A stretch of 64,000 nt of DNA. It comes from Blastococcus sp. CT_GayMR19. Its GTDB lineage: Bacteria > Actinomycetota > Actinomycetes > Mycobacteriales > Geodermatophilaceae. The notes beneath the pieces are model-generated. The model was not told where the DNA came from, searched no databases, and worked only from the letters and a program-made list of their open reading frames with translations. Within the stretch, counting starts at the first letter, position 1. Each line of letters starts with the position of its first letter. The position numbers and the translations under genes are program-made. This document shows, piece after piece, positions 1 through 64,000 of the stretch. The stretch is from contig NZ_SPQL01000011.1 of the NCBI RefSeq assembly GCF_004570385.1, forward strand, positions 1 to 64,000, in the 5' to 3' direction.

Positions 1-671
1 GCCTCGCCGTCCGGCGCCGGCGCGGCGCATTCCCCGAGCAGGACCGTCCGGAACCGGACCGCCGGCCGCAGCGCCGTCGACGACGTCGGCACCCGCTCCG
101 GGGGTGACGCCGCCGGCCGCTGTGCGGCGAGCGGCGGCTGTGCCCGCCCGGCCGCGACGCGGTGCAGGGTGACCCCGGCGCCCGGGACCGTGCCGGATTC
201 CAGGTCGAACGGCAGGATGCCGGCGATCCCCGGCGGCGCGGGGTCCCCGGCCGCCGCGACCGTCACCTCGTGCCACGCGCCGTCCTCGAGGACGTGCTCG
301 CCGAGTGTCCCGCCGGCCCCCGCACCCGGTCGCTCCTGCGGGCGTCCGTCGACGAGGATGCCCACGGGGCCGTGGACGAAGGCCCGCAGCGCGGATCCGG
401 TGCGGATCAGCAGGGCGAAGCCGGGCAGCTCGCCCGAGGGACGCAGGGTCAGCAGTGCCCGCAGCGCGTCGACGCGGACATGCCCGGACGGGTCCGGGCG
501 GGCGCACAGCTCGACCAGCTCGCGGACCCGCTCGTGCTGGGCCGTCGACAGCACCGGGACCACGAGCAGGGTGTCGCCGCGCCGGTCGACCAGGCCCGCC
601 CCCGGCAGCACCTGCACCCGCGCCCGCGCCCACGCGGAGGGGAGCGACTCTTCCTTCGGGGACCCGGACAT
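1..671 (-). CDS. Unrecognised protein, N-terminal 223 codons (3' end beyond the window)
   Basis: An open frame runs without a stop from an ATG at 671 to the left edge, so the C-terminus is missing. The visible part starts MSGSPKEESLPSAWARA, then has a hydrophobic beta-rich stretch (DTLLVVPVL near residue 40) and a segment resembling a small sensory or accessory domain (FALLIRTGSALRAFVHGPVG near 95-115), followed by a Pro/Ala-rich linker. No signal peptide or membrane helix is visible. It lies 44 nt downstream of the GH15 gene on the same strand, separated by a short perfect hairpin. I do not recognise the family. A linker of this kind sometimes precedes an FHA or kinase-associated domain, but that part is outside the window. 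The amino-acid composition and the length without stops support a real gene. Confidence 0.6.
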   Translation of the reverse strand, partial: MSGSPKEESLPSAWARARVQVLPGAGLVDRRGDTLLVVPVLSTAQHERVRELVELCARPDPSGHVRVDALRALLTLRPSGELPGFALLIRTGSALRAFVHGPVGILVDGRPQERPGAGAGGTLGEHVLEDGAWHEVTVAAAGDPAPPGIAGILPFDLESGTVPGAGVTLHRVAAGRAQPPLAAQRPAASPPERVPTSSTALRPAVRFRTVLLGECAAPAPDGE

Positions 672-690
672 GATCACCTGCCAGCTCTCG

Positions 691-708
691 GGCCTGCCTC
701 GGCAGGCC
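691..708. terminator. Short perfect hairpin between the GH15 gene and the partial gene
   Basis: GGCCTGCC and GGCAGGCC form an 8-bp perfect inverted repeat with a 2-nt centre. It lies in the 44-nt gap after the GH15 stop codon. It could be a weak terminator or a processing site; there is no T-tract. Confidence 0.35.
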
Positions 709-715
709 GCCATGG

Positions 716-2509
716 TCAACGCCCGGAGGCCGCCAGCGCCCGGTCGAGCTTGACGGCCGCGCGGATGAGGCCGAGGTGCGTGAAGGCCTGCGGGAAGTTG
801 CCCAGCGCCTCACCGGATGCGCCGATCTCCTCGGCGTACAGCCCGAGGTGGTTGGCGTAGGTCAGCATCTTCTCGAAGGTGTGCCTGGCCGAGTCGATCC
901 GACCTGCCCGGGTCAGCGCCTCCACGTACCAGAACGAGCAGAGGTTGAAGGTGCCCTCCGGCTCGTCGAAACCGTCACTGCCGTCGGCGTGATACCGGTG
1001 CACCAGGCTGTCGGTCACCAGCTCCGCCTCGATGCGGCCCAGGGTCGAGAGGAAGCGGGGGTCCTCCGCACCGGTGAACCCCACCAGCGGGATCATCAGC
1101 GCCCCGGCGTCCAGCGTCGTGGAGTGCGGGTACTGCATGTAGGCGCCGATCTCCGGGTTCCAGTCGTGCTCCTGGATCTGCAGGTAGGCCCGGTCGGCCG
1201 CCTGGCGCCAGGCGGTCAGCGGCGCGGGGAGGCCGCGGCGGCGGGCGATCCGGCCGGCCCGCTCGAACGCCACCCAGGTCATCAGCGTCGAGTAGGTGAA
1301 ACGCCGCTTGGGACCGCGGACCTCCCAGACCCCGCAGTCGGGCTCCTCCCAGTGCTTCTCGAGCCAGTCGAGCTGGCGGCACATCGCCGTCCACAGCTCG
1401 TAGGAGACCGGTCGGCCGTTCTTGTCGTACAGGTGGAGCGAGTCCATGACCTCGCCCAGGATGTCGAGCTGCAGCTGGTGCGCGGCGCCGTTCCCGATCC
1501 GCACCGGACCCGAGTCCCGGTACCCGCGGAGGTGGTCCAGCGTCGACTCGGTGCCGACGACGTCCCCGTCGATGCCGTACAGGATGTGCAGGCCCTTCTC
1601 CGGGCTGGCGTCGATGCACCGGGCTTCCAGCCAGTCCATGAAGGCACCGGCCTCCTCGGTGAAACCGAGTCGCATCAGCGCGTACACGGTGAACGCGGCG
1701 TCGCGGACCCAGGTGAACCGGTAGTCCCAGTTGCGGGTGCCGCCGATCGCCTCCGGCAGCGACGTGGTCGGGGCCGCGACCAGCGCCCCGGTGGGCTGGT
1801 AGACGAGCAGCTTCAGCGTCAGCGCGGACCGCTCCACCATCTCCCGGTAGCGGCCGCGGTACCGGGACTGGCGGACCCACCGCTGCCAGTACTGCAGCGT
1901 GGCGGCGAGCAGGTCCTGGACCTCGCCCATCTCCAGCGGGTGCGGCGAACCCCAGCGGGACAGGGCCAGCGCCAGGCTCTCGCCCTCCTCGAGCACCGGA
2001 TGCCCCACGGCCGCCGACGCGTCGGCGGTCAGCGGCACGGTGGACCGCAGGACGAGCTGGGCGAGCGGGGAGAAGAAGAAGGCGCCGGACCCCTCGACGA
2101 TCTCCACCTCGGTCCGCGCCCGGGCGTAGTCGAAGGCCGGCGCGCACCGGATGTCGACGTCGACCCGCCCGCGGACGGCGCGCACCAGCCGCACGAGCTG
2201 GCTGGCACCGCGCCTGCTCGACCCCTGCTCGTGCGGCACCATGAAGTCCACGACCTCGCCGACGAACTGCTCGCCCAGGAACCGGGTCACCAGGACGTTC
2301 GAATCCGGCAGGTACATCTGCTTCACCCGCGTGGCGCCGGTGCACCGCACGGTGAACCGGCCGCCGCGCTCGTCGTCGAGGATCGAGGCGAACACCGAGG
2401 GCGAGTCGAACCGCGGCAGGCAGAGCCAGTCGATGTCGCCGTCGGTGGAGACGAGCGCGGCCGTGTGGAGATCGCCGATGATGCCGTGGTCCTCGATGAG
2501 CGCAGCCAT
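716..2509 (-). CDS. Glycoside hydrolase family 15 protein (trehalase or glucoamylase type)
   Basis: Cytoplasmic 597-aa glycosidase of the actinobacterial GH15 group, whose characterised mycobacterial member hydrolyses trehalose. The N-terminal signature IEDHGIIGDLHTAALV (residues 5-20) followed by DGDIDWLCLPRFDSP is typical and fixes the ATG at 2509. The reading frame stays open further upstream, but that part does not look coding. The (alpha/alpha)6 domain contains GGTRNWDYRFTWVRDA (256-271), the putative catalytic acid in GVWEVRG (Glu396) and the second acidic region GLYAEEIGASGEALGNFPQA (556-575). Length equals the family norm. It is divergent from the FHA-HTH gene. A TAGGCT hexamer on its strand at 2586-2591 is a possible -10 box. 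Trehalose as substrate is family inference; alpha-glucan hydrolysis is the alternative. Confidence 0.9.
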   Translation of the reverse strand: MAALIEDHGIIGDLHTAALVSTDGDIDWLCLPRFDSPSVFASILDDERGGRFTVRCTGATRVKQMYLPDSNVLVTRFLGEQFVGEVVDFMVPHEQGSSRRGASQLVRLVRAVRGRVDVDIRCAPAFDYARARTEVEIVEGSGAFFFSPLAQLVLRSTVPLTADASAAVGHPVLEEGESLALALSRWGSPHPLEMGEVQDLLAATLQYWQRWVRQSRYRGRYREMVERSALTLKLLVYQPTGALVAAPTTSLPEAIGGTRNWDYRFTWVRDAAFTVYALMRLGFTEEAGAFMDWLEARCIDASPEKGLHILYGIDGDVVGTESTLDHLRGYRDSGPVRIGNGAAHQLQLDILGEVMDSLHLYDKNGRPVSYELWTAMCRQLDWLEKHWEEPDCGVWEVRGPKRRFTYSTLMTWVAFERAGRIARRRGLPAPLTAWRQAADRAYLQIQEHDWNPEIGAYMQYPHSTTLDAGALMIPLVGFTGAEDPRFLSTLGRIEAELVTDSLVHRYHADGSDGFDEPEGTFNLCSFWYVEALTRAGRIDSARHTFEKMLTYANHLGLYAEEIGASGEALGNFPQAFTHLGLIRAAVKLDRALAASGR

Positions 2510-2636
2510 GCGTGCCTCGCGTCGTCCCGTGGTCCGGCCCCGGCGCGGGGCGCCGCCAGGGACGACGGGCCGGACCGGGGCGGTCAGCCTAGTGGCAGCG
2601 AGCGCTCGGGAAGCCCCGCGAGCGCACCGCCGGTCG

Positions 2637-2642
2637 TACGGT
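2637..2642 (+). promoter_or_regulatory. -10 box TACGGT of a leaderless promoter
   Basis: TACGGT is followed by 7 nt (GACCCCC) and then an ATG at 2650. The same -10 to start geometry occurs at several other genes in this window. Transcription would begin at or next to the ATG at 2650, which opens a five-codon ORF rather than the FHA gene itself. Confidence 0.45.
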
Positions 2643-2649
2643 GACCCCC

Positions 2650-2667
2650 ATGCGCGGTGGGCGATGA
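2650..2667 (+). CDS. Five-codon leader ORF (MRGGR) overlapping the FHA-HTH start
   Basis: ATG CGC GGT GGG CGA TGA. The start sits where a leaderless transcript from the TACGGT box at 2637-2642 would begin. Its stop overlaps the downstream start as ATGA (2664-2667), the usual layout for translational coupling. It may serve only to load ribosomes for the FHA gene. No function is claimed for the peptide. Confidence 0.35.
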   Translation: MRGGR

Positions 2668-3287
2668 CCGGCGCGGGCACGGAGGGTCCGCTCCTGGTGT
2701 ACCGGGACGACACCGGGGCCCAGCGGTTCCTCGCCCTCCAGGCCAAGACCTCGGTGACCATCGGGCGCAGCTCCGCCTGCGACATCCGGCTGCCCTGGGA
2801 CGAGCGGGTGTCGCGGGTCCACGCCGGTCTCGACCTCGTCGGTTCCGACTGGACGCTCGTCGACGACGGCCTGTCCCGGAACGGAACGTTCCTCAACGGG
2901 GACCGCCTCAACGGCCGGCGCCGGCTGCGCGACGGCGACACGTTCGTGCTCGGCTCGACGTCCTTCCGCTTCAGCGACACCACCCGGGCCACGTCCCAGC
3001 TGACGACGGTGGGGGAGCAGCTGGTCACCTCGGCGTCGCTGTCGCCGACCCAGCGGCAGATCGTCATGGCGCTGTGCCGGCCGTACAAGCACGACGACCC
3101 GTACGCCACCCCGGCCTCCAACCAGCAGATCGCCGACGAGCTGTTCCTCAGCGTCGACGCGGTGAAGACCCACCTCCGGCTGCTCTTCCAGAAGTTCCAG
3201 ATCGAGGACCTCCCGCAGAACCAGAAGCGCGTCAAGCTGGTCGAGCGCGTCCTCGGTCTCGGCCTCGTCAGCCGCCGGGATCTCTGA
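2664..3287 (+). CDS. FHA domain protein with C-terminal helix-turn-helix
   Basis: 207-aa cytoplasmic regulator. An FHA domain covers about residues 25-100, with the phosphothreonine-binding landmarks GRSSACDI (34-41), SRVHA and LSRNGTFLNG. FHA domains bind phosphothreonine on targets of kinases such as PknA and PknB. Residues about 120-205 hold a LuxR/GerE-like winged or helix-turn-helix segment (SNQQIADELFLSVDAVKTHL), suggesting phosphorylation-dependent DNA binding. The ATG at 2664 is the first start in this frame close to the FHA domain, and it overlaps the stop of a five-codon ORF. The gene diverges from the GH15 gene. Targets are unknown. The domain call is firm; the regulatory role is inferred. 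Confidence 0.85.
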   Translation: MTGAGTEGPLLVYRDDTGAQRFLALQAKTSVTIGRSSACDIRLPWDERVSRVHAGLDLVGSDWTLVDDGLSRNGTFLNGDRLNGRRRLRDGDTFVLGSTSFRFSDTTRATSQLTTVGEQLVTSASLSPTQRQIVMALCRPYKHDDPYATPASNQQIADELFLSVDAVKTHLRLLFQKFQIEDLPQNQKRVKLVERVLGLGLVSRRDL

Positions 3288-3445
3288 CCCCGCCCCTTCC
3301 GCAGGTGTCCACGGTCGACGCCCAGGTGTCGGTGGTCCACCACCCAGGGTGGCTACTGGGGGGACGCGCGGACGTCGAGAGTTTCTGGCAGGCGCACTGC
3401 CGGGTCACCGGGACCCGACAGGCCCGACCAGAAAGGACGACGATC

Positions 3446-3865
3446 ATGATCCGTCCCTCAGCATCCTCCCGGCGAGTTCTCGGGTTCGGCCTCGCCGCCG
3501 CCGTCGCCTCCGGCATCGGCCTGGGCGCGTACACGCTCGGCTCCGCCGCCGGTTCGGACACGGTGTACTTCCCGCGCGCCGCGTCGGCCACGACCACCGA
3601 CTCCGCGACGCCGGGCACGGCCACCGGCTCCCCGACGTCGGCCGGCGCGCCCGAGGGCACGCCGTTGACGCTCGACCAGGCGACGGCGGTCGCGGTCGAG
3701 GCCGCCGCTCCCGGTCGGGTCGTCCAGTGGGACGAGGACCACGAGCCGACCGGCCTCCGGTACGACGTGACGCTGCTGCACGACGACGGCTCGACCACCG
3801 ATGTCGAGGTGGACACGGTCACCGGCCGGGTCACGAGCATCGACCACGACAACGACGGGGACTGA
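3446..3865 (+). CDS. Secreted or membrane-anchored PepSY domain protein
   Basis: 139-aa exported protein. The N-terminus has Arg residues followed by a hydrophobic helix ([19 protein letters not shown], about residues 10-28) acting as a signal peptide or anchor, then a Ser/Thr/Pro-rich linker. A C-terminal PepSY module of about 70 residues follows, with [20 protein letters not shown] and a [18 protein letters not shown] strand-rich half. The ATG at 3446 is preceded by GAAAGGA. PepSY domains are thought to modulate extracytoplasmic peptidases or bind metals; no partner is evident here. It lies 61 nt upstream of ino1 in the same direction and may be cotranscribed with it. Confidence 0.8.
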
Positions 3866-3926
3866 CGCGGGCTCTGGGACCAGGGCGCGGACAACCAGGA
3901 AACGACCAGGAGCGAGGAGCACTGCC

Positions 3927-5006
3927 ATGGGTTCGGTTCGAGTGGCCATCGTGGGCGTGGGGAACTGCGCGTCATCGCTGGTGCAGGGCGTGCACTACTA
4001 CCGGGATGCCGACGAGACGACGTCCGTGCCGGGCCTGATGCACGTGCGCTTCGGTGACTACCACGTCTCCGACATCGAGTTCGTCGCCGCCTTCGACGTC
4101 GACGCCAAGAAGGTGGGGTTCGACCTGGCGGAAGCCATCGTGGTCAGCGAGAACAACACCATCACCATCTGCGACGTGCCGCCTCTCGGGGTGACCGTCC
4201 AGCGCGGTCACACCCTCGACGGCCTCGGCAAGTACTACCGCGAGACCATCGCGGAGTCCGACGAGGAGCCGGTGGACGTCGTCGCCGCGCTGCGCGAGTC
4301 CGGCGCCGACGTCCTGGTCTGCTACCTGCCCGTCGGCTCGCAGGACGCGGCGGAGTTCTACGCCCAGGCGGCTCTGGACGCCGGGGTCGCGTTCGTCAAC
4401 GCGCTGCCCGTCTTCATCGCCGGCACCAAGGCGTGGGCCGACAAGTTCACCGCCGCCGGCGTGCCGATCGTCGGCGACGACATCAAGAGCCAGGTCGGCG
4501 CCACCATCACCCACCGCGTCCTCGCCAAGCTCTTCGAGGACCGCGGCGTCCAGCTCGACCGCACCATGCAGCTCAACGTCGGCGGCAACATGGACTTCAA
4601 GAACATGCTCGAGCGCGAGCGCCTGGAGTCCAAGAAGATCTCCAAGACCCAGTCCGTCACCTCCCAGGTCGACCGCGACATGGGCGCCGGCAACGTGCAC
4701 ATCGGCCCCTCGGACCACGTGCCGTGGCTCTCGGACCGCAAGTGGGCCTACGTCCGCCTCGAGGGCCGCGCGTTCGGCGACGTGCCGCTGAGCCTGGAGT
4801 ACAAGCTCGAGGTCTGGGACTCCCCCAACTCGGCCGGCATCATCATCGACGCCGTCCGCGCCGCCAAGATCGCCCTCGACCGGGGCATCGGCGGCCCCAT
4901 CCTGTCCGCGTCGTCCTACTTCATGAAGAGCCCGCCCGTGCAGTACGACGACAGCCAGGCCCGCGACGCCGTCGAGGCCTTCATCCGGGGCGACATCGAA
5001 CGCTGA
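3927..5006 (+). CDS. ino1: Inositol-3-phosphate synthase
   Basis: 359-aa NAD-dependent enzyme that converts glucose 6-phosphate to 1D-myo-inositol 3-phosphate. In actinobacteria this is the entry point for mycothiol and phosphatidylinositol. The short bacterial form is seen: Rossmann motif [13 protein letters not shown] at the N-terminus, and core segments [15 protein letters not shown] and [18 protein letters not shown], with conserved Lys residues near [10 protein letters not shown]. The length matches the mycobacterial Ino1 (about 360 aa). The ATG at 3927 lies 9 nt after GAGGAG. The presence of a mycothiol-type DinB enzyme at 9.2-9.8 kb fits an organism that makes mycothiol. A strong hairpin follows the stop codon. 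Confidence 0.95.
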
Positions 5007-5027
5007 CGCCCGTCCCGTACGCACCCC

Positions 5028-5066
5028 GTCAGGGCCCGCACCCGCCAGCCGGGTGCGGGCCCTGAC
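5028..5066 (+). terminator. Rho-independent-like terminator after ino1
   Basis: A perfect 16-bp inverted repeat (5028-5043 with 5051-5066) around a 7-nt loop begins 22 nt after the ino1 stop. It lacks a T-tract, as is common in high-GC actinobacteria. Confidence 0.8.
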
Positions 5067-5098
5067 GCGTCCTGCCGGGTCGATCGCTCATCGCTGCC

Positions 5099-5104
5099 TA
5101 CGCT
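5099..5104 (+). promoter_or_regulatory. -10 box TACGCT, leaderless start of the lipoprotein gene
   Basis: TACGCT, 7 nt, then ATG at 5112. There is no Shine-Dalgarno sequence between the terminator and the ATG. The geometry predicts transcription starting at the ATG. Confidence 0.5.
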
Positions 5105-5111
5105 GCACGGC

Positions 5112-5879
5112 ATGCGGTCCCGGGCACGTGTGCTGCTCCTCGCCCTGGCGCTGGCGCTGGCGCTCCTGCCCGCCTGCTCGGCCGCCGAGGAGGCGGACCG
5201 CCGCCCCGGGGACCCGGTCACGGTGGCCGAGGCCCGGACGCTCGCCCGCCTGCTGCACCGCAACCTCGAGCGCGGCGGCGCCGACCTCGTGGTCACGGCG
5301 CCCTACAGCGACGCGGCCGTGCTGACCCTGACCGGCGAGATCGACTTCCGGCGCTCGATCGGCCGGGCGCAGGCGGTGACGAGCTTCAGCGACGGGCGCC
5401 CCGACGACACCCGGACGATGTTCTTCACGGCCGAGCAGATCTGGTTCGGCGACGTCCCCGGGCTGGCCGAGTCCCTGGCCGGCGCGGGCGTCCCGGATGC
5501 GGCCTACCTGCGCCGGCCGGTCACGACCGCGGAGGACTCCCCGCTCCTCGTGGACGTGCTCGTGGAGATCCTGCTGAACCTGTCGGCCCGCACGGACGAC
5601 GACCCGCGGGCCTTCCAGGGCACCGGCTACACGTGGCAGGGGCAGCGCTCCATCGACAGCCGGCTGACGTCGCTGTTCGCCCTCCAGGACGGGCGGACGG
5701 TGGCCGTCGGGGCCTCCGACGACCTGCTCACCCAGTTCGTGACGCCGATGCCCGGCACCAGCTTCGAGGTCACCGTGACGTTGTCGGACCACGGCCCGCG
5801 GCGGCTCGCCGTCCCGGCCGAGGAGGAGACGGCCGACGTCGCCGACCACGCAGACCTCGCGGCCGCGTTCGGGGTCTGA
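5112..5879 (+). CDS. Secreted lipoprotein, function unknown (possibly LppX/LprG-like)
   Basis: 255-aa lipoprotein. The lipobox is visible at the end of a hydrophobic signal (RARVLLLALALALALLPAC, Cys22), so it should be diacylated and anchored on the outer face of the membrane. The rest has no transmembrane helix. It looks like an alpha/beta fold with several amphipathic segments, and size and secondary-structure pattern are compatible with the LppX/LprAFG family, but no diagnostic motif proves it. It starts with a leaderless-type promoter just after the ino1 terminator, so it is a separate transcription unit. It converges on the YqgE gene with a shared hairpin between them. Confidence 0.75.
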   Translation: MRSRARVLLLALALALALLPACSAAEEADRRPGDPVTVAEARTLARLLHRNLERGGADLVVTAPYSDAAVLTLTGEIDFRRSIGRAQAVTSFSDGRPDDTRTMFFTAEQIWFGDVPGLAESLAGAGVPDAAYLRRPVTTAEDSPLLVDVLVEILLNLSARTDDDPRAFQGTGYTWQGQRSIDSRLTSLFALQDGRTVAVGASDDLLTQFVTPMPGTSFEVTVTLSDHGPRRLAVPAEEETADVADHADLAAAFGV

Positions 5880-5941
5880 GCCCCATCCGCCAGCTCCGGG
5901 GCTGCGACCGGGTCGTCCCGGGAGCCTGCACGAAGACAGCA

Positions 5942-5976
5942 GGAAGGGGCGGCCTCTTCCCCAGACCGCCCCTTCC
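5942..5976. terminator. Bidirectional terminator between convergent genes
   Basis: GGAAGGGGCGG (5942-5952) pairs with CCGCCCCTTCC (5966-5976), an 11-bp perfect stem with a 13-nt loop. It is centred between the lipoprotein stop and the YqgE stop and is suitable for both directions. Confidence 0.75.
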
Positions 5977-6016
5977 CGGGGTTCTTCCTACCAGATGGAG
6001 CCCGGTCCCGGCACCC

Positions 6017-6682
6017 TCAGTTCGCGGACGGGTCCGCCGGAGCCGTGGACAGGACGGCCAGCCGGCCCGTCTGGCGGCCCATCACCGCACGCCACAGCTC
6101 GGGTCCCGCGGCCGGGGTGAGCAGGTCCTCCGCCCGGCCGGGGACGCAGGCCCATGCGCCCTCGGCGATCTCCCCGGCGAGCTGGCCCGCGGACCAGCCC
6201 GCGTAGCCGGCGAAGACCCGCAGCCCGTCGAGCCGGCCCACGAGATCGGCGGGGTCACCGTCGAGGTCGACGAGGTACACCGAACCGGCCACGCGGCGCA
6301 GCCCGGTGTCACCGGGTTCCGCGGTGGAGGCAGCGGCCAGGCAGAGCGCCGTGTCGGTCTCGCAGGGCCCGCCGACGTGGAAGACGCCGGGCTCGACGGC
6401 GAGGTCGCACCAGCCGGGCAGGACGTCGCGGATCTCCACCTGGCTGGGGCGGCCGAGGACGACGCCCAGGGTGCCGGTGTCGGAGTGGTCGAGGACGTAG
6501 ACGACCGTCCCGGCGAACGTCGGATCGCTCAGCGTCGGGAGAGCGACCAGCAGCGAGCCCGGACGGACGTCGGCCAGGCTGCCGGTCGAGAGGGCGGGGA
6601 CCGCCGGAGTGCGCCGCCGACCGGTCACGGGCCGCGCGGGCGGCCTGGACTCGGGATCGGGGGACACGGGGGGCGGGGACAT
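6017..6682 (-). CDS. YqgE/AlgH family protein (DUF179)
   Basis: 221-aa cytoplasmic protein of the widespread YqgE/AlgH family, whose biochemical role is unsettled. Family landmarks are GSLLVALPTLSDPTFAGTVV, HSDTGTLGVVLGRPS, VFHVGGPCETD and a C-terminal FAGYAGWSAGQLAGEI motif, all in order. The first 40 residues are a disordered Pro/Arg tail not present in all homologues. The ATG at 6682 is chosen because the frame upstream has no family similarity; a GTG a few codons later is also possible. The gene converges with the lipoprotein gene and is divergent from the MFS gene. Confidence 0.9.
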   Translation of the reverse strand: MSPPPVSPDPESRPPARPVTGRRRTPAVPALSTGSLADVRPGSLLVALPTLSDPTFAGTVVYVLDHSDTGTLGVVLGRPSQVEIRDVLPGWCDLAVEPGVFHVGGPCETDTALCLAAASTAEPGDTGLRRVAGSVYLVDLDGDPADLVGRLDGLRVFAGYAGWSAGQLAGEIAEGAWACVPGRAEDLLTPAAGPELWRAVMGRQTGRLAVLSTAPADPSAN

Positions 6683-6814
6683 CGGCAACAAGTGTGCCCC
6701 ACCTCGGGCCGGCCCGTACCGGATCGCCGCCCCACTCGTGGAAGAGGCCAGGTCGGCGTCGGCGGAGCTCGGGATCGCCGCTCGGCCGTGACCGTGCGGA
6801 CGTGTGCCGCCCCC

Positions 6815-6820
6815 TAGGGT
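6815..6820 (+). promoter_or_regulatory. -10 box TAGGGT, leaderless start of the MFS gene
   Basis: TAGGGT followed by 6 nt and GTG at 6827, with no Shine-Dalgarno sequence in between. Confidence 0.5.
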
Positions 6821-6826
6821 GACCGC

Positions 6827-8098
6827 GTGGCCGAGGCGCGGACGACCATCCGCCACGTCCTGCACCGGCGGGACTTCCGGCGGCTGCTGGTCACGCGGCT
6901 GCTCAGCCAGTTCGGGGACGGCGTCTTCCAGGCCGCTCTGGCCGGGACCGTGCTGTTCAATCCCCAGCGCGCTGCCGACCCGCTCGACGTCGCCGCCGGT
7001 TTCGCCGTCCTTCTCCTGCCGTACTCGCTGGTCGGGCCCTTCGCCGGCGTCTGGCTCGACCGCTGGAGCCGCCGTCAGGTGCTCCTGCACGCCAACGTCG
7101 TCCGTGCCGGGCTGGTGGCCGTCGTGGCCGCACTCGTGCTGGCCTCGGTCCAGGGCACCGGCTTCTACGTCGCCGGGCTGGCGGTCTTCTCGGTCAACCG
7201 CTTCGTGCTCGCCGCCCTCTCGGCCGGTCTGCCGCACACCACCGACGAGCCGTCCCTCGTCTCCGCCAACGCCCTGTCGACGACGGCGGGTTCGGTGGCC
7301 ACCGTGGTGGGCGGCGGCGTCGCGCTGGCACTGCTCCAGCTGACCGGGGCGACCGATCCCGGCTACGCCGTCCTGGCGCTGTGCGCCGTGGTGCCCTACC
7401 TCGGGGCCGCCGCCGTCGTCGCGGGGCTGGACCGGGCGCATCTTGGCCCGGACTCCGCGACGCTCGCCGCCCGGCTGTCCGCCCGGGATGTCGCCGCCGG
7501 GATGGTCGCCGGGACCCGGCACGTGCTGGAGCGTCCCCCGGCGGCGGCCGCGCTGCTGGCGATCGGCGTGCACCGGCTGGGCTACGGCTTCCTCACGCTG
7601 ATGACCCTGCTGCTCTACCGGAACACGTTCACGTCGTGGGGCCCGCTGTTCCCCGCCGGCCTGGTCGGACTGGGGGAGGTGCTCGCCGCCGGGGCGGTCG
7701 GCACCCTGGTCGCGGCCGGCGTCACGCCCTGGGTGGTCCGGCACATCGGCAAGCAGCGGTGGATCACGGTTCTGCTGACCGGCGGCGGGCTCGCGCAGGT
7801 CGCCCTCGTGCTGCCCCTCCCACCGACCACGGTCCTGGCCGGCCTGCTGATCGGCTTCGTGGGCCAGGCGGTGAAGATCTGCGTCGACAGCACGCTCCAG
7901 GAGTCGGTGGCCGACGACTACCGGGGCCGTGTGTTCTCCGTCTACGACACCCTGGTCAACGTCGCCTTCGTGGCCGCGCTGGTCGGAGCGGCCCTCCTGC
8001 TGCCGCCGTCGGGCATCTCCTACCCGCTGCTCGTCGCCGTGGGGGCCGGCTACCTGGCCGGCGCAGCCGCCTACGCGCACATCACCCGCCGGCACTGA
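6827..8098 (+). CDS. Major facilitator superfamily exporter
   Basis: 423-aa inner-membrane transporter with about 12 hydrophobic segments. The N-terminal half has the MFS motif-A region after TM2 (GVWLDRWSRRQVLLHANVVR), and the cytoplasmic loop before TM7 carries LAARLSARDVAAGMVAGTRH. Overall it resembles the MFS_3 or enterobactin-exporter-like group, which exports small molecules using the proton gradient. The substrate cannot be told from sequence. The GTG start is set by a leaderless-type promoter immediately upstream. It converges on the matrixin-like gene with only 15 nt between the stop codons. Confidence 0.85.
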   Translation: MAEARTTIRHVLHRRDFRRLLVTRLLSQFGDGVFQAALAGTVLFNPQRAADPLDVAAGFAVLLLPYSLVGPFAGVWLDRWSRRQVLLHANVVRAGLVAVVAALVLASVQGTGFYVAGLAVFSVNRFVLAALSAGLPHTTDEPSLVSANALSTTAGSVATVVGGGVALALLQLTGATDPGYAVLALCAVVPYLGAAAVVAGLDRAHLGPDSATLAARLSARDVAAGMVAGTRHVLERPPAAAALLAIGVHRLGYGFLTLMTLLLYRNTFTSWGPLFPAGLVGLGEVLAAGAVGTLVAAGVTPWVVRHIGKQRWITVLLTGGGLAQVALVLPLPPTTVLAGLLIGFVGQAVKICVDSTLQESVADDYRGRVFSVYDTLVNVAFVAALVGAALLLPPSGISYPLLVAVGAGYLAGAAAYAHITRRH

Positions 8099-8113
8099 CC
8101 GGGGCCGGCCGGG

Positions 8114-9118
8114 TCAGAGCTCGGGGACGCACGCCCCGGTGCCGAGGGCGGCGAGCCCGGTGAGGTCCCCCGCGGCGAAGTCCGGCACCTCCCGGCGGGC
8201 CTCGGGGAACATGAGCTGCTGGTCGTCGTCCACGTGCGCCAGGCCGATGAGGTGGCCCAGCTCGTGCAGGATGATCGACCGCACCACGCTGCGGCCGTCC
8301 CGCCCGCGCAGGAGTTCCCCGAGGCGCGGGGCGTCCAGCGACACGGCGCCGCTGAGGTAGACCCGCGGCCCGTCCCCCAGGGACGCCGGGACGCTGCCCG
8401 CCTCGCCGACGACGTCCCCGGCGAGCGCGGGGTTCTCCTCCTCGGTCTCCCAGGCGATCAGGACCGGTGCCCAGCGAGGCCCGTACCGGTCCGGCTGGTA
8501 GAGCTCGCGCTCGGCCTCGGGGACCTCGTCGGTGAACCCGTCGTAGACGAACTGGAGCCCGGTCACCTCGCTGATCCGCGCCACCGCCTCGACCACCAGT
8601 TCCTCGCCCTCCGGCGGTCCGCCGTGCGGGCGGATCGTGTAGTGCACGAGGCGGCACGGGTCGTACGCGACGGGGGTGACTCCGTCGGTCTGGAAATTGA
8701 CGAACCCGTGCGCACCGCCCTCGGGGGGCGGCGGGGGCGGTACCCCTCTCGGCTTCCGGGCGGCCTCGATCCCGGGCTCCGGACGGTCCGGCAACCGGGC
8801 GGCCGACGACGGCGGCGCCGTCGGGGGCTCCCCGCCCCCGGCGTCGAGCGGGCCGGGGTCGGATCCCCCGGCCTCCCCGAGGACCGGCGCCCCCGGCCAG
8901 GAACCCGGACCGGTGAACACCGCCGTGCCGATCCCCAGGGCGAAGACCAGGACGAGGACCATGAGCGCCCGCCGTGCCGTCCGGCGGATCAGCCGGCGCG
9001 GCGGCGGCGGGACGGGCGGCGACGCCTGGCGGGCCACCTCGTCGAGAACCCACTGGGGCACGCGGCCGGTCGGGGACGTGGGCGGGCCCCAGGTGGCGTC
9101 GCCGTCGTCGTCGTGCAC
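8114..9118 (-). CDS. Membrane-anchored matrixin-type zinc metalloprotease
   Basis: 334 aa. An N-terminal cytoplasmic basic region is followed by one membrane helix (ALMVLVLVFALGIGTAVF, about residues 50-67), a Pro/Gly-rich linker, and an extracellular catalytic domain. The zinc site HELGHLIGLAH (HExxHxxGxxH, about residues 286-296) and the distal methionine of the Met-turn in DDDQQLMFPEA define the metzincin clan. Family members are mostly uncharacterised in actinobacteria. The start is GTG at 9118, with AGGA close upstream. It lies 50 nt downstream of the DinB gene, separated by a spacer with no strong terminator, so the two could share a transcript. Confidence 0.85.
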   Translation of the reverse strand: MHDDDGDATWGPPTSPTGRVPQWVLDEVARQASPPVPPPPRRLIRRTARRALMVLVLVFALGIGTAVFTGPGSWPGAPVLGEAGGSDPGPLDAGGGEPPTAPPSSAARLPDRPEPGIEAARKPRGVPPPPPPEGGAHGFVNFQTDGVTPVAYDPCRLVHYTIRPHGGPPEGEELVVEAVARISEVTGLQFVYDGFTDEVPEAERELYQPDRYGPRWAPVLIAWETEEENPALAGDVVGEAGSVPASLGDGPRVYLSGAVSLDAPRLGELLRGRDGRSVVRSIILHELGHLIGLAHVDDDQQLMFPEARREVPDFAAGDLTGLAALGTGACVPEL

Positions 9119-9167
9119 GATTCCTATCTCGGCAGAGACGTGGGCGATCTGCAGCGCGACGGGCGGG

Positions 9168-9788
9168 TCAGCGCGAGCGGAGCGTCTCCAGACCCGGACC
9201 GCTCAGGTCCTCGAGGGCGGCCCGGCGTCCCGTCGTGGCCAGCATGAGGGACGCGACCGGGCCCTCCACCACTGGTCCACTGCCGTGCGCCCAGTCGGTG
9301 TCGGTGGCCTTCAGCGTCAACCCGGCCACCCTGCGCTTCCCGCCGATCAGGACGTTGGAGCCGGCATAGAACTCGGTCACTGCGGTGACCGCCGCGAGCG
9401 GGTAGTCGTGCCGGATGCCCAGCGGACGGCGGATGTCCTCGGCGTGGACCATCGCCTCGCCCAGCCAGCTCAGCTTCGGTCCGGGCGGCGCGGACGTGGC
9501 GGTCTCGACGGCCCGGAAAGCGGCGAGGGTCGCGGCCGGCCCGCCCGCCCGCTCCGTGGCGATGCGCTTCTCGGTGAACCGGGACATGCGGAAGCCGGAC
9601 GTGACCATGCCGGCGAAGAACGCGGGCGGGGTCTCCTTCGCGGTCGCGACCATGTGCGCGAGGACGTCGTGCACGGTCCAGCCCGGGCAGAGCGAGGGCG
9701 TCCGCCACTGCTCCGGCGTCAGCCCGGAGAGGTCCTCGGCCAGCGCGCGGCGCTCGGCATGGACCACGGGCCAGATGTCGTCGCTCAT
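9168..9788 (-). CDS. Maleylpyruvate isomerase family mycothiol-dependent enzyme (DinB-like)
   Basis: 206-aa four-helix DinB/MDMPI-type protein. Helix 1 carries WPVVHAERRALAEDL; the metal-site histidines appear in GWTVHDVLAHMVATA (about residues 40-55) and in MVHAEDIRRPLG. The SLCPGWTVHDVLAHM signature is typical of the TIGR03083 group, in which mycothiol and a divalent metal are used for thiol transfer. The reaction of this member is unknown. It sits 42 nt downstream of pcnA on the same strand. Confidence 0.85.
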   Translation of the reverse strand: MSDDIWPVVHAERRALAEDLSGLTPEQWRTPSLCPGWTVHDVLAHMVATAKETPPAFFAGMVTSGFRMSRFTEKRIATERAGGPAATLAAFRAVETATSAPPGPKLSWLGEAMVHAEDIRRPLGIRHDYPLAAVTAVTEFYAGSNVLIGGKRRVAGLTLKATDTDWAHGSGPVVEGPVASLMLATTGRRAALEDLSGPGLETLRSR

Positions 9789-9830
9789 GTCGCCATGCTG
9801 CTCGGGAACGGAACGGGTCGGAGCGGCGGG

Positions 9831-11339
9831 TCAGCTCCGCGCGGCCCACCAGGCGAGCAGCTCCGCCTCGGCGTCCTCGCGGGAGAGCGGCCCGCGCTCC
9901 AGCCGGAGATCCTTGAGCATCTTCCAGGCCTCGCCGACCTCGCGCCCCGGCCCGATCCCGAGCAGCTCCATGATCGCGTTGCCGTCGAGATCGGGCCGGA
10001 CGCGCGCGAGGTCCTCCAGCTCCGAGATCTCCGTGATCCGCTGCTCGAGGGAGTCGTAGGTCTCCGACAGCGCCGCCGCCCGGCGCTTGTTGCGCGTGGT
10101 CGAGTCGGAGCGCACCAGCTTGTGCAGCCGGGGGAGCAGGTCGCCGGCATCGGTCACGTAGCGACGCACCGCCGAGTCCGTCCACTCGCCCCGCCCGTAC
10201 CCGTGGAAGCGCAGGTGCAGGAAGGTCAGCCTGGAGACCGCCTCCACGATCTCCTTGGAGTACCGCAACGCGGTGAGCCGCTTCCGGACGAGCTTGGCGC
10301 CGACCACCTCGTGGTGGTGGAAGGACACCCGGCCGCGCGCCTCGTGCCGCCGCGTGGCCGGCTTGCCGATGTCGTGCAGCAGGGCGGCCAGCCGCAGCAC
10401 CAGGTCGGGCGACTCGGCCTCCGCATCGGCCTTCTCCAGCTCGATCGCCTGGTCCAGCACGGTCAGGGAGTGCGTGTAGACGTCCTTGTGCTGGTGGTGC
10501 TCGTCGATCTCCATCCGCAGCGCCGGCAGCTCGGGCAGGACGACGTCGGCCAGGCCGGTGTCCACGAACAGCTCGAGCGCGGCCCGGGGGGAGTCCTGGA
10601 GCAGCGTCTTCGACAACTCGACCTGCACCCGCTCGGGCGTGATCCGCGCCAGCTCGCCGGACAGCGACGTCATCGCCGCCACGACCTCGCCGTCCGGCGT
10701 CAGGCCGAGCTGGGCGACGAACCGGACGGCGCGCAGCATCCGCAGCGGGTCGTCGGCGAAGGAGTCGACGGCGGCGCCGGGCGTCCGCAGCCGCTTGGCC
10801 AGCAGGTCGCCGAGCCCGCCGAAGGGGTCGGTGACGGTGCGGTCGGGGCCGAGCGACACCGCCATCGCGTTGACCGTGAAGTCGCGGCGCACCAGGTCGT
10901 CGACGAGGGAGTCGCCCCAGGCGACCTCCGGGTTGCGCGACTCCCGGTCGTACCGGTCCGCCCGGAACGTCGTGATCTCCACGCGGACGCCGGACACCTC
11001 GGCGCCCACCGTGCCGAAGGCGATGCCGGTGTTCCACGTGGAACCAGCCCATCCGCGGAGCAGGTCGAGGATCTGCTCCGGCCGCGCGTCGGTGGTGATG
11101 TCGAGGTCCCCGGGCTTCGTGCTCGTCCCCGCCCGCCCGCCGTCCGCCGCCGCCGCCGAGAGCAGCGCATCGCGCACCGAGCCACCGACCAGATGGGCCT
11201 CGAAGCCGGCCGCGGTGAAGCGGGCGCCCAGCCGGGTCAGGACGGGGGAGAGGTCCACCAGCTCGCGGACGGTCGCCTGCACGGCCGGGGGGACCGGCTC
11301 CCCGGAAGGGCGGTCATCACCGGTCCCACTGCGCGCCAC
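9831..11339 (-). CDS. pcnA: CCA tRNA nucleotidyltransferase
   Basis: About 502-aa cytoplasmic enzyme that adds or repairs the 3' CCA of tRNAs. This fits the two tRNA genes in this window, which do not encode CCA. The nucleotidyltransferase head shows GGSVRDALL and the catalytic [10 protein letters not shown] (DxD). [10 protein letters not shown] and [11 protein letters not shown] are the conserved tRNA-NT motifs. An HD domain follows ([12 protein letters not shown]), as in actinobacterial PcnA. The start is uncertain: the frame stays open to 11609, but the DNA beyond 11339 is a GC-rich repeat. GTG at 11339 gives a length close to the mycobacterial protein. The CDS contains a parS-like site at 11031-11044. 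It is divergent from the Nudix gene, as in Mycobacterium. Confidence 0.92.
11031..11044. other. parS: parS-like ParB-binding site inside pcnA
   Basis: A perfect 14-bp palindrome GTTCCACGTGGAAC. It matches the ParB nucleation consensus except that the actinobacterial form usually has GTTTCACGTGAAAC, so two symmetric positions differ. The same palindrome occurs at 26639 and 40841 in this window. Confidence 0.7.
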
Positions 11340-11341
11340 GG

Positions 11342-11673
11342 TCCGCTCCTCGCTCGGCGTCACCGTCGCCTCCGCGGTCGCTCCGCTCCTCGCTCGCCGG
11401 CGCTCGCTGCGATGCTCACTCCCTGTCGGCTCCGTTCCTCGCTGCGATGTTCCCGCGGCTGTCGTGGGACGACTCGGAGGGGTGGCGGACACTACAAGCC
11501 AGAGTAGTGGGACGGCTGAGCCCCCCTGGCCCGGCTCCGCGCTCCGATCCGCTCCTCGCTCGGCGTCACCGTCGCCTCCGCGGCCTATCCGCTCCTCGCT
11601 CCTCGTCACCGTCGCCTCCGCGGTCGATCCGCTCCTCGCTCGCCGGCGCTCGCTGCGATGCTCACTCCCTGTC
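11342..11673. repeat. 86-bp direct repeats in the pcnA to Nudix spacer
   Basis: Two 86-nt near-identical copies (11342-11427 and 11588-11673), plus a 36-nt partial copy at 11548-11583. Each is built from an internal unit of about 40 nt containing CGCTCCTCGCTCG and CACCGTCGCCTCCGCGG. They fill most of the 394-nt divergent spacer between pcnA and the Nudix gene. Both strands stay open as ORFs through it, but the composition is a low-complexity repeat, not protein-like. Confidence 0.8.
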
Positions 11674-11721
11674 CGCTCCGACCGCGCTGCGATGCTCCCG
11701 GAGCTGCCGCCGAACGCGCGC

Positions 11722-11727
11722 TACCCT
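11722..11727 (+). promoter_or_regulatory. -10 box TACCCT, leaderless start of the Nudix gene
   Basis: TACCCT, 6 nt (GCTCAC), then ATG at 11734. There is no Shine-Dalgarno sequence. Confidence 0.5.
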
Positions 11728-11733
11728 GCTCAC

Positions 11734-12210
11734 ATGGCTGGGACGGGCGGGCGTGGACGCCCCGGCCGCCGGTTGCGCCGGGTCGACGAGACCTCCGCCG
11801 GGGGCCTGGTGGTGGCCGAGGACGCCGTAACGGGACCCCGTGCCGCGCTGATCGGCCGCACCGACCGTCGCGGCCGGCTCCTCTGGTCCCTCCCGAAGGG
11901 CCACATCGAGGAGGGCGAGACGCCCGCGGACACCGCCGTCCGCGAGGTCGCGGAGGAGACCGGCATCATCGGCGAGGTGGTCGCGCCGCTCGGGATCATC
12001 GACTTCTGGTTCGTCGCCGACGGGCGGCGCGTGCACAAGACCGTGCACCACTTCCTGCTCCGTGCGATCGGCGGCGCCCTCTCCGACGCCGACATCGAGG
12101 TGACCGAGGTCGCCTGGGTGCCCCTGGAGGAGCTGAGCTCCCGTCTGGCCTACGCCGACGAGCGGGCGCTGGTCGAGCGCGCGCCCGCGCTGCTGGCCGA
12201 CAGCGCTTGA
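11734..12210 (+). CDS. Nudix hydrolase (MutT4-type)
   Basis: 158-aa cytoplasmic Nudix pyrophosphatase. The Nudix box is complete: [23 protein letters not shown] (GX5EX7REUXEEXGU), split here as [11 protein letters not shown] and [12 protein letters not shown], at about residues 58-80. The preceding LLWSLPKG strand is typical. The position divergent from pcnA and upstream of the DUF6049 gene corresponds to MutT4 of M. tuberculosis. The substrate is not certain; oxidised or dinucleoside polyphosphate cleavage is family knowledge. The start is fixed by a leaderless-type promoter 6 nt upstream. Confidence 0.9.
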
Positions 12211-12285
12211 CCGAGCTTGCGAGGTCGACATAAGCAGAGCAGGCCCGCCTCACGCGGCCGACGAGCGCCGGCGAGGAGGTCCAGC

Positions 12286-14652
12286 GTGAGGTGGTCGGCA
12301 GCCGGTCGACCGGCTGCCGAAGGCGCCGACCGCACCCGGCCGAGGGCCCTGCTGCGCGCCGCCGTCGTGATCCCCCTGCTGGTCGCCCCGCTGGTGGGCG
12401 GGCCCACCGGCACCCCCCCGGCCGCGCGTGCCGCCCCGCCGGTCCCGGCCGCCGCACCGGCGCTGCCGGCGCCCCCCGGCACCGAGGACGCCACGGACGA
12501 GGACCGGCCGGTCCGGATCGACGTCGGCCGCCTCGAACCGCGGACGGTCACGCCGGGTGCCGTCGTCACGGTCGCGGGCACGCTCACCAACGCCGGGAAC
12601 TCGACGATCACGGACCTCGCCGTCCGGCTGCAGCGGGGCGACGTCCGCACGAGCCGCGCCGAGCTGGCCGCCGAAGAGCTCGATGCCGACCCGGCGACCA
12701 CCGTCCTGGCCCCCTTCCAGGACGTCCCCGGCAGCCTGGCCCCCGGCGCCGAGGTCGAGTTCAGCTACGCCGTTCCCGCTGCCGACCTGCGCATCGCGGA
12801 GGACGGCGTCTACCCGGTGCTGGTCAACGTCAACGGGGTCGTCGGCGACGACGAGCAGCGCCGCGTCGGGGAGCTGTCCACCTACGTGGTGCAGCAGCCG
12901 GTGGTCCCGACCGCGCGGACCGCCGTCGCCTGGCTCTGGCCGGTGGTCGAGCGCCCGCACCGCTCCGCCTCCGGCGGCTTCCGGGACGACGACCTCGCCG
13001 CGTCGATCGACTCCGGGGGCCGGCTCGACCGGGTCGTGGCGGTGCTCGAGCGGCTGCCCGGAGCCGTGCCTCCGGGCGGGGGCCAGCCAGTGCCCGCGCT
13101 GCCGGTCACGCTCGCGGTCGACCCCGCGCTGGTCGAGGAGCTCACGATCATGGCCGCCGGGCCCTATGCGGTCGACGGCGTGGACGGCGCGGGCCAGGGG
13201 ACCGAGACGGCGTCCCTCTTCCTGGAGCGGCTGCGCGCGCTGGCGGACGTGCACGACGTGGTGGCGCTCAGCTACGCGGACGTGGACGCCGACGCCCTCG
13301 TCGCCGCGGGGCTGACCGACGTCCTGGTCCGGAGCCTGCCCGGGAACGGCGAGGGCGCACCGGACGGCGCGGCTCCGCCGGAGGCCGGGCCGGACGCCGG
13401 TGCGGAGGGCAACGGCCCGGGCGGGCGGCTCGTCGCGGAGGCGCTCGAGGTGGAGCCGCGCACGGACGTCGCCTGGGCGGCGGGCGGCTCGCACCGCTCC
13501 GACACGCTGGACGTGCTGCGGTCCCGCGGGGTCGAGCAGGTGGTGCTCGGCTCGGACGGCCTGAGCGAGGGCCGGTCTGCGGTCGGCCTGGCGGGGGTCA
13601 CCGCGGCCGCCCACACGTCGGTGGCCACGGCGTCCGGCCCGGTCGACGCCCTGGTGGCCGACGCCGCGCTGAGCCGCGTGGTCGGGAACGCCGAGCAGAC
13701 CGCCGGTGGGGCCCGCCTGGCCGAGCAGCGCTACCTCGCCGAGCTCGCCGTCCTCACGATGCAGGCCCCGGCCGGTACCGAGCAGACCCTGCTGATCGCC
13801 CCGCCCCGCGACGTCGAGGCGGGTCCCGACGGGGCCGGCGCGATGATGGCCGGCACCGCGGAGCTGCCGTGGCTGCGTCCGGGGTCGGTGGCGGAGCTGG
13901 GCTCGAGTCCGTCCGCGCCGGCCGGCGAGGCGGTGGACGCGGTCGATGCGGTGCGGCTCGACGAGGCCGGTCTCGCCGATGTGGTCACCGCCGTCGCCGC
14001 TCGCCATGACCTGGCCGGCGCCGTCATCGGCGATGCGGACGCCGCGCTCGCGACCTTCGACGCCGCGGTCTCCCGGACGACGTCGGTGGCCTGGCGGGCC
14101 GACCCGGAGAACTTCCGGAAGGCCTCGATCGGCCTCCGCGAGGCGATGGACCGCCTGCGCGGCCGGGTGACCCTCCTCGCGCCGGCGGACGGGACCTACA
14201 GCCTCGCCTCGAGCGACGCGCCGCTGGTCCTGACCGTCCAGAACGACCTCCCCTTCGCCGTGGAGGTCCTGCTCCGCATCCAGACGCGCGGCGGCCGCGG
14301 GCTCTTCGTGGCCGACATCGGCGCGCAGTCGCTGGAGCCCGGCGAGCGGACGACGCTCCAGGTGGACACCGAGGTGCGGCAGTCCGGCGGGTTCGCGGTG
14401 ACCGCCGAGCTGACCACGCCGGGCGGGGCTCTCCTCGGCGAGCGCATCCAGATGCAGGTCAAGAGCACGGCGTACGGCTCGATCTCGCTGATCATCACCT
14501 TCGGCGCCGCGGCCCTCCTCGGCTTGCTCTTCCTGCGCCGCCTGGTCCTCTTCCTGCTGCGCCGCCGCCGGGCCGCCGCGGCCCCCGATCTCCCCGAGAC
14601 GGTGCCGCAGGGCGTCCCCCTGTCCAGTCCGCCGACCCGGAGCCCGGTGTGA
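12286..14652 (+). CDS. DUF6049 family membrane protein (Rv3909-like)
   Basis: 788-aa exported protein between mutT4 and murJ, the position of Rv3909 in M. tuberculosis. An N-terminal signal or anchor (LLRAAVVIPLLVAPLVGG) is followed by a large extracellular region. The first part looks like a CARDB-type beta sandwich (TVTPGAVVTVAGTLTNAGNS) and the middle alternates alpha/beta with Gly/Ala-rich linkers. A C-terminal membrane helix (SISLIITFGAAALLGLLFL) ends in an Arg-rich cytoplasmic tail. The GTG at 12286 has GAGGAGG 6 nt upstream. The stop overlaps the murJ start by 4 nt (GTGA), so it is coupled to the lipid II flippase. The role is unknown; cell-wall assembly is inferred from context. Confidence 0.85.
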   Translation: MRWSAAGRPAAEGADRTRPRALLRAAVVIPLLVAPLVGGPTGTPPAARAAPPVPAAAPALPAPPGTEDATDEDRPVRIDVGRLEPRTVTPGAVVTVAGTLTNAGNSTITDLAVRLQRGDVRTSRAELAAEELDADPATTVLAPFQDVPGSLAPGAEVEFSYAVPAADLRIAEDGVYPVLVNVNGVVGDDEQRRVGELSTYVVQQPVVPTARTAVAWLWPVVERPHRSASGGFRDDDLAASIDSGGRLDRVVAVLERLPGAVPPGGGQPVPALPVTLAVDPALVEELTIMAAGPYAVDGVDGAGQGTETASLFLERLRALADVHDVVALSYADVDADALVAAGLTDVLVRSLPGNGEGAPDGAAPPEAGPDAGAEGNGPGGRLVAEALEVEPRTDVAWAAGGSHRSDTLDVLRSRGVEQVVLGSDGLSEGRSAVGLAGVTAAAHTSVATASGPVDALVADAALSRVVGNAEQTAGGARLAEQRYLAELAVLTMQAPAGTEQTLLIAPPRDVEAGPDGAGAMMAGTAELPWLRPGSVAELGSSPSAPAGEAVDAVDAVRLDEAGLADVVTAVAARHDLAGAVIGDADAALATFDAAVSRTTSVAWRADPENFRKASIGLREAMDRLRGRVTLLAPADGTYSLASSDAPLVLTVQNDLPFAVEVLLRIQTRGGRGLFVADIGAQSLEPGERTTLQVDTEVRQSGGFAVTAELTTPGGALLGERIQMQVKSTAYGSISLIITFGAAALLGLLFLRRLVLFLLRRRRAAAAPDLPETVPQGVPLSSPPTRSPV

Positions 14653-16598
14653 CCGCCCCGGACGACCAGCGACCGCTCACCCCCGACCGGGACGGCGCCG
14701 GCCAGCGGCCGCCCCGGACCAGCGGCCAGCCGCTCCCGCCCCCGCCCTACCGGACCGCCCCGCCGCGGTCGACGCCGTTCGCGCCCGCGGTGGAACCCTC
14801 CGTCGCCGAGGCACCGCTGGTGCCCCCGCCGCACGTGGCGGCGCCACCGCCCCACGTGGCGGCGCCACCGCCGCGCGGACGCTGGGTGCCGGCTGCCGAC
14901 GACACGCAGGTGATGACGTCGCTGCCGCCGGTACCGCCGACGCACGGCGAGACCGACGAGGAGGCATCGGAGCGGGAGGGTGCGCCGGGCGCGAGCCGCG
15001 GCATCCTGCGGGCGGCCGGGACCATGGCGATCGCCACGCTGGTCTCCCGGATCACCGGGCTGGTCCGCACGATGGTCCTCGCGGCCGCCCTCGGCGTGGG
15101 CCTGGTCAACGACGCGTACAACACCGTCAACACCCTGCCCAACATCGTCTACGAGCTCCTCCTGGGCGGCGTACTGACGTCGGTCGTCGTCCCGCTGCTC
15201 GTGCATGCCCAGGAGCGGGACCGCGACGGGGGCACCGCCTACGCGCAGCGGCTGGCCACGATCGGGATCGCGGGACTGACCGTGGCCACCGGCCTGGCCG
15301 TCCTCGCGGCGCCGCTGCTCACGTCCCTGTCCGGCATCACCGGGGACGCCGACCAGGTCCGGCTGGGCACGTGGCTGGCCCGGATCCTGCTGATCGAGAT
15401 CGTCTTCTACGGCCTCGGAGCCCTGGCCCAGGCGATCCTGAACTCGCGCGGGATCTTCGGGCCGCCCGCCTGGGCGCCGGTGCTCAACAACGTGGTGGTC
15501 ATCGTCACCGGCGGGCTGTTCATGGCCGCCAGCGGCGTCGGCGAGCTGACGCCGGCGACCATCACCCCCGGCCAGGTGTGGCTGCTCGGCGTCGGCACCA
15601 CCCTGGGCATCGCCCTGCAGGCGCTGGTGCTGCTGCCCCTGCTGAAGGGCGCCGGCGTTCCCGTGCGGCCGCGTTGGGGGCGGCACGCCACCGGTCTGCG
15701 GGAGGCGGGCACACTCGGGCTGTGGGTTCTCGCCTACTCGGCGGTCAGCGCGGTCGGCGTCATCGTGGCGATGCGCATCGCCAACGAAGCCGGGCGGGAC
15801 GGCGGGCTGGGTTCCAGCGCGTTCTCCTACGCGAGCCTGCTGTTCCAGATGCCCTACGGGATCATCGGCGTGGCCCTGCTGACCGCCCTGCTGCCGCGGA
15901 TGAGCCGGGCCGCCGCGCGGCACGACGTCCCCGGCGTGACCCAGGACCTCTCGCTGGGCACCCGGCTGTCGGCGCTCGGCCTGCTCCCCGTCACGGCGCT
16001 GCTCGTGGTGCTCGGGCCCCCGCTGGGGATGCTGGCGTTCGCGCGGGGGAACACCAGCGCCGCCGAGGCCGAGGGGATCGGGACGGCCCTCGCGGTGGGG
16101 GCCTTCGGCCTGCTGCCGATGGCGGCGACGCTGCTGCAGCTGCGGGTCTTCTACGCGATGAAGGACGCCCGGACGCCGACGCTGCTGCAGATCGCGATGA
16201 TCGTCGTCCGTGTGCCGCTGTTGCTGCTGGTCCCCGCTGTGGTGGGACCCGAGCACGTGGTCGCCGGCCTGATGCTCGTCACCAGCGTGACCTACCTCGT
16301 CGGCTGGGTGCTGGGCGACCTGGCCCTGCGCCGGCGGCTGGGTTCCCTGCGCACGCGGGAGACGTTCGGACCGGTCGCGCGGATGGCCGCGGTGTCGGCC
16401 GTGGCGGGCGGAATCGGCTGGCTTGTCCTGAACGTGACCGATGACCTGCTCGGCGCCGGGGCGGCAGGCTCGCTCGCGCGCGTGCTGATCGGTACCGTGG
16501 TCATCGGCGGCGCGGCTCTCGCAGGTCTCGTGGTCGCCCGCGTTCCGGAGATCCGGGAACCACTGGCAGCGATCAGGGCCCGGAGGGAACACGGATGA
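14649..16598 (+). CDS. murJ: Lipid II flippase MurJ
   Basis: 649-aa polytopic MviN/MurJ family protein that moves lipid II to the outer face of the membrane for peptidoglycan synthesis. About 115 residues of cytoplasmic Pro-rich tail come first, with the repeated PPPHVAAPPPHVAAPPP. Then come about 14 membrane helices beginning AAGTMAIATLVSRITGLVRT, including VYELLLGGVLTSVVVPLLV and the MurJ-typical FQMPYGIIGVALLTALLPRMS. In Mycobacterium the flippase and a pseudokinase domain are one polypeptide; here the murJ stop overlaps the start of a separate pseudokinase gene (ATGA). The GTG start overlaps the DUF6049 stop. Confidence 0.95.
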   Translation: MTAPDDQRPLTPDRDGAGQRPPRTSGQPLPPPPYRTAPPRSTPFAPAVEPSVAEAPLVPPPHVAAPPPHVAAPPPRGRWVPAADDTQVMTSLPPVPPTHGETDEEASEREGAPGASRGILRAAGTMAIATLVSRITGLVRTMVLAAALGVGLVNDAYNTVNTLPNIVYELLLGGVLTSVVVPLLVHAQERDRDGGTAYAQRLATIGIAGLTVATGLAVLAAPLLTSLSGITGDADQVRLGTWLARILLIEIVFYGLGALAQAILNSRGIFGPPAWAPVLNNVVVIVTGGLFMAASGVGELTPATITPGQVWLLGVGTTLGIALQALVLLPLLKGAGVPVRPRWGRHATGLREAGTLGLWVLAYSAVSAVGVIVAMRIANEAGRDGGLGSSAFSYASLLFQMPYGIIGVALLTALLPRMSRAAARHDVPGVTQDLSLGTRLSALGLLPVTALLVVLGPPLGMLAFARGNTSAAEAEGIGTALAVGAFGLLPMAATLLQLRVFYAMKDARTPTLLQIAMIVVRVPLLLLVPAVVGPEHVVAGLMLVTSVTYLVGWVLGDLALRRRLGSLRTRETFGPVARMAAVSAVAGGIGWLVLNVTDDLLGAGAAGSLARVLIGTVVIGGAALAGLVVARVPEIREPLAAIRARREHG

Positions 16599-18460
16599 CC
16601 GGTCCTTCGCGGGACGACACGCCGCCGCCGGAGCAGCCGCCCCGGCGACCGGAGAAGGAGCGGGGGTCGACAGTGTCGATGACATCTACGACCACCGGCC
16701 TCCCCGACCGCTACCGCCCACTGGACCAGGTCGGCCCCGACGAGCCCACGGCCACCGGCGTCATCCGGAGCTGGCGCGCCAAGGACCGGGTGCTCAACCG
16801 CGACGTCGCCGTCCGGGTGCACACCCCGGCCGGACCGGCGGCGCACGCCTGGATCAGCCGCGCGCTCACCGCCGGCGGCCTGGCGACCCCTGCGCTGGCG
16901 ATGGTCTACGACGCCTCCGAGGGAACCGGCGACCCCGAGACGCCCGGCGGCGCCGCCTACGTCGTCAACGAGTGGATCGACGGCCAGACGCTGGCCGAGC
17001 GCCTCGCCGAGGGGCCCATGCCCGAACGCGAGGTCCGCGTGATCCTCCGGCGGCTGGCCGAGGGTGTCGCCGAGGCGCACCGCGTGGGCCTGGCCGTGGG
17101 AGGCCTCTCCCCCGAGAACGTCGTGCTCCGCCCCAACGGACTCGTCGGTCTGCGGGCCGTCCCGGCCGCGACCGGCACCATCGACGGCGACATCGCCGCT
17201 CTGGGCGCGCTGCTCGAGGTGGCCCTCACCGGCCTCGACCCCGCCGACGCCGAGCCGCGACCGCTCAGTGGCCCCTCCGACCTCGTGGCACTGGTCCGTC
17301 GCACCCGGTCCACCGAGCCCGGCCAGGGCCTGTCCAGCGTGGCCGCCATGGCGGCGCTGCTCGCCGAGCGGCCCCGCAGCGGGGCCGGCGCCCGGACCGG
17401 CGCGTCCAGCGGAGCGACCCCGTCCCGCTCGGAGGACAGCGACAGCGGCTGGCTGCGCCGGCTGCGCGACCGCCGGACGGAAGCGCCGGCCGAGGCGGGC
17501 GAGGCCGCAGAGGCCACCGATACCGCCCAGGCGGCCGAGGCGGACCCGGTGCTCCTCGACCCGCACACGCTTCCCCCGGTCCCCCCGGTGCGCCCCCTCA
17601 CCCAGGGTGCCGCGCCCCTCTCGTCCGCCGCGCTCGGCGGCGACACCATCGACGCGGGCATGGTGGCGCCCTCGGGCGGCGCCTACGCCGGGCACGGTGC
17701 CGGTCCGGCCGCGACCCACTCCTGGGAGCGGAACGACGACGACGAGTTCGGGGTGCTCGAGCACCGGCCCCTGCCGGGGTACGACGACGGCTACGACGAC
17801 CTGCCCCCCGAGGACGAGGAGGACGGCGCCCGCCGTCACCGCCTCGTGGTCTTCGGCCTCCCGCTGCTCGCCCTCGCCGTCGTCATCGCCCTGGCCTGGT
17901 GGATCGGGGACGCCCTGCTCTCGGTGTCGGGGTCCGTCGACGACGACGTGCAGGGCTCCACGCCGTCGGCCAGCGCGCCCGCGGACGGCTCGACCGGGGC
18001 GGTTCCCGCCGGGACCCCGGCCACGATCGCGAGTGCCGAGGTGTTCGACCCGCAGGGCGACGGCGACCCGGACCATCCCGAGGACGTGCCCCTCGCCTTC
18101 GACGGAGACCCGGCGACCGCCTGGTCGACGTACGAGTACCGGGGCTCGCCGGCCTTCGGCAACCTCAAGGACGGCCTCGGCCTCCTGCTCGACCTGGGCG
18201 GCTCGCAGTCGGTCTCGGGCGTCTCGGTGACCAGCACCCGGCCCGGCGCCTCCGTGGAGATCCGGGTGGGCGAGGAGGCCGGCTCGGACCTGGACAGCTT
18301 CACGCCGGCCGCCGATGGAACCGTGGAGGGGACGACGGAGTTCTCCTTCGACGAGCCGGCCACCGCGGGCTACGTGCTGGTGTGGATCACCGGTCTCGTG
18401 CCGAGCGAGGGTGGCTTCTCCGCGGACATCGCCGAGATCGAGGTCCAGACGGCCGGCTGA
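16595..18460 (+). CDS. Membrane pseudokinase with extracellular discoidin-like domain
   Basis: 621 aa. The cytoplasmic kinase-like domain spans about residues 40-280. The ATP-anchoring lysine is replaced (DVAVRVHT, Arg where VAIK has Lys), the catalytic HRD loop reads [10 protein letters not shown] without the Asp, and no DFG triplet is present, so phosphotransfer is not expected. A disordered Ala/Pro/acidic linker follows, then one membrane helix ([20 protein letters not shown]). The extracellular C-terminus (about 480-621) has [15 protein letters not shown] and [16 protein letters not shown], the pattern of F5/8-type discoidin folds. The equivalent domain in mycobacterial MviN is a PknB substrate read by FhaA. 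It is coupled to murJ by ATGA overlap. A role in tuning MurJ is inferred. Confidence 0.88.
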
Positions 18461-18499
18461 CGCCGCCGGTGGCGGAGAGCCGACGGGGAATGGGACCCT

Positions 18500-18505
18500 T
18501 ACGAT
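18500..18505 (+). promoter_or_regulatory. -10 box TACGAT, leaderless start of trxB
   Basis: TACGAT, 7 nt, then GTG at 18513. This selects the first of three in-frame GTG codons as the start. Confidence 0.5.
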
Positions 18506-18512
18506 CCTCGTT

Positions 18513-19535
18513 GTGCCGCCCGTGACCTCGCCTTCCGATCACCCGACCCCCGGCCCGGCCGTGACGACGAGCGGGAACCCCGCGATCCCACCGGCCGAGC
18601 ACGACGGCATCCGCGACCTCATCATCATCGGGTCCGGACCGGCCGGGTACACGGCCGCGACCTACGCCGCGCGCGCGAACCTGCACCCGCTCGTGTTCGA
18701 GGGCTCGCAGTTCGGCGGGGCGCTCATGACCACCACCGAGGTCGAGAACTTCCCGGGATTCCCCGAGGGCATCCAGGGCCCGCAGCTGATGGACGACATG
18801 CGCACGCAGGCCGAGCGCTTCGGCGCCGAGTTGGTCCCGCGTGACGTCACCGAGGTGGACCTCGCCGTCGACCCGAAGGTCGTGAAGGTCGGCAACGAGG
18901 TGCACCTCGCCCACGCCGTCATCGTCGCCACCGGCTCCAAGTACCGGTACCTGGGCCTGGAGAACGAGGCCCGGCTGCTCGGCCGCGGCGTCTCGGCGTG
19001 TGCCACCTGCGACGGCTTCTTCTTCCGCGACCAGGACATCGTGGTCGTCGGCGGCGGCGACTCCGCGATGGAGGAGGCCACCTTCCTCACCCGGTTCGCC
19101 AAGACCGTCACCGTCGTCCACCGGCGGCCCGAGCTGCGTGCGTCGAAGATCATGCAGCAGCGCGCGCAGGACAACGAGAAGATCCGGTGGGCGCTGGGCA
19201 AGCAGGTGACCGAGGTGCTCGGCGAGAGCACCGTCTCCGGGGTCGAACTCACCGACGTCGCAACCGGCGCCACCGAGACCGTCCCGGTGACCGGCCTGTT
19301 CGTGGCGATCGGGCACGACCCGCGCAGCGAGCTGTTCGCCGGCCAGCTGAAGCTCGACGACGCCGGCTACATCCAGGTCGAGCACCCGAGCACGCGCACG
19401 AACATCGACGGCGTCTTCGCCTGCGGCGATGTCGTCGACCACATCTACCGTCAGGCGATCACCTCGGCCGGCACCGGCGCGGCTGCGGCGATCGACGCGG
19501 AGCGCTGGCTCGCCGAGACCTTCGACGAGCGCTGA
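18513..19535 (+). CDS. trxB: Thioredoxin-disulfide reductase
   Basis: 340-aa NADPH-dependent flavoprotein that reduces thioredoxin, encoded 78 nt downstream. FAD-binding [16 protein letters not shown] follows a 32-residue N-terminal tail, the redox site is ACATCDG (Cys163 and Cys166), the NADPH site is [13 protein letters not shown], and the C-terminal FAD motif is [10 protein letters not shown]. The start is set at GTG 18513 by the -10 box 7 nt upstream; GTG codons at 18522 and 18561 are alternatives. In Mycobacterium a sigM gene lies between murJ and trxB; none is present here. Confidence 0.96.
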
Positions 19536-19613
19536 CCCGCGGGCATAGATCCGATGACCTGGGGGTTCCTCCCACAGGTACTTCCAGCAGTCGAACCAGA
19601 GGGAGAACGACCG

Positions 19614-19940
19614 ATGGCAGGCAACACCGTGACGGTGACCGACACCAGCTTCGCCACTGACGTGCTCGGCAGCGAGAAGCCCGTGCTCGTCGACTTCTGG
19701 GCGGAGTGGTGCGGCCCCTGCAAGATGGTCGCCCCCGTCCTCGAGGAGATCGCCGCCGAGCACGGCGACAAGCTCACCATCGCCAAGCTCAACATCGACG
19801 AGAACCCGCAGATCGCCCGGGACTACCAGGTCATGTCCATCCCGACGATGACCGTGTTCCAGGGCGGCAAGCCCGTGAAGAGCATCATCGGCGCCAAGCC
19901 GAAGGGCGCCATCCTGAGCGACCTCGCCGACTACATCTGA
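19614..19940 (+). CDS. trxA: Thioredoxin
   Basis: 108-aa cytosolic thioredoxin. The active site WCGPC has Cys33 and Cys36, the cis-proline is in MSIPTMTVF, and buried Asp27 is in LVDFWAEW. Length is standard. The ATG at 19614 is preceded by AGGGAG. It is the electron acceptor of TrxB and probably belongs to the same transcript, with a terminator hairpin 85 nt after the stop. Confidence 0.97.
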   Translation: MAGNTVTVTDTSFATDVLGSEKPVLVDFWAEWCGPCKMVAPVLEEIAAEHGDKLTIAKLNIDENPQIARDYQVMSIPTMTVFQGGKPVKSIIGAKPKGAILSDLADYI

Positions 19941-20024
19941 ACGCAGCTCCGCTGGGGAGCCGGAACGGCTACGCCGGCCTCTGAGTCACACCCTCCGGCT
20001 CGCTCCGAGTGAGCGAAGCGAGGG

Positions 20025-20063
20025 AACGGGCCCATTCGTCCAACCCGGGCGGGTGGGCCCGTT
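20025..20063 (+). terminator. Terminator after trxA
   Basis: AACGGGCCCA (20025-20034) pairs with TGGGCCCGTT (20054-20063), a 10-bp stem with a 19-nt loop. A smaller GC-rich inverted repeat (GCTCGC and GCGAGC-like) lies just before it. Confidence 0.65.
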
Positions 20064-20163
20064 GCCGTCCGGGGAGACCCCACCGGGCCGGTCGGGACGG
20101 CGGGGACGACAATCGGCACACGATGAATACGGCGAAGCCTTCGCGTCCCCCAGCGGCGCTGTG

Positions 20164-21375
20164 ATGGGAACCGACAGCGGTATGCAGATCCTGAGGCTCG
20201 GGGACCGTGGTCCGGCCGTCGCCGACGTGCGCGCCGCGCTGCGGAGCCTCGGTCTCCTCGGCGGCGAGGCCCGATCCGCGACGGCGACGGCCCCTGGCGG
20301 GCCGCTGGACACCATTCCGCTCCGCCACACCCCGCTCGACACGGCCCCCCTCGAGACCGCGGAGTTCGACGCCGCGACCGAACTCGCGGTCCGCCACTTC
20401 CAGCAGGTCCGCGGCCTCTCCGTGGACGGGCGGGTCGGCGAGGAGACCTACCGTGCGCTGAACGAGGCCAGGTGGTCCCTCGGCGACCGGCTGCTGCGCT
20501 ACGACCCCGAGCGGCCCATGCGCGGCGACGACGTCATCAGCCTGCAGGAGCGCCTCCTGGAGCTCGGCTACGACGCCGGCCGCGCCGACGGCATCCTGGG
20601 TCCCGAGACCGAGACGGGTCTCCGGGCCTTCCAGCGGGACTACGGACTCAACTCCGACGGAACGTGCGGGCCCGCCACCCTGCGGGCGCTGCGGCAACTG
20701 GGCCGCAAGGTGACCGGCGGCCGGCCCCAGCTGCTGCGGCAGAGCGCCTCGTTCGTCGACAGCGGCCCGCACCTGATCGGGCGCCGGATCGTCGTGGACG
20801 CCGGCCACGGCGGCGAGGAGACGGGCTTCACGGTCGGCGAGACCACCGAGGCCGACCTGGTCTTCGATCTCGCCTCCCGCATCGAGGGCCGGCTCGCCGC
20901 CGCGGGCGCCACCGTCTACCTCACCCGGGGCCGGAACCAGGGCCCCTCGCTGGCCGAGCGGACGGCGTTCGCCAACGACGCCCGCGGCGACCTGTTCCTC
21001 TCGCTGCACCTGGACTCGCACAGGTCCGAGCACGCCCGCGGGGTCGCCGCCTATTACTACGGCACCGGCTCGGGAGCCTCCTCCACGTTCGGCGAGCAGT
21101 TCGCCAACCTGGTCCGCCGGGAGGTGGTCGCCCGCACCGGCATGCTCGACCTGGGCTCGCACCCCAAGACCTGGGACCTGCTCCGGATGACGCGGATGCC
21201 CGCCGTCCGGCTGGACTGCGGCTACCTCTCGCACCCGGTCGACCGGCTGCTGCTGCTCGACGCCCGGGTGCGCAGCGCCGTCGCACAGGCCGTCCTGGCC
21301 GCCGTCCAGCGGCTCTACCTGCCCGCCGACGCCGACCCACCCACCGGCACGTTCGTGCTGGGGGAGCTGCGATGA
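20164..21375 (+). CDS. cwlM: CwlM, N-acetylmuramoyl-L-alanine amidase-like regulator
   Basis: 403-aa protein without a signal peptide, as in mycobacterial CwlM (406 aa). That protein is cytoplasmic and, when phosphorylated by PknB, stimulates MurA. Two peptidoglycan-binding-1 repeats (about residues 7-90 and 110-175) precede an Amidase_3 domain (about 195-390). Zinc-ligand positions are visible as DAGHGG, TEADLVFDLA and SLHLDSH. The catalytic Glu position in the last motif reads RLDCGYLSHP, with Asp in place of the usual Glu of active amidases. ATG 20164 is preceded directly by a GTG that could also serve; ATG 20182 is a further alternative. It is followed by a repeat array. Confidence 0.9.
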   Translation: MGTDSGMQILRLGDRGPAVADVRAALRSLGLLGGEARSATATAPGGPLDTIPLRHTPLDTAPLETAEFDAATELAVRHFQQVRGLSVDGRVGEETYRALNEARWSLGDRLLRYDPERPMRGDDVISLQERLLELGYDAGRADGILGPETETGLRAFQRDYGLNSDGTCGPATLRALRQLGRKVTGGRPQLLRQSASFVDSGPHLIGRRIVVDAGHGGEETGFTVGETTEADLVFDLASRIEGRLAAAGATVYLTRGRNQGPSLAERTAFANDARGDLFLSLHLDSHRSEHARGVAAYYYGTGSGASSTFGEQFANLVRREVVARTGMLDLGSHPKTWDLLRMTRMPAVRLDCGYLSHPVDRLLLLDARVRSAVAQAVLAAVQRLYLPADADPPTGTFVLGELR

Positions 21376-21380
21376 CGATG

Positions 21381-21436
21381 ACATGGCGATCCTCCGGATC
21401 GCACGGCGGCTATGACTCTGTCGTCCTCCGGACGAC
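21381..21436. repeat. Head motifs of the dispersed palindromic repeat family
   Basis: Two small palindromes right after the cwlM stop. One is ACATGGCGAT-CCTCCGG-ATCGCA (21381-21403); the other is GTCGTCC-TCC-GGACGAC (21420-21436). Related heads occur at 32755, 40555 (reverse orientation) and 49515. Confidence 0.75.
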
Positions 21437-21440
21437 ACCG

Positions 21441-21857
21441 CGGCCAATGGCCGTCCCCCGATGCCGTTGAGCCGCTGCGTCACGCCTACGCGGACCCCTC
21501 CGGGTCCCACTCGGCACGACAACCTGGGGTACGTCGGCTCGCCAGAGATGCCGCGGCCAACGGCCGTCCCCCGATGCCGTTGAGCCGCTGCGTCACGCCT
21601 ACGCGGACCCCTCCGGGTCCCACTCGGCACGACAACCTGAGGTACGTCGGCTCGCCAGAGATGCCGCGGCCAATGGCCGTTCCCCGATGCCGTTGAGCCG
21701 CTGCGTCACGCCTGCGCGGACCCCTCCGGGTCCCACTCGGCACGACAACCTGGGGTACGTCGGCTCGCCAGAGATGCCGCGGCCAACGGCCGTTCCCCGA
21801 TGCCGTTGAGCCGCTGCGTCACGCCTGCGCGGACCCCTCCGGGGCCCACTCGGCACG
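21441..21857. repeat. Tandem array of 113-bp repeats, 3.7 copies
   Basis: The period is exactly 113 bp: the landmark CGGCCAA recurs at 21441, 21554, 21667 and 21780. Each unit holds a mini-palindrome around CGGCCAATGGCCG (or the variant CGGCCAACGGCCG, which keeps pairing) and a hairpin GGACCC-CTCC-GGGTCC. The last copy stops after CTCGGCACGA. Copies differ by only a few substitutions. The 547-nt gap between cwlM and the aminotransferase contains this array, the head motifs, a short unique segment and a promoter, and no gene. Confidence 0.9.
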
Positions 21858-21909
21858 AACCGGTCCGTCCGTTCACTGTGTCCCGCCCTGCCCCCACCGC
21901 TTCACTCCC

Positions 21910-21915
21910 TACACT
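21910..21915 (+). promoter_or_regulatory. -10 box TACACT, leaderless start of the aminotransferase gene
   Basis: TACACT, 7 nt (CCTGAGG), then GTG at 21923. It lies 53 nt beyond the repeat array. Confidence 0.5.
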
Positions 21916-21922
21916 CCTGAGG

Positions 21923-23353
21923 GTGGCCATCACCCCGCCCGGCCCGCCCGCCGGTCCCGGTTCCCCGGGGACGCACCTGACGCACGGTGCACATCCCCAC
22001 GTCGTGCCGCGCCACCCGCGGCTGGACCCGCTGGCGGACCGGTACGCAGCACGGACCCACGGGATGAAGACCTCCGAGATCCGCGCCCTGTTCTCCGTGG
22101 TGAGCCGGCCCGAGGTGGTGTCCCTGGCCGGTGGGATGCCGGCCGTCACCGCGCTCCCGCTCGACGCCGTGGGCTCGATGATCGGCGAGCTGGTCTCCGG
22201 GATGGGCGCCCAGACCCTGCAGTACGGCTCGGGTCAGGGCGATCCCCGGCTCCGCGAGCGGATCTGCGACGTCATGGCTCTGGAGGGCATCACGGACGCC
22301 TCGCCCAGCGAGGTCGTGGTCACGGTCGGCTCGCAGCAGGGCCTGGACCTGGTCACCCGCGTGTTCTGCGACCCGGGCGACGTGATCCTCGCCGAAGGGC
22401 CCTCCTACGTCGGCGCGCTGGGCGTCTTCCAGGCGGCCGAGGCCCGCGTGCGGCACGTCGCCATGGACGAGCACGGGCTGATCCCGGAGGCCCTGGAGGA
22501 GGCCCTGCTCGACTGCCGCACCAACGGCGACCGGGTCAAGTTCCTCTACACCGTGCCGAACTTCCACAACCCGGCCGGCGTGACGCTCTCCGAGCCCCGC
22601 CGCGAGGCGATCGTGGCCCTCGCCGAGAAGTACGACCTGCTGATCATCGAGGACAACCCCTACGGCCTGCTCGGGTTCGAGCACGAGCCGCTGCGCGCGC
22701 TGCGGGCCCGGAACAATCAGCGGGTGATCTACCTCGGCTCGTTCTCGAAGACGTTCTCGCCGGGGCTCCGGGTCGGCTGGGTGCTGGCTCCTCTCGCCGT
22801 CCGGGAGAAGCTGGTGCTCGCCACCGAGGCGCAGGTGCTCTGCCCGCCGTCGCTCACCCAGTACGCCGTCGCCCGGTACCTCGACACCCAGCCCTGGCGC
22901 GAGCAGATCAAGACCTTCACCGAGCTGTACCGCGAACGCCGCGACGCCTGCCTGGAGTCCCTGGCCGCGCTCATGCCCGCCGGCACCGCGTGGACCCGGC
23001 CGGAGGGCGGCTTCTACGTGTGGCTGAAGCTGCCGCACGGCCTGGACGCGAAGCTGATGCAGCCCCGCGCGGTGAACGCCCACGTCGCCTACGTGCCCGG
23101 CATCGGGTTCTTCGCCGACGGCAACGGCCGCGAGTACATGCGGCTGTCGTACTGCTACCCCGAACCCGACCGGATCCGTGAAGGCGTGCGCCGGCTGGCC
23201 CGGGTCATCGAGGCCGAGCTGGACCTGCACTCCACGTTCGACGCCGTCGACACGGGCACGTTCCGCCAGGTCAGCGGCGCCGTTCCCGGGCACGAGGCCG
23301 AGACGATCGTCGGGCCCGCCAACCGTGACACCGGCAAGGACGACCGCCCATGA
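21923..23353 (+). CDS. PLP-dependent aminotransferase, class I/II (MocR/LysN-like fold)
   Basis: 476-aa cytoplasmic fold-type I PLP enzyme. Landmarks in order are SLAGGMPAVTALPLDAV, YGSGQGDPRLRERI, PNFHNPAGVTLS, EDNPYGLLGFE, the Schiff-base lysine in GSFSKTFSPGLRVGWV, and a C-terminal FYVWLKLP. This resembles 2-aminoadipate or valine-pyruvate type aminotransferases, but the substrate cannot be assigned. A 60-residue N-terminal tail and a 35-residue C-terminal tail extend the usual length. The GTG start is supported by a leaderless promoter. The stop overlaps the Ddl-like gene by 4 nt (ATGA), suggesting an amino-acid or D-alanine-related partnership. Confidence 0.9.
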   Translation: MAITPPGPPAGPGSPGTHLTHGAHPHVVPRHPRLDPLADRYAARTHGMKTSEIRALFSVVSRPEVVSLAGGMPAVTALPLDAVGSMIGELVSGMGAQTLQYGSGQGDPRLRERICDVMALEGITDASPSEVVVTVGSQQGLDLVTRVFCDPGDVILAEGPSYVGALGVFQAAEARVRHVAMDEHGLIPEALEEALLDCRTNGDRVKFLYTVPNFHNPAGVTLSEPRREAIVALAEKYDLLIIEDNPYGLLGFEHEPLRALRARNNQRVIYLGSFSKTFSPGLRVGWVLAPLAVREKLVLATEAQVLCPPSLTQYAVARYLDTQPWREQIKTFTELYRERRDACLESLAALMPAGTAWTRPEGGFYVWLKLPHGLDAKLMQPRAVNAHVAYVPGIGFFADGNGREYMRLSYCYPEPDRIREGVRRLARVIEAELDLHSTFDAVDTGTFRQVSGAVPGHEAETIVGPANRDTGKDDRP

Positions 23354-24348
23354 GCGAGACCGCCATCCCCTCCTCCGCAGCGGCGGAAGAGGTCGACCGG
23401 CACGCCCTGCGGGCCGTCATCCTGGCCGGCGGGCTGACCTTCGAGCGGGAGGTCAGCCTCTCCTCCGGCACCCAGGTCTGGGAGGAGCTCGTCCGCGCCG
23501 GCGTCGACGCCGAGATCCGGGACGCGGACGCCGGGCTGCTGCCCGGCCTCGCGGCGGCGCCCGCCGACGCGGTCTTCATCGCCCTGCACGGCGCCACGGG
23601 GGAGGACGGCGCCCTGCGCGCCGTCCTGGACCTGGCCGGCGTCCCCTACGTCGGTTCGCCCGCCGCCGCCTGCCGGCTGGCCTGGGACAAGCCGGCCGCC
23701 AAGTCGGTGGTGCGCTCCGCGGGGGTGACGACGCCGGACTGGGTGGCGCTGCCGCACAGCACCTTCCGGGAGCTCGGCGCGGGCGCGGTACTGGACCTGA
23801 TCGTGGCCCGGCTGGGCCTGCCGCTGATGGTCAAGCCCGCCTCGGGCGGCTCCGCGCTCGGCGCGCAGAAGATCACCCGGGTCGAGGACCTGCCGGCCGC
23901 CATGGTCAGCTGCTTCGCCTACGGCGACACCGTCCTCGTCGAGCGCTTCGTCGAGGGCGTGGAGCTCGCCCTGTCGGTCGTCGACCTCGGCGACGGCCCG
24001 GAGGCCCTGCCCGCGGTCGAGATCGAGCCGGAGTCCGGTGTCTTCGACTACACGTCCCGCTACACCCCGGGGCTCACCGAGTACCACGCGCCGGCCCGGC
24101 TGACCGACGACGTCTCCGAGCGGGCGGCCGCCCTGGCGGTGCGGGTGCACGAGGTGCTCGGGCTGGCGGACCTGTCGCGCACCGACGCGATCGTGACCCC
24201 GGACGGGCAGGTGCACTTCCTCGAGGTGAACGTGTCCCCGGGCCTCACCGAGACGTCGATGTTCCCGATGGCGGTCGAGGCCGCCGGTCACGAGCTCGGT
24301 GACGTCCTCGCCCGGCTGCTCGCTCTCCGCGCCGGCACCACGCGCTGA
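23350..24348 (+). CDS. D-alanine--D-alanine ligase family protein (ATP-grasp)
   Basis: 332-aa ATP-grasp ligase. The Ddl motifs are in place: LHGATGEDGALRAVLDLAG, VPYVGSP, the ATP-binding KPASGGSALG (the usual GSS reads GSA), SRYTPGLTEYHAPA and the metal-binding EVNVSPGLTETSMFP. It would join two D-alanines for peptidoglycan precursors, but the GSS change and the location with an aminotransferase leave open a paralogue with another substrate. It is translationally coupled to the aminotransferase by an ATGA overlap. The last 14 bp of the gene are duplicated immediately after the stop. Confidence 0.85.
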   Translation: MSETAIPSSAAAEEVDRHALRAVILAGGLTFEREVSLSSGTQVWEELVRAGVDAEIRDADAGLLPGLAAAPADAVFIALHGATGEDGALRAVLDLAGVPYVGSPAAACRLAWDKPAAKSVVRSAGVTTPDWVALPHSTFRELGAGAVLDLIVARLGLPLMVKPASGGSALGAQKITRVEDLPAAMVSCFAYGDTVLVERFVEGVELALSVVDLGDGPEALPAVEIEPESGVFDYTSRYTPGLTEYHAPARLTDDVSERAAALAVRVHEVLGLADLSRTDAIVTPDGQVHFLEVNVSPGLTETSMFPMAVEAAGHELGDVLARLLALRAGTTR

Positions 24349-24362
24349 GCACCACGCGCTGA
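24335..24362 (+). repeat. 14-bp tandem duplication across the stop of the Ddl-like gene
   Basis: GCACCACGCGCTGA occurs at 24335-24348 and 24349-24362. The first copy contains the true stop codon. Confidence 0.85.
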
Positions 24363-24366
24363 GGAT

Positions 24367-24401
24367 CGCGCGGGAAATCGTCTGTGACGAAAGCCCGCGC
24401 G
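24367..24401. terminator. Bidirectional hairpin between the Ddl-like gene and parB
   Basis: CGCGCGGG (24367-24374) pairs with CCCGCGCG (24394-24401) around a 19-nt loop, between converging genes. Confidence 0.5.
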
Positions 24402-24419
24402 TGAACTGGGGCGGGTGCG

Positions 24420-25493
24420 TCAGGCGTCCGGACGGCGCCCGGTGATCCCCGGCGCCATCACACCGATGATCCGCTGCAGGTCGTCGACCGAACCGAACTC
24501 GACGACGATGCGGCCCTTGGCGCGGCCGATCTGGATCTTCACGTTGGTCTCGAACATGTCGGACAGCCGGGTGCCGAGCTCCTCGACCCCGGGGGCGCTG
24601 ATCTTGCGGGACCGGCGCTTGGCGGCGGGCTGCTCCGCGGCGGCCATCGCGACCGCCTCCTCGGTGGCGCGGACCGACATCCCCTCGGCGACGATCCGGG
24701 TGGCGAGCGCGTCCTGGGCATCGGCGTCGGCCAGCCCGAGCAGGGCCCGCGCGTGACCCGCCGAGAGGATCCCGGCCGCGACCCGCGTCTGCACCTTCAC
24801 CGGCAGCTTCATCAGCCGGATCGTGTTGGTCACCTGCGAGCGGCTGCGCCCGATCTTGCCGGCGAGCTCCTCGTGGGTGGCGCCGAACTCCTCGAGCAGC
24901 TGCTGGTAGGCCGCGGCCTCCTCGAGCGGGTTCAGCTGGACGCGGTGGATGTTCTCCAGCAGCGCGTCCCGGAGCATCGCGTCGTCCGTGGTGTCCCGGA
25001 CGATGGCGGGAACCGAGTCCAGGCCGGCGGCCCGGGCGGCCCGGAGCCGCCGCTCGCCCATGATGAGCTCGTAGCTGACCCGTCCCCCGGGGGAATCGGC
25101 GTTCTCCCGCACCACGATCGGCTGGAGGAGGCCGAACTCCTTGACGCTGTGCGTCAGCTCCTCGAGCGCCTCGTCGTCGAAGGCCAGCCGCGGCTGCTTC
25201 GGATTCGGGACGATGTCGCCGACCGCGAGCTCCAGCAACCGGGCACCGGGGACGCCGACCGCGCCCTCGTCCTCGGCCCGGGCCTCGGCTCGGGCGTCGG
25301 CCACCGGGGACGGGGCGGGCGCCGGAACCAGGGTGACGGTCGGCGCCGGGCTCAGCGGGGCAGGCGTCGTCGCCGCGGAGTCCGGATCCGGGGCGGACGC
25401 CAGAGCCGGCGCCGCCTGCTCCACCGGAGTGGGGGCCGGACCGGTGGGGATGAGGGCCGCCAGCCCACGCCCCAGGCCGCCGCGCTTGTTCAT
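24420..25493 (-). CDS. parB: Chromosome partitioning protein ParB
   Basis: 357-aa CTP-dependent DNA clamp that loads at parS and organises the origin. The N-terminal ParA-stimulating motif is [14 protein letters not shown]. After an Ala/Pro linker the CTPase/ParB core follows: [43 protein letters not shown], and [17 protein letters not shown] (box II/III). The HTH is [22 protein letters not shown], and a C-terminal dimer domain ends GIVGVMAPGI-like. The ATG at 25493 has GAGGAG upstream; the frame is open further, but parA ends 25 nt away. It forms an operon with parA. Confidence 0.97.
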
Positions 25494-25518
25494 GACCGCT
25501 CCTCGCGAAGGGTGGTGC

Positions 25519-26583
25519 TCACTGGCTCTCCTGCGTGCTGGACGGTTCGGCGGTCGGGGCGGCGGGTTCACCGAGGATCAGCGCCGCGACCGGGGGGACC
25601 GGTGGCAGTCCGCCGGCGGTGACCGGCCGCTCGAGCGGGGGGAGGACGGCGCCGCGTTGGGCGAGCTCGCGGGCCGCCTCGACGTAGCTGGTCGATCCGC
25701 GCGAGCCCGGGTCGTAGGTCAGGACCGACTGGCCGTACCCCGGAGCCTCGGAGACCCGGACGTTGCGAGGGATGACCGACGTGAGGACCAGGTCCCCGAA
25801 GTGGTTGCGCACCTCGTCCGCGACCTGGTCGGCCAGCTTCGTCCGGCCGTCGTACATGGTCAGCAGGATGGAGCGCACCGTGATGGCCGGATTGAGATGG
25901 GCCCGCACCAGATCGATGTTGGAGAGCAGCTGCCCGAGCCCCTCCAGCGCGTAGTACTCGCACTGGATCGGGATGAGCACCTCGTCGCCGGCCACCAGGG
26001 CGTTGAGGGTCAGCAGACCCAGGGACGGCGGACAGTCGATGAGCACGTAGTGCGGCCGCTGCTCCTCCGGTAGGGCCGAGATGTGCGCCTCGATCGCGCG
26101 GCGCAGCCGGTGCTCACGGGCGACCACGGAGACCAGCTCGATCTCGGCACCGGCGAGGTCGATCGTCGCGGGGACGCAGCGCAGGTTCGGGCTCGCCGTC
26201 GTCGGGTGGACCACCTCGGACAGCGTGCTGTCACCGACCAGGGCGTCGTAGACGGACGGGGTGCCCACCGTGTGCTCGACACCGAGAGCCGTGCTCGTGT
26301 TGCCCTGCGGATCGAGGTCGATGACCAGGGTGCGCAGCCCGTAGAGAGCCAGGGCGACGCCGAGGTTGACCGTCGACGTCGTCTTGCCGACGCCGCCCTT
26401 CTGGTTGGCGATCGTGATGATCCGGATCCGGCTCGGCGCCGGGAACGGCTCCTGATCGGCGGCATGGAGCACGCGCGTGGCGCGCAGCGCCTCCATGGCG
26501 ATCGGGCTGTCCCAGTCCGACCCGGCCGAAGATGCCGAGTCGGTGGCGAGACTGCTCCGCAGCCGCTCACCCGGGTCGGTCAT
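25519..26583 (-). CDS. parA: Chromosome partitioning ATPase ParA
   Basis: 354-aa Walker-type ATPase that moves ParB-parS complexes. The deviant Walker A is [14 protein letters not shown] (about residues 75-88), the second lysine is in QKGG, motif A' is [15 protein letters not shown], and Walker B is [13 protein letters not shown]. The first 65 residues are a variable tail, as in many actinobacterial ParAs. The ATG at 26583 follows AGGAAGGA, and the frame upstream is not protein-like. Two parS-like sites lie in the 100-nt gap between rsmG and parA. Confidence 0.97.
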
Positions 26584-26605
26584 CGCGGGTCCTTCCTGAC
26601 GATCC

Positions 26606-26619
26606 GTTTCACGTGGAAC
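26606..26619. other. parS: parS-like site upstream of parA
   Basis: GTTTCACGTGGAAC, one half matching the actinobacterial consensus exactly. It lies 20 nt from the next site. Confidence 0.8.
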
Positions 26620-26637
26620 CGATCGAAGTGCTGTCCC

Positions 26638-26653
26638 TGTTCCACGTGGAACA
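26638..26653. other. parS: parS-like site upstream of parA (perfect palindrome)
   Basis: TGTTCCACGTGGAACA, a perfect 16-bp palindrome in the rsmG-parA gap, beside the site at 26606. Confidence 0.8.
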
Positions 26654-26683
26654 GAAGGTCGGGCTGTGCGGCGCGCGGCCCGG

Positions 26684-27454
26684 TCACCGCGCTCCACGCG
26701 TCATGACCACCACGGTAGTGGCAGCGTCGCCGAGCGCCGCACCGACTGCCCGGGCGTGGACGTCGCGCATTCCGGCTGCGGCCAGCTCCGGCAGCAGCGC
26801 GGGCAGCTCCTCCACCGCCCGCGTGCCGACGAGGGCGACCAGCTGGGTGCCGGGCCGCATCAGTCCGCGGCACCAGCCGACGAGCCGGGGGAGCGGCGCC
26901 ACGGCCCGAGCGGTGACGACGTCGACCGTCCCCACCGCGCCCACGACGGACCGGTCCTCGGCCCGGCCGCGCACCACCCGCCAGCGGGGACCAACGCTGC
27001 CCCCCGGGCGGTCGTCGAGGCGGGCACCGGCCTCCAGCTGCGCGAGCTCGGCGACGGCCTCCTCGAGGAAATCCACCCGCCGGGCCATCGGCTCCACCAG
27101 GGTAACCGTCAGATCGGGCCGGGCGAGGCCCAACGGGATGCCCGGCAGGCCCGCACCGCTGCCCACGTCCACGACCCGGGCGCCCTGGGGGACGGCCTCG
27201 GCCACGGCAGCGCTGTTGAGCACGTGCCGCTCCCACAGCCGAGGGACCTCCCGCGGGCCGATCAGGCCGCGGACGACGCCGTCACCGGCCAGCCGGGCGA
27301 CGTAGCGCTCGGCCGCGGGCAGCGCCTCCGCGAACACCCGGGCCGCGGCCGCCGGCGCGACGGGGCCGGCGGCCCCGCCCCGCGGGCGGTCGTCGGGAGC
27401 CCCGCCCGCGGGGTGGGGGAGTTCGCCGTGCTGCCCGGAGGCGCGTCCGCTCAC
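26684..27454 (-). CDS. rsmG: 16S rRNA (guanine(527)-N7)-methyltransferase
   Basis: 256-aa SAM-dependent methyltransferase (GidB). SAM motif I is VVDVGSGAGLPGIPLGLARP (about residues 92-111), preceded by LWERHVLNSAAVAE, and the downstream VTARAVAPL motif is typical. It modifies G527 in the decoding centre of 16S rRNA; loss gives low-level streptomycin resistance in other bacteria. GTG 27454 overlaps the jag stop by 4 nt, so it is in the rpmH to parB direction cluster. An N-terminal extension of about 35 residues (Gly/Pro-rich) is present. Confidence 0.95.
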   Translation of the reverse strand: MSGRASGQHGELPHPAGGAPDDRPRGGAAGPVAPAAAARVFAEALPAAERYVARLAGDGVVRGLIGPREVPRLWERHVLNSAAVAEAVPQGARVVDVGSGAGLPGIPLGLARPDLTVTLVEPMARRVDFLEEAVAELAQLEAGARLDDRPGGSVGPRWRVVRGRAEDRSVVGAVGTVDVVTARAVAPLPRLVGWCRGLMRPGTQLVALVGTRAVEELPALLPELAAAGMRDVHARAVGAALGDAATTVVVMTRGAR

Positions 27455-28173
27455 TTGTCGGGCAGGACCACGACTCGCCGGTTCGGCTCCTCGCCCTCCG
27501 ACTCGCTGTGGACGCCGCTGACTCCGGCGATGACGTCGTGCACCACCTTGCGCTCGAACGGGTTCATGGCAGACAGGCGTTCGGGCTGCCGGCTCTGGGC
27601 GACACGCCGAGCTGCCTCGCCGGCCAGCGCGGTGAGGTCCGTACGCCGCTTGGCCCGGAACCCGCCGACGTCCAGCATCAGCCGGCTGCGCACGCCGGTG
27701 TCCTGCGCCACGGCCAGCCGGGTCAGCTCCTGGAGGGCCTCGAGCGTGGCGCCGTCGGGGCCGATCAGCGTGGTGAGGTTGCCGCCGACGATCGCCACCG
27801 ACGCCCGGTCACCCTCCACGTCGAGGTCGATGTCGCCGTCCACGTCGAGGATGTCGAGGAGCCGCTCGAGGTAGTCCCCCGCGACGTCACCCTCACGGAC
27901 CAGCGGGTCCCCGTCGTCGTCGTCCTCGTCGTCCTCGTCGTCCTCGTCGTCGTCCTCGGACTGCGCGGCAGCCGCACGCGGCACACCCGCCTCCTGCGTA
28001 CCGGCATCGGACGCCTCGAGGACTGCGTCGTCACTGGCGGCGTCGGCGTCGGGCAGGGAGTCGAGGTCGTCGGACGACGCCGAGGACGCCGGCGCCGTGT
28101 AGGCCGGGGCGGTGTCGGACAGTGTGGTGTCGGACACCGCGGTATCGGACGACGGCTGCTGTGGAGCACTCAC
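27451..28173 (-). CDS. jag: Jag/KhpB-type RNA-binding protein (KH and R3H domains)
   Basis: 240-aa protein. The first 100 residues are Ser/Asp/Ala-rich and include a run of acidic residues (SEDDDEDDEDDEDDDDGD) encoded by a trinucleotide-like repeat. A KH-like domain (about 105-165, with TTLIGPDGATLEALQ) and a C-terminal R3H domain (NPFERKVVHDVI and VSGVHSESEGEEPNRRV) follow. KhpB proteins bind RNA and link to cell elongation in Firmicutes; in Mycobacterium the homologue is Rv3920c. GTG 28173 has GGGAGG 7 nt upstream. The stop overlaps the rsmG start. Confidence 0.92.
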   Translation of the reverse strand: MSAPQQPSSDTAVSDTTLSDTAPAYTAPASSASSDDLDSLPDADAASDDAVLEASDAGTQEAGVPRAAAAQSEDDDEDDEDDEDDDDGDPLVREGDVAGDYLERLLDILDVDGDIDLDVEGDRASVAIVGGNLTTLIGPDGATLEALQELTRLAVAQDTGVRSRLMLDVGGFRAKRRTDLTALAGEAARRVAQSRQPERLSAMNPFERKVVHDVIAGVSGVHSESEGEEPNRRVVVLPDK

Positions 28174-28258
28174 GGAGGTTCCTCCCAGGTGGGGGCGGGT
28201 GGCCGGGGTATCCCCGGTGGTCGTGGGCCGGCGGGTGCAGGCGGGGCGTCGGTGCAGG

Positions 28259-29347
28259 TCAGCGGCGTTTGCGCTTGCCGCGGTTGGCCGGGCCCTGTCC
28301 GCCGGGCCGGGGCGCGGCGCCCTTCCCCGAGGCCTGGGACCCACCGCCACTGCCGCTGCCGTCCCCCGCGGTTCCGGGCGCACCGTCCCCCGCGCCGGTG
28401 GCGCCGGGAGCGTCGGCGTCGTTCTCGGGCAGCGTGGCGGTCGCCGGGCGTCCCGGCTTGCTGCGCACCGGCTTGGCGCCGGGCTTGGGAGCCAGCGACT
28501 TCGGGTCCACGTACGGCTTGTCGGCGTCCGCCTTGGCCTTGTGGGCGGCCGATCCGGGCGGCGGCAGCTTGCGCAGGATGAAGAACTGCTGGCCCAGGGT
28601 CCACAGGTTGTTGGTGAACCAGTAGAGGAGGACCCCGACCGGGAAGAAGAAGCCGGATACGAACAGGCTCAGCGGCATCCCGTAGAGCATGAACTTCTGC
28701 ACGGTGGCGGCCTGACCCTCGACCGGGCCCGAGCGCGACATGATCTGCTTCTGCGTGAAGAAGGTCGTGAAGCACATGATCACGATCAGCACGAAGGAGA
28801 CGGTCCGGATGCTGCCGTAGGAGCCGCCGGTGATCTCGAGGATCGCCCGCTCCTTCTCGCCCGACATGTCGAACGAGGACGAGATCGGGGCGCCGAACAG
28901 CTTGGCGCGGGCCGCCTCGTCGGTGAGCTCGGGCGACCAGCTGTAGAGGCCAGGCTTCCCGGGCGCCAGGCGGCGCAGCACGTGGAAGAGCGACAGGAAG
29001 ATCGGGATCTGCGGCAGGATCGGCAGGCACCCGGCCAGCGGGTTGACGCCGCGCTCCTTGAAGATCGCCTGCTGCGCCGCGGCCATGCCCTGGCGGTCGC
29101 TGCCGTACTGCTTGCGCAGCTTCGCGAGCTCCGGCTGGAGCTCCTGCATGGCCCGCTGCGACTTGACCTGCTTGACGAACAGCGGGAACAGCAGGATCCG
29201 GATCGTCACAACCAGAAAGACGATCGCCAGCACCCAGGCCAGGCCGGCAAGGCCGGATTCGGCCGGCGGATCACCGAACGCCAGGTTCCACAGCGCGTGC
29301 CAGCGTGCCATCACCCAGGAGATGCCGGTGTACAGCCAGTCAAGCAA
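28259..29347 (-). CDS. yidC: Membrane protein insertase YidC
   Basis: 362-aa Oxa1/YidC insertase of the short Gram-positive type without a large periplasmic domain. About five membrane segments are seen: [75 protein letters not shown]. The hydrophilic-groove arginine is in the first of these (VVTIRILLF). The C-terminal 90 residues are a Lys/Arg/Gly tail ending GKRKRR, likely ribosome-contacting. TTG at 29347 is chosen: AGGAG lies 7 nt upstream and the protein then begins at DWLYTG. It overlaps yidD by 8 nt. Confidence 0.95.
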
Positions 29348-29738
29348 CGGAGGACTCCTCGTTCGCCCGGCGGGGGTCCGTCGGGGTGGCTCGGTGGGGA
29401 GGATCGGGCCGGTCGCCCGGGGACGCCGGTGACGGCGCCGGGATGCTCGACGAGTGGCCGCCTTCTCCGGTTCCGGGGGAGGGCAGGGCCACACCCGGAA
29501 CGGGGTCGAAGCCACCCGGGTGCCAGGGCGCGCACTTGATCAGCCGGCGCAGCGCGAGACCGGTGCCGCGCCAGGCGCCGTGCCGCTCGACCGCCTCGGC
29601 CGCGTACGCACTGCAGGTCGGGTAGAAGCGGCAGCGAGGCGGAAGGGCAGGGCTGATCGCCCGGGAGTAGAAACCGATGGCCGCCAGCAGCGCGCGCCCG
29701 ACGGGGGAGCGGCGGCGATCGACTGCGGCGCCGCTCAC
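29340..29738 (-). CDS. yidD: Membrane protein insertion efficiency factor YidD
   Basis: 132-aa. The conserved core is the YidD signature: [36 protein letters not shown] and [20 protein letters not shown] (about residues 22-80). An unusual C-terminal tail of about 50 residues is rich in Pro and Ser (usual YidD length is 70-90), overlapping the yidC start. GTG 29738 overlaps the rnpA stop (GTGA). YidD assists membrane insertion together with YidC. Confidence 0.93.
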
Positions 29739-30127
29739 GAGGACCGCGACCCGTCGCCCAGGAGACGGCTCATCCCGGCGGAGAGGTCGCGCCGGAGGAC
29801 CGCCGAGCCTGCCGCGGCCGCCTCGGGCCGGGCCCGGACGACCAGGTCGGCCGTCGGGGGGAACCGGTGCAGTTCGGCACGGACGGCGGCCCGCAGCTGG
29901 CGGGTGACGCGGTGGCGCACCACCGAGTTGCCGACCGCCTTGCCGACCACGAAACCGGCCCGCGGGCCGGTCGGCGGCGCCTGGCTCGACGCCGGGCCAC
30001 CGGCCGCCGGAGCGGGCCGTTCGGGGAGGTAGTGGAGCACCATGGTCGGTCGCCCGGCGCGTCGGCCGGACCGGACGACCGCGGTGAACTCCGGACGCCG
30101 GCGCAGGCGGGCCTGCGCGGGCAACAC
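29735..30127 (-). CDS. rnpA: Ribonuclease P protein component
   Basis: 130-aa protein that binds the M1 RNA to process tRNA 5' ends. Family signature: [18 protein letters not shown], then [25 protein letters not shown] (RNR motif, about residues 58-82), and [10 protein letters not shown]. An Ala/Pro insertion of about 15 residues follows the VLHYLPER strand. GTG 30127 lies 1 nt after the rpmH stop. The RNA partner gene rnpB is not in this window. Confidence 0.95.
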
Positions 30128-30128
30128 G

Positions 30129-30266
30129 TCAGGCGGAGAGGTTCTCGCGACCCTTGCGCCGACGACCGGCGAGGATCGCCCGGCCCGCGCGGGTCCGCAT
30201 CCGCAGCCGGAAACCGTGGGTCTTGGACCGGCGTCGGTTGTTCGGCTGGAACGTGCGCTTGCTCAC
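30129..30266 (-). CDS. rpmH: 50S ribosomal protein L34
   Basis: 45-aa basic protein: [15 protein letters not shown], then [16 protein letters not shown], then [14 protein letters not shown], the complete L34 pattern. The GTG start at 30266 has GGGAG 6 nt upstream. It is the first gene of the leftward cluster rpmH-rnpA-yidD-yidC-jag-rsmG. Its promoter must lie in the rpmH-dnaA spacer; a TATGCT hexamer on this strand at 30419-30424 is a candidate -10 box. Confidence 0.97.
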
Positions 30267-30908
30267 GAAGTACTCCCACTACATGGCATCGACGGTGCGT
30301 ACCCGTCGGTGGACGGGGACGCGCGGGGGACCGGTGAACGGCCGGAGCCGCACCCCGGCAACCCCGGAAGCTGGTTCTGCGGACCGGCACACGTCGGAGC
30401 CGTCCACAGACTCAGGCCAGCATAACCGAGAGAGCGCGAGGACCGGCGGGCGGCCGCATGCGGACCGCCCATGGTCCCCCCGGACGGCCCGTCGGGGCAC
30501 GCGGACGCGCCGTGGTGGGCGGACCGGCTGGGGACGCCGACGCGCCGGGACCGTCTCCCCGAGCGTTGCCGGGCTGTGGACGGGGCTGTTAGCGTCGCCG
30601 TCGCCCCAGGTCGCAGGACAGGGTCGAGCGGGTGGGCCGATCCCGGTGGTCGACCGCGTCCGCAACAGCGCAACCTCAGCCAGATCCCGGCTCTGACCAG
30701 CAGATATGCGGGTCACGGTCAGGAGTGGGAGGAAGCGCCGCACGATCGGTCCCCGGCCGTGCACACCCTGTGGACACCGGTGTGGAACCAGTGTGTCCGT
30801 GCGTCCACAACGGGGCACCGCCACGGTGGACACGAAGCGCGCGGGGATACCGGTCCCGGGACCTGCCCGGGGGCGACCGGGGTCGACTGCAATGGGAGGA
30901 CGGGCCGC
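30267..30908. promoter_or_regulatory. rpmH-dnaA intergenic region with DnaA-box-like sequences
   Basis: 642 nt without a gene. It must contain the divergent promoters of rpmH and dnaA. DnaA-box-like 9-mers related to TTGTCCACA are visible. One match of 8/9 is TGTGGACAC at 30769-30777 (complement GTGTCCACA). Weaker matches (7/9) lie at 30400-30408, 30575-30583 and 30801-30809. They could autoregulate dnaA. The segment is otherwise GC-rich without obvious repeats. Confidence 0.6.
30419..30424 (-). promoter_or_regulatory. Candidate -10 box of the rpmH promoter
   Basis: TATGCT on the minus strand, giving a leader of about 145 nt before the rpmH start. No convincing -35 box is seen. Confidence 0.35.
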
Positions 30909-32750
30909 ATGGCGGACGCCACGCTGGACCTGGCAACGGTCTGGGACCAGATCCGCGAACGGCTGGCGACGAGTCTGTCCCCGCAGCAGAACGCGATGCT
31001 GAACCTGACCCGTCCCCTCGGGCTGGTCGAGGACACGGCGGTGCTGGCCGCGCCCAACGAGTTCACCCAGACCGTGCTCGAGTCCCGGATGCGCCGAGTG
31101 CTCGCCGAGGCACTGTCCGAGCAGTTCGGCCGGGACATCCGGGTCGCCGTGCAGCTCGAGGACGCACCGGCCGGGCCGCCGGCCGACACCCGCGACGAGG
31201 AGCCCACCCGCCGTCCCTGGTCCGACGCCGAGGCGCAGCGTGCCGAGGAGGACCGCGCCACCCGCGACCGCGCCGACGACGGGCGGAGCGCGTTCGGCGT
31301 CCGGACCGACGCGGTCGGGACGCCGCCGTGGGACCGGGGCTCCGGAGACGCGCTGTCCGGCCGCTCCGACGCCGAGGCCCGGGAACTGCGGTCGGTGGAC
31401 GGCCCGACGCCGCGGCCGGTGGACCGCGGAGCCCCCGAGGACTGGAGCACGCAGACCTGGGGGACCGGGTCCGCGGAGCCGGCCGGCGGCACGCAACCGC
31501 CCGGCGGCACGCACGCTGCCGGCGGTCTGGGCGGGCGCGACTGGGGCGGCTCGGAGGACGACTCGTCGGCCGACGTGCTGCCCTTCGACCTCGACGTCCC
31601 CGCCGACCAGCGCGCCGGTCGGCCCGGGAACGGCCGCGGCCGACGTCCCGACAGCCGGGGCGGCTACGGGCGGGACGCCGGGGGAGGGTTCGCCGACCGC
31701 CGTCCGGCCGGCCTGGACCCGGGTCTGAACCCCAAGTACGTCTTCGACTCCTTCGTCATCGGCAACAGCAACCGGTTCGCCCATGCCGCGGCGGTCGCCG
31801 TCGCCGAGGCGCCGGCCCGCGCGTACAACCCGCTGTTCATCTACGGCGAATCCGGGCTGGGGAAGACCCACCTGCTGCACGCGATCGGGCACTACGCGGC
31901 CCGGATGTTCCCCAACGTGCGCGTCCGGTACGTGAGCACCGAGGAGTTCACCAACGAGTTCATCAACCTCGTGCACTCCGGCCGGGCCGAGGAGTTCCGC
32001 CGGCGCTTCCGGGACATCGACTTCCTGCTGATCGACGACATCCAGTTCCTGGAGCGGGCGGAGCGCACGCAGGAGGAGTTCTTCCACACCTTCAACACGC
32101 TGCACAACGCCAGCAAGCAGATCGTCATCACCTCCGACCGCGCGCCGAAGAAGCTGACGACGCTGGAGGACCGGCTGCGCACCCGCTTCGAGTGGGGCCT
32201 GATCACCGACGTCCAGGCGCCCGACCTGGAGACCCGCATCGCGATCCTGCGGAAGAAGGCCTGGGGCGAGCGGCTGCAGGTGCCCGACGCCGTGCTGGAG
32301 TTCATCGCCAGCAAGGTGCAGACCAACATCCGCGAGCTCGAGGGCGCGCTCATCCGCGTGACCGCGTTCGCCAGTCTCAACAAGCAGCAGGTGGACCTCC
32401 CGCTGGCCGAGCTCGTGCTGAAGGACCTGATCAGCGACGAGCAGGGCCCGCAGATCACCGCGGCGATCATCATGGCCGCGACCGCGGAGTACTTCTCCGT
32501 GACGATGGAGGAGCTGCAGGGCGCCAACCGCAGCCGCACGCTGGTCAACGCCCGCCAGATCGCCATGTACCTGTGCCGTGAGCTCACCGAGCTGTCCCTG
32601 CCGCGGATCGGGGCCTCGTTCGGGGGCAAGGACCACACGACGGTCATGCACGCGGTCAAGAAGATCACCAACCTGATGAGCGAGCGCCGCGCGACCTACA
32701 CACAGGTCACCGAGCTCACCGCCCGGATCAAGAGCCGGGCCCGCCAGTGA
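30909..32750 (+). CDS. dnaA: Chromosomal replication initiator protein DnaA
   Basis: 613-aa AAA+ initiator. Domain I is about residues 5-85 ([20 protein letters not shown]). An unusually long disordered domain II (about 85-270) is rich in Arg, Asp and Gly. Domain III has Walker [16 protein letters not shown] near residue 314 and Walker [11 protein letters not shown], with sensor [10 protein letters not shown]. Domain IV ends with the DNA-binding signature [15 protein letters not shown]. Long domain II is typical of actinobacteria. ATG 30909 lies 8 nt after GGGAGGA. It binds the oriC downstream. Confidence 0.98.
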
Positions 32751-32754
32751 CACC

Positions 32755-32854
32755 GTCGTCCTCCGGACGACACCGCTTCCAATTGCCGTCCCCCAGCACG
32801 CGGAGCCGTTGAGTCGTGCCTGCGCGGGAGCCTCCGGCCCCCACCCGGCCCGAC
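32755..32854. repeat. Dispersed palindromic repeat, copy after dnaA
   Basis: The head GTCGTCC-TCC-GGACGAC (32755-32771) is followed by ACACCGC, GCCGTCCCCC, GAGCCGTTGAGTCGTGCC, TGCGCGGGAGCCTCCGG and CACCCGGCCCGAC. These correspond in order to segments of the 113-bp unit at 21.4-21.9 kb, with more divergence. It begins 4 nt after the dnaA stop. Confidence 0.75.
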
Positions 32855-33410
32855 GGGTGCCGTCCCCCTGCTACGAGGAGCATGTTCGTGGGCCGGTCAC
32901 TATCCACAGCCGCGGATCCCGCCGGACACCTCGGGGACACCCGTTCGTCACCGCCCTTCCCGGCCGGTCGGCGGCCCGACGCGGTCGACTCGTCGAGAAG
33001 TTGTCCCCAGGAATGTGCACAGGCTGGGGAGATCTCTGCCGGAGCCGTGTGACGGCTCGGCCGGTCGACGGAGCCGGTATCCGGGGCGGCTGTCAACGGG
33101 GCCTGGCCGTTTCCCGGAATCGGGCGTTGACCTGCGCGGACGCCCTCGGACGCCTGCGGACGCCGCGGACGTGCACCTTCGGCCGACACGCCTCGGGACG
33201 CCCCTGTTGCCGGTCCCTCGCCGGTCTGGGGACGGAGCGGGGAGAGGCAGGGGAGAGCAGGTGGACGGCGGACGGTCACGGTGCACAACCGTCGAGATGT
33301 CCACGTGTCGACACAGGAAGGACGGTCACCACCCACAGCCGGCCAACAGGCGCATTCGGCCACTGAGCAGCGGGAACGGCCTCGATCCCCAGCTTCCACA
33401 CGTGTGATGA

Positions 33411-33450
33411 CGAAGATGAGTTATTTGGATCGAGAATTCCTTGAACCACA
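33411..33450. other. AT-rich stretch, candidate DNA unwinding element
   Basis: A stretch of markedly lower GC than everything around it, 235-275 nt upstream of dnaN. Confidence 0.45.
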
Positions 33451-33684
33451 CTCTGGGTGGGGACCGTGCGTTCAGAGGTGCCCAGGGCGGTCAAAGAGAC
33501 GCCAATAGGGACCGGCGTTCCCCCGAGGGGCCGCAGCAGGCACGATGAGCACCGCACCGGGGCCGGACGAGCGGGGACGCCGGAGACCGGGTGCACCGAC
33601 GGACGAGAAGATCCGCCCCTCCGGGCCCCGCCATCAGGCGGGACCCCGGCCGGGCGGCGGGCAGAGGCTGGGGTGGGTCGAGAG

Positions 33685-34836
33685 ATGAAGTTCCGGGTGG
33701 CACGTGAGGTGCTCGCCGACGCCGTCGCGTGGACGGCGCGCAGCCTGCCGCCGCGGCCGTCGGTACCTGTCCTGGCCGGGATCCTGCTCGAGATCGACGG
33801 CAACACGCTGTCGGTCTCCGGATTCGACTACGAGGTGTCGGCGCGCGCCGAGGTCGACGTGCAGGCCACCGAGAGCGGACGGGTCCTGGTGCCGGGCCGG
33901 CTGCTGGCCGAGATCACCCGTGCGCTCCCGCCGCACCCGGTGGAGATCACCGCCGAGGGCCCCCGCCTGGCCATCACCTGCGGAAACGCCCGTTTCAGTC
34001 TTCCGACGCTGCCGGTCGAGGACTACCCCTCGCTGCCGTCCATGCCCTCCTCCGCCGGCCTGGTCGACAGCGACGTCTTCGCCGAGGCGGTCAGCCAGGT
34101 CGCCGTCGCGGCGGGCCGGGACGACACCCTCCCGATGCTGACCGGCGTCCGGCTGGAGATCGAGGACGACCTGATCACCCTGGCCGCGACCGACCGGTAC
34201 CGGCTGGCCGTGCGCGAGTTCGCCTGGCGGCCGGAGACCTCAGGGGTGTCCGCCGCGGTGCTGGTGCCGGCCCGGACGCTCGCCGACGCGGCGAAGACGC
34301 TGACCAGCGGCCCGGAGATCGTCGTCTCGCTGTCCTCGGGCAGCGCCGGCGAGGGCATCCTCGGCCTGTCGGGCAAGGACCGGCAGACGACGACGCGGCT
34401 CCTGGACGCCGAGTTCGTCAAGTACCGGGCCATCATGCCGAGCGAGTCCGCCTCGCACGCGACGCTGCCGGTCGGGCTGTTCACCGATGCCGCCAAGCGC
34501 GTGGCCCTGGTCGCCGAGCGCGGCACCCCCCTGCGCTGCGAGTTCACCCAGGGCCAGGTGACGCTGCGGGCCGGCGGCACCGACGACGAGGGGCAGGCCG
34601 AGGAACGCTGCGACGTCGAGTTCGACGGCGAACCCCTGACCATCGGCTTCAACCCGACGTTCCTGCTCGACGGCCTGGCCGCCGTGCACACCGAGCGGGC
34701 GCGGATGAACTTCACCAGCCCGCTCAAGCCCGCCGTGCTCTCCGGTGTCGAGGAGCAGCAGACCGACGACGGGAAGCCCGCGGAGCGACCGGGCAGCTAC
34801 CGGTACCTGATCATGCCGGTGCGGCTGCCCGGCTGA
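33685..34836 (+). CDS. dnaN: DNA polymerase III subunit beta (sliding clamp)
   Basis: 383-aa ring-forming clamp with three structurally similar domains of about 125 residues. Landmarks: MKFRVAREVLADAVAWTARS at the start, LPVEDYPSLPSMPS, LPMLTGVRLEIEDDLITLAATDRYRLAVREF, and the C-terminal YRYLIMPVRLPG of the partner-binding pocket. Length is typical. ATG 33685 is the start expected for the family; the ribosome-binding site is weak. It is first in the dnaN-gnd-recF-DUF721 series. Confidence 0.98.
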   Translation: MKFRVAREVLADAVAWTARSLPPRPSVPVLAGILLEIDGNTLSVSGFDYEVSARAEVDVQATESGRVLVPGRLLAEITRALPPHPVEITAEGPRLAITCGNARFSLPTLPVEDYPSLPSMPSSAGLVDSDVFAEAVSQVAVAAGRDDTLPMLTGVRLEIEDDLITLAATDRYRLAVREFAWRPETSGVSAAVLVPARTLADAAKTLTSGPEIVVSLSSGSAGEGILGLSGKDRQTTTRLLDAEFVKYRAIMPSESASHATLPVGLFTDAAKRVALVAERGTPLRCEFTQGQVTLRAGGTDDEGQAEERCDVEFDGEPLTIGFNPTFLLDGLAAVHTERARMNFTSPLKPAVLSGVEEQQTDDGKPAERPGSYRYLIMPVRLPG

Positions 34837-34877
34837 CCGCGGCTGACAGTCCTTCCCGCTTCCGAGGGCCGGCTGTC

Positions 34878-34890
34878 CCCGCTTCGCGGG
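34878..34890 (+). terminator. Small hairpin between dnaN and gnd
   Basis: CCCGC-TTC-GCGGG at 34878-34890; a related CGCTTCGCGGG follows at 34903. Both are short and may be repeat fragments rather than terminators. Confidence 0.3.
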
Positions 34891-34976
34891 CAGGTTGTTC
34901 CTCGCTTCGCGGGAAAGGGCCCCGGCCAGCACGATGAGGGACCGAGTTTCGAGAACCGCCGAGAGGGGACGACGTC

Positions 34977-35909
<933 letters not shown>

Positions 35910-35934
35910 GGCACCGCACGTCCTATCCGGCCAC

Positions 35935-35997
35935 GATGGCCATTGTGGCCGGGCCGGCGGTCGGCCGCCGTCCGCGATCGGGGCCACAATGGCCATC
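35935..35997. repeat. Perfect 16-bp inverted repeat between gnd and recF
   Basis: GATGGCCATTGTGGCC (35935-35950) and its exact complement GGCCACAATGGCCATC (35982-35997) flank 31 nt that themselves contain GGCGG-TCGG-CCGCC. It can fold into a long cruciform or hairpin and may act as a terminator; the CCATTG/CAATGG core resembles the palindrome at 40593. Confidence 0.8.
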
Positions 35998-36022
35998 TCG
36001 GCCCTTCGGGGGCGGGTGACGG

Positions 36023-37198
36023 GTGTACGTCCGGCACCTGCAGCTCGGGTCGTTCCGCAACTGGGAGAAGGTGGACGTCGCCCTCGGTCCCGGGCCGACG
36101 GTCTTCGTCGGGCGCAACGGCGAGGGCAAGACCAACCTCGTCGAGGCGGTGGGCTATCTCGCGACCATGAGCAGCCACCGCGTGTCGGCCGACGGGCCCC
36201 TGGTCCGGCACGGCGACGCCCAGGCGGTGGTGCGGGCGGCGCTCCGCCGCGGCGACCGTGAGCTGCTGGTCGAGATCGAGATCAACCCGGGGCGCGCCAA
36301 CCGGGTCCGGGTCAACCGCGCCCCTCTCCCGCGGCCGCGCGAGCTGCTCGGCATGGTCCGGACGGTGCTCTTCGCGCCGGAGGACCTCGCGCTCGTCCGG
36401 GGCGATCCGACCGAGCGCCGCCGTTTCCTCGACGAGCTGCTGGTGACCCGCACACCGCGGCTGGCCGGCGTCCGCAGCGACTACGACCGGGTGCTCAAGC
36501 AGCGCAACGCGCTGCTCAAGACCGCGCGCCTGGCGCGGGGCAGGGCCATCGAGACCCTCGACGTCTGGGACGGCCACCTCACCGACCTCGGCGGGCAGCT
36601 GCTGGCGGCGCGCCTGCAGCTGATCGCCGACCTGGCCCCGCACGTGGCGGAGTCCTACGCCGGCGTGGCCGGGGCGGGCGCGGTGATCGCCGGCCTCGGC
36701 TACTCGTCCTCCGTCCCGGCGGCGGGCGACGGCAGCCCGGTCGCGCCCGGACCGCAGCCCTCCGCGGCCGAGCTGACCGCGGCCATGCGGGAGCGGGTGG
36801 CCGAGCGGCGCGGCGACGAGCTGGACCGCGGCATCACGCTGGTCGGCCCGCACCGCGACGACCTGGTCCTGCACCTGGGCCCGGCGCACGCCAAGGGGTT
36901 CGCCAGCCACGGGGAGTCGTGGTCGCTGGCGCTGGCGCTCAAGCTCGCCACGTTCGCCCTCTTGAGGGCCGAGGGCGAGGACCCCATCCTGATCCTGGAC
37001 GACGTCTTCGCGACCCTCGACACCCAGCGCCGGGCGGCTCTGGCCGCGGTCGCCCGTTCGGCGGAGCAGACGCTGATCACCGCCGCCGTGGTCGACGACG
37101 TCCCGGAGGAGCTGCGCAGTGTCCGCGTCGAGGTCGGCGACGGCTACGCGGTCGTGGTGAAGGACGGCGCCGGCTTCGCCGAGGGGAGGGTGCCATGA
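36023..37198 (+). CDS. recF: DNA replication and repair protein RecF
   Basis: 391-aa SMC-like ATPase that loads RecA at gaps. Walker A is FVGRNGEGKTNLVEAVGYLA at about residues 30-50; LRLGSFRN-type start (YVRHLQLGSFRNWEKVDV); the signature GRANRVRVNRAPL; and Walker B in PILILDDVFATLDTQRR. Length is normal. GTG 36023 lies after the gnd-recF palindrome. It overlaps the DUF721 gene by 4 nt. Confidence 0.97.
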   Translation: MYVRHLQLGSFRNWEKVDVALGPGPTVFVGRNGEGKTNLVEAVGYLATMSSHRVSADGPLVRHGDAQAVVRAALRRGDRELLVEIEINPGRANRVRVNRAPLPRPRELLGMVRTVLFAPEDLALVRGDPTERRRFLDELLVTRTPRLAGVRSDYDRVLKQRNALLKTARLARGRAIETLDVWDGHLTDLGGQLLAARLQLIADLAPHVAESYAGVAGAGAVIAGLGYSSSVPAAGDGSPVAPGPQPSAAELTAAMRERVAERRGDELDRGITLVGPHRDDLVLHLGPAHAKGFASHGESWSLALALKLATFALLRAEGEDPILILDDVFATLDTQRRAALAAVARSAEQTLITAAVVDDVPEELRSVRVEVGDGYAVVVKDGAGFAEGRVP

Positions 37199-37695
37199 CC
37201 GAGGACCGGCCCGCGCGGCCCAGCGACATCGCCCGCGCCGCCCTGGAGGCGGCGCGCGCCGCCTCGGCGGCCCGGCCGCAGCCCACGCGCCGCCGGATCG
37301 CCGGCCCCCGCCGCCGCTGGACCGGCGCCGGGCCGGGCGCCGACGACCCCCAGCCGCTCGGCCGGCTGGTCGACTCGCTGGTCACCGAGCAGGACTGGTC
37401 GGAGCGCACCCGCGTGGGCGCCGTCTTCGGCCGGTGGGAGGCGCTGGTCGGCCCGGACATCGCCGGCCACTGCCGGCCGCAGACCCTGACCGAGGGCGAA
37501 CTGCTGGTCGTCGCCGAGTCGACGGCATGGGCCACCCAGCTCCGGCTGATGGCGCCCACGATCCTCGGCCGGCTGCACGCGCAGGTCGGCGGAAACGTGG
37601 TGACCCGCTTGCGCGTTGTCGGACCGACGGCCCCGAGCTGGAAGAAGGGCCCGCGGTCGGTCCGCGGGCGGGGGCCGCGGGACACGTACGGCTAG
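37195..37695 (+). CDS. DUF721 domain protein (Rv0004-like)
   Basis: 166-aa basic protein present after recF in nearly all actinobacteria. The N-terminal third is Ala/Arg-rich; the DUF721 domain (about 65-150) has WEALVGPDIAGHCRPQTLTE, LLVVAESTAWATQLRLMAP and ILGRLHAQVGGNVVTRLRV. Its function is not settled, though the fold and position suggest nucleic-acid binding at the origin; the M. smegmatis homologue is linked to DciA-type helicase loading. ATG 37195 overlaps the recF stop (ATGA). Confidence 0.93.
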   Translation: MTEDRPARPSDIARAALEAARAASAARPQPTRRRIAGPRRRWTGAGPGADDPQPLGRLVDSLVTEQDWSERTRVGAVFGRWEALVGPDIAGHCRPQTLTEGELLVVAESTAWATQLRLMAPTILGRLHAQVGGNVVTRLRVVGPTAPSWKKGPRSVRGRGPRDTYG

Positions 37696-37757
37696 CCGGG
37701 CCGGACCGCGAGGTCCGGATCGCGCCCGGAGGACAGCACCATGACGGAGAGGCACGA

Positions 37758-38708
37758 ATGAGCAGCCCGCGTGACCGAGACGGCGCCGACGACGGCGGCG
37801 ACTGGCAGGAACCGCCCCATCTCTCGGGGAACGAGCCGGCCGGCGACTCCGACATCGAGCCCAACATCGCGGACCGCCGGATGAAGCCGCGCGACAGCGA
37901 CCACACCTCCGACCGCGAGACGTGGACGCCGCCGGGCTGGGACCTGCCGCCCGCCACCCCCGACCGGGACCTGCCGCCCGCCACCCCTGATCGGGACCAC
38001 CTGCCGCCCGCCGGTGGCCCCTCCGGGGTGCCGTCCCAGGACCCCTCACCCGCCCCTGCCGGGAAGCGGCCGGGCGGCGGCTTCTTCGGCTCGCGGCGGC
38101 GGGCGCCCGGCGAGGTCGAGAAGGTGTTCACCTACGAGGGGGACGCCGTCGGCGCCCAGGGATGGGCGCTGCAGCAGGGCTGGACCATCTCCGACGGGAA
38201 CGCCCCCGAGGACGCCGTCCTCCGGGACCTGGTCGCCTCCGCTCCGGTGCGGCCGACGAAGGACCACCGCCCGGCCAGCGTGCTCCGGGGACGCTCCGGC
38301 ACCCTCGACCTGGTCGCGTTCGACATCGTCTTCGCCTCGGGGCGCTACCTGGTGCCGGAGTACGCCGTCACGGCCGCCCCGCTGCTCGGCACCGTGCCCG
38401 GCCTGCGGCTCTCCCCGGCGCGGCTCTGGAAGCACCGCACCGGCGGGCTCGTCCCGATCCCCAGTGGCGACGAGGCCTTCGACACCCGCTGGCAGCTGCT
38501 CGCCGCGGAGGACACCCCGCAGGTCCGCCGGCTGGCCCAGGACCCGGCGGTGCACGGCCTGCTCCTGGGCACCGACGACGGCGACGAGTTCTGGACCGCC
38601 GCCGGGCACCTGGCCGCCGTCCGCCCCGACGGGCACCGCCCCCAGCTGCTGGAACACCACGCCCGCCTGCTCAACGCGGTGGTCAACGCGCTGGCCGCCG
38701 GTTTCTGA
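37758..38708 (+). CDS. Conserved hypothetical protein with disordered N-terminal tail
   Basis: 316 aa. The first 120 residues are highly charged and Pro-rich, with the repeat LPPATPDRDLPPATPDRDH, and no membrane segment. From about residue 120 a folded domain begins with VEKVFTYEGDAVGAQGWALQ, including HRPASVLRGRSGTLDLVAFDIVF and LVPEYAVTAAP, an alpha/beta pattern. A C-terminal helical part (RPQLLEHHARLLNAVVNALA) ends the protein. I do not recognise the family. It lies 62 nt after DUF721 with GGAGAGG before ATG 37758, and 10 nt before the ABC exporter, so these probably form one unit. Confidence 0.75.
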   Translation: MSSPRDRDGADDGGDWQEPPHLSGNEPAGDSDIEPNIADRRMKPRDSDHTSDRETWTPPGWDLPPATPDRDLPPATPDRDHLPPAGGPSGVPSQDPSPAPAGKRPGGGFFGSRRRAPGEVEKVFTYEGDAVGAQGWALQQGWTISDGNAPEDAVLRDLVASAPVRPTKDHRPASVLRGRSGTLDLVAFDIVFASGRYLVPEYAVTAAPLLGTVPGLRLSPARLWKHRTGGLVPIPSGDEAFDTRWQLLAAEDTPQVRRLAQDPAVHGLLLGTDDGDEFWTAAGHLAAVRPDGHRPQLLEHHARLLNAVVNALAAGF

Positions 38709-38718
38709 GACGAGCCCG

Positions 38719-40533
38719 GTGAGCACGGAGCCAGACAGCGACGCCGGGCCGGCTCCCGACTCCGCAGCTCCCGACTCAGTGGCTGTCCCGCCGGCTGCGG
38801 GGCTGCGCGACCTCCTGCCGCTGCTCCGGCCGCACCGGCGGTCGCTGGCGGTCGCGGCCGCCCTGTCCCTCGCCGGCGCCGCGGCGGCACTCGCGCAGCC
38901 GGCACTGGTCGGGCGGGTCATCACGGCCGTGGGGGGCGGGCGGTCGGTGCTGCCCGCCGTCGTCGTCCTCCTCGTCGTGCTGATCGCCGGCGCGTTCCTG
39001 GGAGCGGTCCAGCAGTACGTGCTGCAGCGGACGGCGGAGGGGGTCGTGCTCTCCACCCGGCGGACCCTGACCGACCGGCTGCTCCGGCTGCCGGTCAGCG
39101 AGTACGACCGGCGGCGCACCGGCGACCTGATGTCGCGGGTGGGCGCCGACACCACCCTGCTGCGGGCCACGGTCACGTCGGGGGTGGTGGAGGTCGCCGG
39201 CTCGGTGGTGGTGGGCGTCGGCGCCCTGATCGCCATGGCGCTGGTCGACGGGTGGCTGCTGCTGGTCACCGTGGTCGCGGTCGGCCTGGGCGTCGCCGTG
39301 GTCAGCACCGTGGTCCGGCGGATCCGCGACCTCTCGCGGCGCGCGCAGGAGGAGGTCGGCGCCATGACCGCGGCGGTCGAGCGGTCGCTGTCCGCCGTCC
39401 GCACCATCCGGGCCAGCGGGGCCACCGACCGCGAGGTGGACGTCGTCGGCAGCAGCGCGACCCGGGCCTACGACGCCGGTGTGCAGGTCGCCCGGGTGGA
39501 GGCGATGGTGTCGCCGGCGAGCTCGATCGCCGTCCAGGGCGCGTTCCTCGCCGTCCTGGGCCTCGGCGGGTACCGCGTGGCCACCGGGTCGATCGACGTC
39601 GCCGATCTCGTCGCCTTCATTCTCTACCTGTTCCTGCTGGTCATGCCGCTGGGCCAGGCGATCTCCGCGTGGACGCAGCTGCAGACCGGGCTCGGGGCGC
39701 TCGCGCGGATCCAGGAGGTGCTGGCGCTCGCACCGGAGGACGACCGGCACCCGGAGCGCGGCGGGGCCACCGCCCTGCCGCGGATGCCGTCGCCCGGGGA
39801 CCCGACTCCCCTGCTCGAGCTCGACGACGTCCGCTTCTCCTATCCCGACGGGACGGAGGTGCTGCGCGGGGTGTCCCTCACCGTCCTCGCCGGCAGCCGG
39901 GTGGCGCTGGTCGGTCCGTCGGGTGCGGGCAAGTCCACGATCCTGGCCCTGGTCGAGGGCTTCTACCCGCTGACGGGCGGGGTGATCCGCTGGGCCGGGA
40001 CCGACGTCCGGAGGCTGCCCCGGGCCGCACTCCGGGCGCGGCTCGGCTACGTCGAGCAGGAGGCGCCGGTCCTCGCCGGCACGATCCGGGACAACCTGCT
40101 GCTCGCGGCCCCGGGGGTCTCCGACCCCGACCTGTGGGCCGTGCTGGCCGACGTCGGCCTGACCCCCGTCGTCCAGCGTTCCCCCCGCGGGCTCGACGTG
40201 CCCGTCGGCGACGACGGGGTACTGCTCTCCGGCGGGGAACGGCAGCGGCTGGCCATCGCGCGCTCGCTGCTCTCCCGGCCCGCGCTGCTGCTCCTGGACG
40301 AGCCCACCGCGAGCCTCGACGCACGCAACGAGAGCCTGCTGCGGGACACCCTCGCGGCGGCCGCAGCCGACCGGGCGCTCCTCGTCGTCGCGCACCGGCT
40401 GTCCACCGTGCGCGACAGCGACCAGATCGTGGTGCTGGACGCCGGCGAGATCGTGGCCAGGGGAACGCACGACGAGCTGGTCGAGGAGAGCCCGCTCTAC
40501 CGCGAGCTGGCCACCGCCCAGCTCCTGGTCTGA
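38719..40533 (+). CDS. ABC exporter half-transporter (permease fused to ATPase)
   Basis: 604-aa exporter. The membrane domain (about residues 25-320) has six segments, including LAVAAALSLAGAAAALAQPALV and AVVVLLVVLIAGAFLGAV. The ATPase domain (about 350-600) has Walker A GPSGAGKSTILALVEG, signature LLSGGERQRLAIARSLL, Walker B ALLLLDEPTASLDA and H-loop VVAHRLSTV. It would act as a dimer. The substrate is unknown. GTG 38719 was chosen as the first in-frame start after the upstream stop. The first 25 residues are an acidic Ala/Pro tail. It converges with the SDR gene; a hairpin lies between. Confidence 0.9.
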   Translation: MSTEPDSDAGPAPDSAAPDSVAVPPAAGLRDLLPLLRPHRRSLAVAAALSLAGAAAALAQPALVGRVITAVGGGRSVLPAVVVLLVVLIAGAFLGAVQQYVLQRTAEGVVLSTRRTLTDRLLRLPVSEYDRRRTGDLMSRVGADTTLLRATVTSGVVEVAGSVVVGVGALIAMALVDGWLLLVTVVAVGLGVAVVSTVVRRIRDLSRRAQEEVGAMTAAVERSLSAVRTIRASGATDREVDVVGSSATRAYDAGVQVARVEAMVSPASSIAVQGAFLAVLGLGGYRVATGSIDVADLVAFILYLFLLVMPLGQAISAWTQLQTGLGALARIQEVLALAPEDDRHPERGGATALPRMPSPGDPTPLLELDDVRFSYPDGTEVLRGVSLTVLAGSRVALVGPSGAGKSTILALVEGFYPLTGGVIRWAGTDVRRLPRAALRARLGYVEQEAPVLAGTIRDNLLLAAPGVSDPDLWAVLADVGLTPVVQRSPRGLDVPVGDDGVLLSGGERQRLAIARSLLSRPALLLLDEPTASLDARNESLLRDTLAAAAADRALLVVAHRLSTVRDSDQIVVLDAGEIVARGTHDELVEESPLYRELATAQLLV

Positions 40534-40554
40534 CGTCGACTCGGGTAAGGGTTA

Positions 40555-40577
40555 CGCGGTCCGGAGGACCGCCATGT
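40555..40577 (-). repeat. Head motif of the dispersed repeat family, reverse orientation
   Basis: On the minus strand it reads ACATGGCGG-TCCTCCGGA-CCGCG, matching the heads at 21381 and 49515 in all but a few positions. It lies 21 nt after the ABC gene stop. Confidence 0.65.
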
Positions 40578-40592
40578 CACTGCGCGTGGTCT

Positions 40593-40630
40593 TCCACCAT
40601 TGCGGGCGCTGCAGCAGCGGCAATGGTGGA
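40593..40630. terminator. Palindrome between the ABC exporter and the SDR gene
   Basis: TCCACCATTGC (40593-40603) and GCAATGGTGGA (40620-40630) form an 11-bp perfect stem, with an inner CGCTGC and GCAGCG pair. It is located between converging genes, so it can terminate both. A homologous palindrome with CATTGC and GCTGCAGCA lies at 49678. Confidence 0.65.
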
Positions 40631-40652
40631 GCAACACCCGCAACGGCAGGGG

Positions 40653-42164
40653 TCAGGCCGGCTGGGCCTGCTCGGCTGCGCGCGTGACGTTGCGGAGCAT
40701 CCCGCCGAAGACGATGCCGTGGAACGGGGCCACCGCCCACCAGTAGAGGTGGCCGAACAGGCCGCGGGGGACGAACGTGGCCCGCTGCCGCAGCCGGGTC
40801 GTCCTCCCGTCGGCCTCCGAACCGCTCGCGGCCCCCTCGTGTTCCACGTGGAACTCCAGCCAGGCCAGCCCGGGCAGGCGCATCTCGGCGCGCAGCCGCA
40901 GCAGGCTGCCCTCCTCCAGCGCCTCGACCCGCCAGAAGTCGAGGGCCTCGCCGACGTAGAGGTCGTGCGGGGACCGCCGTCCTCGCCGGAGGCCCACCCC
41001 ACCGACCAGCCGGTCCAGCCGGCCGCGCACCTCCCAGGCCAGCGGGAAGGAGTACCAGCCGGTGTCGCCGCCGATGCCCTCCACGACCCGCCACAGCGCA
41101 GTGGGCGAGGCGCTGGTCTCCCGCGTGCGCTCGTCGACGTAGACGCTGCCGCCGGCCCAGTCAGGATCGGTCGGCAGTGGGTCGGACGGCGCACCGGGCA
41201 CGGACGCCGAGGACCACCGCGTCGCGACGGCGGCGTCCTTGACCCGCTGCAGCGCGAGGCGGACCGCCTCGTCGAAGCCGAGCAGGCCACCGGGCGGATC
41301 CGGGACGTACTCGGCGATGTCGTGCTCCCGGCAGACCACGGTGTTGCGCAGCGACTCGACCAGCGGGCGGGCGATCGAGGCGGGCACCGGCGTGATCAGG
41401 CCGACCCAGTGGCTGGACAGCGACGGGGTGAACAGCGGCACCGGCAGGATCCGCCGCCGGGGGAGTCCGGCGGCGACGGCGTACCGCTGCATCATCTCGG
41501 CGTAGTTCATGACGTCGGGGCCGCCGACGTCGAACGAGCGGTGCACCTCCGGCGGCAGGGTGGCGCAGCCGACGAGGTAGCGCAGCACGTCGCGGACGGC
41601 GATCGGCTGGATCCGGCTGTGCACCCAGCGCGGCGTCACCATCACCGGCAGGCGCTCGGTCAGGTAGCGCAGCATCTCGAAGGACGCCGAGCCCGAGCCC
41701 AGCACGATCGCCGCGCGCAGGACCGCGGTGGGGACGCCGGAGGCGAGCAGGATCGAGGCCACCTCGCCGCGTGAGCGCAGGTGCGGGGAGAGGTCCTCGC
41801 CCTCGGGCTCCAGCCCGCCGAGGTAGACCAGCCGGCCCACGTCGGCCTCCCGCGCCGCCCTGGCCATGACCTCGGCGGTGTGCCGGTCGGTCTCCTCGAA
41901 GGCATGTCCGCCGCCGAGGGCATGGACCAGGTAGTAGACGACGTCGACGCCCGCGCAGGCCGTGGCGACCGCCGCGGCGTCCGCGGCGTCGGCCCGCACG
42001 ATCTCGACCCGTCCGGCCCACGGGTGGTCCCGGAGCCGGTCCGGGGATCGGGTCATGACCCGCACGCGGTGCCCGGCCGCCAGCAGTTCGGGCACCAGAC
42101 GGCCGCCGATGTAGCCCGTCGCGCCGGTGACGAGGCAGGTCCTGGGCGCGTCCGGTGGGGTCAT
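40653..42164 (-). CDS. SDR-type NAD(P)-binding protein with C-terminal DUF2867
   Basis: 503 aa. The N-terminal NAD(P)H-binding domain starts TCLVTGATGYIGGRLVPELL (residues 10-29), then VRVMTRSPDRLRDHPW and VVYYLVHALGGGHAFEE. This resembles the atypical SDR-a5 group of NmrA-like proteins. The C-terminal DUF2867 half includes TGWYSFPLAWEVRGRLDRL and HDLYVGEALDFWRVEAL, ending HGIVFGGMLRNV. Function is unknown; fusions of this kind are common in actinobacteria. ATG 42164 is the natural start. The coding sequence contains a parS-like palindrome at 40841-40854. The gene is not part of the ancestral oriC cluster. Confidence 0.85.
   Translation of the reverse strand: MTPPDAPRTCLVTGATGYIGGRLVPELLAAGHRVRVMTRSPDRLRDHPWAGRVEIVRADAADAAAVATACAGVDVVYYLVHALGGGHAFEETDRHTAEVMARAAREADVGRLVYLGGLEPEGEDLSPHLRSRGEVASILLASGVPTAVLRAAIVLGSGSASFEMLRYLTERLPVMVTPRWVHSRIQPIAVRDVLRYLVGCATLPPEVHRSFDVGGPDVMNYAEMMQRYAVAAGLPRRRILPVPLFTPSLSSHWVGLITPVPASIARPLVESLRNTVVCREHDIAEYVPDPPGGLLGFDEAVRLALQRVKDAAVATRWSSASVPGAPSDPLPTDPDWAGGSVYVDERTRETSASPTALWRVVEGIGGDTGWYSFPLAWEVRGRLDRLVGGVGLRRGRRSPHDLYVGEALDFWRVEALEEGSLLRLRAEMRLPGLAWLEFHVEHEGAASGSEADGRTTRLRQRATFVPRGLFGHLYWWAVAPFHGIVFGGMLRNVTRAAEQAQPA
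40841..40854. other. parS: parS-like site inside the SDR/DUF2867 gene
   Basis: GTTCCACGTGGAAC, identical to the sites at 11031 and 26639, encoding FHVE in the protein. Confidence 0.65.
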
Positions 42165-42314
42165 CCCCCGAGTGTCGGCGCCTCCCGGCCCCCGCGCGAC
42201 GCCGTCCGGTCGACAGCGCGACGCCTCGGGTCGACAGCGGGCGGCCCAGCCATCAGCATCGGAACGTCCCGGGCCCCTCGCGCCCGGGCGGACCTCGAGC
42301 AGGAGGCGGCGCAG

Positions 42315-43742
42315 ATGGCCGACACCGCACGCACCGACGAGGAGATCCGCGACGGGTCCGAACCCAGCCTCAAGCGGGTGATGGGGCCCGGCCTGCTCCT
42401 GCTCTTCATCGTCGGCGACATCCTCGGCACCGGCATCTACGCCCTCACCGGCCAGGTCGCCGCCCAGGTCGGCGGGGTGGTCTGGCTGCCGTTCCTGGTC
42501 GCCTTCCTGGTCGCGCTGGTGACGGCGTTCAGCTACCTGGAACTGGTCACCAAGTACCCGAGGGCGGCCGGGGCGGCGCTGTACACGCACAAGGCGTTCG
42601 GCGTCCACTTCCTCACCTTCCTCGTCGCCTTCGCGGTGATGAGCTCGGGCATCACCTCGGCGTCCACCGCTGCCCGGGCGTTCAGCGCCAACGCGGCCAA
42701 CGTGTTCGGGCTCGGCTTCGAGGAGGGCCTGGGCATCACGCTCATCGGGCTGGGCTTCATGGCGCTGGTCGCGGCGGTGAACCTGCGCGGGGTCGGGGAG
42801 AGCGTCAAGGCCAACGTGGTGCTCACCTGCGTGGAGCTCAGCGGGCTGCTCATCGTGATCGGGGTCGGCGTCTGGGCGCTGGGGATCGGCGAGGGCGACT
42901 TCTCGCGGGTCACCGAGTTCGACACCGGCGACCGGTCGCTGCTGGGCGGGGTGATCGCGGCGACCGGGCTGGCGTTCTTCGCGATGGTCGGCTTCGAGGA
43001 CTCGGTCAACATGGCCGAGGAGTGCAAGGAGCCGCGGCGGATCTTCCCCAAGGTGCTCCTCTTCGGGCTCGTGCTCACCGGGACCATCTACGTGCTCGTC
43101 TCCATCTCGGCGATCGCGCTGGTGCCCGCGGAGGCCCTGAGCCAGGGCGACACCCCGCTGCTGCAGGTGGTCGAGGCCGGCGCCCCCGGCTTCCCGATCG
43201 GCCTCTTCGGCGTCATCACCATGTTCGCCGTCGCCAATTCGGCCCTCATCAACATGCTGATGGCCAGCCGGCTGGTCTACGGGCTGAGCCGGGAGCGCGT
43301 GCTCCCGCCGTTCCTCGGCAAGGTCCACCACCGCCGGCGCACGCCCACGACGGCGATCCTGTTCACCACCGCGCTGGCCTTCGGGCTGATCACGTTCGTG
43401 GGGGCGGTGCCGGCTCTCGGCGGGACGACGGCGCTGCTGCTGCTGATCGTGTTCACCGTCGTCAACGTGGCGGTGCTGGTGCTGCGCCGGGACCCGGTGG
43501 ACGCCGAGCACTTCCGCACCCCCACGGTGCTGCCGGTGGTCGGCGCGCTGGCCTGTGCGTTCCTGGCCACGCCGTTCGCCGGGCGGCCCGCCGAGCAGTA
43601 CCGGATCGCGGGTGTCCTCCTCGCGATCGGCATCGTCCTGTGGGGCGTCACGGTCCTCATCAACAAGCGGACGGGTGCCGAGGCGCCGAGGTTCGACCCC
43701 AGTTCCCTTACCGGCGACGGCCCTTCCGGCCCGAGGAACTAG
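42315..43742 (+). CDS. APC family amino acid permease
   Basis: 475-aa permease with about 12 membrane segments. The APC hallmark GDILGTGIYALTGQVAAQVGG forms the unwound TM1 region, and VGFEDSVNMAEECKEPRR is the consensus region after TM6. The last part includes LINMLMASRLVYGLSRERVLPP. It probably imports amino acids or polyamines using the proton gradient; the specific substrate is not readable. ATG 42315 lies 8 nt after AGGAGG. It is divergent from the SDR gene and upstream of gyrB in the same direction. Confidence 0.9.
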   Translation: MADTARTDEEIRDGSEPSLKRVMGPGLLLLFIVGDILGTGIYALTGQVAAQVGGVVWLPFLVAFLVALVTAFSYLELVTKYPRAAGAALYTHKAFGVHFLTFLVAFAVMSSGITSASTAARAFSANAANVFGLGFEEGLGITLIGLGFMALVAAVNLRGVGESVKANVVLTCVELSGLLIVIGVGVWALGIGEGDFSRVTEFDTGDRSLLGGVIAATGLAFFAMVGFEDSVNMAEECKEPRRIFPKVLLFGLVLTGTIYVLVSISAIALVPAEALSQGDTPLLQVVEAGAPGFPIGLFGVITMFAVANSALINMLMASRLVYGLSRERVLPPFLGKVHHRRRTPTTAILFTTALAFGLITFVGAVPALGGTTALLLLIVFTVVNVAVLVLRRDPVDAEHFRTPTVLPVVGALACAFLATPFAGRPAEQYRIAGVLLAIGIVLWGVTVLINKRTGAEAPRFDPSSLTGDGPSGPRN

Positions 43743-43791
43743 GGGGTCGCCGCCAGACCGCCCGAGGACGGCGTGTCGGCCTCCGGGGTGA

Positions 43792-46069
<2,278 letters not shown>

Positions 46070-46185
46070 GACCCCGTCCGCCGGCGCGTCGTGACCGGGT
46101 CCCAGAACCTGTCGCGACACTCCGACGGGCCACTTGACCTGCGACTTTGTCCACCGCTGTGCACTGACCTGTGGAGATCTGAACC

Positions 46186-48654
46186 GTGACGGAGACCCCT
46201 GCCCGCGACCGCGTCGAGCCGGTCGACCTCCAGCAGGAGATGCAGCGCAGCTACATCGACTACGCGATGTCGGTCATCGTCGGCCGCGCGCTCCCGGAGG
46301 TTCGCGACGGCCTCAAGCCGGTGCACCGCCGCGTGCTCTACGCGATGTACGACCAGGGCTTCCGCCCCGACCGCAGCTACGTCAAGTGCGCGCGCGTCGT
46401 CGGTGAGGTGATGGGTAACTACCACCCGCACGGCGACACCTCGATCTACGACGCCCTCGTCCGGCTCGCCCAGCCGTGGTCGATGCGCTACCCGCTGGTC
46501 GACGGGCAGGGGAACTTCGGCTCCCCAGGCAATGACCCTGCGGCGGCGATGCGTTACACAGAGGCACGACTCACGCCGCTGGCCATGGAGATGCTGGCCA
46601 ACATCGACGAGGACACCGTCGACTTCCAGCCCAACTACGACGGCAAGAACCAGGAGCCCCTGGTCCTGCCCGGGCGCATCCCGAACCTGCTGATCAACGG
46701 CTCGGCCGGCATCGCCGTCGGCATGGCCACCAACATGCCCCCGCACAACCTGCGCGAGGTGGCGGCCGCCGTCTTCTGGGTGCTCGAGCACCCGGACGCC
46801 GAGCCGGAGGAAGCCCTCACCGCGTGCATGGAGCGGGTCAAGGGACCGGACTTCCCCACCCACGGGCTGATCGTCGGCCGCGAGGGCATCGAGGACGCCT
46901 ACCGGACGGGTCGCGGCTCGGTGCGCATGCGCGCCGTCGTCACGGTCGAGGAGGACTCCCGCGGTCGCGTCCAACTGGTCTGCACCGAGCTCCCGTACCA
47001 GGTGAACCCGGACAACCTGGCCGAGGCGATCGCCGAGGCGGTCAAGGACGGGCGCCTGCAGGGCATCAGCGAGATCGCCGACGAGTCCAGCGACCGGGTC
47101 GGCCGCCGGCTGGTCATCACGCTGCGCCGCGACGCCGTCGCCAAGGTCGTGCTGAACAACCTCTACAAGCACACCCAGCTGCAGACGACGTTCGGCTGCA
47201 ACATGCTCTCCATCGTCGACGGCGTCCCGCGGACGCTGCGGCTGGACGAGCTCATCCGGTTGTACGTGAAACATCAGATCGAGGTCATCCAGCGGCGCAC
47301 CCGGTACCGGCTGCGCAAGGCCGAGGAGCGCGCGCACATCCTGCGCGGCTACGCCAAGGCGCTCGACCACCTGGACGACGTCATCACCCTCATCCGCAAC
47401 AGCGAGTCGGCGGACGCCGCCCGCGGCGGGCTGATGGAGCTCCTGGACATCGACGAGATCCAGGCGACCGCGATCCTGGACATGCAGCTCCGCCGGCTGG
47501 CCGCCCTGGAGCGGCAGCGGATCCTCGACGAGCTGGCCGAGATCGAGGCCCGCATCGCCGACCTGCAGGCCATCCTCGACTCCCCCGAGCGGCAGCGGCA
47601 GATCATCCACGACGAGCTGGCCGAGATCGTCGAGAAGTACGGCGACGACCGGCGCACGCAGTTCGTCGCGAACGACGGCGACGTCTCGATGGAGGACCTC
47701 ATCGCGGAGGAGGAGGTCGTCGTCACCATCACCCGCACCGGGTACGCGAAGCGGACGAAGAGCGACCTCTACCGCTCGCAGCGCCGCGGCGGCAAGGGCG
47801 TGATGGGTGCGGCCCTCAAGCAGGACGACATCGTCGACCACTTCTTCGTGGGCTCCACCCACGACTGGATCCTGTTCTTCACGAACAAGGGCCGGGTCTA
47901 CCGCTCCAAGGCCTACGAGCTGCCCGAGGCCAACCGCACGGCCCGTGGCCAGCACGTGGCGAACATCCTGGCGTTCCAGCCGGACGAGAAGATCGCCCAG
48001 GTCATGCAGATCAAGGACTACACGGTCGCCCCGTACCTGGCGCTGGCCACCGCGCGCGGCCAGGTGAAGAAGACCCGGCTCACCGACTTCGACTCCCCGC
48101 GTCAGGGCGGCGTGATCGCCATCAACCTGCGCGACGGCGACGAACTGGTCGGTGCGGTGCTCATCGAACCCGACCAGGACCTGCTCCTGGTGACCCGCAA
48201 GGCGATGTCGATCCGGTTCACCGCCGACGACGTCGCGCTGCGGCCCATGGGCCGGGCCACCGAGGGCGTCCGGGGGATCTCGCTGTCCGACGACGACCGG
48301 CTGCTGTCGATGATGGTCGTGCAGGAGGGCGTCGACGTCATGGTCGCCACCGAGCGCGGCTTCGCCAAGCGGACCGGGATCGAGAACTATCCGAACCAGG
48401 GGCGCGGTGGCAAGGGCGTGCTCACCGCCGACCCGAAGGCCCGCAAGGGTGCGCTGGTCGGCGCCCTGGCGGTGACCCTCGGCGACGAGCTCTACGCGAT
48501 CACGTCGAGCGGCGGCGTGATCCGCACCCCGGTCAACGGGGTGCGGCACAACAAGGACCGCGCGACCATGGGTGTCAAGCTCATGAACTTGCCGGAAGAC
48601 GTATCGATCGTGGCGATCGCGCGCACTACCGACAATGACGAGCCCGCGGCCTAG
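46186..48654 (+). CDS. gyrA: DNA gyrase subunit A
   Basis: 822-aa cleavage subunit. The catalytic tyrosine is Tyr124 in AMRYTEARL. The quinolone-determining region is [19 protein letters not shown]; Thr85, Ser86 and Asp89 correspond to Ala90, Ser91 and Asp94 of M. tuberculosis. The C-terminal six-bladed pinwheel begins near residue 510 with the GyrA-box QRRGGKG. GTG 46186 opens a short charged tail ahead of [22 protein letters not shown]. It lies 144 nt downstream of gyrB with the 15-bp duplication in the gap. Confidence 0.97.
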
Positions 48655-48822
48655 TGTGACCGCAATGGCAGGTCAGAACCGGGAACCCCGTCGTCACCGA
48701 CGGGGACCCGGGTCCGGCCCGTCCAGCCACGGAACTGACCTGCGTCCGGGCGGCCGTACCGGCCACCTCTCGGCCACGGTCTCGAGGGAGCGGCCCGCGC
48801 CGCTGGGGAACGGGAGACGCGC

Positions 48823-49512
48823 ATGAGCGACCGGACGAAGAGTTCGGTGCGCACCGATTCCCGGGGCGGCGACGACGACGCGCCGGGAGGCAGCACCCCG
48901 GGCGAGGCCACGCCGGTCACGTCCACGCAGTCCATCCCGGGTGCCGGCACCGCCCGCGCACAGGGCTCGGGTGGCCCCGCCTCGGGTGCCCAGCCGGCCG
49001 TCTCCTCGAATCCGGTCCCGCCGATCCCGGCGACCGGCAAGGGGCCGGTCGCGCCGGCCACGGGTGCCGCCTCCGCGCCGGGTGCGCCCGACGCCACCGG
49101 CTCTGTCGCCTCGCGGATCCGCGGCCGCGCCGGCAAGGGTGGTCGTGGCCCGCGCCGCGCCCGCCTGCAGCTCCGGCACGTCGACATCTGGTCGGCGTTC
49201 AAGATCTCGTTCGTGCTGTCGATCGCCATGTTCTTCATCTGGATGGTGGCGGTCGGCGTGCTCTACGGGGTGCTCAGCGCCCTCGGGGTGTTCGACACGC
49301 TCAACGACCTGTTCGGCCAGTTGAGCACGGCGTCGGGCAGCGAGCTCGGCGGCGACGTGGTCACCCCTGGGCTGGTCTTCGGCGGAGCGGCCGTCATCGG
49401 GGCGATCAACATCGTGCTCATGACGGCGCTGTGCACCGTCGGGACGTTCATCTACAACCTCTGCTCCGACCTCGTCGGCGGCCTCGAGCTCACGCTGTCC
49501 GAGCGCGACTGA
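48823..49512 (+). CDS. DUF3566 membrane protein
   Basis: 229-aa protein found directly after gyrA in actinobacteria (Rv0007 position). A 110-residue Ser/Pro/Gly/Ala-rich disordered tail leads to the DUF3566 domain with RLQLRHVDIWSAFKISFVLS, and two membrane helices (IAMFFIWMVAVGVLYGVLSA and VIGAINIVLMTALCTVGTFIY). Function is unknown; the conserved place suggests a link to septal or membrane processes. ATG 48823 follows GGGAG. The dispersed repeat starts 3 nt after its stop. Confidence 0.9.
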   Translation: MSDRTKSSVRTDSRGGDDDAPGGSTPGEATPVTSTQSIPGAGTARAQGSGGPASGAQPAVSSNPVPPIPATGKGPVAPATGAASAPGAPDATGSVASRIRGRAGKGGRGPRRARLQLRHVDIWSAFKISFVLSIAMFFIWMVAVGVLYGVLSALGVFDTLNDLFGQLSTASGSELGGDVVTPGLVFGGAAVIGAINIVLMTALCTVGTFIYNLCSDLVGGLELTLSERD

Positions 49513-49514
49513 GC

Positions 49515-49620
49515 ACATGGCGACCCTCCGGGTCGCACCGCGGCCACGGGCCGTCCCCGGCCGGCACGAGCCGCTGCGTCGTGCCTGCGCGGACCCCTCC
49601 GGGGCCCACTCGGCCCGACA
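49515..49620. repeat. Dispersed palindromic repeat, copy after the DUF3566 gene
   Basis: The head ACATGGCGACC-CTCC-GGGTCGCA (49515-49537) is followed by CCGCGGCCA, GGCCGTCCCCGG, GAGCCGCTGCGTCGTGCC, TGCGCGGACCCCTCC and GGGGCCCACTCGG. This is colinear with one 113-bp unit. The CATTGC palindrome at 49678-49730 follows. The 335-nt gap to the tRNA gene holds these repeats and the tRNA promoter. Confidence 0.8.
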
Positions 49621-49828
49621 GGTTCGTCCCCGGCCGGGCCACGCGGCGTCCAGAGGGGATTGGGGGTGTTGTGGGGGCATTGCTCGTGCTGCAGCACCGG
49701 CCATGGTCGGACGACGGGCGCAATGCGAGGGCGCCTGCGGCCGATGTCGCGCACCGGTCCCCTCACCCGCTGGAGCGGCGGCAGCGCCCCGCTTTCCACC
49801 CCTCGGCCAGGTGGTCGACGCCCCCAGG

Positions 49829-49834
49829 TAAGCT
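49829..49834 (+). promoter_or_regulatory. Candidate -10 box TAAGCT of the tRNA-Ile promoter
   Basis: TAAGCT lies 13 nt before the mature 5' end of tRNA-Ile. Confidence 0.4.
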
Positions 49835-49847
49835 TTCCGAGGTTCAC

Positions 49848-49921
49848 GGGCCTGTAGCTCAGTTGGTTAGAGCGCATCCCTGATAAGGATGAGGCCGGAG
49901 GTTCAAGTCCTCCCAGGCCCA
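49848..49921 (+). tRNA. ileT: tRNA-Ile (GAT)
   Basis: 74-nt cloverleaf. The acceptor arm GGGCCTG pairs with CAGGCCC, the D arm is GCTCAGTTGGTTAGAGC, and the anticodon loop CTGATAA gives GAT at 49882-49884. The T arm GGAGGTTCAAGTCCTCC is complete. The discriminator base is A and the 3' CCA is not encoded, so PcnA must add it. Confidence 0.97.
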
Positions 49922-50017
49922 CCCGTGTGCCGGCTCGGCGGTGGCGCAAGCCGCCGGTGCGGCACCACATGGGTCACCGTGAACGCGGTGCACCGAGCAC
50001 TCGAGGAGGTACGCCGC

Positions 50018-50161
50018 GTGCTGAAGCAGCTGGCGCTGGCCGCCGTGGCGGCCGGCGCCCTGGCCGCCGTCCGGAAGCGCTCGTCCGGCAAGGCGGAGAA
50101 CAACCTCTGGCACGAGGCCACCCGCGGCCCCGGCGCCGTCAGCACCCCTACTGCACGCTGA
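50018..50161 (+). CDS. DLW-39 family small protein
   Basis: 47-aa protein between the two tRNA genes, the position known for this family in mycobacteria and relatives. A hydrophobic helix (LKQLALAAVAAGALAAVRKR) is followed by the characteristic ENNLWHEAT motif (D/N-L-W). GTG 50018 follows GAGGAGG at 8 nt. Probably a small membrane protein; the role is unknown. Confidence 0.85.
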   Translation: MLKQLALAAVAAGALAAVRKRSSGKAENNLWHEATRGPGAVSTPTAR

Positions 50162-50184
50162 GGCCCGGCTCGAGCACCACCCCG

Positions 50185-50257
50185 GGGGACGTAGCTCAAT
50201 TGGCAGAGCACCGCCTTTGCAAGGCGGGGGTTAGGGGTTCGATTCCCCTCGTCTCCA
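50185..50257 (+). tRNA. alaT: tRNA-Ala (TGC)
   Basis: 73 nt. GGGGACG pairs with CGTCTCC in the acceptor arm (one G-T pair), the anticodon stem CCGCC/GGCGG encloses TTTGCAA with TGC at 50218-50220, and the T arm is GGGGTTCGATTCCCC. CCA is not encoded. Confidence 0.97.
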
Positions 50258-50431
50258 CCCACGGCTGACGCGCATCGCGCCGGCAACCCACGCCCACACG
50301 GCTGCCGATTCCGGCCGCGCGGCGAGCCCCCTCGTTCGACGCTCCGTCGCGTGATAAACCACTCGCACACAGTCATGGTCGCGGGTGCCCAGCTCCACGG
50401 TTCCGGCGACACACGCAGAGCGGGACAGACG

Positions 50432-51616
50432 ATGCGAGCTGCCGGACGCACCACCTTCCTCTCCTCCGCGCGGCGTCCCGCCGTCGTCGCCCTCGGGGTG
50501 CTGGCCACCCTCGGGTTGTCGACGCTCACCGCGCCGACGGCGGTCGCGGCACCGGAGCACCGGACGCGGGTCATCGTCCAGCTGCAGCCCGGCTGGGACG
50601 CGCTGCTGGAGTCCCGCCGGGCCGGGGGCGCGGTCTCGCACGTCTACCGCGCCGCGGTCAACGGCTTCGCGGGTGAGTTCAGCGACCGGGCGATCGCCGT
50701 CCTGCAGCGCAGCCCCGCGGTGCTGTCGGTCGAGCCCGACGGCGTCGTCACCGCGTCGGACCTGCAGGCCTCCGCGACGTGGGGCGTCGACCGGATCGAC
50801 CAGGCCGCCCTTCCGCTGAGCACGACCTACACCTACCCGACCGCGGCGGGCGCTGGCGTCACCGCCTACGTCGTCGACTCCGGTGTCGCCCCGCACGCCG
50901 AGTTCGGTGACCGGTTGACGTCCGGGCACACCACCGTCGCCGACGGCAACGGCACGAGTGACTGCAACGGGCACGGCACCCACGTCGCGGGCACCGTCGC
51001 CGGCACCACCTACGGCGTCGCCAAGAGGGCCACCGTCGTGCCGGTCCGCGTGCTGGACTGCAAGGGGTCGGGCAGCCTGTCGGGTGTGATCGCCGGCCTG
51101 GACTGGATCGTGGGCAACCACACCACCGGCCCGGCCGTGGCCAACCTGAGTCTGGGCGGCGGCGTCAGCACGACGATGGACGCGGCCGTGCGGCGGGTCA
51201 TCGATGACGGCGTGACAGTCGCGATCGCCGCGGGCAACAGCAACACCAACGCCTGCAACACCTCCCCGGCCCGCCTTCCGGCGGCGCTGACGGTCGGCGC
51301 CACCGAGAAGACCGACCGGCGCGCGTCGTTCTCCAACTTCGGCGCGTGTCTGGACCTGTTCGCGCCGGGTGCCGGGATCACGTCGGCCTGGCACACCGGG
51401 GCCACCGCAGCGGCGCCGGGCACGGCCACCAACACCGTCTCGGGCACGTCCATGGCCGCGCCGCACGTGGCCGGTGCCGCTGCGCTCCTCCTGTCGACGA
51501 CGCCGTCCCTCACCCCGGCCACCGTGGCCTCGCGCCTCACCGCCACGGCCACGACCGGCACGGTGACGTCGGCCGGTGCGAAGTCGCCCAACCGGCTCCT
51601 CTTCGTCGCTCCCTAG
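50432..51616 (+). CDS. Secreted S8 family serine peptidase (subtilase)
   Basis: 394-aa secreted protease. A signal peptide (about residues 1-38, ending TAPTAVAA) is followed by an inhibitor-I9-type propeptide (TRVIVQLQPGWDALL to VLSVEPDGVV). The mature catalytic domain has Asp in TAYVVDSGVAPH, His in NGHGTHVAGTVAG, the oxyanion Asn in IAAGNSNTNA and Ser in VSGTSMAAPHVAG. Most similar to the proteinase K/aqualysin subgroup, with three or more cysteines in the mature part. ATG 50432 is the start that leaves a normal signal peptide; the frame opens at 50351. This gene is not part of the conserved actinobacterial order between alaT and ppiA. Confidence 0.9.
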   Translation: MRAAGRTTFLSSARRPAVVALGVLATLGLSTLTAPTAVAAPEHRTRVIVQLQPGWDALLESRRAGGAVSHVYRAAVNGFAGEFSDRAIAVLQRSPAVLSVEPDGVVTASDLQASATWGVDRIDQAALPLSTTYTYPTAAGAGVTAYVVDSGVAPHAEFGDRLTSGHTTVADGNGTSDCNGHGTHVAGTVAGTTYGVAKRATVVPVRVLDCKGSGSLSGVIAGLDWIVGNHTTGPAVANLSLGGGVSTTMDAAVRRVIDDGVTVAIAAGNSNTNACNTSPARLPAALTVGATEKTDRRASFSNFGACLDLFAPGAGITSAWHTGATAAAPGTATNTVSGTSMAAPHVAGAAALLLSTTPSLTPATVASRLTATATTGTVTSAGAKSPNRLLFVAP

Positions 51617-51718
51617 CCTCCTGGGGCCGCCGGAGGCCACCGTGGGCCGGACCGGCGGGGAGGGCGCCCGGCCCGTCGCGGAGCCCCGACCGGTCGATCG
51701 TGCCCCGCGGATCGGTGG

Positions 51719-51724
51719 CAGAGT
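51719..51724 (+). promoter_or_regulatory. Candidate -10 box CAGAGT, leaderless start of ppiA
   Basis: CAGAGT, 7 nt, then GTG at 51732, the same geometry as the other leaderless genes although the first base is C. Confidence 0.35.
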
Positions 51725-51731
51725 GGACGGC

Positions 51732-52268
51732 GTGACCGAATCCAACTCGCCTGCACGGCGCGCCGTCCTGCACACCAACCACGGCGACATCACCGTGGAC
51801 CTGTTCCCGGACCACGCTCCCAAGACCGTGGCCAACTTCGCCGACCTCGCCGACGGCAGTCGCGAGTGGACCCACCCCGAGACCCGCCAGAAGACGACGG
51901 ACCCGCTCTACAACGGCACGATCTTCCACCGGATCATCTCCGGCTTCATGATCCAGGGCGGCGACCCGCTCGGTCAGGGCTTCGGCGGCCCGGGCTACCA
52001 GTTCGGCGACGAGTTCCACCCCGACCTCGCCTTCTCCAAGCCCTACCTGCTGGCCATGGCGAACGCCGGCCCGGGGACCAACGGCTCGCAGTTCTTCATC
52101 ACCCTCGGCCCGACGCCGCACCTGAATCGCAAGCACACGATCTTCGGCGAGGTGGCCGACCAGGCCAGCCGGGACGTCGTCGACGCCATCGGCAAGGTGG
52201 CGACCGGGCGCAACGACCGGCCGGTCGAGGACGTCGTGATCGAGTCCGTCGAGGTGCAGCGCAGCTGA
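51732..52268 (+). CDS. ppiA: Peptidyl-prolyl cis-trans isomerase (cyclophilin)
   Basis: 178-aa cytosolic cyclophilin that speeds proline isomerisation during folding. The catalytic Arg is in GTIFHRIISGFMIQGGD (FHRxxxxFMxQGGD), followed by MANAGPGTNGSQFFITLG and HTIFGEVAD. Same place as ppiA (Rv0009) in M. tuberculosis. The rhomboid gene overlaps its stop codon. Confidence 0.96.
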   Translation: MTESNSPARRAVLHTNHGDITVDLFPDHAPKTVANFADLADGSREWTHPETRQKTTDPLYNGTIFHRIISGFMIQGGDPLGQGFGGPGYQFGDEFHPDLAFSKPYLLAMANAGPGTNGSQFFITLGPTPHLNRKHTIFGEVADQASRDVVDAIGKVATGRNDRPVEDVVIESVEVQRS

Positions 52269-53134
52269 CCGAGCACCAGCCGGCGCCCCCGACCACCACC
52301 TGCTACCGGCACCCGGACCGGCCCACCGGCGTCTCCTGCGCGCGCTGCGGCCGGCCGATCTGCCCGGAGTGCATGACCCCGGCCTCGGTGGGGTTCCAGT
52401 GCCCGGAGTGCGTCCGGGAGGGGCGGGCCTCCGTCCGCGCCCCCCGGCGCGGCAGCGGCCTGCAGGCGGCGGGGCGCCGGTGGGGTGCGGTCACCCTCAC
52501 CCTGATCGCGATCAACGTCGCGATGTTCGCCGTCACCGCCGTCTCCGCGGCGGTCGACGGCTACTCCCCGATGGACAACTACCTGGGCGCCGTCTTCGCC
52601 GCCCTGTACCAGCGGCCCTTCCTGGTCGACCTCGGCGAGGCGTACCGGCTCCTGACCGCGGCGTTCCTGCACATCGGCCCGGTCCACCTGCTGATGAACA
52701 TGCTGGCGCTGCTGGTGTTCGGGTCCGAGCTGGAGCGGCAGCTCGGGCGGTGGCGCTTCCTGGCGCTGTACCTGATCTCCGCCCTCGGTGGCGCGACCGC
52801 GATCCAGCTCTTCGGGAACCCGGGTGCGCCGGTGGCGGGCGCCTCGACGGCGGTCTACGGGCTGATGGGCGGCCTGGGCGTGCTCATGCTGGTGCGCCGC
52901 CAGGAGATCCGTGGCCTGCTCACGCTGCTGGCGATCAACGTGTTCATCAGCTTCCTGCCCGGCGTCTCCCTGCTCGGCCACCTCGGGGGGCTGGTCGCCG
53001 GAGCGCTCACCGCGGGGGTGCTGATGCTCACGCGCCGTCGGCCGGGTGCGGAGATCGCGGGGCTGGGCGCGCTCGTCGCCGTCCTGCTCGTCCTCGCGCT
53101 CGGCGTCTCGACGGTCGCCGTCCTCGGCCTCTAG
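52265..53134 (+). CDS. Rhomboid family intramembrane serine protease
   Basis: 289-aa protease with an N-terminal zinc-binding-like segment (CYRHPDRPTGVSCARCGRPI, then CPEC twice) and six membrane helices. The catalytic Ser is in GASTAVYGLMGG, the His is in LGHLGGLVAG, and the conserved HLLMNMLAL is in TM2. The frame has no ATG, GTG or TTG ahead of the cysteine-rich part. The CTG at 52265 overlaps the ppiA stop (CTGA, like the usual GTGA or ATGA coupling) with GAGG 12 nt upstream, and is the most likely start; the first ATG (52373) would cut the cysteine segment. It converges with the PH gene. Confidence 0.85.
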   Translation: MTEHQPAPPTTTCYRHPDRPTGVSCARCGRPICPECMTPASVGFQCPECVREGRASVRAPRRGSGLQAAGRRWGAVTLTLIAINVAMFAVTAVSAAVDGYSPMDNYLGAVFAALYQRPFLVDLGEAYRLLTAAFLHIGPVHLLMNMLALLVFGSELERQLGRWRFLALYLISALGGATAIQLFGNPGAPVAGASTAVYGLMGGLGVLMLVRRQEIRGLLTLLAINVFISFLPGVSLLGHLGGLVAGALTAGVLMLTRRRPGAEIAGLGALVAVLLVLALGVSTVAVLGL

Positions 53135-53541
53135 GCCCGCGGGTCCAGGTCGCGCAGGGCCCGGGCGACCGCCTCCGGGTCCGCGCCCAGGTCACGGCGG
53201 CCCAGGACGACCAGCACCCCGTCGTCGTCCGGGCCGGCAGCGGTGTCCAGCTCCAGGGTGCGGCTGCTGACCCCCAGCCGGCGCGTGACCCGCACCCGCA
53301 CGCGCAGCAGCGGCCACGGCAGATGGCGGCGGCCGGTCCAGGTCCGGACGTCGACGCCGTCGGGGCCGGCACTGAGCCGGGGACGGCTCCGGAGGTCGTG
53401 GGCGACCAGGAGCAGCAGGAGCAGCGCGGCCGCGCCGACGAGGACACGCCCCGGGGGATCGAGCAGGACGACCGACAGGGCCAGGCCGGTGGCGACGGCC
53501 GCCACTGCCCCCGTCTCCGCCGCCCGCGGTGACCACTGCAT
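53131..53541 (-). CDS. PH domain-containing membrane protein (Rv0010c-like)
   Basis: 136-aa. Two membrane helices at the start (GAVAAVATGLALSVVLLDP and VLVGAAALLLLLLVAHDL) precede a bacterial PH-like domain with LSAGPDGVDVRTWTGRRHLP and VTRRLGVSSRTLELDTA. ATG 53541 is the first start. Its stop overlaps the rhomboid stop in opposite directions (CTAG, 53131-53134). Function is unknown; the place matches Rv0010c. Confidence 0.88.
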   Translation of the reverse strand: MQWSPRAAETGAVAAVATGLALSVVLLDPPGRVLVGAAALLLLLLVAHDLRSRPRLSAGPDGVDVRTWTGRRHLPWPLLRVRVRVTRRLGVSSRTLELDTAAGPDDDGVLVVLGRRDLGADPEAVARALRDLDPRA

Positions 53542-53586
53542 GCCCCCAGCCTCCCAGGGCCGGCCGGAGCGGATGCGAGGACGTCC

Positions 53587-53592
53587 TACCAT
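53587..53592 (+). promoter_or_regulatory. Candidate -10 box TACCAT of the thiolase gene
   Basis: TACCAT about 58 nt upstream of ATG 53650, so this transcript would carry a leader and a normal ribosome-binding site (GAGGAGGAG). Confidence 0.4.
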
Positions 53593-53649
53593 CGTCCCAG
53601 GCTGCGTGCCGGAGCCGTTCCGCAGCGTTCGTCGAGGAGGAGTGGGTCC

Positions 53650-54804
53650 ATGCGAGATGCCGTCATCTGTGCCGCCGTGCGTACCCCGGTGGGCAAGCGC
53701 GGGGGAGGGCTGTCCGGCGTCCACGCCGTGGACCTCTCGGCGCACGTGCTGAACGCGCTGGCCGAGCGGTCCGGGCTCGACCCGGCCGTCGTGGAGGACG
53801 TCTTCTGGGGGTGCGTCAGCCAGGTCGGCGAGCAGACGTTCAACATCGGCCGCAACGCGCCGTTGGCGGCCGGCTGGCCGGAGAGCGTGCCCGGCACGAC
53901 CATCGACCGGCAGTGCGGCTCCTCGCAGCAGGCCGTGGCCTTCGCCGCCGCGACGGTCATCAGCGGCCAGGCCGACGTCGTCGTGGCCGGTGGCGTGGAG
54001 TCGATGAGCCGGGTGCCGATGGGCTCGACGTATTCCGTCGAAGGCACGGGCATGCCGATGGGCCCGCGGTTCCTCGAGCGCTACGACGGCGTCTTCCCCA
54101 ACCAGGGCGTCGGCGCGGAGATGATCGCCGAGCGCTGGGGCTTCTCCCGCACCCAGCTCGACGAGTTCTCGCTCGCCTCGCACGAGAAGGCCGCCAAGGC
54201 GCAGGCCGACGGCGCCTTCGACGAGGAGATCGCGCCGGTGATCCTGCCCGACGGCACGGTGGTCAGCGCCGACGAGGGCATCCGCGCCGGCGGCACCATG
54301 GAGAAGCTCGCCTCGCTGAAGACCCCGTTCAAGGAGGACGGCGTCATCAGCGCCGGCAACGCCAGCCAGATCTCCGACGGCGCCGCGGCCCTGCTGGTCA
54401 CCACGAGCGAGAAGGCCCGCGAGCTCGGACTCACCCCGCTGGTGCGCGTGCACACGACGGTCATGGCCGGTGCCGACCCGGTGATCATGCTGACCGCGCC
54501 GATCCCCGCGACCCAGAAGGTGCTCCAGCGGTCCGGGTTGTCCGTCGAGGACATCGGCATCTACGAGGTCAACGAGGCCTTCGCGCCCGTGCCGATGGCC
54601 TGGCTGGCCGACCTCGGCGCCCCCGCGGACCGGCTCAACCCGGTGGGTGGCGCGATCGCGCTGGGCCACCCGCTGGGCGGCTCCGGTGCCCGCATCATGA
54701 CGACGCTGGTCCACCGCATGCGGGCGACCGGCACGCGCTACGGGCTGCAGACGATGTGCGAGGGCGGCGGCATGGCCAACGCCACCGTCCTGGAGCTGGT
54801 GTAA
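53650..54804 (+). CDS. Acetyl-CoA acetyltransferase (thiolase)
   Basis: 384-aa cytosolic thiolase that condenses or cleaves acyl-CoA. The nucleophile Cys is in DRQCGSSQQAVAFAAATV, the catalytic His is in ALGHPLGGSGARI, and the second Cys is in QTMCEGGGMANATV; NEAFAPVPMAWLAD completes the site. Whether it works in beta-oxidation or acetoacetyl-CoA formation cannot be told. It lies outside the conserved order and has its own promoter and terminator. Confidence 0.94.
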   Translation: MRDAVICAAVRTPVGKRGGGLSGVHAVDLSAHVLNALAERSGLDPAVVEDVFWGCVSQVGEQTFNIGRNAPLAAGWPESVPGTTIDRQCGSSQQAVAFAAATVISGQADVVVAGGVESMSRVPMGSTYSVEGTGMPMGPRFLERYDGVFPNQGVGAEMIAERWGFSRTQLDEFSLASHEKAAKAQADGAFDEEIAPVILPDGTVVSADEGIRAGGTMEKLASLKTPFKEDGVISAGNASQISDGAAALLVTTSEKARELGLTPLVRVHTTVMAGADPVIMLTAPIPATQKVLQRSGLSVEDIGIYEVNEAFAPVPMAWLADLGAPADRLNPVGGAIALGHPLGGSGARIMTTLVHRMRATGTRYGLQTMCEGGGMANATVLELV

Positions 54805-54844
54805 CCCGGCGCTCCTCCGCAGCGCACCGCCGTCGTAGTCGTAG

Positions 54845-54873
54845 CAGCCCCCGGTCCTCGTGACCGGGGGCTG
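54845..54873 (+). terminator. Terminator after the thiolase gene
   Basis: CAGCCCCCGGTC (54845-54856) pairs with GACCGGGGGCTG (54862-54873), a 12-bp stem with a 5-nt loop, 40 nt after the stop. Confidence 0.85.
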
Positions 54874-55457
54874 TCGGCTCTCCGGACCCCGGGCGGGGGC
54901 GCTGTGGGAGTCCTTCACGCGCTGGGGGAGTCGTGCAGGACCCCGGAAGCGCGAGCAACGGTCCAGGAGTGACGGCGGCCGTCAGGGCGAACCGTCGTCC
55001 ACGGGGGAACGGCCGCCGCGGTCCACAGGTGGGCATCGTCCTGATCCGGACCGCTCCGTCCGCGGGCGGCTCCGCAGGGTGACCGGCGCACGTGTCGCCG
55101 CAGGTCAGAAGGCGAAATCGGGCTCCATCCCATGTCGACTCGGCCCGCCCCATGTCGCTATGTCCACAGCTGGGTACACAGCTGGGGACAGACTCACACG
55201 GATGTAGTTACGGCCGTGGAGCTGCGTCACATCCGTCCCACGGCGAGCGTCTTCGCAGGTCAGAGCGGTTCGGGTCCGTTCCGTCTCTCCACACTCGGTG
55301 GACAACCCTGGGGGTGGAGCGCCATGTCGACCTGTGGACGAAGCGTTCGTCTGTGCACAGTGACCCGGTCCCGGCTGGACGCCGGTCCGCTCCCCGCCGG
55401 CGGTGACCCCGCGTCGCTCCCGGGGCCGGCGCTGCGGGTCGACCCCGGGGACGACGA
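54874..55457. other. Gene-free region with DnaA-box-like sequences
   Basis: About 580 nt without a credible gene. DnaA-box-like 9-mers: ATGTCCACA at 55160-55168 (8/9) and GGTGGACAA at 55297-55305 (complement TTGTCCACC, 8/9); weaker ones at 55333 and 55351. TGTCCACAGCTG (55161-55172) and CAGCTGGGGACA (55179-55190) form an inverted pair with one mismatch, and CACAGCTGGG is directly repeated. A reading frame at 55132-55491 has a composition not resembling protein. Confidence 0.55.
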
Positions 55458-55489
55458 AGGCCCCCGTCCCCGGGTGGGGACGAGGGCCT
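55458..55489 (-). terminator. Terminator of crgA
   Basis: AGGCCCCCGTCCCC (55458-55471) pairs with GGGGACGAGGGCCT (55476-55489) with one mismatch and a 4-nt loop, 19 nt after the crgA stop. Confidence 0.8.
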
Positions 55490-55507
55490 GAGGCGCCGTA
55501 CGGGCGG

Positions 55508-55771
55508 TCAGCGCCAGCGCATCGACATGACGAGGCCGGCGACCATGAGGCCGAAGCCGATCGCGAAGTTCCACGCCTCCAGCGACACCATGAACGGGAT
55601 GCGGTCGCCCGCGACGTAGTAGACGACGATCCACAACAGACCCAGCAGCATGAGCGCGACCATCACCGGCGCGTACCAGCGCGGGCTCGGCTGCAGCGCG
55701 CGGGGCTGACCGGACTGCACACCTTCCGGCGGGGTGTAGACCGACTTCTTGCGAACCTTGGACTTGGGCAC
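55508..55771 (-). CDS. crgA: Cell division protein CrgA
   Basis: 87-aa protein with two membrane helices (APVMVALMLLGLLWIVVYYV and WNFAIGFGLMVAGLVMSMRW) after a basic tail PKSKVRKKSVYTPP. CrgA interacts with FtsZ, FtsI and FtsQ at the septum in mycobacteria and delays Z-ring formation in Streptomyces. GTG 55771 has GGGAGGGAG upstream. A TAGGCT hexamer on this strand at 55826-55831 is a likely -10 box. Confidence 0.95.
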   Translation of the reverse strand: MPKSKVRKKSVYTPPEGVQSGQPRALQPSPRWYAPVMVALMLLGLLWIVVYYVAGDRIPFMVSLEAWNFAIGFGLMVAGLVMSMRWR

Positions 55772-55917
55772 CGCGCGTACTCCCTCCCGGCGGCCGGATT
55801 GGCAACCCCGACCGGAACTGCCCCCAGCCTAAGCTGCCGGGGAACGAGGCGACGGTTCCGGCCGTGTACCGGGTGCGCGTGCCGCACCCGTGCCCGACCC
55901 GCGAGCGAGGAGGACAG

Positions 55918-56667
55918 ATGACGCCCTCCCTCCTGCGCGGTCGCCGACCGTCGGTCTGGACCGTGCTGGTCCCGGTCGTCGCCCTCCTCGCCGGACTCCT
56001 CTTCGCCACCTCGGGTCGCACCGCCCACGGCACCGATCTCCGGGCCGGGGAGACGACCGAGCTCTCGGAACTCATCCGCCAGCGCAACCTGGTCGTCGCC
56101 CGCCAGGACGAGCAGCTGGCCGAACTGCAGCGCGAGGTGCAGCGACTGACCGAGCAGGCGGCGTCCCGCGACGGTGCGGTGGCCGCGGCGACATCGGCGG
56201 GGGCCGCCGGCGCGCTCTCCGCCGCACTGGTGGAGCTCGTCGGACCCGGGGTGGTCATCACCCTCGACGACGCGCCGTCCCGGCCGGACGGCAGCCTGCC
56301 GGTGGACGCCCGCCCCGACGACCTGGTCATCCACCAGTCCGACGTCCAGGCGGTCGTCAACGCCGTCTGGGCGGCAGCCGCCGATGGCGTCGCGATCATG
56401 GACCGCCGGCTGATCGGCACCAGCGCCGTGCGGTGCGTGGGCAACACCCTCCTGCTGCAGGGCCGGACGTACTCCCCGCCGTTCGTCGTCACCGCCATCG
56501 CCGACCCGGCCGCCGTGCGCAGCCAGCTGGCCGCCTCTCCGCAGGTGCGGGTCTTCGAGCAGGCGGTGGAGGCCTTCGGGCTCACCTTCGAGGTCCGTGA
56601 GCGGAACGAGGTCGTCCTGCCCGCCTACGATGGCCCTCTCGACTTGGAGTACGCGTCCGCCGGCTGA
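55918..56667 (+). CDS. DUF881 family protein (Rv0012-like)
   Basis: 249-aa protein with an N-terminal membrane anchor (WTVLVPVVALLAGLLFATSG), then a coiled coil (about residues 55-85, LVVARQDEQLAELQREVQRL), then the DUF881 domain with GPGVVITLDDAP, LVIHQSDVQAVVNAVWAAAADG and CVGNTLLLQGRTYSPPFVV. The role is unknown; the place beside crgA and the kinase operon is conserved in actinobacteria. ATG 55918 has GAGGAGG 6 nt upstream. Confidence 0.93.
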   Translation: MTPSLLRGRRPSVWTVLVPVVALLAGLLFATSGRTAHGTDLRAGETTELSELIRQRNLVVARQDEQLAELQREVQRLTEQAASRDGAVAAATSAGAAGALSAALVELVGPGVVITLDDAPSRPDGSLPVDARPDDLVIHQSDVQAVVNAVWAAAADGVAIMDRRLIGTSAVRCVGNTLLLQGRTYSPPFVVTAIADPAAVRSQLAASPQVRVFEQAVEAFGLTFEVRERNEVVLPAYDGPLDLEYASAG

Positions 56668-56762
56668 GCCGTGGACGGCATGCGCCACCTGCCCGCCCAC
56701 CCGCCGACCGTCGTCCCCCGGAGACCGAGCCCCGTGACCCCGCACCCCGCCGCCGGCCCGCG

Positions 56763-57419
56763 ATGACCGCCGACCGCCCGGTTCTCGTCGTCGACAACTT
56801 CGACAGCTTCGTCTACAACCTGGTCCAGTACCTGGGGCAGCTCGGCGTGCGCTGCATCGTGCGGCGCAACGACGCCGTCACCGTGGACGAGCTGCCCGAT
56901 CTCGACGTCGCCGGGGTGCTGCTCTCCCCCGGCCCCGGAACCCCGGCCGGCGCGGGGGTCAGCGTCCCGATGGTGCGGGCCGCTGCTGAGGGCGGCGTAC
57001 CGGTCCTCGGCGTCTGTCTCGGCCACCAGGCGATCGCGGAGGCCTTCGGCGCCGAGGTGGTCCGGGCGCCCGAGCTGCTGCACGGCAAGACGAGCCAGGT
57101 GCTGCACGACGGCGGGGGCGTGCTGGCCGGCCTTCCGTCGCCGTTCACGGCGACCCGCTACCACTCCCTCGCCGTCGACCCCGCCACCGTGCCCGACGAG
57201 CTCGAGGTCACCGGCCGCACCCCGTCCGGGATCGTGATGGCGCTGCGGCACCGCGAGCTGCCGATCGAGGGCGTGCAGTTCCACCCCGAATCGGTCCTGA
57301 CCGAGGGCGGGCACCAGATGCTGGCCACCTGGCTCGCCGCCTGCGGCCTGGCGCCCGATCCGGCCGTCGTCCAGAAGGCGGGGGACGCCGCCCGCCGGCT
57401 CTCGGGCGCCGTGGCCTGA
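56763..57419 (+). CDS. pabA: Class I glutamine amidotransferase, PabA/TrpG type
   Basis: 218-aa glutaminase subunit that delivers ammonia to aminodeoxychorismate or anthranilate synthase. The catalytic Cys is in GVCLGHQAIAEAFG, and His and Glu are in VQFHPESVLTEGG; the start VLVVDNFDSFVYNLVQYL is typical. Known at this spot as trpG (Rv0013) in M. tuberculosis, where it serves para-aminobenzoate synthesis; which pathway applies here is inferred. It converges with pknB with a terminator between. Confidence 0.93.
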   Translation: MTADRPVLVVDNFDSFVYNLVQYLGQLGVRCIVRRNDAVTVDELPDLDVAGVLLSPGPGTPAGAGVSVPMVRAAAEGGVPVLGVCLGHQAIAEAFGAEVVRAPELLHGKTSQVLHDGGGVLAGLPSPFTATRYHSLAVDPATVPDELEVTGRTPSGIVMALRHRELPIEGVQFHPESVLTEGGHQMLATWLAACGLAPDPAVVQKAGDAARRLSGAVA

Positions 57420-57450
57420 GGGCGGGCCCCCGCCCCGCTCCATCGACGAC

Positions 57451-57483
57451 GAAGGCCTCCTCCCGGTTCGGGAGGAGGCCTTC
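57451..57483. terminator. Bidirectional terminator between pabA and pknB
   Basis: GAAGGCCTCCTCCC (57451-57464) and GGGAGGAGGCCTTC (57470-57483) form a perfect 14-bp stem with a 5-nt loop, 11 nt from the pknB stop and 31 nt from the pabA stop. Confidence 0.9.
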
Positions 57484-57493
57484 GGTCGTCCGC

Positions 57494-59257
57494 TCAGGCG
57501 GTGGGGGTGGGTGTCGCCGTCGGCGTGGGTGTGGGAGTGGGGGCCGGGTCCTCCGGCGGGGTGGGGACGGCGACCAGCAGGACGATGTCCTCGCCCGCCG
57601 CGACGTCGGCGCCCGGCCCGGGCTCCGTGCCCACGACCGTGCCCTGCGGGACGTCGTCGCGCTCCACGCTGCCCGTGCTGATCTGACCCGCGCTGAAGCC
57701 CGCCTCGACGAGTGCGTCGCGGGCCTCCGCCTCGGTCCGGTTGGCCACATCGGGCAGCTCGATCGTCCCGGTCGAGACCTGGAGACGGATCGGCGAGCCC
57801 GGGGCGGCCTGCTCCCCCTCGCCCGGGCTGATGCCGACCACGTTTCCTTCGTCCTCGAGCGAGTCGGCCGGTACGGCGGTGACGTTGGTGAACCCCTCGG
57901 CCTCGAGCGTGCTGATCGCCCGGTCCTCGGTCAGGCCCACGACGTTGGGCACCGTGATCGTGTCGGGCCCGCCGCTGAGGAAGAGGTTGACCGTGTCCCC
58001 CTCCTCGGCCTGGGCGCCGCCGGCCGGGTCGCTCCGGATCACGAGACCCTCGGCCACGGTCGGGCTCGCCTCCGTGGCCACGGTGCCGACCTGCAGACCC
58101 GCCGCCTCGATCTCCGCCCGCGCCGTCGGCTCGTCCTTGCCCGCGACCGTCGGGACCGCCACCGTGGCGGGGGCGGCAGGTGCTTCGGGTCTGCTGTTGA
58201 GCAGGATCGCGGCGGTGATCACGCCACCCAGGAGGAGAACCCCCAGCACCGAGACGATCGCGATGATCCGGCGCTTGCGGCGCCGTGCCTCCTCGTCCTC
58301 GTCGCCCCAGTCCTCGTCGTCGCGGTAGCCGTATCCCGCCGAGCCGTAGCCGCCGGGCGGCGCGCTGATGATCGCGGTCTTCTCGGCGTCCCCCATGACG
58401 GGTGTCGCCTCGACCCGCTGCCCGGCCAGGGCCCTGAGCAGGTCGCTGCGCATGTCGGCGGCCGACTGGTAGCGATTCGCCGGGTTCTTGCTCATCGCCT
58501 TGAGCAGGATGGCGTCGAGTTCGGCGGGGATGCGCGGGTTGATGGACGACGGCAGCCGCGGGTCCTCACGGACGTGCTGGTAGGCCACGGAGACCGGGGA
58601 GTCGCCGGTGAACGGCGGGGCGCCCGTGACCAGCTCGTAGAGCATGCAGCCCATCGAGTAGACGTCGGAGCGCGCGTCGACACCCTCACCGCGGGCCTGC
58701 TCCGGCGAGAGGTACTGAGCGGTGCCGATCACGGCGGCGGTGGAGGTCATCGTGGCCGCCGAGTCGGAGACCGCCCGCGCGATGCCGAAGTCCATCACCT
58801 TGACGGTGCCCTGGGGCGTGATCATCACGTTGCCGGGCTTCACGTCGCGGTGCACGATGCCGTTGCGGTGGCTGAAGTCCAGCGCCCCGCAGATGTCGGC
58901 CGAGAGGGCCATCGCGCGCTCGGGGGAGAGCGGCCCCTCACGGCGCAGCACGTCGCGGAGGGTGTCGCCCTCCACGTACTCCATGACGATGTAGGGCGTG
59001 GCCCCGGTGGCGGTGCGGTCCTCGCCGGTGTCGTAGACGGCGACGATCGCCGGGTGGTTCAGGGAAGCGGCGGCCTGTGCCTCGCGGCGGAACCGGACCT
59101 GGAAGGAGGGGTCGCGCGCGAGATCCACCCGCAGCACCTTGACGGCGACCTCGCGGCCGAGGCGGAGATCGCGGCCCCGGTGCACCTCGGCCATGCCACC
59201 GCGGCCGAGCACGCCACCGATCTCGTAGCGCTCGCCGAGCACCTGCGGGGTGGTCAT
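57494..59257 (-). CDS. pknB: Serine/threonine protein kinase PknB with PASTA domains
   Basis: 587-aa transmembrane kinase that senses muropeptides or lipid II. Kinase domain: glycine loop GRGGMAEVHRG, Lys40 in VAVKVL, HRD at 136-138, DFG at 156-158, and activation loop TMTSTAAVIGTAQYLSPEQ. The juxtamembrane part is acidic, and one membrane helix (IIAIVSVLGVLLLGGVITAA, about residues 345-365) follows. Three PASTA repeats (about 380-575) are seen, one fewer than in M. tuberculosis PknB, and a PTPTPTPTATPTPTA tail ends the protein. ATG 59257 overlaps the stop of the small ORF. It is last in the rodA-pbpA-pknA operon. Confidence 0.96.
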   Translation of the reverse strand: MTTPQVLGERYEIGGVLGRGGMAEVHRGRDLRLGREVAVKVLRVDLARDPSFQVRFRREAQAAASLNHPAIVAVYDTGEDRTATGATPYIVMEYVEGDTLRDVLRREGPLSPERAMALSADICGALDFSHRNGIVHRDVKPGNVMITPQGTVKVMDFGIARAVSDSAATMTSTAAVIGTAQYLSPEQARGEGVDARSDVYSMGCMLYELVTGAPPFTGDSPVSVAYQHVREDPRLPSSINPRIPAELDAILLKAMSKNPANRYQSAADMRSDLLRALAGQRVEATPVMGDAEKTAIISAPPGGYGSAGYGYRDDEDWGDEDEEARRRKRRIIAIVSVLGVLLLGGVITAAILLNSRPEAPAAPATVAVPTVAGKDEPTARAEIEAAGLQVGTVATEASPTVAEGLVIRSDPAGGAQAEEGDTVNLFLSGGPDTITVPNVVGLTEDRAISTLEAEGFTNVTAVPADSLEDEGNVVGISPGEGEQAAPGSPIRLQVSTGTIELPDVANRTEAEARDALVEAGFSAGQISTGSVERDDVPQGTVVGTEPGPGADVAAGEDIVLLVAVPTPPEDPAPTPTPTPTATPTPTA

Positions 59258-59484
59258 CGGGGGTCCTCTCGGGCGGTGCGGGGCGTCGTCATGGCGCAGG
59301 CCTCGGCGCCCGGGTGAATGGCGGAGGCCTCGGCGCCCGGGTGAATGGCGGAGGCCTCGGCGCCCGGGCATGCAGCGCTGACCACGGCCGGCAGGCACGC
59401 ACGTTGCCGTGGGTGCACGGAGCCGCCCCGCAGCGTAACCGCTGGGCGGCCGGATACCCGGGCGGCACGGAGGAGTGCGCTCAC
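59254..59484 (-). CDS. Small ORF coupled between pknA and pknB, repeat-containing
   Basis: 76 codons. GTG 59484 overlaps the pknA stop by 4 nt (GTGA) and its stop overlaps the pknB ATG by 4 nt (ATGA), the usual coupling used by operon genes here. The peptide has a three-fold PGAEA repeat (PGAEASAIHPGAEASAIH) encoded by the 27-bp tandem repeat, plus two Cys near residues 30 and 39. Third-position GC is high but lower than in its neighbours. No known family. It may be a real small protein or only a ribosome bridge across a spacer. Confidence 0.35.
   Translation of the reverse strand: MSALLRAARVSGRPAVTLRGGSVHPRQRACLPAVVSAACPGAEASAIHPGAEASAIHPGAEACAMTTPRTAREDPR
59300..59368. repeat. 27-bp tandem repeat in the pknA-pknB spacer
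   Basis: GCCTCGGCGCCCGGG recurs at 59300, 59327 and 59354 with TGAATGGCGGAG between copies, an exact period of 27 bp (a multiple of 3). Confidence 0.88.
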
Positions 59485-61181
59485 CCGGTCTCCTCCTGGG
59501 CAGCCGCCTGGTCGGTCGGGTCCGGCTCCGGCTCCGGGGGTGGGGGCTCCGGGTTCGGCGCCGGCGTGCCCGGGAGGGGGGTGGTCGTCGTTGCCGCGGC
59601 CGACGAGCTGCTGGACGCCGTCGACGGCGGTGGCGCGCTCGTGGTGGGGGCCGCGCTCGTGGTGGGCGCCGCGGTCGTGGGCTCCCTCGTGGGCGCGGGC
59701 TCGACGTCTGCCTCGGGCGCGTACGCGTCCTCGGTCCAGTAGACGGTGATCGTGCTCGCCGGCGGCACGGTCGTGTCGGCGGGTTCGAGCCGGACAGCGG
59801 CACCGGCGTCGAACTCCCGGCCGAGCTCCTCGAGCATGGCGGCGTCGGCGGCCACCAGGCTCACGGCGAGCCCCAGGGCCTCCAGCTCACCCCGCACGGC
59901 GTCGGCCGGCCGGCCCACGTACTGGGCAGAGTCGAGCAGGATCCCGCTGGCCGCGGCGCTGGTGGTGGCCGGGGTGGCATCGGCCGCAGGCTCGCGGCCG
60001 CGGTTCCCGCTGGTCAGCAGGTAGTAGGCGCCCCCACCGAGCAGCAGCAGCCCCACGAGGCCGAGCGCGATCAGAGCCATGCGCGCGCCGCGGCGGCGGT
60101 CGTCGGCGGGCTCGGCGTCCGCACCCCACTCGTCGTCGTCCTCCGGCGGTGCGTGCAGCGGCGGCATCGGCCGGCCCGGCCCGGTGCCCGGGCCCAGCAG
60201 GCCGGCCCCGGCGACGGCGGTGGCGCCCGTCGTGGCCAGCACCTGCGTGCGGGCGTCGGCCAGTCCGCCCGCGACCATCTGGGTCGGGCTGGTGGCCGGC
60301 CCCGCCGCCGGTCCCGTCACGGGTCCGGCCACGGCCGCGAGCGCGCCGCCCGCGGCCACGCGCCGGATGGCCTCGGCGAAGGCGCCGCCGTCGGGGAACC
60401 GGTCGGCCGGGTCCTTGGCCAGGGCACGTTCCACCAGCAGGCGGACGGCCGGCGGCACGTCGGCCGGCAGCGGCGGTGGCGGCCGGTTGATGTGGGCGAG
60501 GGCGATGGCCACCTGCGAGGCGCCGTCGAACGGGCGCTCGCCGGAGAGGCATTCGTAGGCGACCACGCCGAGCGAGTAGACGTCGGAGGCGGCGGTGACC
60601 TCCAGGCCCTGCGCCTGCTCGGGGGAGAGGTACTGCGCGGTGCCGACGACCATGCCGGTACGGGTCAGCGGTGCGGCGTCCCGGGCCTGGGCGATCCCGA
60701 AGTCGGTCAGCTTGACCACGCCGTCGGGCCGCACCATCAGGTTGCCGGGCTTGATGTCCCGGTGCACGACGCCGGCCTTGTGCGCGGCCGACAGCCCGTC
60801 CGCGGACTGGCTGAGCACGTGCAGCGTCCAGTCCGCGGGCAGCCGGTGCTCGTCGTGCAGGATCGTGACCAGCGGATGGCCCTCGACGAACTCCATGACG
60901 AGGAACGCCAGCTGCTGGGTGCCGGTGTCGTCCAGGGTCTCGCCGTAGTCGTAGACCGAGGCGATGTTCGGATGGGTGAGCGCGGCGGTGTGCCGGGCCT
61001 CGTTGCGGAACCGGGCGAGGAAGCTCGGGTCGCTCATGTACTCGCTCTTGAGGACCTTGGCCGCGACGACCCGGTCCAGCACCCGGTCACGTGCGCGCCA
61101 GACCTCGCCCATCCCGCCGACGGCGATCGGTGCGGTGATCTCGTAGCGGTTGGCGAGCACACTTCCGACGGACAGCGCCAT
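59481..61181 (-). CDS. pknA: Serine/threonine protein kinase PknA
   Basis: 566-aa transmembrane kinase. Catalytic core: Lys42 in AAKVLKSEYM, HRDIKPGNLMVRP, TDFGIAQARD and TGMVVGTAQYLSPEQ. A Pro/Ala-rich linker leads to one membrane helix (MALIALGLVGLLLLGGGAYY) and an extracellular region of about 150 residues with one PASTA-like segment (GILLDSAQYVGRPADAVRGE), then a Pro/Thr/Glu tail. Mycobacterial PknA has a shorter outer part without PASTA. ATG 61181 overlaps the pbpA stop by 1 nt (TGATG). It regulates division and cell-wall enzymes together with PknB. Confidence 0.95.
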   Translation of the reverse strand: MALSVGSVLANRYEITAPIAVGGMGEVWRARDRVLDRVVAAKVLKSEYMSDPSFLARFRNEARHTAALTHPNIASVYDYGETLDDTGTQQLAFLVMEFVEGHPLVTILHDEHRLPADWTLHVLSQSADGLSAAHKAGVVHRDIKPGNLMVRPDGVVKLTDFGIAQARDAAPLTRTGMVVGTAQYLSPEQAQGLEVTAASDVYSLGVVAYECLSGERPFDGASQVAIALAHINRPPPPLPADVPPAVRLLVERALAKDPADRFPDGGAFAEAIRRVAAGGALAAVAGPVTGPAAGPATSPTQMVAGGLADARTQVLATTGATAVAGAGLLGPGTGPGRPMPPLHAPPEDDDEWGADAEPADDRRRGARMALIALGLVGLLLLGGGAYYLLTSGNRGREPAADATPATTSAAASGILLDSAQYVGRPADAVRGELEALGLAVSLVAADAAMLEELGREFDAGAAVRLEPADTTVPPASTITVYWTEDAYAPEADVEPAPTREPTTAAPTTSAAPTTSAPPPSTASSSSSAAATTTTPLPGTPAPNPEPPPPEPEPDPTDQAAAQEETG

Positions 61182-62623
61182 CAGCCCTCCTGCCCCTCGA
61201 GGTAGGCCTGCAGCACGTCGCGGGCGATGGGGGCGGACACGTCCCCGCCGGTACCCCCGCCGTTGGCGACGAAGACCGCCACGGCGATCTTCGGGTCGTC
61301 GGCGGGCGCGAAGCCGATGAACCAGTTGTGGTCGGGGGCGTCCGTGGTCTGCGCCGTACCGGTCTTGCCGGCCACCCGGACGCCCTCGATCTGCGCCCGT
61401 CGTCCGCTGCCCTTCTCGACGACGCTGACCATCATCTCGGTGAGCTGCGCGGCGACGTCCGCCGACACCGCGCGGCGGAACTCGTCGGGCCGGGTGCGGT
61501 CCAGGACGGTCAGGTCCGGAGCCCGCACCTGGTCGACCAGGTAGGGCGCCATGATGCTGCCGTCGTTGGCGACCGCGGCGGCGATCATGGCCGCCTGGAG
61601 GGGCGTCACGCGCACGTCGCGCTGACCGATCGACGTCTGCGCGAGCGCAGCGGCGTCCACGATGTCGCCGACGTGGCTGTCGACGACCTCCAGCGGGATC
61701 GCCCGCTTCTCACCGTCCAGGCCGAAGGCCTCGGCCATCTCGCGCACGCGGTCCTCGCCCAGCTCCAGTCCGAGCTGGGCGAAGGCGGTGTTGCAGGAGA
61801 TCGTCAGCGAGTCGATCAGCGGCTGCTCACCCGTGGGGCTGCAGCTCGACCCGTTGAAGTTCGGGATCACCCGGCTGCTGTTGGGCAGGGGGAACTCCGC
61901 CGGCGCCGGGACGACGGTCTGCGGGGTGTAGCCGTCCTCCAGGGCCGCGGCGGACACGATGACCTTGAAGATGGAGCCGGGCGGGTAGTTCTCGCGGATC
62001 GCCTGATTGGTGCGGGGATCGGGCTCCGCGGCCTCCAGTTGCTCCGCGTACTCGCGGATCGCCGCCGGCTCGTGGCTGGACAGCAGGTTGGGGTCGTAGG
62101 TCGGGGTGCTGCCCATGCCCAGGATCGCGCCGGTGGACGGGTCGAGGGCCACCACCGCGCCCGTCACCCCTTCGAGGCCGGCCATCGCCGCCGCCTGCAC
62201 GGCCGGGTCCAGGGTCAGGACGACGTCACCGCCGGCCGGGTCGCGCCCGGTGAACAGGTCGGCCAGCCGGCGCACGAAGAGGCGGGGGTCGTCACCGGAC
62301 AGGACGTCGTCCTCGGCGCGCTCGATGCCGGCGGTGTTGTAGATCAGCGAGTAGTACCCCGTGACTGCCGCGTACAGCCCTCCCTCGGGGTACTGCCGCA
62401 GGTATTTCAGGCCGTCGTCGGTCGGGGCGGACACGGCGATCTCGTTGCCGGCCACCACGATGGATCCGCGCTCCCGCGCGTACTCGTCGACGAGCACCCG
62501 GGTGTTCCTCGTGTTCTCGCGCAGCGATTCCGACCGGACGACCTGGATGTAGTTGACGTTGACGATCAGCAGCGTGAAGAGGACGAGCACGCTGATCGCG
62601 ACGCGGCGCAGGGGGGCGTTCAC
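61181..62623 (-). CDS. pbpA: Penicillin-binding protein PbpA (class B transpeptidase)
   Basis: 480-aa D,D-transpeptidase anchored by one N-terminal helix (VAISVLVLFTLLIVNVNYIQ). The non-catalytic PBP-dimer part is followed by the catalytic serine in PPGSIFKVIVSAAAL (SxxK, near residue 218), SxN in LTISCNTAFAQ and KTG in VAGKTGTAQTTD. GTG 62623 overlaps the rodA stop by 4 nt. It works with RodA in septal or elongation peptidoglycan synthesis; in mycobacteria it is a PknB substrate. Confidence 0.96.
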   Translation of the reverse strand: MNAPLRRVAISVLVLFTLLIVNVNYIQVVRSESLRENTRNTRVLVDEYARERGSIVVAGNEIAVSAPTDDGLKYLRQYPEGGLYAAVTGYYSLIYNTAGIERAEDDVLSGDDPRLFVRRLADLFTGRDPAGGDVVLTLDPAVQAAAMAGLEGVTGAVVALDPSTGAILGMGSTPTYDPNLLSSHEPAAIREYAEQLEAAEPDPRTNQAIRENYPPGSIFKVIVSAAALEDGYTPQTVVPAPAEFPLPNSSRVIPNFNGSSCSPTGEQPLIDSLTISCNTAFAQLGLELGEDRVREMAEAFGLDGEKRAIPLEVVDSHVGDIVDAAALAQTSIGQRDVRVTPLQAAMIAAAVANDGSIMAPYLVDQVRAPDLTVLDRTRPDEFRRAVSADVAAQLTEMMVSVVEKGSGRRAQIEGVRVAGKTGTAQTTDAPDHNWFIGFAPADDPKIAVAVFVANGGGTGGDVSAPIARDVLQAYLEGQEG

Positions 62624-64000
62624 GGGGTGACGACCTCGGTGGGGGCGTCGCCGAGACGCGGCGGCGGGGCGGCCTGCGGCGTCGCGGGACGGCGGGCGGC
62701 GTCGCTGATGCGCACGAGGAGCGCCACGAGCACGAAGTTGGCCACGAGGGACGAGCCGCCGTACGCCACGAAGGGCGTCGTCAGGCCGGTCAGGGGCAGC
62801 AGCCCGGTGACGCCGCCGAGGACGACGAACACCTGCCAGGCGACCGCGAAGGCCAGGCCGGCGGACAGCAGCTTGCCGAAGGCGTCCCGGACGACGAGGG
62901 ACGTGCGCAGCCCGCGCTCGACGAGCACGAGGTAGACGATGATGACGGCCACGAGCCCGAACAGCCCGAGCTCCTCACCGATGGCCGAGGCGATGAAGTC
63001 GCTCTTGGCGATCGGCACCTGGTCGGGGCGGCCGCCGCCGAGGCCCGCCCCGAACAGGCCGCCGGTGCCCAGGCCGAACAGCGACTGGACCAGCTGGTAG
63101 CCGGCGTCGTCCTGGTAGGCGAAGGGATCGAGCCAGGTGTCCACGCGCTGCTGGACGTGACCGAAGATCTGGTAGGCGATCAGGGCGCCGCCGGCGAACA
63201 GCCCGACGCCGATGAGCAGCCAGCTCGACCGCTCCGTGGCCACGTAGAGCATGACGACGAAGATGCCGAACAGCAGCAGCGAGCTGCCCAGGTCGCGCTC
63301 GAAGACCAGGACCAGGATCGACAGCACCCAGGCGAGCAGGACGGGGCCCAGGTCACGGCCGCGCGGCAGCTCGAGGCCCATCACGCGGCGGCTGGCCAGG
63401 GCCAGGACGTCCCGCTTGTCGACGAGGTAGGCGGCGAAGAAGACGACGAGGCAGATCTTGGCGAACTCACCGGGCTGGATGGAGAACCCGGCGAGGCGGA
63501 TCCAGATCTTGGCGCCGTTCACCTCGGAGATCGACGCGGGCAGCAGGGCCGGCAGGGCCAGCAGGGCCATGCCGATCAGCGCGAGCGTGTACGCGTAGCG
63601 GGACAGCGTCCGGTGGTCGCGCACGATGACCAGGACGGCGACGAAGAACAGCACGCCGAGGGTCGCCCAGACCAGCTGGACGGGCGCGTCCTCCCGGGTG
63701 ACCGTGCTGTTGACCTGCTCCGCGGCGAGGTCGAGGCGGTGGATCACGGCGAGGCCGAGACCGCTCAGCAGCGCGACGGCGGGCAGCAGCAGCGGATCGG
63801 CGTAGGAGGCCCAGCGGCGCACCACGAGGTGGGCGACCGCCCACAGGGCGCTGAACCACACCCCGAACAGGGCGAGCTCGCTGCGCAGCGCCCCGGTGAT
63901 GGTCAGGTCGACGATGCACTGCGCCACGACCGTGATGAGCACGGCGAACGCGAGCAGGGCGGCCTCCGTGCCCCGCCGGCTGGGCGGGGGCGTGCCGACC
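62620..64000 (-). CDS. rodA: RodA/FtsW/SpoVE family peptidoglycan polymerase, 5' end beyond the window
   Basis: At least 460 residues, still open at the right edge (VGTPPPSRRGTEAALLAFAV at the visible start). Ten or more membrane helices; SEDS motifs are visible as NGAKIWIRLAGFSIQPGEFAK, VFERDLGSSLLLFGIF, KSDFIASAIGEELGLFG and TGLTTPFVAYGGSSLVANF. The catalytic Asp of SEDS polymerases corresponds to Asp in FERDLGSSL. It is the first visible gene of the rodA-pbpA-pknA-pknB operon. An internal GTG at 63942 is not the true start because the upstream residues match the family. Confidence 0.95.
   Translation of the reverse strand, partial: VGTPPPSRRGTEAALLAFAVLITVVAQCIVDLTITGALRSELALFGVWFSALWAVAHLVVRRWASYADPLLLPAVALLSGLGLAVIHRLDLAAEQVNSTVTREDAPVQLVWATLGVLFFVAVLVIVRDHRTLSRYAYTLALIGMALLALPALLPASISEVNGAKIWIRLAGFSIQPGEFAKICLVVFFAAYLVDKRDVLALASRRVMGLELPRGRDLGPVLLAWVLSILVLVFERDLGSSLLLFGIFVVMLYVATERSSWLLIGVGLFAGGALIAYQIFGHVQQRVDTWLDPFAYQDDAGYQLVQSLFGLGTGGLFGAGLGGGRPDQVPIAKSDFIASAIGEELGLFGLVAVIIVYLVLVERGLRTSLVVRDAFGKLLSAGLAFAVAWQVFVVLGGVTGLLPLTGLTTPFVAYGGSSLVANFVLVALLVRISDAARRPATPQAAPPPRLGDAPTEVVTP

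Follow-up and report, generated by a model that had tools for sequence, protein, structure and literature searches.

A leaderless-type mini-ORF coupled to an FHA–HTH regulator gene in Blastococcus and its relatives: a probable route of ribosome delivery

Introduction

How do ribosomes reach the start codon of a regulator gene when a reading frame of only five codons ends on top of it? The question arises in the window (the whole stretch of DNA analysed here: 64,000 nucleotides of Blastococcus sp. CT_GayMR19, contig NZ_SPQL01000011.1, positions 1 to 64,000), where a gene on the + strand (2664–3287) encodes a 207-residue protein with an FHA domain and a LuxR/GerE-type HTH domain. Pfam recognizes both (FHA, 1.8e-17; GerE, 1.1e-6); NCBIfam gave sub-threshold matches only for this protein. 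Mycobacteria are known to have leaderless small ORFs in large numbers. The first-pass annotation of this DNA had placed a TACGGT box exactly 7 nt before an ATG at 2650, had read MRGGR from that ATG to a TGA overlapping the FHA start and had suggested that translation of the regulator might depend on this leaderless peptide and on re-initiation. Here, we follow this reading through the genome, the family, a second genus and more distant homologs.

Results and discussion

The locus and the proposed mechanism

The box, its distance and the short frame all agree base for base with the first description. The −10-like hexamer TACGGT (2637–2642, + strand) is followed by the 7-nt spacer GACCCCC (2643–2649) and by a leaderless-type mini-ORF, ATG CGC GGT GGG CGA TGA (MRGGR; 2650–2667, + strand), the TGA of which (2665–2667) lies in an ATGA stop/start overlap (2664–2667, + strand) with the ATG of the FHA–HTH gene. 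Within the mini-ORF, a GG-rich and weakly Shine–Dalgarno (SD)-like stretch, GGTGG (2656–2660, + strand), is predicted to pair with the 3′ end of 16S rRNA. The regulator gene is flanked on one side by a divergent GH15 gene with a trehalase-like N domain (716–2509, − strand) and on the other by a PepSY-domain protein gene (3446–3865, + strand), followed by an inositol-phosphate synthase gene. No hexamer pair at the mini-ORF promoter passed a sigma-70 consensus scan, which leaves the promoter at 2637 called from its −10 element only. A later start for the FHA gene, the GTG of an LVYRDD stretch, was rejected: this codon is GTC in one close ortholog (G111), and all seven retain MTG at 2664.

From this architecture and the conservation described below, we propose that the FHA–HTH transcript would begin at A2650, with the −10 box 6–7 nt upstream, and that 70S ribosomes would load leader-free on the 5′-terminal AUG, read four or five codons as far as the UGA and, after terminating there, re-initiate at the overlapping AUG at 2664. 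The GG-rich mini-ORF would probably assist as a weak internal SD, keeping the terminating ribosome near the FHA start. We regard this course of events, from leaderless entry to re-initiation, as probable.

Box and spacing across the genome

The box and its spacing were surveyed in 424 kb of the window's genome, in which a home-made codon-usage gene finder called 349 ATG/GTG starts. Of these starts, 21 have TANNNT at a spacing of 6 nt and eight at 7 nt, and each of the other spacings from 0 to 30 accounts for 0–2 starts. The earlier statement that 7 nt is the spacing of other leaderless genes here holds in that the spacing is real, although 6 nt is the commoner one. TANNNT-N6/7-RTG occurs 56 times on the two strands of the 424 kb; in-frame gene starts make up 45 of these sites, against 0–5 at each control spacing, which makes TANNNT followed by 6–7 nt a good mark of a leaderless start in this genome. 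The remaining sites are two coupled short ORFs (the mini-ORF at 2650 and 48665–48826), one ORF ending near a gene and eight others.

Coupled short ORFs as a class show no clear enrichment at spacing 6–7 in the 424 kb (two there; one each at control spacings 3–4, 11–12 and 13–14). Under a box looser still than the one used for the second genus below, the background in the window's genome is nine coupled leaderless-like ORFs among 350 genes. The pattern TANNNT-N7-ATG-N11-ATGA occurs once in the whole 4.57-Mb genome and TANNNT-N6-ATG-N11-ATGA nowhere in it. When upstream stretches were generated by Monte Carlo simulation from a dinucleotide chain, 0 to 6e-4 of the random stretches per genome contained a coupled leaderless-like mini-ORF. 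The arrangement before the FHA gene is not chance.

The window holds a second leaderless-type coupled ORF at 48653–48826 (TAGTGT, 7 nt, ATG, 53 codons). Its TGA overlaps the ATG at 48823 of a gene for a membrane protein with DUF3566, and its 53-residue product has no Pfam match.

Close orthologs in the family

A search of 112 genomes of the family gave ten with a match at 1e-40, seven of which, including the window's own, are close orthologs (83–100% identity). A box-like hexamer, 6–7 nt, an ATG, four or five codons and the ATGA overlap are present in all seven, and the start codon, frame and stop of the mini-ORF are retained throughout; loss of the mini-ORF in relatives was looked for and was not found among them. 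The hexamer is TANNNT in six orthologs and CACCGT in the seventh (G098), and its distance from the ATG is 6 nt in four and 7 nt in three. The peptide reads MRGGR in five, MGRGR in one and, through a 3-nt deletion, MGGR in one; only one frame-relevant indel was found among the seven.

Conservation is concentrated at the junction. Mean identity is 34% over the 60 nt upstream of the box and ∼36% over the six bases preceding the mini-ORF ATG, whereas the ATG itself is fixed. The final bases ahead of the FHA start are nearly fixed, with fourfold sites of the gene at 71% mean pairwise identity, and the 16-nt run GTGGGCGATGACCGGC is invariant, the longest such run in the gene being 14 (651-column codon alignment of the seven orthologs). 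The upstream neighbour is a GH15 gene in only four of the seven, an ABC transporter gene in two and another co-directional gene in one. Because the upstream genes differ and the region above the box has diverged, the mini-ORF element travels with the FHA gene rather than with what lies upstream. What selection seems to maintain is a start codon at the 5′ end, its frame and the overlap of stop and start.

In G111 an apparent GH15 gene start persists intergenically (L004, about 2780–2900) beside what is now an ABC transporter neighbour; this remnant suggests that the GH15 gene was deleted beside the FHA gene in this genome. Outside the orthologs, a fourth match to the pattern among 397 genomes of the order (G257) lies within a long ORF of another gene and was discarded as chance.

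Pairing with 16S rRNA

The anti-SD letters were located at the end of a 16S gene in the window's genome. The transcribed 8–11 nt of the mini-ORF pair with them at −6.2 kcal/mol here and at −6.2 to −9.5 kcal/mol over the seven orthologs, much as ordinary starts do (median −6.0) and more strongly than random sites (median −3.4). As these energies fall within the range of ordinary starts, the internal SD may assist re-initiation or may act alone. In the latter case transcription from ∼2650 would leave a very short leader, the 30S subunit would bind at GGTGG and start directly at 2664, and the 5′ AUG would be incidental; the invariance of the GTGGGCG stretch in the seven orthologs would also be accounted for. 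We nevertheless consider this rather unlikely, since the ATG is kept in seven of seven orthologs next to six poorly conserved bases, and since in the genus described below a start codon with this spacing from the promoter recurs in the coupling frame, within a different sequence. The predicted accessibility of the 5′ end in the orthologs (0.40–0.65) is similar to that of 29 leaderless genes (quartiles 0.36–0.70), and a role for a hairpin was set aside on these grounds.

An equivalent arrangement in a second genus

An FHA–HTH homolog was found in all 98 genomes searched of a genus of the same order, g31, which is probably Nocardia. In the genus and family of the window the gene is patchy, with close matches in two of 16 and seven of 112 genomes, respectively. 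The g31 upstream regions (one locus per genome; 30 loci and 68 stretches) were classified by anchoring on the promoter alone, TTG-N16/18-[CTG]ANNNT-N6/7-RTG. This pattern is present at 74 of the 98 loci and absent from 24; its usual form is TTGCTC-N17-CACCAT, the boxes being mostly CACCAT and not TANNNT. At 61 of the 74 promoter-bearing loci the stop of the mini-ORF overlaps the FHA start as RTGA. Two others have a TAGTG (1-nt) overlap, eight have a stop ≤22 nt upstream, one is fused in frame, one is of another kind and one was not framed by the script. The promoter RTG stands in the coupling frame at 64 of 73 loci and out of it at nine; as g31 species share ancestry these counts are not probabilities, and the firmer point is that the lengths fall into whole-codon classes, the RTGA mini-ORFs having mostly 15 or 16 codons and otherwise 7, 13, 20 or 32. 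Other ways of counting give 64 of 98 loci with RTGA, a tally that depends on the choice of box and misjudges L233 and L234 (the latter, by eye, is also coupled), and 66 of 98 with a coupled ORF behind any box. One g31 species (L205) carries a natural fusion: its promoter GTG opens a frame that continues into the FHA gene, so that the mini-ORF region is joined to the regulator.

The idea of a leaderless-type mini-ORF coupled to the FHA start is thus supported by conservation, in the seven close orthologs and in this g31 equivalent. A further alternative is that a 5′-terminal AUG captures ribosomes and boosts initiation at 2664 by itself, translation of the mini-ORF being unnecessary. E. coli ptrB offers a precedent: its 5′-AUG is described as aiding the downstream start partly without uORF translation, an AUC mutant falling to under 8% and a start-stop mutant coming back to 40% (PMC4965119). 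At the FHA gene we find such a role quite improbable, because the whole-codon length differences and the RTGA ending at 61 of 74 promoter-bearing g31 loci indicate that the frame matters.

The g31 peptide is unlike the Arg/Gly peptide of the seven close orthologs, and its constraint is weak at most: the 14 distinct forms with 15 codons have a pN/pS of 0.68 and the 22 distinct ones with 16 codons a pN/pS of 0.89, compared with 0.80–1.64 in the other frames. Because the g31 mini-ORFs differ in length in steps of whole codons and their peptides are little constrained, selection seems to preserve the coupling rather than the peptide, which is probably dispensable. Attenuation by the peptide, with the Arg/Gly codons or the product sensing a signal and setting FHA levels, seems to us very unlikely. 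It would draw on the composition of the seven ortholog mini-ORFs, all Arg/Gly after Met, and on their final codon, the rarely used CGA (two of 156 Arg codons in the seven FHA genes); however, CGA supplies the A that the ATGA overlap requires, the Gly codons may merely spell the GG-rich stretch, and the g31 peptide is different and barely constrained. This weak constraint favours ribosome delivery over a signalling peptide, and as like arrangements with different peptides occur in many relatives, ribosomes are probably delivered to the regulator through the tiny frame.

Distant homologs

Phylum-wide, 13 of 396 genomes carry a match at 1e-35. At eight of 21 distant homolog loci the FHA start itself lies 6–7 nt past a −10-like box and looks directly leaderless. 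Coupled ORFs of leaderless-like type are present at three of the 21 and absent from 18; one of the three is internal and therefore spurious, and the other two are L113 in family f48 and L115 in g31. The coupled ORFs at L105 and L122 were taken as chance, one being gene-internal and the other having a weak box. In family f48 (50 genomes searched, 21 loci) 12 loci look directly leaderless, and a convincing coupled ORF is present at L113 only (TATCGT-N7-GTG, ten codons, CGATGA junction). A 61% homolog in another family (L103) seems, by eye, to have a 13-codon SD-led ORF that starts with TTG and runs across the FHA start in a different frame, perhaps another uORF solution.

Comparison with known systems

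Shell et al. (2015; PMC4633059) describe mycobacterial leaderless small ORFs coupled through RTGA as over-represented, with the coupling sometimes conserved while the peptide diverges. The FHA mini-ORF resembles this class in being a short ORF with a TGA that overlaps the RTG of the next gene; its own RTG would lie at the 5′ end. Theirs were mapped by transcription start sites and ribosome profiling, whereas the FHA mini-ORF is a prediction from sequence. It also differs in having four or five codons, in occurring in other families and at one regulator gene, and in being near-invariant in Geodermatophilaceae. Shell et al. define small proteins as having 5–50 residues, so that MRGGR, with five, is at the lower limit and the MGGR ortholog, with four, is below it.

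The E. coli uORFs with a 5′-terminal AUG (PMC4965119) are likewise short, and that of rhaB encodes eight residues and ends in an ATGA overlap. Unlike the present case, those mRNAs are described as chosen for a canonical SD, and they belong to another clade and promoter type. An engineered leaderless bicistronic design for Corynebacterium glutamicum (PMC10367133) also has a leaderless fore-cistron feeding a coupled gene, but it is artificial, with longer fore-cistrons, a strong SD and a TAATG junction. In a review of 2025 on translational coupling (PMC12548453), bringing ribosomes in through a short ORF is treated as a function that has been proposed. Our literature search found no paper on transcription starts in Geodermatophilaceae or on this FHA–HTH gene. 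The kind of element is therefore already known, from the mycobacterial coupled leaderless small ORFs; what this case adds is how deeply such an element is conserved at a single regulator gene.

Conclusions

Roughly a hundred species thus form a natural series at one gene. Their coupled mini-ORFs range from 4 to 32 codons, and beside them stand a version with a 1-nt overlap, others whose stop falls just short of the FHA start, a single in-frame fusion and homologs that look directly leaderless; with such a series, the idea of ribosome delivery can be tested by comparison as well as with reporters. More tentatively, and with considerable doubt, the FHA–HTH regulator may be dedicated to entry through a mini-cistron across lineages of the Mycobacteriales, the mini-ORFs having evolved repeatedly or been inherited from an ancient ancestor with the peptide free to change. 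If this is true, synthesis of this phosphothreonine-reading regulator would track the capacity of the cell for leaderless initiation and ribosome recycling, for example under stress.

Follow-up and report, generated by a model that had tools for sequence, protein, structure and literature searches.

A dispersed structured repeat at gene ends of Blastococcus, multiplied in tandem after cwlM

The locus downstream of cwlM

In the 64,000-nucleotide stretch of Blastococcus DNA analysed here (the window), the space between a cwlM-like gene and the aminotransferase gene that follows it in the same direction is occupied by two small hairpin modules and a tandem array. A first-pass annotation had described this array by the landmark CGGCCAA, recurring every 113 bp exactly in nearly identical copies, and both observations hold: the landmark lies at 21441, 21554, 21667 and 21780, i.e., with a spacing of exactly 113 bp, and Tandem Repeats Finder likewise delimits an array at 21438-21858 with a period of 113, 3.7 copies, 97% matches and a score of 786, far above that of every other tandem array in the window. 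Other tandem repeats are found at 59291-59368 (27-bp unit, 2.9 copies, 98% alike) and 11535-11642 (40-bp unit, 2.7 copies). The locus comprises the following features:

20182-21375, + strand: cwlM-like N-acetylmuramoyl-L-alanine amidase with Amidase_3 and PG_binding_1 domains (gene call; Pfam PF01520, PF01471)
21373-21375, + strand: TGA stop codon of cwlM, the gene upstream of the array
21378-21403, + strand: first 5' hairpin module, TGACATG-GCGATCC-TCC-GGATCGC-A (pattern match 21381-21403)
21412-21437, + strand: second 5' hairpin module, ATGACTCT-GTCGTCC-TCC-GGACGAC-A, corresponding to helix 1 of covariance model R1 (model match 21412-21522, 118 bits)
21438-21520, + strand: element body of unit 1, starting with CCGCGGCCAATGGCCG and including the conserved GAGCCGCTGCGTC (alignment, covariance model and unit comparison)
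21521-21550, + strand: array linker, ending in CTGGGGTACGTCGGCTCGCCAGAGATG, confined to the array within the genome
21551-21633, + strand: element body of unit 2, tandem copy (R1 match 21528-21635, 75 bits)
21664-21746, + strand: element body of unit 3, tandem copy (R1 match 21641-21748, 78 bits)
21777-21858, + strand: element body of unit 4 (R1 match 21754-21861, 70 bits)
22004-23353, + strand: class I/II aminotransferase, next gene in the same direction (gene call; Pfam PF00155)

The array is composed of 83-bp bodies, four in number, alternating with 30-bp linkers; searched genome-wide with up to three mismatches, the last 23 bases of the linker are found only at 21528, 21641 and 21754. The 57 bp at 21381-21437, with which the stretch originally annotated began, lie outside the 113-bp unit and correspond to two copies of another hairpin module, namely GCGATCC-TCC-GGATCGC and GTCGTCC-TCC-GGACGAC, the former being of a type that recurs one to four times in other copies of the family. 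In unit 1, an outer stem formed by CGTCACGCC and GGCACGAC (helix 2) encloses the hairpin GGACCC-CTCC-GGGTCC (helix 3). This hairpin had been credited to every unit; it is present in three of the four, the last one reading GGACCC-CTCC-GGGGCC. Directly 3' of unit 4, ACCGGTCCGTCC resembles the flank present in relatives that lack the element, as read from the comparison of gaps.

Full-length units vary at unit positions 11, 18, 51 and 90 alone, and the last unit also at position 68; no two of these positions pair with each other. The substitution of CGGCCAATGGCCG by CGGCCAACGGCCG, from which a change preserving base-pairing had been deduced, is a single T/C change (AAT to AAC) in the loop between CGGCC and GGCCG, where no pair is compensated, and is thus invalid as evidence for structure. 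Likewise, aligning the four units for covariation, as the first-pass annotation had itself proposed, yields no compensated pair inside the array.

A repeat family dispersed in Geodermatophilaceae

At the DNA level, 50 stretches of the same genome (Blastococcus, 4.57 Mb, 42 contigs) match the repeat. A covariance model (R1, 22 pairs), built after alignment of 42 copies, gives 93 matches in 76 separate places, so that the family is dispersed, and the pattern of the hairpin module has 96 matches in this genome vs. two for a reversed control. With the same model, all 15 genus-mates are positive (10-78 copies per genome), as are seven out of nine genomes from other genera of the family Geodermatophilaceae (3-54 copies each), and no copy is detected in the 16 genomes searched from the rest of the order. 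Tandem copies also occur at other loci, with periods of about 84-94 bp. As such, the array after cwlM is a locally tandem-multiplied copy of a dispersed structured repeat. Two further copies lie in the window:

32747-32856, + strand: second family copy, at the 3' end of dnaA, between dnaA and dnaN (R1, 107 bits; dnaA and dnaN by Pfam)
49512-49621, + strand: third family copy, directly 3' of a DUF3566 gene (R1, 99 bits; Pfam)

In the second copy, GTGACA provides the stop codon of dnaA. This copy borders the dnaA-dnaN gap, likely oriC, which in relatives contains copies, composites, a second repeat or nothing. This second structured repeat, AAGGACCCCGTCC....GGACGGGGYCC, is terminator-like and occupies the same gene ends in other members of the genus Blastococcus, at least five species having it 3' of dnaA; it also makes up composites with the first family (L317:1348-1473; L328, about 1420-1500; L342, L344, L346, L347 and L350, just after dnaA).

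Respective to known sequences, Rfam matches only tRNAs in the window and has no relevant match on the copies at E up to 1, and an identity as CRISPR or Rfam RNA was dropped for lack of a match. Plasmid and phage collections do not match the family either, and spread via such replicons was set aside on that account. In the literature searched on repeats of Blastococcus and Geodermatophilaceae, nothing relevant was found; a genome-wide paper mentions questionable CRISPRs only (PMC9686282).

Secondary structure and covariation

The element measures about 110 bp and is built from one to four 5' hairpin modules and a body where an outer stem surrounds a second hairpin. Read on the window + strand, the consensus is composed, in this order, of ATGACAYNG, helix 1 (7 bp with loop TCC, in one to four copies), CACCGCGGCCA, a region of variable sequence around CCGTCCCC, GAGCCGYTKC, and helix 2, i.e., an 8-bp outer stem of GTCRYGCC with GGCRYGAC, inside which come TGCGC, helix 3 (GG..CCC-TCC-GGG..CC) and ACTC. 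A CC-TCC-GG tip is common to helices 1 and 3.

Among the 42 aligned copies of the genome, both-sided changes are seen in 15 of the 22 pairs and in all three helices. Paired cells amount to 89%, vs. 80% after shuffling and 31-45% after sliding the partners by 1-3 columns, and none of 500 shuffles attains the observed covariation. Over 145 copies from ten genomes, the pairs of highest mutual information are mostly helix pairs. Pairing is not uniform, however: the middle pair of the outer stem (72-105) is unpaired in about one third of copies, and loss of pairing elsewhere, which the first-pass annotation had regarded as counting against its own proposal, does occur to some extent, with about 90% of cells paired for helix 2 and 79% for helix 3. 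Altogether, covariation across about 150 other copies of the family supports the view that its fold is probably under selection, the conclusion reached initially from the array, where nothing is compensated.

Mismatches are also uneven, with 217 cells of A.C on the window + strand (G.U on the other) vs. 24 of G.T; the bulk of this excess stems from one A.C of helix 3 found in nearly every copy and from pair 72-105, and outside those two sources the bias is mild (about 31 vs. 18). The folding strand may be the one opposite to the window + strand, for which the sequences provide a hint and not a proof.

Position relative to genes

Gene contexts were derived from a codon-usage gene caller trained in the course of the analysis. 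In the genome under study, the 76 places divide into 36 convergent, 19 and 11 codirectional and nine divergent; for 63 places in nine relatives, a biased sample of best-scoring copies, the corresponding figures are 41, 12 and 7, and none. In total, 77 of 135 places are convergent gaps, for a baseline of seven convergent gene pairs out of 50 in the window, and many copies occupy the entire space between two convergent stop codons. A gene in sense orientation lies upstream in 108 places (80%), and in 38 of these its end is overlapped by 2-6 bases. The overlap is identical (offset -4) in 28 of the 108, where the upstream gene terminates on the TGA within the ATGACA of the element.

Gain, loss, inversion and retention

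The gap between cwlM and the aminotransferase gene was examined in 54 relatives. About ten Blastococcus and, with a partial copy, one Geodermatophilus have the element in the same orientation; four species have it inverted, and the remaining relatives, many with a gap of only 20-40 bp, lack it. On a tree of 41 leaves, its presence and absence require 13 changes. Presence differs even within the sister pairs litoris/haudaquaticus and CCUG 61487/massiliensis, and the sister species RYN_128 and RYN_174 carry the element in opposite orientations. In the cwlM gap, L150, L155, L159, L163, L166 and L193 carry a variant subfamily characterised by GAGCCCCWCCCGGCCCTCGTCGCGGRGGCCTCCGG and by an additional 3' hairpin (CGCCTCGCAGGGCGGCTC).

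At one convergent gap (L117), five genomes, including the one under study, are filled; in four others, the two stop codons are 3-6 bp apart (e.g., TAG CGG TCA or TGA GCC TCA), two carry a composite including the second hairpin family, and two carry unrelated palindromes or inserts. Since the C-terminus of the upstream protein is unchanged, the element sits there exactly at the native stop. When filled and empty gaps are compared at several sites, no clean target-site duplication (2-10 bp) is readable, because the species compared are about 10% or more apart.

Many sites are nonetheless retained between species. From 65 copies sampled in relatives, 30 lie in the same gap and orientation as in the genome under study and seven in the same gap in opposite orientation, i.e., 37 of 65 vs. 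a rough expectation below 10% from the number of gaps. Identity reaches 0.82 at shared gaps, taking the best pair per site, vs. 0.74 for random pairs, and copies in shared gaps keep site-specific outer-stem sequences. Between copies of the same gap in different species, the better conserved pairs display 20 double Watson-Crick changes vs. 15 one-sided ones; some of these double changes affect three helix 1 pairs simultaneously and may stem from an exchange of modules instead of compensation step by step. In element-free species, the same 3' gaps hold unrelated sequences, either long palindromes or tandem repeats (L141 after 11215; the L284 and L321 gaps, G006; L180 after 11218), which suggests that these gaps gather hairpins in general.

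Nature and maintenance of the repeat

With a probability of roughly 0.7, the family is a non-autonomous structured repeat of the REP/ERIC/MIRU kind, targeting or tolerating stop codons and forming a family of its own with a selected fold, of which the cwlM array would be a copy multiplied in tandem. Copies would insert on a stop codon or immediately behind it, mostly in very short convergent gaps, so that the leading TGA of the element comes to serve as stop codon for the preceding gene, or coincides with it. Once inserted, a copy may be multiplied in tandem (here to four bodies), inverted, replaced or lost, many copies being probably long inherited, and mobility would be the cause of the pattern of occupancy. 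The fold would be preserved on one particular strand, presumably because the machinery moving the element recognises a folded single strand, and a copy may, secondarily and without harm, provide the flanking transcripts with a structured 3' end.

Such a transcript-end role is the main rival, or complement, to a mobile repeat. Taken by itself, it would make the repeat a host-owned element, i.e., a bidirectional terminator or transcript-stabilising structure copied to many gene ends and held there by selection, which is possible albeit clearly less probable. Besides the sense gene directly upstream in four-fifths of places, the copies filling a whole convergent space leave no room for another terminator; yet in many relatives the stops of the same convergent genes are 3-6 bp apart with no hairpin between them, and the sequence after cwlM in many Blastococcus is about 30 bp long and free of any hairpin, so that the element is dispensable in the same gaps. 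A required cwlM terminator was dropped on this ground. The structure-preserving double changes between copies of the same gap are also in line with the host-owned element, and compensated changes at resident copies could reflect a host function in place instead of selection for mobility; the occasional presence of unrelated palindromes or of the terminator-like second repeat in the gaps of element-free species also fits the host-owned element. On the contrary, a general 3'-end element is at odds with only about 76 places in a 4.57-Mb genome, with hairpins that are not followed by a T run, and with the seemingly best-folding strand, which in codirectional places would be antisense to the two neighbours 31 times and sense 18 times.

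It is improbable that the covariation is a by-product of replication, where template switching in hairpins would repair quasi-palindromes and thereby change both partners of a pair together, with no selection on the fold. Such a process could account for helix 1, which is nearly perfectly paired with double changes in 88 cells vs. one-sided changes in eight, as well as for direct G-C/C-G swaps with few G-U steps. However, the outer stem enclosing the second hairpin covaries as well, repair that is symmetric between strands would not be expected to bias mismatches to one strand (217 vs. 24), and conservation between species extends to hairpin loops and unpaired motifs.

Regarding the agent of movement, no known mobilising enzyme accounts for the spread of the family. 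A REP/RAYT system, where a Y1 tyrosine transposase moves single-stranded hairpins, would suit modules that are small, palindromic and headed by a conserved motif (TGACA) on the 5' side, as well as a 3' intergenic location and tandem or mosaic copies, but is very unlikely, as the transposase domain (PF01797) is absent from all 16 genomes of the genus and was detected in five control genomes. The reverse transcriptase domain PF00078 is absent from three copy-rich genomes, namely the one under study (G000, 93 copies), G002 (62) and G008 (61). The IS110 transposase domain PF02371 is present in G000 and absent from the carriers G002 (62 copies), G011, G013 (40) and G014. RAYT, reverse transcriptase and IS110 were rejected as movers, their distribution among carriers being inconsistent. 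At four loci, the genes separating neighbouring copies, with part of the flanks scanned by Pfam, encode MFS, ArgZ-like, hemerythrin and PALP proteins and one protein with no Pfam match; there was no transposase match, and no autonomous element was found among those scanned. An integron attC site, suggested by the match of GTTGAGC to GTTRRRY and by the apparent folding of one strand, was discarded since the alignment reveals neither conservation of this motif nor a complementary partner box for it. From these searches, the mover may have been lost or may be a housekeeping process. A bolder proposal, which appears unlikely, is an undescribed class of mobile element whose folded single strand (RNA or DNA) would be put precisely at stop codons between convergent genes by an enzyme other than Y1, reverse transcriptase or IS110, and then retained as a two-sided transcript boundary.

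Finally, a regulatory structure specific to cwlM and the aminotransferase or to the origin region, selected for tandem copy number, which the location of four near-identical units between these genes at about 9.5 kb from dnaA might have evoked and to which the first-pass annotation had attached meaning, can hardly be upheld for an element that is found in 76 places, is tandem at unrelated loci too, is absent, single or inverted after cwlM in relatives, with many Blastococcus lacking it there, and shows no compensated change in the array itself; nothing points to a cwlM-specific role.

Comparison with known repeat families

The best-known dispersed folded repeats are those of enterobacteria, Neisseria and streptococci. 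The present repeat constitutes an actinobacterial family that is well delimited and clearly covarying, with a marked preference for convergent stop codons and with gains, losses and flips that can be read between species. As such, it offers a test bed for (i) what moves such repeats in the absence of RAYT or a related insertion sequence, and (ii) whether a hairpin lying in a convergent gap sets a transcript boundary or is simply tolerated in that place. It also accounts for arrays of Geodermatophilaceae that annotation could mistake for regulatory or CRISPR-like ones.

ERIC sequences, the intergenic repeat units of enterobacteria, are about 110-127 bp long, present in tens to hundreds of copies at intergenic sites and sometimes gene 3' ends, and fold as RNA without an enzyme of their own (PMC10969869, PMC2267715), the predicted fold being one long stem-loop (PMC2267715). 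The Blastococcus repeat is similar in size, copy range, intergenic and 3'-end sites, RNA-type fold and lack of its own enzyme, but differs, as compared by description, in its separate hairpins, modular 5' repeats, stop-codon anchoring and host phylum.

MIRUs (mycobacterial interspersed repetitive units) are not known to have dyad symmetry. They share with the present repeat an actinobacterial host, tandem and dispersed copies, a mobile appearance and the overlap with a translation signal. They insert with a 4-nt overlap to this signal (PMC12548453), at the start codon, and couple the translation of codirectional genes. In contrast, the Blastococcus repeat uses stop codons, is convergent in 77 of 135 places and has a covarying fold.

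As in REP, the unit is short, palindromic, intergenic and in many copies, and, as in REP/BIME, it has palindromic modules, 3' intergenic sites and mosaics; it differs by a body with outer stem and internal loop and by a genus devoid of the Y1 transposase. BOX elements of Streptococcus pneumoniae are modular, with a variable number of one module. This build is similar in the present repeat, while the module order and the host are different, as compared by description. MITEs are likewise short, non-coding and intergenic, with several to many copies and variable occupancy; unlike them, the Blastococcus repeat has no terminal inverted repeats, its conserved ends (ATGACAYNG... and ...GGCRCGACA) not being inverted copies of each other. 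A parent insertion sequence did not come to light among the genes scanned between neighbouring copies.

The repeat behaves like ERIC or MIRU and resembles REP in its modules. Lacking the tested defining features of REP/RAYT, MITE and MIRU, and exhibiting those of the general kind, i.e., many intergenic copies with a common secondary structure and no protein of their own, it can be classified as a new family among the small dispersed structured repeats, a kind already known.
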